Position numbers and translations under genes: made by a program
In this document: positions 1-64,000 of the stretch, piece after piece
How positions within the stretch are numbered: the first letter of the stretch is position 1
Layout: the number at the start of each line of letters is the position of its first letter
The notes under the pieces: generated by a model
The model's input: the letters and a program-made list of their open reading frames with translations, nothing else
The model's database searches: none
Told to the model about the DNA's origin: nothing
DNA from: Chrysoperla carnea
Taxonomy: Eukaryota > Arthropoda > Insecta > Neuroptera > Chrysopidae
Reading direction: 5' to 3'
DNA length: 64,000 bases
NCBI RefSeq assembly: GCF_905475395.1
Contig: NC_058339.1
Location: 16,748,001-16,812,000 of the forward strand

Positions 1-484
1 TCGTAATTATTTTGGATGTATTTTATATCAATTTGGATATAATACTGGGGATGAAGTATACAACTAAGTGGTTGTACATGTCACCAAGAGCATCTAGGAC
101 CAAAAAACACTCGAGTAACCAAATTTAGCTGATTTCGTTAATTATTTACCCAGTAATATATTTTTTTTTTCATAAAGTGCACATACGATAATGCAACTTG
201 GATATATCAAAAAAATTTTCATGGTTTGTATAGAATCAAAATAAGTCACAAATTTTATAATTGACTTCCTGAATCGAATGCAAAAGGTCCCATCATCTCA
301 TTGTGTCTTGTCCGAAAAAAAAATCGATCTCAAATCGTTTTTAGTTTTCTATTGTCTCACTAAGAGTTATTTAAGAGGATCGATTTCACCTTGTCTATAA
401 TTTAGAATCTACCCATTAAAAAAATGAAAATATACGTACACTGAAAATTAAAAAAACAGAGTAATAAAAAACTTATCAACATAC
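1..484. other. TSC2 intron, no exon recognised
   Basis: This follows the donor of the last visible tuberin exon (GTATGT read on the minus strand at 484-479). The rest is AT-rich with no reading frame resembling the next part of tuberin. It is most simply the start of an intron that continues past the window. Confidence 0.6.
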
Positions 485-3400
485 TTAACAAGAGACAAAA
501 CAATCTTTTTTTGAATATTACTCTCTAAATAAGCATGATAAGATGCTAAACACCCCAATACTGGTAAAACATGTGAATGAAAATCGTGTTTTGATAGTTT
601 TGATGGTGTGTTTTTCAAAGTTTCTGGTAACCCCAATGATTTGCCAGCAATCTACGAAGAAATTTTAACATATTTAAATTGTGCATCGATTATCTCAAAT
701 ATTGACAAGACCTAGAATCAGCTTCAAGGATTATTTTTATCTATTTTTAACCTTCGGGGGGGGGGGGGTAGAGCGACATATATATTATTAATATAAGTAG
801 TTATTATAAGTTTTGGAAATATTGAAGATCTTCGGACATTTGAGAAATTTCGTATTTATTTTAGAAAAAAAATATAAAAAATATAAAATTTCCTTACCAT
901 ATCATATAAAGCATTTGCTAATAAATCGATATCATTATTACCTTGCCGAGATAAAATTAAAGTTTTATTTTGCATAACTTTTGGCAATTCTTGTAAAATT
1001 AGATGAAGTACTTCCCAATCTACAATAAAATATAAATAAATAAATATATTTTAGCTAAATGTTAAACTATTCAAACATCAAATAAGGGCCGTAAAAATTT
1101 GATAAATAACGTCATTTCATTCAAACTATGCTACAAAGGCAGGTTATTTCAAATATTTCAAATTTCAAATACAAGAAATGAAGAATGTATCAACCAATAA
1201 TGTGTGTTAGAGAACTTAAAATTAAAATACCTTTATCTTGTGTCAGACACATAATGAAACATTTAAATCCTCTTTTTAATGATACATGTGTAACACAAAC
1301 TGATCCAGTATTGTGCGGTAAACTTTGTTGAGTTATCAAGTTTGCTGGACTACCAGGTGGTGGTGAATTTGTAACGGCATTTGAAGTATTTACTCGAGAA
1401 TTATCAACAACAATATATGGACTGTAACGTATTCCAGTACGATTCGTGATGACAACAGTGCCAAAATTTTCAGGATATCCAATATGATATGCAGAATTTG
1501 CACGAATTTTTAAAAATGTTTCAAAAATCTTCAAAAATATTTACAGAAAATAGATAAAATTTTTTATGAATTATAATTTTTATTTATTCTTTACAGAGAT
1601 TAATTTTTTAACATTAAAGACTTTTTTTTAACTTTACAGAGATTTCGTGGTACTTTGTGAGAGTGTGGAGCAGGCCTTACGGTAAGTTCTGGCAATAATG
1701 ATCAAAATAAAAGTAAGGCTTTAACAAAATCTCGTTGAAGTAAAATTTGATTCAAACATTTTAAAAAGTAATCTCTGTAAAGTAATTTTATACCTTTGAT
1801 TAGAATACGTACCTTATAACGAATAAAATTTGTGTTTTCGAATACGTGAGGCTTAGCGTAATGCATTCGTAAATGATTAACTAATATTTCGTAAATCTTA
1901 AGACAATGAGAAAATGGTAATCGATATATTTTAATAACGAATGCATTTATTAAACCAACAACTGCAGCTTTAACGTCTATTAAATCACTTTCAGGTGCAG
2001 GAACCATAGAATCTCCATATACTTCAAATGGACGTTTCAAAATCTATATTAGAAAATTTAATTTTAAAAGCAAGAAACATATGCATGTCGCTAATTGGTA
2101 AACGCAAAGAGTTGAAGAACGGGATATAATTTTAAAACACCTTTAAGATGAACAAAGATATTTAAATCAAAAGAAATATCACGGCTTAAATGGACCATGA
2201 AAGCCCAATAAATTGTTGTAATTAAAAAAATAAAAACAAGAACATTTTCTTACTTTATCCAGTATATCGAGTAGCTCTAAACAACGTTTCGATTCACAAT
2301 CTTTGGATAAATTTGCCAAAAAATTTGCAGCACCCTCGCGAACTATTACATCAGTATCACTTGTTATGTTTTGCAAATGTACAACTACAATTCTTTCCAT
2401 CAATTCGTCTTCATATATAGTCCTAGAATTAAATAATAATTTTAAAATTTCAGTTCGTTGTAGAAGATTACAAAATAAGTTTAGTTTTTTAGATTCATAA
2501 ATTTTTCAAAAAATATTATTAATTTACGACTGGCAGAGCTTTCTTCAATTACTTTTTTATCTGCATTTTGTTAAAATATATCGCCTTCAATAATAAGAAT
2601 TTTTATAAATTTAGCTAAATATTTTTATTGTGGGTCCTGAAGGATCAGAAATTCTCTTCTTAATTTGAATAACATATTACCTGTTAAGTTTAACAACATT
2701 GCTCAAAACATCTAATGCTTTAAGGCGAACATTTGTTCGAGTTTCATGTTTAAAATAACGTTCTAACAATTGATTCAATTTACTGAGCCATAAATGTCTA
2801 GTTGGCACAATTGCGGTGGCAAGATATGTAATCAATCGTAATACAGATGCTTCCTAAAATAATTTTATGAAATTAATTCTTAGACAGTAACTATTGAGTA
2901 ATTATAGTTAGAATACAAACAGGACGCATTGGTGCACAACGTTCAATTAATTCAAAGATTCGTTTAATAGAACCTTTATATGAACCAATTTCCATTAATT
3001 GTTCAATATTACATAATGTTTCATGTAAATGAATAGCCACTTGTGAATTGGGATTTGATTTTGAACTTGTTTCTGTAAATAACAAATTTTTGTTAAAATT
3101 CAATAAGCGCATGAATTTTCGGATTCAACTGAAAGTTGAAGTGAGTAGTATTTTAAACAAAATTATTTAATAAGAACGGGAATTTTAAAATTAAACGTAA
3201 AAAAACATCAAATTAAAAGTTGTAAATATACCTATATATTGTATGATAGCTTCAATGATGTCAAGAATACAATCCCAAACCGGATCTTGTAATTCACATC
3301 CGAATTTGTTGATTAACATCTGAATACTTAGCATTACTTCATACATTACTAAAGGATGATTACATTTTAAAGCCTGCAAAAAGAAATTATAATTAACATT

Positions 3401-5316
3401 GTTTCTTAATAATTGTAGTCTATAAGAGAGTGGCAATTTTAGGTGTCATGTTTTTTCAATTTTGCCCCGGAAAAGTAATTCAGTGTTGATAAGAAATATT
3501 TTTTGTTGGTCTCAAAGTATCGAATTCATACTTTCGATTAGAAGAACACTTTTAAAAGAGAGAAAATTGTCACAAAAGCTAAAAAATGAGGCGCCTTAAC
3601 CCATCATCTTCTTACGGTCTATTATTTTTTATACATTACTTGTAAAAAAGATGGCAGTACTGCAGTTGGTGAACACTGTAAGGATGTAATTCTATGACGT
3701 CCCCATAATCCCATGTTTACATGAAATACCGCACCACGTAATAATCCCGGATCATTTGCTAAGGCAGGCTCTTGAAGAACACGACACATTGTAAGCAATG
3801 AAGCATGTCCTAAATGTGTTCCTAACAAATTTCGCATTATCTAAAAAAATAAATTGTGCAGTATTACATCGAATTCCTTACTGACCTATCTTTTGGAGTA
3901 GTGAATTTGTAAATAAGAATAACACACCTTCCAACTACTTTGACAATACACTTCATGATTCACGGTTCGACATAAAGCTGCGATAAAAGTAGCTAATGAT
4001 TCATTTGGTAGAATACTGTAACAAACTATAGTATCCAATACTTGTAAGCATTCTAAAACTATTGCTTGTTGATTTGCTGAATTACAACAAATTGTGGTAA
4101 CATGCCTAAAAAAAACGAATTATTAATAAAACTTTTACCGTATTTATTAAGGTTTAATACTTACGCTACAAATCCTGTTATAATTTCTTCATCGATATAA
4201 GCTGGATGAAATTTGATAACATTTACTAATAATGTTAAATATTCTAAAGTTTTGCCAGCACCTGTAACTTCTGTTATACACTGGAGTAAAAATGGGCCAA
4301 TCTGAAAGAATAATTCAGGGTACTGAATAAGGTATTGCACCCATTTTTATTTTCTATTTGATCAAAGAGTAAGATGGGTTATGTCTATAATTAGTGTATA
4401 ACTTCCATGGATATAGGAATATTTTAAAAGGGATGGAGTATAACCGAGTGGGATGAGTCTCACTCAGGGGGAAGAGGCAGGGTATCATTGTGCCTACTTT
4501 CTATTGGCTGTTAACTAGGCGTATGCTGAAGGTATGCTCAAAGCCTTCTTTAAGTGTTTTTGATTCGTTTGTAAGCATGGAAACATGTTTTACTGAGTGA
4601 TACACCCCCCTCGTCTAAAGTAGGACCTTATACTACATCCCTCCTATAATTACCATATCCGTGATAATTTCCCATTCTAAAATATATCTAACTATACGTT
4701 ATACTCTAAAAAATTTTATTCTTACCTCTTCTTCAAAATTTAAAATATTTTTTCCATTACTGGTGAGTGCTATTAATAATTCAAAACGAGGAACAACATC
4801 TTCCGGAAATTCTGAGTTTTGAATTAATTTAAAAAACCGTGCTCGTAATATATCGAGACGTTCTGCTTGATGTCGACAAATACATGATAAAAGTGAATAC
4901 GCTAAATGACGATTATCACGATTTTGCTGATCAGTTAATAAATCCTCGATACACGAATATAATTTTGAAATGTCTAGCTGTAATATTAATCATTTTTTTA
5001 AATTATAAACTATATTAAAATGTTTGAATAACAAATTACCTCTTCAAATTTATTTTTAACTAATTTTTCACTTAATTCATAAATCGCTTTCGTTCTCTGA
5101 GGTAAAGATGTACCGGGACTGATGTCTTTAATACTATCTTCTGTTAAAATTAATTCATTTCTTTTAAAGGCTCCTAAAAAAATAAAACAATTTAGGTATA
5201 AATTATTAAATTTAAATACAAAATACGAGTTATATACCTGGATTGCTTTTTATAAGCCTGAAAAATTGTTTTAAGGTTTCTTGAAAACTTTTATTTTCTT
5301 TATTGCTCGAACTCAT
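485..5316 (-). CDS. Tsc2: Tuberin / TSC2 (gigas), 5' portion, 14 coding exons, truncated at window edge
   Basis: Tuberin is the GAP subunit of the TSC1-TSC2 complex that inactivates Rheb and restrains mTORC1. Coding exons read on the minus strand: 5316-5238, 5173-5040, 4977-4726, 4301-4165, 4105-3928, 3840-3640, 3373-3232, 3072-2921, 2853-2681, 2422-2254, 2043-1813, 1528-1231, 1019-898, 651-485. All joins keep frame and give about 812 residues. Diagnostic motifs are RNLLGTHLGH and LLRGAVFHVNMGLWG in exon 6, VWDCILDIIE in exon 7, LKALDVLSNVVKLNR in exon 9, and GIRYSPYIV in exon 12. These match the N-terminal and central HEAT-like region of animal tuberin, known to bind TSC1. The start is the first in-frame Met (MSSSNKENK), 25 codons before the first donor. 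Family members are about 1,800 residues, so the C-terminal Rap/Rheb-GAP domain lies beyond the left edge. Identity is near certain; individual borders are by eye. Confidence 0.95.
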
Positions 5317-5693
5317 TTTCTTTTTAAATTAAATAAAAACACATTGAACAACGTTACTAAAATATATTCATATTATTAAATTACTAACAAATCGTGTAAC
5401 AAATAACGAAAATTAATTATTTTACTTCGATCTGTCAAACTCATTTATTCATTTTTTAGAAAGACAAAAGTGACAGACAAACCCTAAGAAAAGGTAAAGC
5501 AACTACCACCACAGACTTATAACCACTCATGTGTATTCGTTTTGAGCGCTCACGCTTACGATTTTGACATGAGCTGAGCACAATTTTTGGTATTTTCTTA
5601 TCTGTTATACTACATATCAATCCCGAAAAGCCTATGTAATTCTTTTAGCTTTTAATTTGACACTGAAAATAATGTCGGGTAGTTAAGCGAGCC
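5317..5693. other. Intergenic upstream of TSC2, with an outer inverted-repeat arm
   Basis: This carries the presumed TSC2 promoter and 5'UTR; no TATA box is evident. From about 5530 it contains TGTATTCGTTTTGAGCGC, whose inverted partner (ending AAAACGAATACA) lies near 6780, beyond the hAT element. This suggests the hAT element inserted into an older, smaller inverted-repeat element. Confidence 0.4.
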
Positions 5694-6700
5694 CAGGGCC
5701 GGATTAACAAGTAGGCAGAAAAGGCAGTTGCCTGGGGCCCCCGAATTTAAGAGGCCCCCGAAAAATGAAAAAGACTTCTAAAATTTTCTTACAAACATAA
5801 AATTCTAGAGAGTGAAAGAAAAATATAATCAGAACTGAAAAAAAATTTTACTCAAATAAATAAAACTCAATTGACCGCATTCAAAAGGCAAGAAAACAAT
5901 TATTACCTGGTGTAGGTTATACAGAAATCGTAAAACGTACTCGTCGTAGAAAAAAACAACCTAATGACGGAAATGCTCCAGAAGTAGAATTTTTGCCTCG
6001 CGATGATTTTAGGACAAAAGGTTTCCTCGAAATCATCGACAATCTTCACAGTGAAATCAAACGACGTGCGAAAGTGTTTATGGAAGTTTCAGAGAGATTT
6101 GCATTTCTCATCAACTTTTTTCTTAGTGATGGAGGCATCCACGAAGCTATAAATAACTTTGTTTTTTTTTATTCTAGAGATTTGGAAGCATTTTTCATTG
6201 AAAGATAACAATTCCAAAGTTACGTGAATTCCAGATACACTGATGCACAAAAAACTCATAGTCATTGAATGGAAGATCAATTAGCCGATGTATTTCCTAA
6301 CATAGAAATAGCTCTTCGGATTTTTTAACATTAATGATCACAAATTGTTCTGCCGAACGATCGATCCTTCTCGCAATTAAAAAGAATCAAAGCTGCTGAA
6401 AGAGCTACAACGCGACAAGAGCGACTCGAGATGTTAGGTATACTTTGCACTGAGTCAGATTTATTGAACAAAATCGATATTGATGATATAATTGATGAAT
6501 TTGCCGAAAACAAATGTAGAAAACGACATGTTTAAAATGTAGATAGTAATTTTATTGATATTGTTAGATTGTGAAAATAAAATTTTTATGAAAGATATAA
6601 GTTTGTATTTTTTAATCGAAAAAAGAAGGGAACGGACGTGAAAAAAGGGCCCCCAAATTGATGGTTGCCTAGGGCCCCGTTGAGGGTTTATCCGGCCCTG
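5694..6700 (+). mobile_element. Internally deleted hAT transposon with intact ends
   Basis: A 1,007-bp element bounded by the inverted terminal repeat CAGGGCCGGAT and its exact complement, with a further partly matching AAC. It is flanked on both sides by the same 8-bp target duplication AGCGAGCC (5686-5693 and 6701-6708), which is diagnostic of hAT transposition. Subterminal sequences around GTTGCCT and GGGCCCC recur near both ends. The interior retains two pieces of transposase reading frame. One (about 5875-6130) includes LPRDDFRTKGF, resembling the MYM-zinc-finger-associated hAT family. The other (about 6340-6534) is a C-terminal dimerisation region starting near NCSAERSFS and ending before a stop at about 6532. 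The catalytic core between them is missing, so the copy cannot be autonomous. Perfect duplications suggest a fairly recent insertion. Confidence 0.93.
5875..6534 (+). pseudogene. hAT transposase remnant (N-terminal-side piece plus C-terminal hATC piece)
   Basis: Reading through 5875-6208 gives a plus-strand frame containing EIVKRTRRRKKQ and FRTKGFLEIIDNLHSEIKRR, typical of MYM-type-zinc-finger hAT transposases. Reading stops at about 6206. Resuming at about 6340 in another frame gives CSAERSFSQLKRIKAA, then EMLGILCTESDLL and a C-terminus rich in D/E/K. This is the conserved hAT dimerisation tail. The frame shift, the internal stop and the absent middle (catalytic DDE region) make it a decayed gene. 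Known family function: DNA cut-and-paste transposition. Confidence 0.75.
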
Positions 6701-6708
6701 AGCGAGCC

Positions 6709-9347
6709 TCTAAGCGCCCTTTGTGAGAGTCAAAGAGTCACCGTCAAAATAAAAACTACGCGCACTTTATGAGCGTAATACAAAACGAATACACTTTAGA
6801 AACATAAGAATATTGGTAATCATCGTGCCGATCAGGTGTCACAATTAATAATTGATTTTGATCAGAAAATAAATATAAAGTAGGTACTTATATAATCGAA
6901 TACTTGATTTCCGATCTGTTGAGAACTTTAAGTTTATTTTCCGATCAATTTTAAATAATGTTGTCTATTTATAATCTCATAATTATATCACTAATTGCTA
7001 TTACAAAATTAGAAAATAAAGATGTGGTTGAATAAAAGATTAAAACAAACTTTAAGTTTTATAGAAATATAACTAATATTAGCGGTCTATTTATTAGTAA
7101 TATATAAGTCTGTGTGCTGCTATCATTTTTACACCGATAATATGCGCAAATAAATGCAATGGTCAAAGAAATAAACAATTTAAAAAAATTAAATTATTTT
7201 TACTTTAATTAGTCCCTGGAATTTAGCACATAAGTGATAGCTAGCGAAAAATAGGCATCACAGCTGAAAAGAATGAGCCAAAATTAGTGGGTTTCAACAA
7301 AAATTCCAATAAGATTGGATCAAATTGCCTGTGTTATAAAAAAAATCGAATTTTTTAACTTTATGACGTCATCAGAATCCAAAAAATTTAATTTTGCTCT
7401 ATCTCATCGAAATTTTATTCAATTTTGATAAACCAAGTATGTAATCCTACTAAATTTGGGTCATACTTTTCAAATTTGTGGTCAAAATTAACCCTGCTCT
7501 AATTGGTTTCAAGAATGTGGAATGCTGGCCCCGGAATTAAGCACATAAGTGATAGCTAACGAAAAATAAACATCACAACTGAAAAGAATGACCCAAAATT
7601 AGTGGGTTTCAACAAAAATTCCAATAAGATTGGATCAAATTTGCCTGTGTTATCAAAAAAATCGAATTTTTTAACTTTATGACGTCATCAGAATCCAAAA
7701 AATTTAATTTTGGTCTATCACATCCAAATTTTATCCAATTTTGATAAACCAAGTATGTAATCCTACTAAATTTCTACCAACTCAATATAACCAAAACCTT
7801 TCGCGAAAATCTGCTATTGACTTTTATATTGATGCGATAATAAGCACAATACACTTAGAAAATTAATTTGACTGGGATCACTAGGTCACCTGGGATAATT
7901 GTGAGGATTTTTCTGTATAAAAATGATCGAAAATTTTATTTATTATATTTATTATTAGTAAAAAAGAAATATAATACATCATAGAACAGGGTTTTATATA
8001 TAAGGAGACACGATTATTATATAAGTATTATTATAATTAAAAATATATAATATATAAAGTATTTTTTCCTTAAAAATTAATACAGAAAAACAACAACCAA
8101 TCAATCAGCTTCGACAATAAATTTTCCCTTTCCTTCTTTGTATTCAAATTTCGTCCTTATTCGATTTTTTATCGATATATATATTAAAATATTTTTTTTG
8201 TACAATTAAGAGATAAAAAACTTCTGAATTTTTTTCTCATTTTTTTATCTTTTTAATTTATTTATGTACGTCATCATTTCATAAAAGAAGGCACTACAAA
8301 GCCTATTAAATTCAAATCAAATCAAGAAAATAAAACTATATTCAATGTTTTTTGTATGGTTTGTTAAAATTTGGGTCTTTTTTTAAATTACATTTTTCGT
8401 TGATATTAGAATATCTTTTCCTTGTCTCACTTTCTTGTACTGCGTAAGTCTTCATAAATAAAATTATGGCAAAATATAACCAAAAATTTATGATTTTCTT
8501 GATTTTTCTACGCAATCAATGTCTTTGAAAGATGTCTATCCAAATTTTTCTTTTAGTTTTGCATACTATAACGCGCGTTTTTTTATGACAGATTATATGT
8601 AGTATATGTATCTCATTTGAAATACCATGCATCGACTTTAAGACTGCATTGGACTGCTATATATAAATTATTTCACGTCTCTGATTTAGCTTACGAAGTA
8701 CTTTGTAGCTTTGAATTATTTTTAGTTTGTGAATTAGCTTCGATTAATTGTTTTGGGCAAATTCTAAATGGTTATCTGTGCAATATTTTATTGATAACGT
8801 CATATTTAGAAACAAATAATGTCTAATTGACTGATTTCACCAAAAGTAACATATTCACTGGACTAACATTTCCTTTATTTAATTGAGCAACAAAGGGAAC
8901 ACATTTCTATGTGTATTTAACAGCCATGCAAATATTTTTAAGAATAGTTAACTCGTTTATCATATTAGGAACAGGAAATATTTTACAGGTCATTGTTCGA
9001 CTTCTTAAACATACTGTTCGTATCGTTTGCGAGCGATGTTTAGCACATTAAATATGCTTTAATACTGGCAGAGAAAAATCACTCTTGCAGAGGACACTCT
9101 AATGTTAGCGATCGCTCCCGAAATCTAGCGTAGATTTTTCGTAGTTTTTATTTGTCACTTGGAGTAACATTAAAGCGCTTGAAATGAAATCAAATATTTA
9201 AACGATATGAAGTTTGCAGACGAGTCAAACGGAAATAAAATTAAATTACCTATCAAACATACTATACCATGTTATAAATAAGAGATGCTGGGTCCAATGA
9301 TTTCAATTTGGGAAATGTAATAGGCCATGAAATATTTCATCTTTTTA
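6709..9347. other. Gene-free AT-rich interval with a repeat block
   Basis: No coding exon is recognisable. It contains two ~316-bp repeat units at about 7211-7790 (listed separately). The short ORF at 8617-8826 has no family resemblance and is most likely chance. Confidence 0.5.
7211..7790 (-). repeat. Two tandem units of the ~316-bp CRE-containing repeat family (inverted orientation)
   Basis: The anchor GCACATAAGTGATAGCTA recurs at 7226 and 7541, a spacing of 315 bp. Each unit contains TGACGTCA and the complement of TTGGTTTATCAAAATTGG. The sequence is the reverse complement of the array at 25.06-26.35 kb, so the family is dispersed and not confined to the Ucp4A intron. Confidence 0.85.
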
Positions 9348-10055
9348 GGGCCCCCGCAGACTGCAGACATTTTATCGGCCGATAGTTTAGTCGGGTTGGG
9401 CTGAAAGTGCGCACACCAAGCCAACCAAACAGTTTGGTTGGTGAACAGGGCGCAGACTATTCAACAGCCGGCCGACTATTCTCGAACTAGTTTGTAACTG
9501 ACTGTTGAAGCGGTCGCACAATGAAAATATTGTCCAGGAAAATTATTGGTCTCATCATACTCCGGAGGAGGAAAATCAACAAGAGATTCCGAGAGTATCG
9601 GGTGCATCCCATTCTCAGTGATAGATTAGTTAGTGGAAAATTTTACACTATGCATTCCAAATTACTTGATTACCCGAAAAAAATTTCCGCCTATTATTGA
9701 ATGAGCATTACCAGCTTCAATGAACTTTTCAAGCTAATTGGACCAGCAATAGCGAAGGAGGATACAAATTTAAGACTTTCTATACCTGTGGAAGAGCCAA
9801 ATCACAGAGCGAACTGAGCTATCGGCCGACTAAACAATCGTCATGTATGCGCAGGCGTGTATGCGCCAACACTGATTAAACAGTCGGCCGATAGTTGGCC
9901 GACAGATTTGTTTGAATGTAATCGGGTAGCCCATCAAACTTTTTTATCGGCCGATACTGAATCGCTGTAGTGTGCGCATATGCATTCCTCTCCATACTGA
10001 TTAAGAAGCCGACCAAACTATCGGCCGATAAAAAGTCTGCAGTCTACGGGGGCCC
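9348..10055. mobile_element. PIF/Harbinger element, non-autonomous remnant
   Basis: A 708-bp element whose ends form a ~45-bp inverted repeat. It begins GGGCCCCCG(C/T)AGACTGCAGAC and includes TATCGGCCGATAGTTT. It is flanked by the 3-bp duplication TTA (9345-9347 and 10056-10058), the PIF/Harbinger signature. Inside, about 9530-9800, decayed coding sequence resembles the start of a Harbinger nuclease: an Arg-rich stretch, VHPILSDRL-like and SFNELFKLIGPAIAKEDT-like phrases, broken by stops and frame shifts. Several extra copies of the palindromic core TCGGCCGA occur near the ends. The element has no intact transposase and would depend on one elsewhere. Confidence 0.9.
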
Positions 10056-11149
10056 TTATAATAACAGATCAAGGGTGAAATAAAAAAAATAATATCTCTA
10101 AACATCCAAATTCTAAATTCTTATCCTTTTTTGTTGAAAATAAATTAATTTGTGTCACTTACTCGGGCAAAAAAATCGTACTATAGTAATTTATTAGCAG
10201 TCATAACTTTTGGTGAAGACAGCCAATATGATGATCAATGTATCAAGAAATAAAATTAATATCAATCAAAAAATTCGCATAATAAATGAAAAAAAATAAT
10301 TGAAAATAAAATTATGATTTTTATTACAAACATACAAGAAAAAAAAATACATTTTTTAATTGAATTTGTTGAAAATTTATTTTTCAAAGAGGTAGTTATT
10401 TAAATATGAAAAGTTAAAATAGTGTAAATATTGTTTTAAAAAAATGAAATAACCAGAGAGCCCGAGAACAAATCGATTCTAAACTTAACCATGTACTTTT
10501 GTTAATGGTAGTATAACGATTGCTGAAGCCAGTTTTAAATTATAAAAAAATAATCTTCTAACTTCTTTTCTGTAAACCGTTTTTTTTTTAAAGATGTAAG
10601 GGTGAGGTGAAACGTTTATACTCTTTTTTTATATTCAAATACGCAAATATGTTAAAAAAATTTATTAACGGGCTCCAGGACCAAAAATTAAAATAATTGA
10701 ATACATGTGTGCGTTATTTTTAAAAAATAAATATTTAATTAAAATGAAGAATAGCTATAAAATACTGTATGAGAATAGAATTAAGTTTTATGTACATTTA
10801 TAATGGTCATTGTATATTTTTAATTAATTATTAACTCCATGTATACTGTCATGCCCATCGTACACTACGTGCCCATCGTACACTACGGACTTGACTTTTT
10901 AGTCAACCGATAGTTTTAAATAAATGATAAACATGTACAACAAAAACAAATTATTTAAAAAAAGCGTTTGTTTGTGATGTCTGAATTTTTCGAGGAAAAA
11001 AACACTTTTTCTTTTTCGTGTGGGAAAGCCTGCGACTGTTCTATATCCGAAAATCTAAAGTATTCATCCGCATTCACAAAAAAAAATAGTGTATGTGCAA
11101 CTCGTGCGTATTTCCAATGGGGCTTTTCGTTTAAAAAATGATTCTTTTT

Positions 11150-11300
11150 TTGTTTCGGACAGATGTCAAACAAATAAAGACATATCATTATGTTCTATCT
11201 TTGCCAAAAAGCGGTGTAAGATAAAGATATAATTTTCTTTAGTTGAATAGTTTTTTGACAACTGTCTGAAACAAAGGCAAATCGATGGAAAGGCCTATTA
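11150..11300. repeat. Dispersed repeat shared with 23.05-23.17 kb
   Basis: The stretch running from AAGATAAAGATATA through GTTGAATAGTTTTTTGACA to AAAGGCAAATCGATG reappears, diverged, at 23060-23165 in Ucp4A intron 1. A local inverted repeat (TTTCGGACAGATGTCAAA versus TTTTTTGACAACTGTCTGAA) suggests the end of a MITE-like element. Family not identified. Confidence 0.55.
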
Positions 11301-11767
11301 TTTATTTGAGTAGTAAAAGCACTATTTTTTTGTGATTCCAATTCCACTTACGTGTGTAATTAACAAATAAACGCACTTGTTACACGATATACTATTTCTA
11401 TGACTGTACTATATCCGAAAATTTTAATTGAAATTTCATACTAATTTTAATATGTAGGTAATAAGGTTTGATTATTGCAAAAATACTTACTATTAAGGTA
11501 TAAGAATATGTTTGTTTTTTAATTATGTAGAATTTAGAATACTTTGATTATATATAAACATTTTGTTGTTGTAAATGATACATTAATGGTCAAAATTTTG
11601 AATAATTCTTATATTGTGGACCATCATTTTATATAAGTTTTATTATATAAGTAAAAATTTGAACTGCAAATTTACTTTGTTCATGGTATTAATCAATAGA
11701 AAATTTTAATGGAATCACATCATTATAAATAATTTAATGTTCGAATTGGAACTTATAGATCGTTCAA

Positions 11768-11831
11768 ACTGAAATGACACCGAATATGTGCACTCAAATC
11801 TACACTCTCTCTTATTCGGTGCCATTTCAGT
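11768..11831. repeat. 64-nt hairpin with 19-bp arms
   Basis: Arms ACTGAAATGACACCGAATA (11768-11786) and TATTCGGTGCCATTTCAGT (11813-11831) are complementary at 18 of 19 positions around a 26-nt loop. The size is compatible with a microRNA-like precursor or with the two ends of a tiny MITE. I cannot tell which. Confidence 0.6.
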
Positions 11832-14800
11832 CTCATACTACCTATAATAATCACAGTCAATACTTTGCCAGGAGAGTATTCGATTAAGAAATGATTTCCA
11901 TGTTTTTAGGTTCAAACGAAGGCATTGAGGAAAATTTTAAATTATTAATTTAATCTTGAAAAAAAAAAACTAATCTGTAATTCGAAGAAATCAAGTTGTA
12001 ATTAGGTTGGAATTTTACCTTGAATTTCTTGCGAATTTATTCGATTACATAATAGAATGTTACCTTGAATTCGTTCCGAATCTATTCAATTTTCAATTTC
12101 TTAATTTAAATGATGCTCCTACTTCTTGTCAATTATGAACATGATTTTACTTTTAAATCACCTTCAAGATTAAGGGAGCCATAAGATGTCTAGTCTTTGA
12201 TACCAACAACTGGAAGCTTCCTTGACAAAATAGTGACGATGATAAATTATTAGTATTGCAGAAAAATAAAATTCATATATCCATGTTCAGAATCTAACTA
12301 GATTTTATTCTTTTTTTTTTTAAATTAAATTTAATCAACTTGGAACGCGTACAAAAAAATCGGGACTGAAAATTCAGTAACATCCGTATATTTTACATGG
12401 CAGTACTACAAAATTATCATTAAACATAATCATCCTGCTAGGAAGAAAAGAAGAATAATATTCCCAGGATGAAAGACTTTCTTATTAATTTTTTATTCGA
12501 TAACTTGCAAAATTATTCAACAGTCAATTAAATAAATCTGTATTTTTAATTCATTGTAGGTGGCTTAAACAATTGTTCTGAATTTCTCTCTCTCTTTTTA
12601 CGTTACGCGTTTTATCATTTAATAATAATTAATTGATTACGATGTTTTTATCGCATATATTGGTTTTCAGGATTCGTTGACTAAACATTTTTACAAATAT
12701 TAAATCCACCTTCTAAATTCGTAAGATGGCACAATAATTAAAGCTTATATGCCGTGTGTCTCGCGTAACTACTCAACCCTATCCAAAATTATATTCATGT
12801 CAAAAATACAATGATTTCTTTGTATTTCTTTCAAGCTATAAATGATTTCTTTCTTATTTTAATTGACTCAATAATTATAACACCAGAAAAATTTACTTAA
12901 CGAGTAAGTATTATTCAGTAAGCGTCTTACTTTCAACAATATTAACTATTTACATTCATTGTATCAACAAATTTTTCCGAACTTCCCCTTTCCGATTCAC
13001 GATCAGGTCGACAAGAATGTACTAAAATTGAATAGTAGAAACTGCCGCAAAGTGAGGTCCAATGAGGGCGGTTTTAAGTAGATCAAGTACATAGCCCGAA
13101 CGTTCACTTGAAAGTTGCGACTTTCTTATTTAAAAAGAACGTGAAATATCCTGAATGTTTTTAGGTCCCCATTAACGATGCTCTCTCTTAACTCAATAAT
13201 GTTCCACGTTTTACACACTCTGAAGAACACTATGTTTAATATAAAAATAAAACAAAAATGTTTTTAAACCGAAATTTCGAAGTTTAAGCTTGCTATAGCT
13301 TCAGCTACAGGTCAGCCAAATTGAGTTAACCCTTAAATCTTAGAGAAATTCTCCGCACGATTTTGATCTGTTGCACTGCCCCGTGTATCAAATACCGATA
13401 TATTTAATACTAGGTTATTCTCTTTATATGTTGTACAACTAACAAAATCTTACTCGACTTTAGTTAGCTATTTGAATTTAGAATAGCAAAATGCGAAGGC
13501 TTATCGAACACGAGTTCCAAGTTTAAAAATAAGATTTAATGAATCTTTTTGAATGTTCATTACGTTTTATAAATTGATTATTTAAAAAAAATATCAATAA
13601 TTATTATTTTGTAGACTATAAATGCATTAAATACTTAAGTGGATAAAATAAAAGATGTAGACACAGACTTAATATTAAACATAGAAACCAACAAGATCAA
13701 TTAAGCTTCCGTTCATTGTGACTATCCTCTACCCATGTCAATGGGTTACAATCCGTAAATAGTAAATGGTTGCAAAGTACAGCCTACGCCTGATGTAATT
13801 ATTTATAATATATTATCAATCTATAATTAATATAAGTCTGTGAATACAGATGATATAAGTATGTATCTAAACTGGCATTATCAAACGAATTAAATTTGTG
13901 ACATAAGTATATTATTTAAATATTTGTCTCTTACTTAAGATATGAGAGGAATATGAGGAGAATATGTACTATGTATATTTGATTTTTAAATTAAAAACAA
14001 ATTAAATGATACACTTTTGATTAATAATGTTTTTATGAAAAAAGTCTTGACATATTTTGTTTACCATTTTGAAGCTTTTCATATTAAAAATATATATACT
14101 TTTATCATCTACTTTTTTTCCTAAATCTGTACTTTAGAAAATTCTATTTTTAATAATATACAATATTATTTTAATGATATATAATTTTTACTTGTTTTTG
14201 TTTTTTTTTTTTTTTTTTATATTTCTGTTGAGGATTACAGCATTTATCAAAATATTTCCTACTCCTTCGTAAATTTAAATCTACTTTCCATATTTATGTC
14301 GTTTCAAAATTTCGATCACATAATTAATAATATTGTTTTATGTATATACATTCTAAAATGCTACATATATTTTGTCTACTACATTTTTTTTTTAAATATA
14401 CTTTTTGAACTAATATCATATTTTCACATTTTCGATATTAACAAAATGTTCAAAATAGAAAAATATTATTACAAAATGATTTTAAAAAAATCGTTACTTT
14501 TCCTTTTACGATCAATAATTAATGATCGTCTCTCAAACTTGATGAATTAAGCAATGAAGCTTTCAAATTACCAAATACACAAAAGCACAAACATTTTAAA
14601 AGCATAAAAAATACAACTTTATTTATAATCTTAAGTTTAATTGTTCGAAATATTACTAAATCCCTTCAATCAGATCTATACTTAATTCTTTTGGTTACCG
14701 AAGGGAGAAACCATTTTTAATAAAACGATATTTGATGAACAATTTTTTTTAAACAAGAAAAAAAAAAATTGAAATAAAATTTTTCATTAATTTAACTCAA

Positions 14801-15014
14801 GACATTTTAATAATAAAAATTTTGGCCCAATAAAAATTAAATGATTTTTTTTTAATTAAATAAATTTTTTTTATTTTAAAAATAGTAAAATTAAAAATAA
14901 TTAAAACGGACAACAATAATAAAAGTCACAAAATTTGTTTAAAATGAAAAGGCATGTGATATCAGTAACTGAGCACCGTCCAGAATTTTCTGTCTGTATG
15001 ACAAAATAAAATCC

Positions 15015-21380
<6,366 letters not shown>

Positions 21381-22861
21381 TATTTTCTAATTAAAAATAA
21401 TCACAATAAAATATCACTTAAAAATTTGAAACTATATTTAAAAAACGAACTAAAATCAACACAACACACTCAATACACTTTTGTCTTCAATTTCTCTATT
21501 ATTATTCACTGAAGAAGAATCTCAAGCCAGTGATGTACAACCTTCCATGAATGGTTTGAAAAACAAATCACACTTATTTAGTAAAAAATATATTTGGTAC
21601 AGATGTGATTTATTAATCTTAAATCGTTTAAATACAATTACATAACATTTTAATAAAAATAATTGCATAAAAACTCTTAAAATATAAAATAAAATACTCT
21701 ACTTCAGAAAACACTCCCACTATGGAGTTCAATCCGAGAATGAAACGTCATATTAAAAGTTGACGCGTGTGAATACATTTGTAATGAAATGAATGAAATA
21801 TTTATTGCTCAAACATTTATTAATTTACTTAAATATTCTTTTAAAGAATTCTGTTTATTTTATATATTTATAAAATTAACATTTTGGGGGATTATGAATT
21901 TATAAAAATATTTATTTTGTTGAGTTTCAGTGGAACTACTTTTTGAGAAATAAACAGTTTTCGAATAATAAGCGGTACCACCAAAAGAAAGTTAAAAAAA
22001 ATGTGTTGAAATATGACACACAAAATTTCTCAGTAGTTTTTCCACATTTCACATGCAGTTGTAATGTTGTTCCCATACAAAACAAACCTTACCGACTTGT
22101 ATACAATGAGGGCACACATTACAAACGTAAGTTTTCCTTTCAAATGGAATTTTTTTTGATAAATGAATCGAATAAAAGCAGATTTTGCATGGTTTTGATA
22201 GTATTTCAATTAATATTAATTAAGAACTTTTCAATTGCATTTGAAAAGAATTAAGCTTGCCTATTGTTTGTTTTTCAAACGTATAATTACAATCTTTTCC
22301 TTCAAATATCTTCAATGCATGTCAAAATCAGCTGTGCAATGTAAATTTGAAACTGCTGAAAAGTTTTATATGTTTTGTAAATAATTTGTATGTTACAAAG
22401 CAAAAAAAACTTTGACCTTTGGAATTACATAAAATGTTTATGGAATTCCGTATGATTGAATTTTGAATATGTACTTAAAAGTGAAATAATTTTTAGTTAG
22501 TGAAAGCTTATAACTTACATGTGAGTAGCTTAACAATTAATTTTTTTTTTTCAAATTAATCATGCATAGTGCGTTTTTAAATCATTGTTATACTTAGGAG
22601 CGTTTTAGTTTTTCTAATATTCTTTTATTTTAAAAAACTTTCTATTTAGTAAAAATAAAAGAAATTTTATTTCAAGTTTTTTAAATTTTAGAATACAATT
22701 TTGATTAAACGATATTTTTCAAAATTTTACCCTAAAGCTAATTATTATATTTAAGTATTATTTAATATTATTTTATAAATAATATATTTATATTCCTTTG
22801 GCATTTTAGATGACAATATTTATATTGAAATAACTTGGACTTTCTTGGCCGCTCTTCCAAA
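21381..22861. other. Divergent interval between drk and Ucp4A
   Basis: About 1.5 kb between the start codons of two oppositely transcribed genes. It must contain both 5'UTRs and promoters, unless those begin further out. I see no convincing TATA box or initiator. The 103-codon ORF at 21943-22254 is Lys/Phe/Asn-rich with no family resemblance and I do not call it a gene. Confidence 0.5.
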
Positions 22862-25800
22862 ATGCCGCACTTTGTAAAAATGGATATAAATAATGGTGTT
22901 ATCACCTACACCTTTTCTGTAGCTGCAGCTTCACTAGCTGAGTTTGGTAAGTACAAAAATTCAAACTACCTGCTATTACTTGATTAAACTTAAAAATATT
23001 CTTTACTGAAAAGAGCAAGATATTGAATTTAAATTTATTATTTTACATTCATATCCATAGAAACATAGTCAAAAAGCGCTGTTTGATAAAGATAAAATAT
23101 ATTAGATTTTCTTAGGTTGAATAGTTTTTTGACATCTGTCCGAAACTAAAGCAAATCGATGAAAAGGTCTATTGAAAATCACTTATTTCAGCAACCAATA
23201 ACAGCCAAAACCATTTAGGTACTTCAAGCTAGAACTTTAATTATTTAAACTTTTTTATTTATTTATTGCCTAGTTTTTTTGTAATTTGTAAAAAACTGCA
23301 AACCTTCTTCAAATTTCGCAATTATTTTGCTCCCAAAAGTTATGCACGCCTCCTGGGATTAGGAAAACTCGGATTACATCATTTAGGGCTAATTGAACGT
23401 ATTAAAACGATCTTGTTGGAAATTAATTCTTCGAAAATTTTTAATTTGATTAGCCTATTATTGAAGATAATTAAATTTCCTATCTTTTATGGTACATATT
23501 TTGGTCTATATTTCTTATACTGTGATAAAAATTAAATAATTAATGTTTTACCAATCTAATTAATTATAATTTGTTATAATTAATGTATAATGAAAATCAT
23601 AAGTTTCCCCTTCTTATTTATACAAATAAATTATTTTTTATAATTAACTTGGTGTTTATACCCTAGCAATAGAAGAATAAAGTTGTTGTTTTTTCATTAA
23701 AATATCTTAATTTCGTGAATTTTGTGGTTTCAATGCTGACGTATTTATATTACGTTACTAATTTACCTCAAACCATAACACATTGTTGGAATTTATGAAT
23801 TAAGTAATATTTACAAAAACAGAATGTAATTCAGATAAATATTCAAAAATTAGGTTTTCTTGATTTTCAGAAAAATAAGAATTTTCGATAATTTCGACGT
23901 TTGACCCTGAATAAATTTTCATGATGCAGGATCGATGAAAATTTTTCAGATTTTATTTGTAATAGAGTACATAATATCTGTAACAATTTTCAGCTCCATG
24001 CAAATTATATTAATTGAAATGTCTACTGTGACCAGACAGTACTATCTCTTACCTAAAACGAAAACGAATTTACCTTTAACTGACCTTGCTGGTTAGGGTC
24101 CAATCTGATTTATTTTAGTGGACAGATTTGAATATAGGGAGGATAGCTAACTAAAGTCTTCTGGGATATGGTTAGATAAGGTTGGAGTGGCTTTCCTGAG
24201 ATACAGAAAATATAGGATTGGTCAATTTCCGACCATTACTCCATGAACCATTTTGAGCTGTTTAAGAACAACAGGAGTGTTTTGACGTCGGCGAATTTCA
24301 AGTTGCAGAGGTCATGAAAGAAAAGCTGGCTCAAGTGAGTCCATCTCATCATAGATGGCAGAGCTGGATAGTGACAGAGAAGATATATAGTTTCTTCCTC
24401 TTTCCCACTGAGATCTCCTGCAGAAATCGTGATGCACTAGCAGGCCCAATCGATAAACGTGCCTGCCGCTTAACCTGTGTCTTAATAATATACGCAACGC
24501 TTTTGCTTTTAGAGGCTATATAAACTCAGACCATGTCTGTCTTGTAATAGTCGAAACAAGTCGAAAAATTCGAAAAACTTCATTTTCCACTTCGGAATTC
24601 CCCGGAAAATCGGAAAACCAGTTTTTCCAACTTTCTAACAACCTTCTGTCATTTTTAACAAGCTTGTCGGCTTCACAATTTCCTGGAATGTTCCGTCTAG
24701 GACATACTGTTGAAGTAATTGAATACGGTAGCTCTAATATTCACATTTTTAATTTCACATATAATTTTTTTCTAAATATTTATTACCATGTGATGTCTAT
24801 ATAGACGTCTGCATGCAACAATGTATTTAGAAAATAATAAACATTAAATAGTTAAATTCTGTATGATGATTTTTGTGTGATAATTGATAATAATTAAGTG
24901 AAATTGTAAATTGTTTTGTTTATGTTTGCTAAAATAAAAATATAAATGCATATATTATATACAGTTTGTCCCGTTTTAGTGTAATTACACTCGACTTTTG
25001 GCACCGAGATATCGATATCTCATTTGACATAGTTCTCCAACTATCATTTTTTTAGGATTATATACTTGGTTTATCAAAATTGGATAAAATTTCGATGTGA
25101 TAGAGCAAAATTAAATTTTTTGAATTCTGATGACGTCATAAAGTTAAAAAATTCAATTTTTTTGATAACACAGGCAAATTTGATCCTATCTTATTGGAAT
25201 TTTTTTTGAAACCCACTACTTTTGGGTCATTCTTTTCAGCTGTGATGTCAATTTTTCGCTAGCTATCACATATCTGCTTAATTCCGGGACCAGGACTACA
25301 CATTCTTGAAACCAATCAGAGCTAGGATAATTTAGATCACAAATTTGAAAAATATGACCCAAATTTAGTAGGATTACATACTTGGTTTATCAAAATTGGA
25401 TAAAATTTGGATGCGATAGAGCAAAATTAAATTTTTTTGGATTCTGATGACGTCATCAAGTTAAAAAAATCGATTTTTTTGATAACACAGGCCAATTTGA
25501 TCCTATCTTATTGGAATTTTTTTTGAAACACACTACTTTTGGGTCATTCTTTTCAGCTGTGATGTCAATTTTTCGCTAGCTATCACTTATTTGCTTAATT
25601 CCGGGACCAGGACTACACATTCTTGAAACCTATTGGAGGTAGGTTAATTTTGATCACAAATTTGAAAAGTATGACCCAAATTTAGTAAGATTACATACTT
25701 GGTTTATCAAAATTGGATAAAATTTCGATGTGATAGAGCAAAATTAAATTTTTTGAATTCTGATGACGTCATAAAGTTAAAAAATTCAATTTTTTTGATA

Positions 25801-28800
25801 ACACAGGCAAATTTGATCCTATCTTATTGGAATTTTTTTTGAAACCCACTACTTTTGGGTCATTCTTTTCAGCTGTGATGTCAATTTTTCGCTAGCTATC
25901 ACTTATTTGCTTAATTCCGGGACCAGGACTACACATTCTTGAAACCAATCAGAGCTAGGTTAATTTTGATCACAAATTTGAAAAATATGACCCAAATTTA
26001 GTAGGATTACATACTTGGTTTATCAAAATTGGATAAAATTTGGATGCAATAGAGCAAAATTAAATTTTTTGGATTCTGATGACGTCATCAAGTTAAAAAA
26101 TTCAATTTTTTTGATAACATAGGCAAATTTGATCCTATCTTATTGGAATTTTTTTTGAAACCCACTAATTTTGGGTCATTCTTTTCAGCTGTTATGTCAA
26201 TTTTTCGCTAGCTATCACTTATTTGCTTAATTCCGGGACCAGGACTCTACATTCTTGAAATCAATTAGAGCTAGGTTAATTTTGATCACAAATTTGAAAA
26301 GTATGACCCAAATTTAGTAAGATAACATACTTGGTTGATCAAAATTGGCAATATCGTACTTTTTGATACATTTTCTTCTATAAAATATGATATCTGGCGT
26401 GGGCGTGGTACATTCTGTATATTATATATAGCGTGCCCTGTGAACATTAACATTTTATTAAGTTAGTTTTACATTATGAAGTATAATTGAGTAATCAAGT
26501 GATCAACAAGTGATAAGGTTAATGGGAAATAGAATTTAGCATACATTTATGGAAATTCAATTGTTAATAAAGAGCGAAACATTGAGAAAAAAACCAGATT
26601 TTTCGAGGTCATTGAGCATTATATTTTTTACTTCCTTGCTCAAAGCAAAGTAATATAAAATTTTACTGGCGTTAAAATATTTTGAAAAAGATGAACAGGC
26701 TTAAGTTGTTCTACTTGAATAAAGTATCTTTCATTATTATCTGCAGTCGATAGAAGTGTTAAATTAAAATCTTGGTATCCCCCACATGAGGTAACACCGG
26801 ATATAATGACATTTGAAAAAATTATAATCGATTGCTTTAAAATATTTTGTAATCTCAATTTCTAACTGGTTATACTTATATTTTATTAATGAGTTTAATG
26901 AATGAAAGTTTAATAATTAAAATAATTGCTTCTTTATTCATTGCCACTATACAATTTTAAAATAAAATTGTATATCCAAGTAGGAATTTGAATGGTTCGA
27001 AGCTATTTATAAAACTATTTTTTTATTAAGAAAGCTAAAAAATTAAATATACAATTTATATGGTTTATTTGCTTTATGTACAAAATGAAATGCTTTTAAA
27101 TTAATGTCAAGCAACCCAGCAGTTAAGTTTCTTAAAGCCTCACAGTCTATCTCAATGTGGGCAATAACGCCCCTTTGTTGAAGCTAGACGCCTAGAAAAT
27201 CAAGTGTACTGCCGTCAAAACGATACCTTATCGCTGTTGTTTAACAGTTTCAGAAATAAATTCTCAAATAATTTTCAAAAATAATCCAATATTATTTGCT
27301 CCATGCATGAGTTTAGTTACCATAGTAACGACACATTACTTTATTAATTGAAAATTGGACATAACTGCCTTTTTTAACGCTAAAATAATCCATTTGAAGC
27401 GCTGGCGTCGGTTTGGTTGTCCCCTACACCTACTATGCTCCCTGCCAATAGATCATTTGTCACCTTCAAAACTGTCTAATTAAAAATAATAATATAAATC
27501 TTTATATTGTTATAATGCCTTAAATAATTATATAACACAAATATAAATAGATTTTGGCATATTTTAAAGTCATCTGTAATTCTGTAAACTATTTAACTAT
27601 TTGCATCTATTTTCAATGTTTATTACGAAATGATGACATTACTATTTTGTTATAATACAATGTCAAGGTTCTCATTGTTTCAAGAACTTTCTTTATTAAT
27701 TTCATAGTATAGGCGCTAGTAAGGGATTTTTGAAAATCAAAAAGATGCAGTTGAGATGTAGCTCATTTTCTATGCTTTTTTGTCACGGAAAATCGATTTT
27801 GAATGATTTAAAACTCTGCCGCTCCGCAATTTGCATTTTACAATAAAAAAAAACGCGTAAAAATGTTAATTGTTAGCAGATTAGTCTGAAACTATCAAAG
27901 ATTCGATTTTGTGGATCATTTGCGAATAATATTTTTCGTTTGAAGCTTTTTCTTCGATTAAACTTTTTTTTTATCGAGTTTCACACATATGTCAAATTAA
28001 AAAAGCACCCTGTATATCGATCAGAAATCGATCGTCATATAAGTCGTTAACGGAAAGTGATACAAAAAACATTAATCTACAAAAATGATAGGAAATTTAA
28101 TTATCTGCAATAAAGGTTATTATCATTGTTGGCCTAAAATATACGATTACGCAGATATACGCCGAAACGGTTTTTCTCTAAATGGCGAAATTTCTCTCCT
28201 CCAAAATTTGTAAGGATTTTGTGAATTTACATTAAGTTCGTGCTGCTGAAATTACTTAAAAATAAAAATAACTCCTGTAATTTAGTACATTATGGACAGT
28301 AGCAGACTTCCCAATTACCTGTATTTAAATTGTCCATTGCCCGGACTATATTTCTTTCTTACTCAATCAAAAATCTTTTCAACCAACTCAACGAAGTCTA
28401 GTTATATCGCCTGATGACCTTTATCACATGATTGATTTTCGTAAATTCAATATTTTGTATTTTTGGCCAAAGTATTTTTAAATTTGTTCATTGTAAATTG
28501 TGATTAGATTATCGATAAAAAAAGAGATTAAGCAAATTTTGTAGTAGGTCTATTTAGATAAAAATTAGCATCCAAAACAGTACAAAGCCTAAATTTTTTA
28601 TGTAAATATTTGACTTTATTTTTCCGAAGATGAAATATTTCTTGGAATTGACCACAAAATAAGAAAATTGCATTTAATTGATTTGTGTAGTCAACCTGGA
28701 AGTTAAGAATTTAGTAAAAATAGAACATAATACTACAAGGTTATTCATTTACAAATTCAAAGAAGTTATTTTTGAATAGTACAAAAAAAATATTAAAAAT

Positions 28801-31800
28801 CATTAGCAAACCATACTTTTACATTAATTAGTTTTTATGTAATCGAGAAATAACCTATTTTATTTCCTGTATGTAACCTTGATTATCATTTTGTCACACT
28901 GAAAAATTATGATTCAACAAAAAAGTATTAAAGTTTACTAAATTGTATTGAAATATTGAACATTTGACATGGTAGAGAAATACCCGAGTCAATAAAGAAA
29001 AATGATCTGGTAAAATTTCGATTTTTTTGATAACACAGGCAAATTTGATCCGATCTTATTCGAATTTTTTTTGAAACCCACTCATTTTGGGTCATTTTTT
29101 TCAACTTGATGTCAGTTTTTCGCTAGCTATCACTTATATGCCTAATTCCGTGACCAAGATTCCACATTCTTAAAACCCATTAGAGCTAGAGTAATTTTAA
29201 TCACAAATTTGAAATTTATGACCCAAATTTAGTAGGATTACATACTTGGTTTATCAAAATTGGATAAAATTTGGATGTGATAGAGCAAAATTAAACTTTT
29301 TGGATTCTGATGACGTCATCAAGTTAAAAAATTCGATTTTTTTGATAACATAGGCAAATTTGATCCGATCTGATTGAAATTTTTTTGGGTCATTCTTTTC
29401 AACTGTGATGTCAGTTTTTCGCTAGCTATCACTTTTGAGCATAATTCCGGGACCAGGACCCCCCCCCCTTGACAACATACTTGCTGGCGTCCCTAAAAAA
29501 AGAAGGATTACAATGGTCAAAATTAATTATCAGCATCTTATTTTGAAAACCAACAAACAACGGGTCCAATTATTATAAAAGTTTGGGAAGTTCTTTTCTT
29601 GAATCAAAATCACTTATGAATTCGTTTAGATCTACTTGGATATATTGTTAAATCTTTAATTACATTATTATCAATAATCATTCTAGGGTCAAAGTTTGTT
29701 TTTTGTTTTATCACAAAAAAAAAAACTTTATTGGTGTGTTAGATGATACATATTTGTTGACTTTGTAGACTAGATATGTATTATGATATAATAATATTAC
29801 ACATATTTTTATAAATTAAGTAAATATTGACTTAAGCGTAAATTTAATTAAGAAATGAATTATATTTACTAATTTACTATGATAAAAATAATCCATAATT
29901 GATAATCGTTATTTAACTGACATTGAATACTTCTACATGCTACATCACTTTTCCAAAGGTCATAAGGTGCTTTATTTTGCTCATACCGTAAATAACGCAG
30001 TGGCGTAGATAGATATTTTGTTTTCCACTGGTAAATACACAGGCCTGCAACTAAAATACTGCACAGGATTTCTTCTACTAATTAATTGGTATTTTATCAG
30101 AAATATTTAAAAAGGGAATTCTAATTGTTATACTCTATATTAAGGCGTTTGGATACCAAAACGAAAATGTTACCAAAAAACTAAAATTTTTTACCCCTTA
30201 GAAAAAATCGAAAAAATCACATCAAAATTTGTGTTTCGGAATTTGATGAAACTCAATACATAAGGTATTTTCGACCCAAAAATTACAAAAATCGGGTCCA
30301 TTTGACGATTGGACGTGTAATTTCTGAGATAAAGCCAACTTCAGAATAATTTTAGGCAATATCTCGGAAACTATTCGTCTAATAGTCAAACGGATCCTAT
30401 TTTTGTAATATTTGGGTCAAAATTACCTTATAAACAGAGTTTCATCAAGATCGGATACTAAAATTTTTTTTCGATTTTTTCGCAATTTTCTTAAGGGGTA
30501 CCCCTTAGAAAAAATCGAAAAAATCACATCAAATTTTGTATTTCGGAATTTGATAAAACTCAATACATAAGGTAATTTAGACCCAAAAATTACAAAAATC
30601 GGATCCATTTGACGATTGGACGTGTAGTTTCAGAGATAAAGCCAATTTTAGAGCAATTTTTTGCATTATCTCGGAAACTATTCGTCTAGTAGTCAAATGA
30701 ATCCAATTTTTGTAATATTTGGGTCAAAATTACCTTATAAACAGAGTTTCATCAAAATCGGATACTAAAATTTGTTTTCGATTTTTTCGCAATTTTCTTA
30801 AGGCGAACCCCTTAGAAAAAATCGAAAAAATCACATCAAAATTTGTATTTCGGAATTTGATGAAACTCAATACATTATGTAATTTTGACCCAAAAATTAC
30901 AAAAATCGGGTCCATTTGACGATTGGACGTGTAATTTCTGAGATAAAACCAATACAGAGAAATTTTATGCAATATCTCGGAAACCATTCGTCTAATAGTC
31001 AAATGGTTCCAACTTTTTTAATATTTGGGTCAAACTTACTTTATCAGTGTCCTATTTTTTATTAGTCAGTTCATACATTTGAACTGTATTGTTGTAAATT
31101 ACCTTGATTTCTTAATATACATCTATTAATTCAATCCCTACTGAAACCAAGTTTAAGCTTGTTTTAGTAGTTCTATTTAAAGATACTGGTTATCGAATGA
31201 CAGAAATAATTTTCCCAATATACCTACATTTAATATTAACCAGTATCACTATAATAGTCTTTCTTTATATTTCAGCTACATTTCCTTTAGATCTTACAAA
31301 AACAAGATTACAAATACAAGGTGAAATAGCTGCCAAATCTGCTAAAGTTGTAAGTTGTTAATAAAATAATATCATTTTTTTACATGAGAAGAAAGTCACT
31401 TACACGATAGTATCATGCGCATGTCCTGACATTATTACGTCAACAGTATTTCTGATATACTGGAAATCATCCCGTTAGGCATTTAAAATAGATGAAGTAA
31501 GAAGAGTTCTCATGGACGTTCTTATGTATAAAACAAATAAAGAGAATACGCTTCGATTAAAAGATATTTGATAACTTTCTAATAACTTTTCTATCTCTTA
31601 ACAGTAACAAGCACTATGTGACTTTTAGATAATCCTAAAATTCAAGCTGTCTAAAAGATGCTCCCCACTGATCCCAAGTATCAGAATACAGTAAAAGTGA
31701 AAGCATTTTCTATTTAACAAAGATAGAAATTAACCTTGGTACACAATAATATTGACTTTTTGTTCTGTGCCATATGCTACAGTGAAAAGTTTAAAATAGA

Positions 31801-33921
31801 ATTTTAAAGAAAAGAAAATTAAATGAATTGCAATGTATTTTTTATTTAGGTTGATGGAGCATTTAAAAGTTTTAATCCTCTTATTAAAATTAAATATAGG
31901 TCAATGGTTCTTTATTTTATTTCACATTGAAATACTAATAATAGATACAATCAAATCTTTTTCAATTTATGATTTAAAGCTCATGGTACAAACACAAAGT
32001 TCTGTAAGAAGAGATGTAAGTCCGTCCTCCGACCGCAAACATATGAAAAATAATTTGTATTCCTTTTGGGATACTATGACACTATGGAAACGGTCATAGT
32101 GTCATAGTATGGTTATAATGTCCGACAAATTCCCTGGTGTGTTTTTTCAGACCAATAGCAGTATCTATAGCAGTAATAGGTATTATCATGCTCTTTTGAA
32201 AACGCAGCACTATCGAAAAAAGTCGTAGAGAATCCACTCACGAAGTTGAGCATAAAGATTCTTTCTCGATTTAGACCATCTCTCGAGTCCTGCTCAGATT
32301 TTTATCAAAGTCCAATTTCAGCAAATGTTCACTAAAAAATTAATTAATTTTTGGATTTTGCAGATGCCTTATCGAGGTATGGTTAAAACATGTGTTGGAA
32401 TTGCAAAGGAAGAAGGTTTTTTTAAATTATGGTCAGGAATAACACCAGCAATATGGAGACATATGATTTATAGTGGCTCAAGAATGTTATTTTACGAACA
32501 ATTAAGAGAAAAAGTGTTTGGTAAAAGTGCTGATGGAAGCTTTAAACTATGGAAATCAGTATGTTGTGGAATGTTGTCGGGAGCTATGGCTCAATTTTTG
32601 GGTAATCCCGCAGATCTTGTTAAAGTACAAATGATGATGGAAGGTAAATAATTGTTGGTAACTTCTAGTTTTGATAAGATAATTTAGGGCTGAGAAATAA
32701 TCACCAAAACCACTAACTGATAAACTTCCACTAAATTTTCCAATCCTCCTCTGAGTATTATTAAATGATTGACCTATACAGAGTGTCATTCGAAGCTATT
32801 TAGCCGCTCCGGGCAAAAATAATATTTGTCGATTTTTATACACTGAAACTCGATCAATAAATTTAATCGAGGAAAATGCTTCAAACGAAAAATATTAGTT
32901 TCAAAGGGACATATCTTTATACCGGCTTCGAATTCGATCTAAGTTTCCAGATTCAAGTAAAACCTCATTCTGATTCATAACTGACAAACATTAGATGGCC
33001 TAGAAAACATTTGTATGATTCATCTTTTTTTTATTTCAGGTAAACGAAAATTAATGGGAGAGCAGCCTCGATTTAAAGGTGCCACAGATGCTTTAGCTAT
33101 TATTTGGAAACAAGGTAAAATTCGAGGCTTATGGAAAGGAGCAGTGCCAAATGTATGGAGAGCAGCTTTAGTAAATTTAGGAGATTTAACCACTTATGAT
33201 ATGGCGAAAGAGAGAATATTAAAACATACAAGTTTACCAGATAACGTTGTAGTACACTTTTTATCAAGTGTATGTGCTGGTTTTGCTGGAGCTGTATGTG
33301 CAACACCTGCTGATGTGATAAAATCTCGTGTTATGAATCAACCCACTGATGAAAAAGGAAGGTAATTTATTTTTTATATTTTATCATCGTTTGTTTCAAA
33401 ATAATTTACTTCTTTAAATATTTGACAATAGATCATAAATTTCTGAAAATATCATAGTGAAAAAATCGACTTACGACTTGAAGGTTTTTACGAGTTTTAG
33501 AAAAGTTTTTTCTTGTACTGTAAGACAGTAGGGCAGGGGTAGTAAGTTATTTTCTACCTGATGCAACAAGGGCGTCTGTTACTCCTGGAACAGCCCTGTA
33601 TATATAACAAAAAGTTTCTATTTTTATTCCAGAATAAATTTATTTAAATTACTTTGGTCCCATTATATTCAGGTCCATTGTTTAAACAAGAATAATAATA
33701 AAAATAATTCATTTTTATATTAAATTTTGTATATTTTTTTTTTCAGAGGACTGATTTACAAAAGTACATATGACTGCCTTAAAACGACAATAAGAAATGA
33801 AAGTGTATTCTCCTTATATAAAGGATTTCTACCCGTGTGGATACGATTAGGACCGTGGTCACTTATATTTTGGTTATCTTATGAAAGACTTCGAAAATTA
33901 TCTGGTGCTGAACAATTTTAA
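22862..33921 (+). CDS. Ucp4A: Mitochondrial uncoupling protein 4-like carrier, complete, 5 coding exons
   Basis: A member of the SLC25 mitochondrial inner-membrane carriers, closest by eye to UCP4/SLC25A27 and insect Ucp4A. Coding exons: 22862-22946, 31276-31349, 32364-32643, 33040-33361, 33747-33921. The 936 bp give 311 residues; UCP4 proteins are about 320. The three carrier signatures are present in order: [10 protein letters not shown] (repeat 1), [10 protein letters not shown] (repeat 2) and [10 protein letters not shown] (repeat 3). Other UCP4-like phrases are [20 protein letters not shown] and [10 protein letters not shown]. The first Met ([11 protein letters not shown]) was chosen because the exon is short and a Met 6 codons later is less complete; either is possible. 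Intron 1 is 8.3 kb and repeat-filled, the other introns 0.4-1.0 kb. The transported substrate of UCP4 is not settled, so I do not assign one. Confidence 0.95.
24240..24510 (-). pseudogene. Decayed non-LTR retrotransposon tail (tentative)
   Basis: On the minus strand, [14 protein letters not shown], a frame shift, then a phrase like [16 protein letters not shown] and [17 protein letters not shown] resemble the His/Cys-containing C-terminal tails of R1/Jockey-type LINE proteins (H-x-Y-R-L, then E-E-E-T and H/C-C residues). Stops and frame shifts break it. Too short to assign a clade. Confidence 0.4.
25060..26350 (+). repeat. 316-bp tandem array, four units plus a partial
   Basis: The anchor CTTGGTTTATCAAAATTGG begins at 25065, 25381, 25698, 26014 and (variant) 26330, spacings 316, 317, 316 and 316 bp. 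Each full unit contains the perfect palindrome TGACGTCA (25131, 25447, 25764, 26080) and the phrases TTTTGATAACA and GCTAGCTATCAC. Units differ by scattered substitutions, and units 1 and 3 look more alike than neighbours. That could mean higher-order (dimer) amplification. No protein-coding frame. Confidence 0.95.
29000..29470 (+). repeat. Partial ~1.5-unit copy of the 316-bp family
   Basis: Same orientation and phrases as the array at 25.06-26.35 kb, including TGATGACGTCATC at about 29309 and CGCTAGCTATCAC twice. The second unit has a small internal deletion. The copy ends in a C-homopolymer (about ten C) near 29458-29468. Confidence 0.85.
30185..31040 (+). repeat. 307-bp tandem array, nearly three units
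   Basis: The CCCCTTAGAAAAAATCG anchor starts at 30194, 30501 and 30808, two spacings of 307 bp. At the second junction the sequence is the palindrome AAGGGGTACCCCTT flanked by AT-rich inverted arms. Short ORFs on both strands come from the repeat (for example ending [10 protein letters not shown]) and are not genes. A distant relative is at 51.18-51.83 kb. Confidence 0.9.
32071..32110. repeat. Perfect 16-bp stem hairpin in Ucp4A intron 2
   Basis: Arms ATACTATGACACTATG (32071-32086) and its exact complement (32095-32110) around an 8-base spacer. Each arm itself contains a near-repeat of ACTATG. Confidence 0.85.
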
Positions 33922-33956
33922 CACTGCCACTATTTATTAGACTTAATTTTGGAAGA

Positions 33957-33962
33957 AATAAA
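33957..33962 (+). terminator. Putative Ucp4A poly(A) signal
   Basis: AATAAA 36 bases after the stop codon of Ucp4A. A second AATAAA at 34297-34302 could give a longer 3'UTR. Which is used is not visible from sequence. Confidence 0.45.
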
Positions 33963-34730
33963 CAATCTGCAAAGAAATATCAACACATGTCAGTGTGTAG
34001 CTATCATAAATGTATCTTTGCTAATTGTTCCTATATTTTAAAAAAATGATTTGTAAGTTTGTATACAAACTTCTAAATGTAAGTTGTAAAGTAGAATACT
34101 AAAAGTTATCAAATATTCAACTGATCGTGATGCTACTTTTTTAAGACCAATCAAAATATTCATTACATATTTTTATATGTAATCCAAATGCTTTGCTTTG
34201 TGGCATATGCTCATTTACTAATTCCATTAAGTCACATTTTTAAGTCTTAGTCAGAATATGATTTCTAATGAAATCAATAACAAGAATTATATCTTGAATA
34301 AAGCACAGTTAATTCATTTTTAAACGGTGACTAAAACAAACATGTCTCTTTATCGGAGATTTATTATAATTATCTAAGTCAAATTGATGACTATTTTATG
34401 GTCCAAACTAGTCATATTGTAAAGTCTATTTAGTATTTATATTTTAAAATACCTTTTGGACAGGTTTGAAAATGGTCGTTATGACTGAAACGTGCCACAT
34501 GATTAATAAATAATTTTATAAATTATATATAAGTAAACGATGTAGGTTTAAAAAATTTAGAGTGTTTTGTAAGTAAATATTTGATAGCTTTTAGCTAGGT
34601 AGAGAAAATCTAGTTTTAAAAATTGATATCACGTAGAACTTGTATTAGTAATACACAAAGATGGGGTGGTATGTATATTTATTGTTACATTGTTATTTAG
34701 ATATATATTTTTATATTTTTAGTTGAAATA

Positions 34731-34997
34731 CCCTGATGGAAAAAATATTTGAAGAAAGAATAAGTCTTAATAAACCTTAGAAAACTCTGAAAAAGTCTTA
34801 AGAACTCTGAATAACTCTGGATTTCTCAACGTTTTTGGACTAGTTTGAATAACTCTGAATTAGATTAGTACAAAAACATTGAGAAATTCAGAGTTATTCA
34901 GAGTTTCTAATACTTTTTCAGAGATTGTAAGACCTTCTAAGACTCTTTCAGCGTTTCTTAAGACTTATTCTTTCTTTAAATATTTTTCCCACCAGGG
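34731..34997. mobile_element. 267-bp foldback MITE with TA flanks
   Basis: Begins CCCTGATGG and ends CCACCAGGG, with TA on both sides (34729-34730, 34998-34999). The arms are complementary over most of their length, including AAAATATTTGAAGAAAGAAT against ATTCTTTCTTTAAATATTTT and CTCTGAATAACTCTG against its complement. The whole element can fold into one long imperfect hairpin. TA duplications suggest mobilisation by a Tc1/mariner-type transposase. Confidence 0.85.
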
Positions 34998-35089
34998 TAT
35001 ACATTATTGTTGTTACTGATTATTGTATTTAGCGAAATTATTGAAAAGTGTACATAGTTACAGTAAACATAGTATGAGCGAACTGTACA

Positions 35090-35215
35090 ATAAAAAATAG
35101 CACACTCTTTTAATGGTCTAGTCATTCCATAGACCACCGCTGGTTTTTTATTTTTTTTAAATTTTATTTTAAGCCTGCTATGACTGTTTGACGTCATTAA
35201 CAACTTTCCCAATAG
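35090..35215. repeat. Dispersed repeat shared with 17.46-17.57 kb
   Basis: CACTCTTTTAATGGTCTAGT and CATTCCATAGACCAC, then AAGCCTGC and TGACTGT, recur in diverged form just right of the MITE at 16891-17452. No family assigned. Confidence 0.6.
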
Positions 35216-38200
35216 AATATATTCGCGATCAGTCCACGATACACAAATTTTTCCGATTCTCTCATTTGAGTTGAGTATCCTTGCAAAGGTTCACATATAG
35301 TTTCTTGGAGACACGAATATTTACGATTAATCTTATCCTTAAGATCTAATTATAAAGGTTAATATAATTTAAATCAATTTTTTCGGCAAAGATAATGCAA
35401 CAATAATGTTTACTGTAACTTAATTATAGGAATTTGTTAGATTTTAAAAATGATTAAATTTATCAAATTGTAAAGAGATACGCTTAAGAAATTTGAATTG
35501 AAAGTTTGATTCAAGACACAAAATAGCACAAATATTTTACGAAACTATCACCAATTCGAACTTTGTATTTAATAAAAGAATCTTTTTCTTAACGTACAGT
35601 AAAATATGTTACAAAAATCGGCTAGTTAAGAAAAATATAATCGTAAACCATGAGTTAGTTGCGCAAAGATTTCTATTGGTTAATAAACAATAAATTGTTA
35701 ATTCAATGAAACAGTCCATGTAAAAGTTGACTTAAAAAAATTAATAAAAAGGCAACTTATATTACGTATATGTGAGTGTTTGTCAAATAATCGAAAAAGT
35801 TTCATTTTATTAAGAATTTAGTTTTTATATTTCTTTTTCCTTAATTTGTTTCATCTTTGACTGTAGTACTATGAATTTCTTTTTAATTAAAAAAAAATGC
35901 GGTACTTTGAAATTGACAAAATTCTTAATAGAAGAAAAATGAGGTGTTTCTCGTTCAAAAATAATTTAATATGATGTAAATAATAATTGAAGCACATGTA
36001 TTTTATTGATTAACTAGTTAATTAATATAATATGTTATATTAATAGATAGATTAATATAATTTTTATTATTGTTGTTTTAAAAAATTTTATTTTTTTATT
36101 AAATGTTCTTAGGGTTCCTCAATTGGTTTGACAAATGACAAAAGCGAAAAATTTTTCCTTCCTCAATTCACCAATAAAATTTACATAAAATATTTGTTTC
36201 TCTTATTAAAAAAAAGATAGCAGTAATATAGATTTGTACGAAATATATCATAAATTACAATTAAAATTTTAAATAAATTTATATATTATCGCATTATCAA
36301 AAAATAAAACAAATTGCAAGAAAATTTAGTGCTGTCATAAAATCCCGTGAGTTTAACAACTATTTATAAAATTTTCTCATGCGAATATCGAACTCAAATT
36401 ACGTTACAAGCTTCCAATTAAACAATTATTTTTATTTTATTTGAACTAATTAATTCGGCGAATTAAGGGAGCAAAAATGTTCTCGCTTTTTAATATTTGT
36501 TTTTAGGTATTGAGGGCCCTTAAATGTATATTATAAAAGTTAAAGAAACTCAGAGTTAATGTTAAAATAATCGTAGTGCAGCTTATAAATTCTCTAAAGA
36601 ATTTACACAAATTATATTTTAATGAATCCACCTACACAAATTCAAATAAATAAATTTGGTAATACTTAAACATAAAATTAAACAAATGTAAATTTTTAAA
36701 TTAAGAAAATTGAGCCACACTGAAAACAGCATTCCGAATTTATACAATCTTCTTTTTGAGAATTAAAAAGGTAGACTTGTAAATTTGCCAAACAATATAA
36801 TTTCTGTCGATGATAACAAAACCGTACCAATATCACGGCATAGTTTTTTATAGGGACAAATAAAAAATTTATCTTTATTTATGAAATATTTTCCATTTTA
36901 TGTTTATTTTTATAGAACGTAATAAAAACATAAAATTATTTTATTTATCTGAATAGGTCTCCGACCAAGTGTAGTTTTAGTGATTCATTTCAGAAAGGCT
37001 GAAAATTCCATAGGTGTTTTAGACAGCAATGCGTCCTCAACGCATTTTCCTTGTTTAAAGCGGAGGGCTTTGGCAGCAATAGAGTACCAAAGATATACCG
37101 CCTATCTCAAGTTTGGACTGATTCCAGAAAATCTAGAGCCGTATTAAATCGACAAAAAAATATAGTCGATATGAGATTGTCCGCAGTGGTAATAGTTTAG
37201 CTATTACCACTTCCCGAACGCTAAATATGCCGGTTCTCACTCATCAGGAAACTTATTTCAGAATGGCAGAGTATAAAAATTTAATTAACTGGAAGAATCC
37301 GATTAAAAAAAAGTATATCACTATTCGTTTCAAAACCCAAAAGTACAATAAAATGTATTTTATTGTTTCCTACAATTAATTTTTAGTTAATACACACTAG
37401 TTAGTACAAGTTTCGAGTAACAATATCTTATATTTATACATAAGAGTAACCTTGAACCTTCCCCTATATCGAGAGAAAAAATAATTTTGCTACACAGCAT
37501 TTTTCTGCCAAATTGATTTTTTTGTGGGAATATAATAGTACAAAATGGGATTAAAATAGTACATAATAAATGTGTTTTTAGGGTCCAACTACCTTAATAA
37601 GCGACAAGAAAACTTAACCTTTGTAATAATTTAAAGACAATACATAATATAGCTTTAAATACCATATTATCTGTTAATTGATAATAAATTGTATAGTTTC
37701 AACACAATAAACAAGGTTTACAATAATTCCTTTTATTTTTAAATGAGATTTTATTTAATAATGTGAAAAATATTGTATGAAATGTGTATTTTGTGCCAAC
37801 TTGTTCAAGTCTGTGAGCTAGCTGTGTACTTTTCAAATTCTCCTATTGCGCTGTCTATCGAATAAATGAAGGTACAACGGACATTGAAAATCATATTATA
37901 AAATCATTACAGTTGCGTACTAAATTTCCGGAGTTACCGGCTAAATTTCGGATTGAACATGTAACGATTCAGAGCTCGAAATCTTTCTCTCAAAAGTTCT
38001 AGAACTAGTTCCGGGAAACGCATCGGTGAAACTATTTAGTTTTAACAAATTTAATGAAAGTATTATAGCTGTAGAGAGACATATAAAATGCCAAACTTAC
38101 AAAAATAAGCAAATGAAAGAATCGGCTTTTTGATAAATAAAAGCCGAAATAAAAAGAAAAAAATAGGTTAGCGCAGTTGAGTAAGCGTTTATTAAGTTAC

Positions 38201-39384
38201 ATATATGCAAAACCCGCCATCCTTCATGAACAAAACTCAAAAATATATTTTAATTCCTTACCAAAGACTATATCGTATGTTTTATACACGATTATAATTT
38301 CTGGACTACTTCTATTTTCTACCTACGGTTCTTACTTTATCTCAACTCCCAACAACTAAATTTCATTCTGTTAATTTTAAGTTATGTTACAAAGCTTTCG
38401 TGGATAGTATAACAAAAAAGAATAAATCCTGATAACGTGAAAATCCTGATAATATTGCGTTTTTGGAAAAATTAGAAAGAATATACTTTTCCTAACGTAT
38501 ATTTATCAATTAATATATTGAAAATTTAAAAATTTTGGATCATTTATAGTCTTATCGATAAGAGCATGCAAATGATGACGATTCATTATCGTAATTAGTC
38601 GGCAAACTAGACACGGCCTATCACTGTCATTCATGAGCGCTCTTATCTAAATGATCTAAGGGCCAAAAAATTATTTTCAATTTTTTGGGCACTGAGATCA
38701 CTTAGCTAACTACTACTACCCCGCTTCAAATAATACTTTGTGGAAGTTTACTTTAAAATTTTTGTAATAAAATGTATATTGTTATATTTGTTTAAAAAAA
38801 AAAAAAAAACTATAATATAATTATTCCAGAGAAATAATGTTTATGTAATGTATAAATATTTTATTTTTAACAAATGTTAAATAAAATTGTTAAGTTTGAA
38901 TAAATAGTCAATTTTTTTTTGTCAACTCCTTGTTTGAAAACGTAACGACATAAAAATGATTTCAATCATCTCATATGCGAGTTATCAGAAGTTTTCTTAT
39001 TCTTGTGTCAACATCATCTATATTATTAAAAATTATTTAAATTAATTTCGCTTTCGTGATTTAATAACGTATTTATTTTAAAATTGCGTAATACATTTCA
39101 TTCATTTTCAATATATATTTTCCTAATAGGTTGTTGTAAAAAAAATTTTATACAAAATATTTATTTATTTATTTTTCTTATTATAAGATCAATAAAACTA
39201 TTTACTTCGTAAAAAAGGAATACTTCGCAAACATTATTCTAAGCACCACCGACGAAGTTAACAAGAGAACAAAAGACTGTTTTTTTTAATACGATAAAAA
39301 GTCATTCTTTATAAAAATCTCTGCTTGCGGGTATTAAAATATTACTATACAAAAATCTTTGATCAGATTGCAGGGCGTGTAGGA

Positions 39385-39495
39385 GCTAAGCCGTTAATTT
39401 TCCATGAAACGTGGAGGCTCGGCAGCAAACTGAAATTCTCGATTGCAGTACCGAGATTTCATGCTCTATGGAAAATTAATGACATATCTCTCTAA
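39385..39495. repeat. Imperfect inverted repeat downstream of ribokinase
   Basis: TTAATTTTCCAT near 39401-39412 pairs exactly with ATGGAAAATTAA near 39469-39480. CTCGG and CCGAG lie inside as an inner stem. It could be a structured RNA or a small element end. It is more GC-rich than its surroundings, but I see no tRNA boxes. Confidence 0.45.
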
Positions 39496-39597
39496 TTAAG
39501 TGATTCAGCTTTCGGCTGCGTAAAATAAAATTTCTTTACCGAATTGTTGTTTACCAAACACAGGTTTTAAATTAGATTTTATATTTGCTACGCAAAT

Positions 39598-42500
39598 TTA
39601 TTGTAAATATTTTCTTAAAATATTCGAATCTGGAAAAGCTTTATGGGTACCCATAAATTGTACTGAATAAGAAGCTAAAGCACATGCAATTTTAACATGA
39701 TCTTCCAAATTTAAGTCGGGAAATTTAGCCATTAAAAATGCTAGAGAACCAATGAAACAATCGCCAGCGCCCTAGAAATAGACAACAATAAACATGTTTA
39801 TTTAAAGAAAATAATTTAAATATATGATGTATACATACAGTAGTATCGACTGGAGTAACTTTATCACATGAAACATGGGTAATGTTTTGGTCACCTTTAA
39901 AACCAATGATTGCACCTTTATCTCCAAGAGTTAAAATTACTGTATTACAACCCATACTTAGAAGTTTTCTTAAAGCAATCTTAGCCTCACTATAAAATAA
40001 ATAAAAATGTTGTTTAAATATAATGTAAATATCGACAGGTGTGGATCCAGCCCGAAAAAAGGATTGTGGTTACAGCCACTCAAAAATCGGCTACTAGTAA
40101 AGTACTAGTCGGAGTATAATAAATATAAAGTATTATATACTGGTGCGAGTCGATTCCTGGGTAAAATGCCTTATTTCCTCGATTATTAATTTACTTTTTT
40201 AGATCAAATTAAAACAAATTGCCTTACTTGGCTAAGAAAATAAACTTACTCTAGATTTTCACAGTTTAATCCAGTAACTGTAGCTGCTTCAGTTTCATTA
40301 ACACAAAATATTGTAGCTAGCTTCAAAAAATCGACGTCAATATCTTGAATAGCTGGAGCACCGTTTAATATTGAGGTTCCTTTAAAATGTCTTAGAGCTT
40401 GTAGTGTGACATTTAATGGCGTTTCAAGTTGGCATACTAAAATTCCGGCATTAGCAAGTAATTCTTCCGCTTGATGTAAATCTTCTAATGATAATGCATC
40501 GTTTGCACCAGGTACAATAACTATTGAATTATCACCTACGGATTCATCAACCATTATTTGAGCTATTCCTGAAGAATAATTCGGTGTAAGTCGAGTATGT
40601 GTCACGTCTACAGAATACGATTTAAGAACTTCTATATATTCTTTGCCAAAATGGTCGTCGCCTACCTGTAATGTAAAATTTGTATAAATATAAATTATAA
40701 AATAAAAGTTTATAATAAATATTCCTTCAATGAACTCAAACGTCAAAACCTTAAATTTGCATGTTTTCAGTTTTAATTGGATAGTTTAAAAATATCTAAA
40801 GAAAAAATTATGAATATTGCAAACGAATCTATTCTTTTAGTAATACCGGTTAATACTACCAAGTTTATCATAGTATAAAGTAAACAATGATAACTTTTAG
40901 TAAACATTTGATAATACAACTCATCTATTAAGTAATATTAAAATTAATTTTTTTAAATCACAGATTCATATCTTTTCGCATAATTTATTTTTCTCATTTA
41001 TTAGAGAGAAAAGAAATACAATAGAGTCCCGTATTTTTTTGATCACTCCGTACACGCGTAAGAGTACATTCAATAAAAAATGATTAATTATTTTTTTATC
41101 ACTGGCGTCCCAGTCTGACTTACGCACGAGTGCGTTTTAGATTTACCTTAAAGTAATCTATGAAAGTAAATTTTTTAGCGACTTGGCTACGGAATATCTT
41201 TATTATGTACGCCATAAGAAATTTTAATTAGCATGTACTGTACATACAAACCTTTCGGAATACACAAAACTCCAGTAATCCCAAAAATTCCAGTAATCTG
41301 ACATACCCTGTTTATAATATTATTGAATTTGTGAGACTCTACTGGGCTTGTTATGCTTAAAAATTATTTTTAGAGAAGAAAATTGTGAATGCCAGTACTC
41401 AGTATTCAATTTGAAATATACTAAGTCGACCCGTGCGTATAATTCCGCAGTGCGGTACTCGTGACTAACTTGTATATATGCCGAATTTGAAAATTTAAAT
41501 CTCAAATTTAAGAGAAGCGGTACATTTTTAGACCGTGAGTCTATTTTGGAATTTAATAAAGGAGTAAGGAACATATCGCCATGTGACAGAAAAACAGGCT
41601 ACAGAGAAATAAATTATTAGATGTTTTTAGTAATACAATGCAATTTTTATGATAATTAGCTAGCTTTAAATTACTTGTGATATGATAGCAAAATTCCAAC
41701 AGTTGATAATATTAAAATAATGATTAAGTATCAAAAGATTTAATTCTAATGAAATGCCCCTGAAAAACACACTTTAAATAAAATACCAATGCTCTAATAT
41801 TGGTTATTTAGTTATTAGAAGTCTCAAAAATGATAATGAATTTAAAATTAGTCTTTGAGTTCTAGAATAATTTTTCTAAAATTACTTTATTTTTGTAATT
41901 TCTCAATAGATTAAATGCGTTTCGTTCGGTGCATTACTATGAACAATCCGATTCAATTATAATGCTGATCTATACCTAAGTACTTTCACTTTTTGTGAAT
42001 CCGTTTTAAATACTTTTTACCAAATATTTTTGTGGATTTTCTTTTCTAAAAAACTCTACAGACAAATTTTATTACATTTATCAACAAGTTTCACCCTTTT
42101 TAATGTAATGCAGATCAATTTAGGCATTTACTGTTATTAAAATGATAAATTAAGTAAGTTTTCAAGGTCGAGCTTAAATAAAAATATTTAAATATTTAAG
42201 ATAGCGTAATTAATTTTTGTGTTTTATGTGTTCCAATTATCAACTTTTAACTATTTTGTTGATATGTTAATTGTAAAATAGTTAAATCATAGACAAAGAA
42301 AAGTTATTATAAATATATCTCCTTCTTACTCTGTTTGTTTAATTTATAATGATTATGTATGGAATTTTTAGTTTAATTAATTAATTATAGAATAAAAGAT
42401 CAATAATTCTTACCCTAGCAATGAGCGCAACATTTCCACCTAATTTAGCTGCAGACATACATTGATTAGCCCCTTTTCCACCTTGATTTGTTACGAAAGA

Positions 42501-42834
42501 TGTACCTTTTAGCGTTTCACCTTTTTTAGGTAATCGCGGAGAATAACTAAGTAATTAAAAAAATATTAAGTTTAATTAATTAAATTAAATCCTGTTGTGT
42601 AGAAATTTTTGTTAACGGATTTACATCTTTTAATCGCATAACTTAAAGGGGTTCACCACTAATCGTATATAATAAAAAAATGAATAAATTACGACTAAGA
42701 ATGTCTTCTGGTTAAAGTTTAATAAATATATTATAAAATACTATCTGTAATCTTTTAAAATTATGAAAAATTAACCGTACAAACCTTACAAAATCGATCA
42801 TACAAGATCCGAGTACAACAATTTGACTAGACAT
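39598..42834 (-). CDS. RBKS: Ribokinase (pfkB family), complete, 5 coding exons
   Basis: Phosphorylates ribose to ribose 5-phosphate with ATP, feeding the pentose phosphate pathway and nucleotide synthesis. Coding exons: 42834-42785, 42546-42414, 40665-40250, 39989-39839, 39771-39598. The 924 bp give 307 residues; animal ribokinases are about 310-325. N-terminal motif GSCMIDFVSYSPRLPKKGET spans exons 1-2. GGKGANQC is the sugar-site pfkB signature 1. VVILTLG-like NTVILTLGDKGA is in exon 4. DTTGAGDCF spans exons 4-5 and is signature 2, with its Asp as catalytic base and GAGD as anion hole. All key residues are intact. Intron 2 is about 1.75 kb. The start Met is the only one before the conserved VVLGSCM strand. 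Confidence 0.96.
40666..42413 (-). other. Ribokinase intron 2
   Basis: A 1.75-kb AT-rich intron with normal GT/AG borders. The minus-strand ORF at 41320-41574 has no family resemblance. No repeat element is clearly delimited. Confidence 0.8.
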
Positions 42835-43640
42835 TGTCGGATTCCAATAATAGAATCTTTATTTAATGTTTTTGTTTCGAATTCAGAACTTTAACTGAAC
42901 TTTGATAAAAATTTAATTACATTTTTATAAATTTTTTTAACTGCTACCTAAAAATTTGATTGGACAGTCTTATCATGTTAACTTTTAAGTTCAATATTGA
43001 TAAAATCTGGAAAAAAGTGCATAATGAAAGCTTTACACAAGTAATTCTTGTATACGTGTAAATCTAAGAAAATTATTAAATTGTCAATCATTTGCGAAAA
43101 AGTTTTCTGAAATTTTCAAAAATGACATTTAATAAAATAAAAGAATGTTCACTATCTAAAGGGTATTGGTAAAAACCAGGAATGGCACACATTTGTCATT
43201 TTCCATCTAAAATGGTACTATCATTATCTCTATTTCAAAATATAATTATTAATTTATATTTTACAAGTAGTATTTCAGTAAAATTAGGAATCAGTTTCTT
43301 CAAAATAAATGTGAAACTTTTTCTTTAAATCTCACTCTTAAGAAAAAGCTACTGTCTAATGCATTTGACTATCTTTGTTTTTTATGCTAAACCCTTATCT
43401 ATTTCTATGGCAATGAATAAACTCGACAAATCAAGGATCTAAACCAAAAAATTGTTTGTAATTTTATTTGTCAACCGATTTTAAAAACAAATTTAAATTC
43501 GCAGTATATAAAATAAATTATCAATTACTTAATTTAAATGAAACGAATAAAAAACTTAACTAAAAATAAAACAATAACAAGTAAAAAAATGATTAAATAA
43601 AAACAAGCAACAATCGTAAATTCCTTTAATAATTTCAACA
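42835..43640. other. Divergent interval between ribokinase and the small ORF
   Basis: AT-rich with no coding exon or delimited repeat recognised. It presumably contains the ribokinase promoter. Confidence 0.5.
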
Positions 43641-43823
43641 ATGTCAGAAGAAATATCACCCTCCTCAATATCCTGTCAAAGAAGTCATCGAAAAGTTACA
43701 GAATTATTAAGTAAATTTGAACTATCGGTATCGAAAAGTACACGGTTTGATTATTTTACAAGAAGAAGAATTGCACTTGGGTTAAAAATTGGAACAAGGC
43801 TACAAAATGATGAATGGTATTAA
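43641..43823 (+). CDS. Small ORF of unknown function (60 residues)
   Basis: An uninterrupted frame from ATG to TAA (MSEEISPSS... ending RLQNDEWY). It is followed 17 bases after the stop by AATAAA (43840-43845), a fitting poly(A) signal for a short transcript. The composition is protein-like: Ser-rich start, basic middle with FTRRRIALGLKIG, acidic/aromatic end. That is unlike the Phe/Ile/Lys-biased chance ORFs elsewhere in the window. There is no signal peptide or membrane segment. I do not recognise a family. It could also be the last exon of a gene whose other exons I missed, or chance. Confidence 0.35.
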   Translation: MSEEISPSSISCQRSHRKVTELLSKFELSVSKSTRFDYFTRRRIALGLKIGTRLQNDEWY

Positions 43824-43839
43824 CTTCATTTTTACATTC

Positions 43840-43845
43840 AATAAA
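43840..43845 (+). terminator. Putative poly(A) signal after the small ORF
   Basis: AATAAA just downstream of the stop of the 60-residue ORF. In such AT-rich DNA this alone is weak evidence. Confidence 0.3.
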
Positions 43846-45032
43846 ATTTTTTATATAAACTGAATTTAATATAATCAATGCGAAATTTTACATAAGTTAC
43901 ATAAAATCATGAAATTCAATAAAAAATTAAACATCTGGTTTCAAAATTAAAAAAATCTAGTTTTATTCCATAAATGGAATTGTATTATGAAAAATGACTC
44001 ATTAAGGGAAAGTGAAAATAAAATAATAATAATTTTTGTTATTAAAATTGGGGTCATGTTTTTTAATCAATGAATCACAATGTAAGAGAGTTGGAATTAT
44101 TTAAGTCCTTTTAAAGACACAAAGAGGATAAATTATTCTACATTTTGTTTTTTGTTATACTTAATATTGATGAATTCTTATTTTGGTCAATATGTGTCAC
44201 CAGTGTTACTGATATAAATGTATACTTAACTAACACTAGTTTAATCCTATTCTAACATAAAATTTATATGTTTTATTTAGATTATTTTGATCATGTTTTT
44301 AATTTTTTTTTAATTTTTATCAATGCTGTAATTTATTTTTAAATTTTAAAACGAAATCATCGGTAAGGACTAAAGACTTTCACTCTTTATGAGCAAAAAA
44401 AGTGGCGCCAAAATATAATGATATTTAAAATAAAATGACTGTTGGTTTGTTCATAAATTGTTATAAAATTTTTTATCTGTACTAATCATAAAATGAATTC
44501 AATTGGCAGTAGAGTTCTAATCATTATAAAATTATTATATTTATTTAACAAACTGATGTAGAGAATTTGAATTTAAAACCTAACCGCCAGTATAAGAACG
44601 TTATAAGGTATCTCTGTTGTGTGTTTGGTATAAGCAATAGTACTATTTCTCTTAATATATGTTGTGTACAAAGAAGTGAACCAATGAGGTAATGAATTTG
44701 ACGATAACTCAGTTGGTCGGGTGCGGCCATCAACGGTTGTAACGCAACCTATCTATAGAGACAGAATACCTGTCAGAGTAGAAAGAATAGTCCACCGGGC
44801 TACCAAAGCCGGGCCAACGCGATTTTTTTCATGTTTTTTTTGTAAATTTCTATATGCTTTTATTAAATAAAAAAGTGCCTAATGTGATTTAAGTGTATTT
44901 TAACAAAGTGTAGAATAAATAAAACAATATAGTTACTAAAAAAATTTTTTACATTTACTGTGTGTTCAGTTTAAGAACGTGCTTTTTTTAAAGAATTCCA
45001 ACTTCTCAATTCACCCAATAGCACACACTACT
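43846..45032. other. Upstream region of zipper
   Basis: Contains the presumed 5'UTR and perhaps a promoter. A richer stretch at about 44.70-44.82 kb, starting near an initiator-like CTCAGTTGG, is a candidate first exon. A pyrimidine-biased run ending GTGTGTTCAG at about 44968 looks like a 3' splice site just before the start-codon exon, suggesting a spliced 5'UTR. Both are inference. Confidence 0.35.
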
Positions 45033-45389
45033 ATGGCGACAACGGATGAGTTGAAAGATCGTAATGATCCTGAATTAAAATATTTATCGGTTGATAGGAA
45101 TAATTTTAATGATCCAGCAACCCAAGCTGAATGGACACAAAAACGTTTGGTATGGGTACCACATGAGACACAGGGTTTCGTGGCGGCTGGTATCAAAGGT
45201 GAACGCGGGGATGAGGTCGAAGTGGAAATAGCTGAGACCGGTAAACGGGTATTTGTTGCGAAAGATGATATACAAAAAATGAATCCACCAAAATTTGACA
45301 AAGTTGAGGATATGGCCGAATTAACATGCTTAAATGAAGCATCAGTACTTCATAACCTTAAGGATCGTTATTATTCTGGTCTTATATAC
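45033..45389 (+). CDS. zip: Non-muscle myosin II heavy chain (zipper), first coding exon only
   Basis: Myosin II drives actomyosin contraction in cytokinesis and morphogenesis. This exon encodes 119 residues: a short N-terminus ([19 protein letters not shown]), the SH3-like N-terminal domain ([31 protein letters not shown]), and the entry to the motor head ([17 protein letters not shown], ending RYYSGLIY). It ends in phase 0 at TAC|GTAAGT. I take ATG 45033 because the conserved insect N-terminus starts there. An in-frame ATG 18 codons upstream (44979) would add MLFLKNSN..., which is not family-like. The next conserved segment (beginning T-Y-S-G-L-F) and the P-loop were not found to the right edge, so about 1,850 residues lie outside the window. 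Confidence 0.95.
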
Positions 45390-46124
45390 GTAAGTACCTA
45401 CCTACCTAACGTTTTTTTTTTTATGTAAATAATTTTATTAGCGATTTCCAATTTTTTTAAAACAAAATACAAATGAATTTTTTAAATGTGATTTCACTAC
45501 CTTGATGTCATACAGACACTGATCCTTAATTTTTTTAAGGTCAAAGAACCTGTGTACTGGTGTTGTAAGTTAACAAAGATTTTTAGATGTTGCGTGAGTT
45601 CAGTGAAAAGTTCTTTATAACAAAATTTTTTCTTTTATTTGTTTTTTTTTTTCTTAAGTCATTTTATATTCCAAACATTTTTTTAAAAGTGGAAACATTT
45701 CACTTGCGGAAAATTATAAGACTAAGGTATTGGAAGTTGGAAAGCCTGTGGTAATAATTATCCTAATAAATAAAAACATTTATAAGAAATGTTTCATTTT
45801 TCTATAACCTTTTAATATTTTTGAAGATGATTTTTGGGAAAAACCTGTTAATAATATGAGATAATTTATAAAAAAGACATTCAAGATTCCCAAAAATTAG
45901 ATTTTTGACTTAAAAATTTATGTTTAAGTTTTCCCACAATTAAGATCGAAGATTCTTGCGAATCGAGAATATTTAAATGTTCAGAGTTAAATAAATATTG
46001 AAGTTAGTTTGAAGTTGTTTTACTAAATTAAAAGTTAATGATTACTGACATAATGGATCGAAATACCGGTTGTTTTTATTATTACGTGGGTCATATCACG
46101 CATGTAATTATTACGCACATGTTT

Positions 46125-46770
46125 TTACTTTTTATACCCTCTGTATATATGAAATATTAATTTCAGCCCCGCTTAGAAATATTGATGATGAAAATTTTGG
46201 TATAGGTGTTCATAAAATCACTTAGGATAACTCAAAAACGAAAAGAGATATCAATCTGAAATTTTTACAGCAGGACGTAAAAAGAAAGTTTGTGTTCGTG
46301 AGAAATGAGTTATATAGGTCAATTAGATCTTGGATCCGTAGGACCCAATTTGCAAACCGTAAGGGATACAACAAAAGTTAGACAATGTTTAAAATTTTCC
46401 TTAAAACTACTTTTGTTTGAAACATTTTTTTTTTTTGTAAATGTCATTGTTTTTCCGTGAGGTCGCAAATTAGGGCAAAATTTTGCTGTCCATTTTCTTC
46501 CAAACTATAAATGATGATGAGAGATGAAAATTTGTAGGTGGCTTTTGGAAAAACGGGAAATTTTTTTTTTAAACTATAATAAATGGCGGCCGAAAGATTG
46601 TCATAAATGGGTTAGTTTTTATAATTTTTCTAGTTTATAAAAAATTATGTAAACATTTATGATTAATACTGTCTATGCAAGGTATTTAAACAATTAACTC
46701 TGTCAATTGTTTATTTTCACATGTTATATTCCTGCTTTTCATTTGTTTTCGACCTTTTTGACGAAATAAA
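46125..46770 (+). repeat. Dispersed repeat family A, copy 1
   Basis: Starts near TATACCCTCTGTATATATG. It runs through AAAAACGAAAAGAGATATCA, ATAGGTCAATTAGATCTTGG and AAATGGCGGCCGAAAG. The same order of phrases occurs at 57.83-58.53 kb, and inverted at 48.34-48.79 kb. No coding capacity. Likely an old non-autonomous element. Confidence 0.75.
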
Positions 46771-48339
46771 GGCTATTAAATCTGTTAAGTTTGTAAGTTT
46801 TAATCAAATTTTATTTTGAAAAATGAAGATTTTGACACTTGTCGATTTTCAAACGTTGATTGCTAAAAATCTATTTACTATCGTAGGTCGTGGCCATGTG
46901 AACGTATACTCTCATTTAGGTCTCATAAGGAGAGCCTATGGAAATTGTCTAAATTCGACTGGAACTTTTTTAAACTGAGACCACTGTTTCTTAGAACTGA
47001 TATAACACGCTTCAAAGGCGCTGAAAAACAATTAATTCTCAAAGTGGGCTGAGAAAGTGATTCATAGGTTTCACTTGGATGAGAAAATTTCGAGCTCAAA
47101 TTGTTATTGTAATTTAAAATCGGTAATCCTGCCTATACGTAATCTCCACCTGTCGGTAATTTCTGTTTTTGTAGATTATGTAGTCAATGTGATTTGGTTT
47201 ATTATTTGTATATGTAAAATTATTAAAATTTGTACATGTATACATACAATGTATAAGTATTATGTACAGTTACACTTTTGTTATCACAAATAGTGTACGT
47301 ATTTAAATATCGTCTCCCATGAACTTTTCCCCTTTCAAGTTTACCATGCAATTTTATTGGCTCTCTTGAAAGTGAAATTAAGTAAGACGTAACCTTGAAA
47401 ACAATCGCTCGAATTTTCAGTCGTTTTAAATTAATAAAATAGTACGGCTGGCCGTGGATATGCTAGTAGGTTGAACTTGATTTGATAATTTTTATCTCAA
47501 AAGAGTTCAACGACTTGAAATACATTGTAAATTGATTATACTTACTATACATTTTAAAAATTATGCTTCGCTAATTAAATAAAACAATAAAAAAATATAG
47601 TTTTAAATTCAGTTCCACCTTAAATAAATCAATATTAAAATTACTGATATCCGCTTTTGGTTGACATTCATATTCTTTTGTCTTTAGATTTTACGTCTAT
47701 TTTAAATAGGATCTTTAAATCAATTATTCATAACGAATAGATGAAGAGGGGAGGGGAGTATGACCACATGTTTGAGTTATATCATAACAATAAAAAAACG
47801 TTTACATTTTTTTGATTTACATTTAAGAAGATATGCAAGGATTGAATAATACTAGGGATTTCAATAAAACTTTATAAATACATTTTTTGATTAACAAAGA
47901 TTAAAAAAATCACAAAAATTTCCTAAGTTACCGGGCTTTTTATTATTATTTTAAAGTTGCCTGAAAAAATGATGAATCATATAGATTGTCTTCATCGATA
48001 TAGATAATTCATCGAAGATCCATCATTTGATGAACAGAGACGACTATAGTTAGAGTGTTGATGATTGAAGAGCAATATCTATATTATCAAATAAAATAAA
48101 TATATAAATATAAATATATATTATAATAAAATTTTAAGGGCTTAATGCTACTGAAGAGGATTACCAAAGCCAATGAAACCGGCCTAGCTAATAAATAATA
48201 ATTTTTATTAATTTATCTACATATTTTTCTTGTGGATCCTAAAGGAGATTGATTGAGTTAATTGTTGAAATACCATGTATAGACAGTGTTGATTACTCTG
48301 TCACATTACACATACATACATGTCACCACACATTTACCT

Positions 48340-48790
48340 GATATACCCATATAATACTACAATTTGCGCATAATATGCGCTCTCATGGGTAAGCAGTGAT
48401 GTTTATTTTTTTATAAGGAACATTTTTTACATTTAAACTTTTGTTCTATCTCTAACGGTTTACAAGACCCAATTGAACTATGTTGCTCATTTACGAACTC
48501 GCCCTCACTTTTTACGTCTTCAGCAAGCTATAAAAATTTCAGCTTGATATCTCTTTTCGTTTTTGAGTAATCGTGATGACAGACGGACAGACAGACAGAC
48601 AGACAACAGGGAATAGACTAATTAGGAATGGACTAATGAACACCTATACCAAAATTTTGTTCATAGCATCAATATTTTTAAGCGTTACAAACTTGGGACT
48701 AAACTTAATATACCTTGTATATATTTCATATACATGGTATCAAAATTGAATACCCTGTTTATACAGGGTATAATAAGATTCTAATTACCA
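48340..48790 (-). repeat. Dispersed repeat family A, inverted copy with a GACA microsatellite
   Basis: Reverse complement of the family at 46.1 kb and 57.8 kb. It includes TGATATCTCTTTTCGTTTTT and a run of ACAGACAGACAGAC at about 48585-48604, and it ends near ACAGGGTATAATAAG. The microsatellite inside is a feature I associate with widespread insect short elements. Confidence 0.7.
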
Positions 48791-49550
48791 ACTTCATGCA
48801 CAAATTTAGATAATTACTATTCAAATAAGAAGAACATGTTGATTTAAAAAGTGAGAGTATATTTATATATATTTTTTTTTTGTAAATTTATTTTTAATAT
48901 CTATTTACGTTTGAGTGTATTTATTGTATTCAAAGCCAAGTTCAAGTGTTATGCTGCAGAATTCCTGACAACACTTTAATGAATTTTTTCTATTTATAAA
49001 TTTTAGTTTTAACCTATTTTCATTGTGTAGGTAAGGTATACGTGTGACAGTGTACGTTTGTTTCACAAGTGTGAATAATCACACAACACAATGTAGTCTA
49101 TTTTTAAAACTATGCATTTATAAAAACATTTATTTGAGAATACTTATATTGTTTTTTTTATGTGATGTTAGATATATATATCTTAATTTATCGATGTACT
49201 TATCGAATTACTGGGGTAGATAATAACATAATAATGTGATTATTGAATTGTTTATGATGTGAGGGGGAATAATTTATTATCTGTTGGTTTTTAGATTTAT
49301 TATTCATTCTAGTATACAGTGTCATTCAATCCTTTTGAAGTTAAGATCTAATAGACTGGTCATCATTTTCGTCTGTTGATAAAATCTTTCCAAAAACATT
49401 TCAAGCAAAATGCTAAACACAGTTGGCGCCAGGAAAATTTAGCAATATAACTTAATAAAGTTTTCTAACATAGCAAAACATAGTGGCCCATATGAGATAG
49501 ATAGACAAACCTTCTTGTGATACTGCAAATATTATCTCTATTTAATTTAT

Positions 49551-49835
49551 AATATCTGGATGACCGAGCTTCGCTCGGTTATTCGCCAATAGATGTCAGC
49601 AAGAGTCATATTTTTCACTTTAGACTACTCAAACGCCTCCTTTTTGTTATGTTATAATTTGCATTGTATTTCATTAACTACGTTATACACCAATAGATGT
49701 CTGATGAATTTTTCATGAATAGACGGATAAAACGACATTTCTGATAAATGAAACCTAGCTAGATCGACTTATCGCCCCAAAAAACCCCTACATACTCATT
49801 TTCATGAAAATCGTTGGAGCCATTTCCAAGATCGT

Positions 49836-49908
<73 letters not shown>

Positions 49909-49935
49909 AGAATTGCTCGTTTAAATATATAAGAT
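49551..49935 (+). mobile_element. Non-autonomous element with CGAGC hairpin and TA microsatellite (Helitron-like, tentative)
   Basis: Begins near ATATCTGGATGACCGAGCTT and includes the hairpin ACCGAGC-TTC-GCTCGGT (about 49563-49579). It then has a (TA)n run of about 65 bp (49840-49905) followed by CAAGAATTGCTCGTTTAAA. I recall similar hairpin/TA/GAATTGCTCGTTTAA arrangements in insect repeats. Family assignment (Helitron-like or LINE 3' tail) is unproven. Confidence 0.5.
49840..49905. repeat. (TA)n microsatellite
   Basis: About 33 uninterrupted TA units, the longest simple repeat in the window. It is expected to be length-polymorphic and to extrude a cruciform. Confidence 0.95.
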
Positions 49936-51179
49936 TGCGGACAATAAAATTGCAACACTTGTTTTCAAGTTTTTGGATTAAAATGCAGTGTGCTTACTGA
50001 TGGAGTTAAGACAAGTACAAAGTTTTCGAAAAAGCTATTACGCACTGGTTTTTGAATCAATTTTTTTAAAACAACAACGCCAAGAAATTATCGCCAACAA
50101 GCTGACCAGATCATTGGATCATTCGGTAGGTAGATCCGGAGAAATCCACCATTGAGCATGAATAATTTTCGGATGGATAATTTTTGAAGGAACCCGTTTA
50201 AGAAATGCTTTTGAACATAAGAGTGTAGGTTTCCGGTAGGTTACTCGGTAGGGTATTGTTTTAACTAATTTTTTAATGTTTAAACTAAACAAATAAATAA
50301 TATTGACCAAATCGCTTTGGAAAACAAATTCAAATGTCTTAGAACATTTTTTGTTAATTTTAACCACAATTATATGATAAAATCTTTATTTCGAGTCAAT
50401 TGGAGAAAATCCCATCTTTCTAGCATCTATTGAAGAGAAAATCGTTTGTTTTGGGTGGTTTTTCGTGCGCTCTCTTAACAATTAACAATCAAGCACTTAA
50501 AATGCAATCAGACCAAAATTTTTGCGGGATGTTGTTGAGTAAGCTTTACACCACAAATAATAATTTTATACATCTTAAAAATCTGTTTTTAATACACTTT
50601 TTGAGGGACGAAAATCGTAAATCGCGTGTTTTCAAATTTTACGCACTTTTTTTTCGAAAACTGGAGGGCTTAGGGCTACCCACCGGCAGCTAGCACTGTT
50701 ACGTTCAGGAACATTTTTATACGGGATTCTGGGAAAATTTTCCATTTGAAAATTATTTACGCCCAATGACGGATTTTATCGAATCTTAAGTCTATGAAGC
50801 TGAAAAGATAATACCTAAATTTTTAGATTTTGAATAATTTCCAAGTACATACATTATAAATAATAATAATTATTTAATTAATAATAATAATGCAAGGTTG
50901 CATTATTGGAATTCATAATATGAGAAGCGACTTTTGTAAATTAAGTTATTCAATTCCATATATCGACTTTGTTATCTAATCTAAAAAGATATACATACCT
51001 ATTTTAGAATTTCGTAGAAATTTAATAATAACTATTGATATAATGCCACTCATATTCAGTAAATATGTTCTAATTTCCTAACCGAAAACTTTGATATTTC
51101 AAATATATATTGTTATTTTGGAGAAATTTTATTATTGTGGTAAAAAATAATTTTTGGAGAAACTTTATTAATTTTGATC

Positions 51180-51830
51180 CAAAAAGTATAAAAATCAGGT
51201 GAATTTAATGATTGGATGCAGAGTTTCTGATATATGGCAATTTTTGGATCGATTTTAGTCCGTATCTCAAAAGCTATTCGACTAGTCAACAAATGCACCC
51301 GATTTTTGCACTTTTTGGGTCAAAATTACCTTATATATTGAGTTTTATGGAAATTGGAAATAGCAAAAAATTTTCGATTTTTTGCAATTTTTTTAAGGGG
51401 TTCCCCTTTAAAAAAATCGAGAAAATCGGAAAAAATTTTTTGTTATAGAATTTGATGAAAATCGGATGGGGTAATTTTGGTCCGAAAAGTATAAAAATCA
51501 GGTTAATTTAATGATTGGCTGCGGAGTTTCTGAGATATCGCAATATTTGGATCGATTTTAGTTCGTATCTCAAAAACTATTAGACCAGTCAACAAATACA
51601 CCCGATTTTTGCACTTTTGGGGTCAAAATTACCTTATATACTGAGTTTTATCGAAATTGGAGATAGCAAAAATTTTTCGATTTTTTGCAATTTTTTTAAG
51701 GGGTACCCCTTTGAAAAAATCGAGAAAATCGGAAAAAAAATTTTGCTTTGGAATTGATGAAACTCAGTTTATGGGGTAACTTTGTTCCAAGGCATAAAAA
51801 ACAAGTTAATTTAATGATTGGACCCATAGA
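51180..51830 (+). repeat. ~304-bp tandem repeat, about two units, related to the 307-bp array
   Basis: The palindromic junction AAGGGGTTCCCCTTT (about 51395) recurs as AAGGGGTACCCCTTT (about 51698). Phrases GGGTCAAAATTACCTTATA and AATTTAATGATTGG match the design of the 30.2-31.0 kb array, at much lower identity. Confidence 0.8.
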
Positions 51831-52559
51831 AAGTTACAATTTCAGTGTCATGGGCGAAAATTTTCAAATAACTTATAGTTACCTACCGAAAAATTAAAAT
51901 CCATAAAATTGTGAACAAAAGAAAGGATGAAGTGAGGGCTATAACAGGATAGTCTTTGTTTTAAAAAGGAGAAATTGCCCAGCAAAGCAGGCGAGTATCT
52001 GCAAGTTACTTAAAAACAGACCTTGAGAAGTGTCGGAGTTATCAGATTAAGTTAAACTGGCAGACTGAATGTTAAATTTTGTCATAAATGTGTGTAAAGG
52101 ACTTTTCGAATTACTAAACCAACTGATAACAATTTAATCACCTGATATTGTTAATCCGAGTATGCTTGAATGTTAATATATTTTTTAAATTAAATAATGG
52201 TACCTAGAATTTTAAAATTCTTAGAAATTAGAAATGAATATAATTCGTCAGCCAAATATGGAATTTAATACTTTAAAAAAATATCATAATAGTTCAAATA
52301 AAAATCTGAATTATTAAGAAATAGATAAGTATAAAATAATTTAATTAAATATGTTATAACAATTGAAAAACGTCATTAAAAAAAACCCATTCTTGCTTGG
52401 ATCTAAATTCACAAAAATTCGGGGTTTATTTTTCGACGAAATAAAAATTACAATATAAAATTGTTAAAATTTCACTGCTGACCATAATTATTTAATTTGC
52501 TAAAATTCAGAAAAATTCCAAATTTAATTTTCCCTCTATTTCGAAATATATATTTGAAG

Positions 52560-53150
52560 AAATGACGTTGGCAAAATCAGTTTTTGTTATTTTAATGTCG
52601 TCATAGAGTACAAAAAATCAGTTTTTATAATATCTCGGCCAAATTTTCATCGATTTGAATAAAATTTTATTTGAAACTTAATAATTTTGGGTCTATTTTT
52701 CCATTTCTCGTGTTAGTTATTCGCGTATACTAGTCCTTGGGCCAAATATGGAAACTATGATAGTGAACATTTGCAAAATATTACAGTTTCGATAAATTTG
52801 ACTAAAAAATTGAAAAGTATGATCCAAAATTAGTGGGATTACATATTTCTTGTATTAAAATAGGATAAAATTTGGGTATGGTCGAGCAGAATCAAATTTT
52901 TTTATTTTATGACGTCATACAGTACAAAAAAACATTTTTTTAAATATCTTGGCCTAATTTTGTTCAATTTGAATGCAATTTTTTCTTAAATCCGCTAATT
53001 TTGGAAGGTATTTTTCATGCTAGTTATTCTCTTTTACAAGTCCTTTTGGACTTAATACGAGAAATATTTACGTTACGTTAAATTTGACCAAAACTTTGAA
53101 AAGTATGACCCAAAATTAGTAGGATTACATAATTGGTTTATTAAAATTTC
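52560..53150 (+). repeat. Diverged relative of the 316-bp family, about two units
   Basis: GAAAAGTATGA(T/C)CCAAAATTAG and GGATTACAT recur about 283 bp apart (near 52815 and 53096). TATGACGTCATAC is present in one unit, and a GTCGTCAT variant in the other. Same orientation as the Ucp4A array. Confidence 0.75.
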
Positions 53151-53544
53151 TATCAATTTAACTATCTCTGGTTGAATACGCATCTGAAGACTTTCATGAC
53201 AATAGTTAATTATAGCGTATATAAAAAAAAAATCACCCCTTTTATAATTAAAACAAATCACAATATATATAATTTTTGCTAATTAAAGACAATTCTTAGA
53301 ACATCTATTATTATGTTACCACTCATATAAAATGCAGCATGTATATAAATGTATGCATCTAGTCATTTTATAATTGAATATACGTGCGTGTTAATAGAAT
53401 GTGCATTTTGTTGAAACAAAGAGGAAAGGTGACGTATCTAGTGTATACTGAGAGACGAAACTCTACAATAAACTTATCTGATTCATCATTTTAATTACCT
53501 CCGCGAATCCTTCATACCTGACTGTTAATGTTAGTCAAATGAAC

Positions 53545-54030
53545 TCTATATATTATAAATGCGAAAGTAAGCATCTTTGTTTGTTTGTTTGTTACGCTTT
53601 CACGCTAAAACTAGCGAATGGTTTTTAATGAAATTGTACAGCAATATAGCTCATACTTCAGAATAACACATGAGATATAATTTATAAAGATATATTAATA
53701 AAAAAATATATACCATGTGTATTTGTACCATCTAGGCATATACATATCTGTAGTATGACAGAATACATCCGTTTAGTAATGCATCTTAGCGAGAGGTATT
53801 ATATACATGTATATATGTAAATATTTCACGGCCATCTTTTCTGATATACTCAATGAATAATTACGACTATTAAACATTTAAAAAAATAGAAAACTATACA
53901 TATATTTTACCTGCGTAAAACAATACTTACCATTACTTCGAATGTTATAGAAAGGGGATAAGTGAGAACAATCTTTATCAATCTTTACTTTTAAACCCAG
54001 CGAAGCGGGTGGGTATCACTTTAGTCTATA
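53545..54030 (+). mobile_element. Helitron-like non-autonomous element (tentative)
   Basis: Starts TCTATATATTATAAATGCG with a TTTG-repeat tract and CACGCTAAAACTAGCGAA. It closes near ACCCAGCGAAGCGGGTGGG, a GC-rich short stem-loop phrase, and CACTTTAGT. A TC-start and 3' hairpin are Helitron-like, but no clean CTRR terminus is visible and no replicase sequence is present. Confidence 0.4.
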
Positions 54031-56267
54031 ACATACATGATGGAAATAATATTATTTTCACGATTCCATGAGGGTACGTTATTTAAAAAACAAAGCGCTG
54101 ATTGCATAAGTACAACTTTTAAATATTTATCCTGAGATGGTTTTTCATAGAAGCATAGCTGTGTGAAATTGAGTCATTTTTTTTTTTAATAATTGTGCCA
54201 TTCTGCGCCGGTAACTATGTTATCTTCTATAGAAAAGACATAGATTTGCAACTTTTTTAGTATATAAAAGACAAAGCAGAAGTAATTGCTTTAATTTTGA
54301 AGGCGGACAGACGTTTGATGACTGTTAACTTTTGAATTTTTCCATGATATAACTATTTTTATGCTGTCCAATGAACTTTTTACCGGCTTGTTTGTTCCTA
54401 GTTTTTAAGAAGTAAGTTTGGTAAATTTCGCATTGTCAAACGCACGGATATGATAAAATGTTAAATTTTTCGGTCTAAACAAGTGAATTATTATTATTAT
54501 AAAAAAAATTATATAGGTAATCTATTAAAACATTGAATAATTTAGATTGGCACGCAATGGTTTATTGTACAAAAAGATGGTTTTATTTAGGTATGCTGTT
54601 AGTTCGGGCGCTGGCAGGGGTTCTATGAACATTGAGTTTTTTACTCGATACATAAGTCATCCTATTTCGAACTACTTTGGTCAATCAGTTCTTTGCTCGG
54701 TGAAAGTTTCCTAAACTATTTCTTCTTGCAGTGAGTCGTTTCTAAAATTCAATCGGGCCCCTAAATTATTTTAGAATAACAAGAATCTAATTGGTAGCTT
54801 AGCAACTACCGAACAAAATAGAACAAATTCATCAAAGAAATTTTGTAAGAAAAAAAGCTTAAATCTTAAAAAGCCAAAGTGATTTTTTTTAAATTTTGGA
54901 ATGAGATATATGGCTACTAGGTCAGTTCAAGAAAATCATTTTGGAAATAATGATAATAATATTAAAACTTGTGAAGATTTATGACAGGCATGAATTCGGT
55001 AAAATTCAATTAAGCTACATTAAAGAAATTTGTAACTTTAGTAAGAGAGATTGTGTTTACAACTGTTTTGGCTCGACCACACAAAAGTTGTTTTTGCAAA
55101 ATTTTAGTGTTTATCTGCCGAACGAACTTAAAACCATCAAAAATCGATTCTAATGTTCACAAAATAAACGAAATGACCTATATATCTGTAGCTTTTAGTA
55201 GGCATCCATAGAATATCTGCCAGCGTCAGTACTATATATGTATACTGTAAATGTAGACAGTTTGTGAGACGAGTGCTACGACCCATTAAACAGACACGGG
55301 AATGCAGGCGGCCTAGACCTGACTAACTACATTTGTTACAAATGTTATGTGTATCTGTATACTATGCTCTACACGTAAACTCCATTCCATAATATGAACG
55401 AACCAGCAACTCTTGGAGTTGGTGGTATGTATCAAGTTGTTGTGAGTCCGTCATCATCATGATCGTTGTATAATGGTAAACTGCATAAATAAATAAAAAA
55501 ACTTTGTATCGATTTTATTATATAGACAGGTACTTGAAAAACTTCATTAATCTGATGGGAATAATTTTATTTTATCCCACTTAAAATAAAATAGTCTGTC
55601 ATTTCTGTGACGTATTATATTTCGTTATAGTACAAGGTGTTCTTAAATCATTGGACCAATCAGAAACTATGAACTCCCCATGAAATTATAAACGACAAAA
55701 AGCCCTATGCGATTTTCGATCTGGCGCAAGGTTAATAATTAAGGTTTCGTTATTAATTGCATTTAATTTTAAGAATTTCTCGACTAATATTAGAAAAACT
55801 TCTTAAGTTTTTATAACAAGCAAAGTGATTACAAATAATTAACGAATCTATAAAAACGCCAAAAGTCTTTACGCCTTAAGGTATTTCGATATCGTAAAAA
55901 TGAAAATGATACCTACCACAAATTCGAAATTTTATTTATAAATTAATCATCCTTTTATACGTCTTTTGTGAAAAATTCATATCGATTCTTTATACGTTTT
56001 ATGTGAAATTAACTATCAAAGACAGTGTTTTTACAAACAAAAATTTTTTATGCACAGTTCTTAATTTTATTATGTTTATACTGGTTTAATTTACATCTTG
56101 GCATAGTACATATTCTACTCGTATGAGAGAGTAAGTATGTATACATTAAGCAATGTGTACAAGAAAGAGGTGTTATAGATGTATGTTTTCTTGGTGTGAG
56201 TTGAATTTAGCTTCGATACCCGTTTAGTTGTACACAGCACACAGCAGCAGTACAACCATCGTACAGT

Positions 56268-56829
56268 TTAAGGTAGTACCTACACGAAAGTGATATTCCA
56301 AGAATTTCTCAAAACTCAGAATATAAAATATTTAATTCATAATACACTTGCTGTTAAAATTAGAAGATGATTTACCATGCCATACATGAGATATTAGCAA
56401 TTAAAAGTGACGCAATTTGTACGTGTACATGGGAGAAGTGTATAAAAATACACAAATTTACAAATATTATATTTATTTACCAATGAATGACGTCCACCAT
56501 CTCTATGAAAAACTAATATAATGTAGAATACTATATTTAGAAAATATATAAATAAAAATAAAAATTATTTACCATATAGTTTCGATAAAAAACTTAAATA
56601 AATAACTCGTTTTAGCGATGATTTTTGTGGAAAGCATATAAAAACTAATGGTAAAGATAGATATCAAAGTATGTGTGTGTATACGTATAGAATATATAAT
56701 TGTGAGTAACTACAGTCTTTTGAAAATAATATATGGTATATGTATAATAGTCATAGCACAGATAATGCACTGAATGATAGTATTAGTCCAAAACTTTTTG
56801 ACTGGACGGTCGCGGAGGAACTACCTTAA
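56268..56829 (-). mobile_element. 562-bp MITE, TTAAGGTAGT ends (copy 2, inverted)
   Basis: Same length and ends as 16891-17452, in opposite orientation. The half starting TTAAGGTAGTACCTACACGA is almost identical to copy 1. The other half matches through GACTGGACGGTCGCGGAGGA but differs around 56640-56710. The ORF overlapping 56774-56956 is accidental. Confidence 0.85.
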
Positions 56830-57525
56830 AGAGAACCGAAGCTACAACACTTGCAAGAAACGTATAACGCCTATAATACCTCATTGTTATACGAATTGCT
56901 TAACGCATGTACTCTGTCATACTCATGTGAGATGCTTATGCCAAGATATAAGTTAAACGCATGGTATAGCTTAAAACTTGATAAAAGTTTTTATGTAAAT
57001 AAGTAGTAACATTTTTAAAAGCACTTACTTATATGAGTAAAAAACCAATATTTATTACGACTTCTTCATATACCACCATGTATAAATGCCTGCTTTTAAT
57101 AATTAATTTATTGTAAACCGTACAGAGAAAAGTTTCAGTTTTTCAGAAATTCTGATCTCCTAAAATGATGGACCAAAAATATCAATAAATACAATTTAAG
57201 ATCTGATATTAAGGAGGAGTCATATTTATCATGGTTTGTTATTTAAACTCTTTCTCTCTTTCAAACATCTCCCGCAGTGACACATGCTAGCTTTATGTGA
57301 TATTTAGTAAATATCTTTTGTGTAATGTCATTGCGACACACATTTCTATTTTAAATTTATATTATCGATTGTATTTTCAACTAAATTTTTAATTACAATT
57401 TATTATACAATTTTATTTTATTTTATTTTTTTGACTTTGAGTTACAATTGTAACTCTATTCTATATTCTAGTTAAAAAATCATAGAACTAACTATATAGT
57501 CATAAGAAATGCAATAAGTAGATTC

Positions 57526-57663
57526 TTGATCGCAGTGAGACAGGTAGAAAGAGGCAGGAATTGTAAGCGTATGAAAGAGACGAAAATAGCTATACGCGCG
57601 TACTTTATCTGTCTCGCTACAGCTATACGCGCCTACTTATCGGTATCTCTTTACTGCGATCAA
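57526..57663. repeat. Inverted-repeat island with TATACGCGC motifs
   Basis: TTGATCGCAGTGAGA and its near-complement TCTTTACTGCGATCAA bound a locally GC-richer 138-bp island. The island contains AGCTATACGCGC twice (before GTAC and before CTAC). It may be a small MITE. The ORF across it has no family resemblance. Confidence 0.45.
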
Positions 57664-57829
57664 TCGTATGGTGGCGACTTTGCAGTTCTTTGGTATCATC
57701 TCTATGGTTTAGTCAGCGAGTGAATGAGTGTCCCTTCGCTTCGTACTTACAGATTAACTAATAAAAGTTTTTTTTACTTAGTTCGTTTTTTGGTGAGATA
57801 GTTACCTATGTTTTTAATATGTTTAATTT

Positions 57830-58530
57830 TTATTTTTATACCCTGTATATATGGAATATATATCAAGGTATACTAAGTTTAGTCCCAAGTTTGTAACGCC
57901 AAAAAATATTGAGGCTACGAACAAAATTTTGGTATGTGTTCATAAAATAATCTAGTTAGTCCATATTTGGTTGTCCATCTGTCTGCCCGTCTGTGGACAC
58001 GATAATTAAAAAACGAAAAAAGATATCATGTTGAAATTTTAATAGCGTGCTCAGGACATAAAAAGTGACACTTAGTTCGTAAATGAGCTACATAGGTCAA
58101 TTGGGTCTTGGGCTCGTAGGACCCATCTTTTGAACCGTTAGAGATAGAACAAAAGTTTAAATGTAAAAAAATGTTCTTTATAAAAAAATAAACAACTTTT
58201 GTTTGAAACATTTTTCCATAAACGTCACTGTTTATCCGCGAGGGTGCAAATTAAGCTTAAATTTAGATGTCCATTTTCTCCAAAACTATAAAAAATAGAG
58301 ATTTGAAAATGTTCAAGTAGCTTCAACTATTCGCCTTGTGAAGCATTCTCAAAAAAGAAAAAAAATTATAGAAAATACTTCGAAAATTTTCGAAAACCAA
58401 GTAAATGGCGACCAAAAGGCTGCCATCATAATTGTATTGGTTTTTTTTAACTACAATGGCGACCAAAAGGCTGCCATCATAATTGTACAGGGTATTTCAA
58501 CAATTAATTCAATCAATTGTTTTCACTTGT
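57830..58530 (+). repeat. Dispersed repeat family A, copy 2, with a 51-bp internal duplication
   Basis: Same phrase order as 46.1-46.8 kb. Near its end AATGGCGACCAAAAGGCTGC and what follows occur twice, starting at 58404 and 58455, an exact direct repeat of about 33 bp spaced by 51 bp. Confidence 0.75.
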
Positions 58531-58602
58531 TATATTTTTAACAAGTAGCGCTTTTTATTTTAAAAAGCTACCTGTAAGAAAAACAAATAAATCATTTTTA
58601 TG

Positions 58603-59583
58603 TTAAGGTAGTACCAGCATGAAATCACTTTTCGACAGATTTGGCCGAATTTTTTTTCTCGGGTTTATAATAGCTTTATTTATGAATTCCTAAAATTTCA
58701 TAATTTTTGACCGTTTAGATCGCGAGATATTTAAAGACAAAGTTCGCGATTTTGAGGGTCATGTCCCATTTAAAGCATGTAAAATGTCCGGTCTCTCCAA
58801 CTATTTTTTATGATATTATTATATATTGAAGAAAAAGTAGAAAAAAATGTTTATACAATACAATTCTAAAAAAAAAATTTAGAAATTAATTTTCACTTTC
58901 GAGATATTAATTTTGACGTAAATTGATCGAAATTGGGACGTTGGCATAATTATTTCCCATTTTAAACGGTCAAAATTTTTTTCATAAAACTTTAAGTAGG
59001 TATTGTGTTTAAAAAATAATAAATTTGTCTGTGTATCATTAGATAAAGCTGTTTATATATTTTATTATGTTTGACTTAAGGTATTTCCAGCATGGTATTT
59101 GCAGTTTCTATGTTAAAGCAATGGTACAATTTTTTTTTCGACAGAATTTAACGAAAAATTAAATTTAAGAATTTAATAATGCTTACTATTAATTCCCAAA
59201 GTTTCAGAAATTTTGACCGTTTAAAATGGGAAATAATTATGCCAACGTCCCAATTTCGATCAATTTACGTCAAAATTAATATCTCGAAAGTGAAAATTAA
59301 TTTCTAAATTTTTTTTTTAGAATTGTATTGTATAAACATTTTTTTCTACTTTTTCTTCAATATATAATAATATCATAAAAAATAGTTGGAGAGACCGGAC
59401 ATTTTACATGCTTTAAATGGGACATGACCCTCAAAATCGCGAACTTTGTCTTTAAATATCTCGCGATCTAAACGGTCAAAAATTATGAAATTTTAGGAAT
59501 TCATAAATAAAGCTATTATAAACCCGAGAAAAAAAATTCGGCCAAATCTGTCGAAAAGTGATTTCATGCTGGTACTACCTTAA
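58603..59583. mobile_element. 981-bp foldback element with ~375-bp near-perfect arms
   Basis: The left arm (58603-58978, starting TTAAGGTAGTACCAGCATG) and right arm (about 59209-59583, ending CATGCTGGTACTACCTTAA) are complementary almost base for base. They surround a ~230-bp centre. The ends belong to the same TTAAGGTAGT family as the 562-bp MITEs. The centre holds another internal end-like phrase, TTAAGGTATTTCCAGCATGG (about 59076), as if one element formed or landed inside another. No coding capacity. Confidence 0.92.
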
Positions 59584-60819
59584 AGAATATTAGTTAAGAT
59601 TTAAACATAAACACCAAAACATATTCCTAAAATGTCGTTTCTTTATTTATTTTAATATCATAATTAAATATGTAACACTGACGCATGTCCATAAACCACA
59701 CGCATACATAAACAGATCAAATGACGAAATCCATTTCCAATAATTAATTTTTATATGTTAACGTAATTAATTCTCCATAATCAGTTAATAATAAATTGTA
59801 TCCTCTAAATAAAAAGGAACAACGACCCAACAACCAACATACAAACAAACCACAAACCTAAATAAAATTTCAACGCATCCTGTGTGTTATAATTAACACT
59901 AAATGTATATTTTTTTTACAAATCTAAACTTTCCATATACAGTTGAAATCAAAAACAGACGATGACTTCTCAGAGATAAACAAACAACATGCTTCAGCTC
60001 GCAATGGCCGAACAATAAACTTGCTGTGTGGAATATATGACATCACTTTTAATTTGTTCATAATATAAACACATACGTTATTCTTTTTTATTTTGAATGC
60101 TATAAAAAAATGTGTATATAAATTATGCATAGCGGGTAGAGTGTGCGCAGTTTTTCATTTATTCTGCCATAGAATATAAAATATTTGAAATTCTTTAAAC
60201 CCACCTATGTATTTTTCAAATATGACTTTCAAATATGAAAAGTGGTTGGTTAAAAAATGTTTAGATATTCAAGGAAATAGAATTTATGCTGAAATATAAC
60301 GGAAATTCAAGTAGACAATTATTAATAATAACTAGGATAATTCGAGCAAGTTATACAGGATGGTTCAAGATATAACATCAGGTTCCGAGAAAGCCTTCTT
60401 TTCTGTGGTAAAATTTTGGAAAGTGAAATAGAGTATAGATCATAAGAGTTGGTTGCACTCACATTATCACCTTGCTTGAGAATGACATTATTTGAGACTT
60501 CCGTTTCAAATTTCCAAGATGAATTCTGATAGAACTTAGGAAAATTTAACGAAAATTAAGAGTAAAATTTTTCGATATATACCTTAGTTTTTGAAATATT
60601 GATGCCTAAAGATTTAGACAAAATTATTTATTGATAACTGGGAGTTGCAACATGCTAGCTGGCTCGTACTAATCAAAACAAGAAGTAGACCGCTTTTCAG
60701 TAGTTCCAATTAAAACCACGAGGTTACTTATCATTTACAAATAGAAGAAATAACACAAATGGTTTGAACACTTTTAATGTATTTTATGGAAAAATGCAGC
60801 ATAGTTTTCCAAATGAATC

Positions 60820-61072
60820 TTAAGGTAGTATACTATCGGTAATAGACTTTGCATTCAGAATTTTATGAAACTTTGCATAGTTGTCTATTATTATATCATA
60901 ATTAACCAGTTAAATTTTTAGGGGCCTTCAGAGAACTGAAAATTTGAACGTCCAGTTTTGTGAAATAAAATAAAATCTGTGATTTCCCATAAGAATCAAT
61001 GTTAAAATTATCTTTAAAATATCTTTTTTTCAGTTCTCCTGAAGGGCCCTAAAAATTTAACTGGTTAATCTT
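60820..61072. repeat. TTAAGGTAGT-type end and a local inverted repeat
   Basis: Starts TTAAGGTAGTATACTATCGG but no matching opposite end was found. Inside, TTAACCAGTTAAATTTTTAG (about 60901) is inverted at about 61050-61070, and the neighbouring GGCCTTCAGAGAACTGAAA also has an imperfect inverted partner. Probably a broken or partly overwritten family member. Confidence 0.5.
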
Positions 61073-61078
61073 CTATAA

Positions 61079-61340
61079 TCTATATATATAAAAAGAGAGT
61101 GTTTGTTTGTATGTCACCGATTTTCCCTAAAACTAACCATTGACCTTCGGTAGGGGATTATGTCATTGGGTAGCCCTTAGGCTCCCATTGTGAATAAGGG
61201 AGTTTGGTGGGGGTGGAATTAAAAATGATCTAGGAATTCATAGAAAATAGATTAAAAAAATAGTTCTAATAGTACAATAGGCCCCACTGTCAATAGTAAA
61301 ATTTTCACTAGATGGCGCTACTGGCGCAAATGTCTTTCGA
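61079..61340 (+). mobile_element. Helitron-like 5' end (tentative)
   Basis: TCTATATATATAAAAAGAGA followed by GTGTTTGTTTGTATGTCACC resembles Helitron 5' termini (TC start in AT-rich DNA, then a TTTG-rich tract). It leads straight into the heat-shock-element tandem repeat. No 3' hairpin plus CTRR end was located, so the right boundary is unknown. Confidence 0.4.
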
Positions 61341-61343
61341 TTT

Positions 61344-61560
61344 TTCTCGAAAATTCTGGAATGTTCCATGGATTTCTATCGAATTTTCTAGAATTTTCTC
61401 GAACATTCTGGAATGTTCTATGGATTTCTATCGAATTTTCTAGAACTTTCTCGAATATTCTCGAATGTTGTATGGATTTTTATTGAATTTTATCAAACTT
61501 TCTCGAACAATCTGGAATGTTCCATGGGTTTCTGTCGAATTTTCTAGAATTTAGAAATAC
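61344..61560 (+). promoter_or_regulatory. 52-bp tandem repeat made of heat-shock-element pentamers
   Basis: The GATTTCTATCGAA-type anchor recurs at 61371, 61423, 61475 and 61527, exactly 52 bp apart. Each unit is built of alternating TTC and GAA trimers spaced by two bases, the nTTCnnGAAn binding pattern of heat shock factor. Examples are TTCTCGAAAATTCTGGAATG (from 61344) and, from 61380, nine consecutive alternating trimers through TTCTAGAATTTTCTCGAAC. The third unit has about eight; the fourth is degraded. Known biology: three or more contiguous pentamers bind trimeric HSF strongly. Whether HSF acts here is inference. Confidence 0.7.
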
Positions 61561-64000
61561 CTTAAGAAAATTAGCCTTGTTACATAATAAAACATACCTA
61601 TAAAAACACTTAAATATTTTACAAGTTAACAAGGAAAACAAACAATTGATTAATTGTTTAAATACCATCTATAGACAGCGTTGATTGAATTTATCAGCTT
61701 AAAAAGGACATTAATGAGAATGCATATATACACGATTTAAAGATGATCCTAAGAAAACGTGATTTTTTAGCCCTTCTCGAGGAACGTTCTTAATAGTATA
61801 AAACTGAGTTTTATTGTGACGTATAACATCATTTAAAACTAACTAAATTTAATTTTGTATTCAAATATTTGATAATATAAAGAAACAGGTCGTTAACATC
61901 ATTTGGTACAAATTTAAAAATCATATACACAAGAATAATTAAAATAAAATATGTTTCTGCAGATACAATAAATAATAATATAGTATTTTATTAAATAAGA
62001 AATCAATAATTATTATTTATTAATCATAACACAAGCACAACGGCAACGCCATTCAAAAATCATTAACACAATAAATTGTAATTTCATCATACAAATATCA
62101 ATACATTCACACAAAAGGTCAAAACATTATTTGGCCAAGTCAGCCAACGCTTTTTTTTTATGTTTATTGTATACAATATTTCAGAAATAATAATCAAAAA
62201 CATGTTTATTCAATTTATCAATTTTTTTAAACCGTTAATACAACGCATAAGTTATAACTTGTTGTGCGGAAATACAAAAACATGAATTCAGAAGTAAGTG
62301 ATTTATTAAAATTTTTGGATATTTAGGTAGATGTTGGTTTTTTTTTACGTGGGAACTAGTATACCATAGAGAATGCGACCGATTAATTCGAGGATATTTT
62401 GAAATGGATTTTAAACTCAATAGATGCAAGTTTTCAATTCCACAGAAATCGCGGGCAGAGCTGCTTTTAAGCTCATATATCATTTTTGTGAGGAATATAG
62501 AAAATTTCTGATATGCTTTAAACTTACATTATTCAGTAAATGTTCGACTATTTGGTTAACCAGATAGCATTTAGTTGTCTTTTTAACAAACAAGAGTCTT
62601 ATATTTTTCTCAGTTGCTCATCTTACTACAGCGATCGATTTTCATATTGATTCCCATCATTTGAAAAGTACATATTAGTTAGGATGATTATATCGGGTGT
62701 TTCAAAGATAATGAGACTTTCTAAGAACTTTCCAGAGAAACATAAAAAAATGTTTCAAATAAAAGTTGAAATGGTTAAAATAGTCTATTGAGTGAGCATA
62801 CAAGCGTGAAAGTCAACTTCAAAATTTAAAAAAAAAGTCAGCCGAATAGTTACGATAGAAATTAACTGCAATTATGCCTATAAAGTAATGAAACAGATGG
62901 ATATTCTGTCAGGCAAACCATTTTTTAAAATAAGATAAGGTTTCCATTTGAAATTTCAAAGTTGATGTTTGTGGGACCTTCCTTGGATCATTTAATGGTA
63001 AACTGACCTTCTTGAATCGCCTCGTTATTTTTTAAACACAGTGTATATTAGTACTACAGTGTATATTGTGGTTAGGGAAAATTTTGTTAGGGTTTTCCGG
63101 TTTGCGTTGGCTTAGATTGCACACTAAAGTCAAACAATCAACAATTCATTCTACCGACTTTGTTCGATTAAGGAACCATTCCAATGTTTAAAGTCCGTCG
63201 GGAAACGTTAATCAAAATTTCTTTAAGCACGGCACCGGTACTGTAATTGAGTTTAACGAAGACGTTGCATGAACTATCTTAACAGTGCATTCTTATACTA
63301 AATCTCCGCGTTTAATGAATCCGTATTCAAGACCAATGATATTATTTCCTTGCTATATTGTCGTTATTGGAGTCGTGAAAATTCATATTTCAACATACTT
63401 AACACATAATAAAAATTTTTAAACTGAATCCTTGGACATACTGTATCATGGTATAATAATAATAATAATAGTATTAGACATTGACAGTTATTATTTCTTT
63501 GAAAATATGACATCTAAGTTGAGTAATGTATTTTGAATAATTATTACAAATCAAATTCAAAAACCAAAAATGGAAGAATTCTTTATAAATATTATTATAA
63601 ATTTTTAATTCCTTTTTTAGTTAAGATCATATAACTTTTATTTTCTAAAATTAAAATAAGTAATTATAATATATTCAATAATTAATGAGCACATATTATA
63701 TTATTACACAATTAATTTATTTAAATCATCTATATTTATTATTATATTTGATTCTTCTTAATACAATACACTACCGTAAGGCGGTTTGGGACATTTAAAA
63801 ATTATCTTTGAATAAGTTTGTAAAACAATTCATAGTTTTATAAAGATCGATGATAAACGTAGTAAACAAATAATAATTAATCAAATAATAAATATAATCT
63901 AATTTGTATATTCCATTGGATATTATTGCTATTTTGGATTTAAATAGAAAATATCTACATGAATCACACAGAAAAAATTGTTTGTAAGCCACATAACCTC

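Follow-up and report, generated by a model that had tools for sequence, protein, structure and literature searches.

The window, that is, the whole 64,000-nucleotide stretch of Chrysoperla carnea DNA analysed here, contains a presumed coding exon of a zipper-like myosin gene and, further downstream, an incomplete copy of a short Helitron that carries a tandem array of heat-shock elements (HSEs). The coordinates of these features are collected in Table 1. The exon product matches the Drosophila zipper sequence at 89% over 111 amino acids, and a tblastn search with a Drosophila zipper motor sequence revealed no further significant exon either in the window or over the following 20 kb. As the presumed first exon has been found and motor exons were not seen between it and the array, the array is presumed to be intronic: the Helitron copy would sit about 16 kb into a first coding intron that spans 38 kb or more. 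The first-pass annotation, made from the letters of the window alone, had proposed a zipper intron as the location, and this proposal is supported. A palindromic, MITE-like fold-back of about 170 bp (60901-61069; 71% self-complementary over 180 columns) stops 9 bp ahead of the Helitron 5' end. The window also has three tandem arrays whose unit lengths are 316, 307 and 303 bp (at 25053-26348, 30192-31044 and 51169-51822, respectively); they possibly belong to one satellite family.

Table 1. Features of the window, with the basis on which each was assigned
Feature	Position	Strand	Basis or remark
Presumed first coding exon, non-muscle myosin II heavy chain (zipper-like)	45033..45389	+	Myosin_N PF02736, E=6.2e-14
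Helitron 5' terminus, TCTATATATATAAAAAGAGAG...	61079..61108	+	A precedes, at 61078
Non-autonomous (predicted) Helitron copy, 3'-truncated	61079..61552	+	positions 1-474 of 788-bp consensus
CTCF-like site, TCACTAGATGGCGCT	61305..61319	+	14/15 to consensus; precedes array
HSE array, 52-bp unit x 4.1	61342..61552	+	TRF, run scan, column shuffle
Run of 5 perfect HSE pentamers	61343..61367	+	strict alternating nTTCn/nGAAn scan
Run of 8 perfect HSE pentamers	61380..61419	+	strict nTTCn/nGAAn scan
Run of 7 perfect HSE pentamers	61432..61466	+	strict nTTCn/nGAAn scan
3' truncation junction, ...TCTAGAATT/T	61545..61553	+	end of consensus match

The array is a tandem repeat with exact spacing, as had been claimed: TRF reports 84% matches and 0% indels, and additionally calls a 10-bp period within the 52-bp array. 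Inspection by eye resolves the unit into some five 10-bp nTTCnnGAAn repeats and 2 additional bp, in agreement with the shorter period. The strict scan yielded, besides the runs in Table 1, a run of three pentamers at 61536-61550. The annotation had counted runs of five, nine and eight; the first of these stands, whereas the other two are each one pentamer too long. These runs are far beyond chance. Outside the array the longest run in the window is three (at 27678 and 20827), the longest in 50 first-order Markov windows was four, reached once, and in 20,000 trials in which the 52 columns were shuffled alike in all four units the longest run was five, with a run of eight never seen. Differences between units affect 4 of 160 core sites versus 16 of 192 other sites (P=0.02), and 4 of 24 core columns versus 9 of 28 others are variable (P=0.34), the units being non-independent in both comparisons; in the third unit of the consensus element three core letters are changed. 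Selection on the HSE cores is, at the level of these sequences, weakly supported. The CTCF-like site ahead of the array is the window's best match to the consensus, and is found at position 227 of the element consensus too.

A Helitron-like 5' terminus had been noticed upstream of the array at a distance of 265 bp, and by our coordinates it lies 263 bp before it. A genome search with positions 61079-61600 as query produced 507 first-look candidates; of the 40 that were scored, one is the window copy and the other 39 show 98-100% identity over about positions 1-474. From the scored candidates 28 loci were extracted, 26 of them yielding a 5' end (L021 and L025, in which the 5' search string went unmatched, are outside this count) and 21 a 3' end. 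In all 26 parsed copies the 5' TC is preceded by an A (24 were read by script; L001, which is the window copy, and L011, which has the variant 5' start TCTAGATATA, by eye), and a T follows CTAG in 21 of 21, CTAG lying within the search string and the T outside it. T also follows the 3' end in 8 of 8 further ends. Full copies elsewhere in the genome are 488-986 bp long, with 5' TC, a 3' hairpin and CTAG, between A and T; the hairpin, which is GC-rich and falls in the last 45 bases (-7.0 kcal/mol), ends about 10 nt before the 3' end. The number of 52-bp units varies among copies. An element of this length is too short for a Rep/helicase and, on its sequence, is classed as non-autonomous. Mean divergence from the consensus is 0.64% for the 21 copies with a 3' end, a set biased to young copies because they were the top matches. 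The suggestion that a Helitron carries the array is therefore borne out by the copies elsewhere, which share the 5' end found at 61079, the terminal hairpin with CTAG and the A/T flanks.

A 3' end was not found in five of the 26 parsed copies: the window copy, L005 (which seems to be without its last bases), L019, L020 and L026. The window copy follows the consensus for 474 bp at 99.6% identity and breaks off there without a CTRR terminus, and no match to the remainder of the element was seen downstream in the window or in the next 20 kb. L020, the one other case among the 28 loci, ends at the same truncation point with a different flank, which implies either a short source copy or a tendency of copying to terminate at this point. 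Being cut alike inside the array (at 61552 in the window), the two may point to a possible second 3' end. Truncations also arise in experiments with Helraiser, according to the account of that element (PMC4778049).

The copy number of the family was gauged from its 23-bp 3' terminus, which with up to two mismatches has 302 matches in the genome, compared to 0 for a reversed control. Loci were cut out at the first eight exact matches by position, and all eight hold arrays, with a longest run of eight pentamers in seven and of six in one, in elements of 488-826 bp. The perfect five-pentamer HSE, TTCNNGAANNTTCNNGAANNTTC, has 4,484 genome matches, whereas a reversed-pattern control has 3 and the base composition of the window leads one to expect about 2.2; the 4,484 are overlapping matches, a run of eight counting four times. 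Among the first 100 matches listed, which are in position order on C1 between 0.9 and 6.7 Mb rather than a random sample, 99 sit by eye in eight clusters of array words and one is alone (C1:3233727). Seven of the clusters coincide with 3' termini of array elements, whilst the eighth, at C1:6418144, is without an exact 3'-terminus match. HSEs are accordingly enriched within the array element over the genome, as in an HSE-bearing Helitron, and by extrapolation from these first 100 matches the array family may hold about 99% of the genome's perfect five-pentamer sites.

A search of the genome with profile PF14214 gave 64 Rep matches, seven with an open frame of 1462 amino acids. The full extent of one autonomous element could be traced on C5, where it runs from A/TCTATATATATAATAAAAC to CCCGGGCGAAGCCGGGTTTTTAAGCTAG/T. 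About 333 bp from the autonomous 5' end is the sequence AGAAA TTTCT CGAAT ATTCT AGAGC, with four perfect pentamers, followed 38 bp later (start to start) by a TATATAAG box; the first ATG of the 1462-amino-acid frame is about 440 bp beyond this TATA box. The sequence GAGAGAGA adjoins the HSE, and CTCTCT is found between HSE and TATA box, the placement that both have in Drosophila hsp70. Twelve autonomous copies were inspected: in 11 a run of four pentamers precedes TATATAAG, and in the remaining one (L062, 92% identical) a run of three. Its position and the TATA box suggest that the HSE-bearing region is the transposase promoter. This 162-bp region has 22 genome matches, all of at least 92% identity and 15 of them full-length and identical; by coordinates, 14 of the 22 are beside Rep matches and 8 are not. 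Over 440 bp, six autonomous 5' ends differ from one another at 0-1 positions; over 3000 bp, 0-2 differences separate L035 from three other Rep loci (L036 and L040 being outside the comparison). Such near-identity indicates very recent movement of the family.

The ends of this autonomous family have 13 bases in common with the array element at the 5' end and agree with it in 22 of 31 columns at the 3' end. As the ends differ, mobilisation of the array element in trans is a guess, and no autonomous partner with the array element's own ends appeared among the Rep loci read, a minority of the 64 having been read to their ends. A 23-bp match (91%) between the array unit and the autonomous HSE is only suggestive of homology, since both follow the HSE pattern. 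For other Rep genes, a run of at least three pentamers is absent from eight of nine upstream pieces (L041, L050, L051, L053, L055, L056, L057 and L063), in which promoters are unmapped. The ninth, L052 (positions 180-800 of the reverse complement; C6), has upstream of a decayed Rep gene a degenerate TTC/GAA array of 10-bp period, with 33 near-HSEs versus a mean of 0.04 in 500 shuffles and about 70-75% identity, in pieces, to the 52-bp array; it is perhaps an older HSE Helitron. Within the autonomous family, L049 has two 12/15 CTCF-like sites on the other strand, upstream of the HSE. The Rep matches are unevenly spread: 35 of the 64 are on C6 (a 38.6-Mb contig in a 559-Mb genome), 34 of these between 4 and 13 Mb and some being pieces of one gene. 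At C3:3767553-3809834 there are seven Rep matches of one kind, six in a row at a spacing of about 5,813 bp, that is, tandem Rep-coding units.

The host's own Hsp70 genes provide a yardstick for the autonomous promoter. A profile search with PF00012 identified three inverted Hsp70 pairs and further genes. The pairs (L076-L081) are arranged head-to-head, as is known from Drosophila. No perfect run longer than three pentamers was found in the 900 bp upstream of 12 Hsp70-family loci (nine with a full-length start, three partial). A 13/15 HSE is positioned 39 bp before TATATAAG in six of nine Hsp70-type genes and is absent in L082, L083 and L084; the six are the members of the three pairs, near-duplicates and thus not independent. 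The autonomous Helitron promoter has the same layout with a better HSE (14/15). Recent capture of a host Hsp promoter was considered and rejected, as none of the 22 promoter matches falls at the PF00012 Hsp70 loci and BLAST against seven Hsp70 upstream regions gave short weak matches only; the likeness is consequently one of layout and not of recent descent, although older descent is possible. An exon for the HSF DNA-binding domain (positions 23-60 of 100) is present in the genome.

Transposons that respond to heat are known from elsewhere. ONSEN/COPIA78 of Arabidopsis has HSEs and heat-induced expression, but is an LTR retrotransposon with few HSEs whereas the element described here is a Helitron with arrays. 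The ends of the array element match those by which canonical Helitrons are defined (PMC4067079, PMC4778049), and the Helibat/Helraiser type shares with it 5'-TC, CTAG-3', a hairpin about 10 nt before the end and an AT target; Helraiser also has one long Rep/helicase-type frame, of 1496 amino acids compared to 1462 here (PMC4778049). The HSE cargo and the heat-shock-type promoter set the lacewing elements apart from this type. DINE-1/HINE elements, which are Helentron-associated, are likewise rolling-circle elements that are short and non-autonomous, and some of them harbour internal tandem repeats, but they are described as preferring TT targets and having non-canonical ends (PMC4067079), whereas the array element is flanked by A and T and ends in CTAG.

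The closest parallel is with Caenorhabditis, in which HSEs are dense and overlapping in Helitron1_CE, HelitronY1_CE and others, Helitrons account for a large part of the genome's HSEs, and the heat-shock genes include full-length autonomous copies as well (Garrigues et al. 2019; PMC6927752). There, heat induces Helitron1_CE RNA through HSF-1 in C. elegans, and HSF-1 binds the Helitron HSEs (PMC6765114, PMC6927752). What differs here is the host, the regular 52-bp HSE minisatellite in a non-autonomous element of less than 1 kb, and an autonomous HSE-TATA promoter in a family with other ends. The first-pass annotation had raised the Caenorhabditis parallel for the array; with an autonomous Helitron in the same genome possessing a heat-shock-type transposase promoter, the parallel goes beyond what had been claimed. 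Garrigues et al. (2019; PMC6927752) reported that, within the UCSC set, Helitrons were enriched for HSEs in Caenorhabditis alone, and wrote that the link may be limited to that genus; their survey, as described, covered annotated UCSC genomes and used the printed motif NGAANNTCCNNGGAN, unlike the plain pentamer pattern used here. A 2026 preprint (PMC13104882) cites Caenorhabditis for the association, and no later or insect cases are apparent, by title or abstract opening, among the papers listed by our literature searches.

Taken together, these results lead us to the reading, to which we assign a probability of roughly 60%, that the array is a tandem repeat within a young, non-autonomous Helitron, which spreads predicted HSF sites, and that Helitrons in this genome exploit the heat-shock response. 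Upon heat shock, HSF trimers would bind both the transposase promoter and the arrays; HSF at the promoter would lead to production of Rep/helicase, whilst HSF would open the arrays, which would then be copied and integrated at AT sites; enzyme and substrate would in this scheme be supplied together. Up to five HSF DNA-binding domains per site have been reported to bind multimeric HSEs cooperatively (PMC9148306). The elements would thereby harness the heat-shock response to move, and HSF-responsive modules would be deposited within genes or close to them. The zipper-intron copy would be one such insertion, its 3' loss reflecting either an early end of rolling-circle copying or a later deletion, and it probably has little effect on zipper.

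Under a serious rival reading, though one that we consider unlikely, the array would be a neutral minisatellite, derived from a 10-bp nTTCnnGAAn repeat that arose in the Helitron, expanded by slippage into 52-bp units and hitch-hiked with the element, the HSEs having no role in mobility even if HSF still binds them. The 10-bp period underlying the unit, the varying unit number (488-986 bp), the weak conservation of the HSE cores and the frequency of tandem repeats in Helitron-like elements (PMC4067079) all agree with such an origin. It leaves unexplained, however, the perfect HSE at the promoter position of a separate autonomous family, and the column shuffle indicates that such runs do not come by chance from the composition of the repeat, the origin of the 10-bp repeat itself being outside that test. 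Much less probable is that some 300 many-site loci serve mainly as a sink or scaffold at the level of the host, titrating HSF or gathering it into nuclear bodies upon heat shock; in its favour are the 4,484 overlapping five-pentamer matches, set against a longest perfect run of three upstream of 12 Hsp70-family loci, but the arrays may be hidden by silenced chromatin. That some other repeat, a satellite or MITE, has a Helitron-like end by chance, as the window copy with its missing 3' end might by itself suggest, is refuted by the fixed ends, hairpin and A/T flanks of the parsed copies.

If the favoured reading, of Helitrons exploiting the heat-shock response, is taken a step further, they would have taken over a strong HSF-binding landscape convergently with those of Caenorhabditis, and the Hsp70-like transposase promoter and the arrays could rewire, insulate or titrate the response, insulation being suggested by the CTCF-like site beside the array. 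This broader proposal is tentative and, in our estimation, falls a little short of even odds. If true, an independent occurrence in an animal distant from Caenorhabditis would mean that exploitation of the heat-shock response by Helitrons is a recurrent phenomenon, and comparison could then be used to test the idea that stress-coupled transposition rewires stress regulation. The C. carnea copies, being young and near-identical, permit direct tests of heat-induced transposition, of the heat response of neighbouring genes and of HSF titration.
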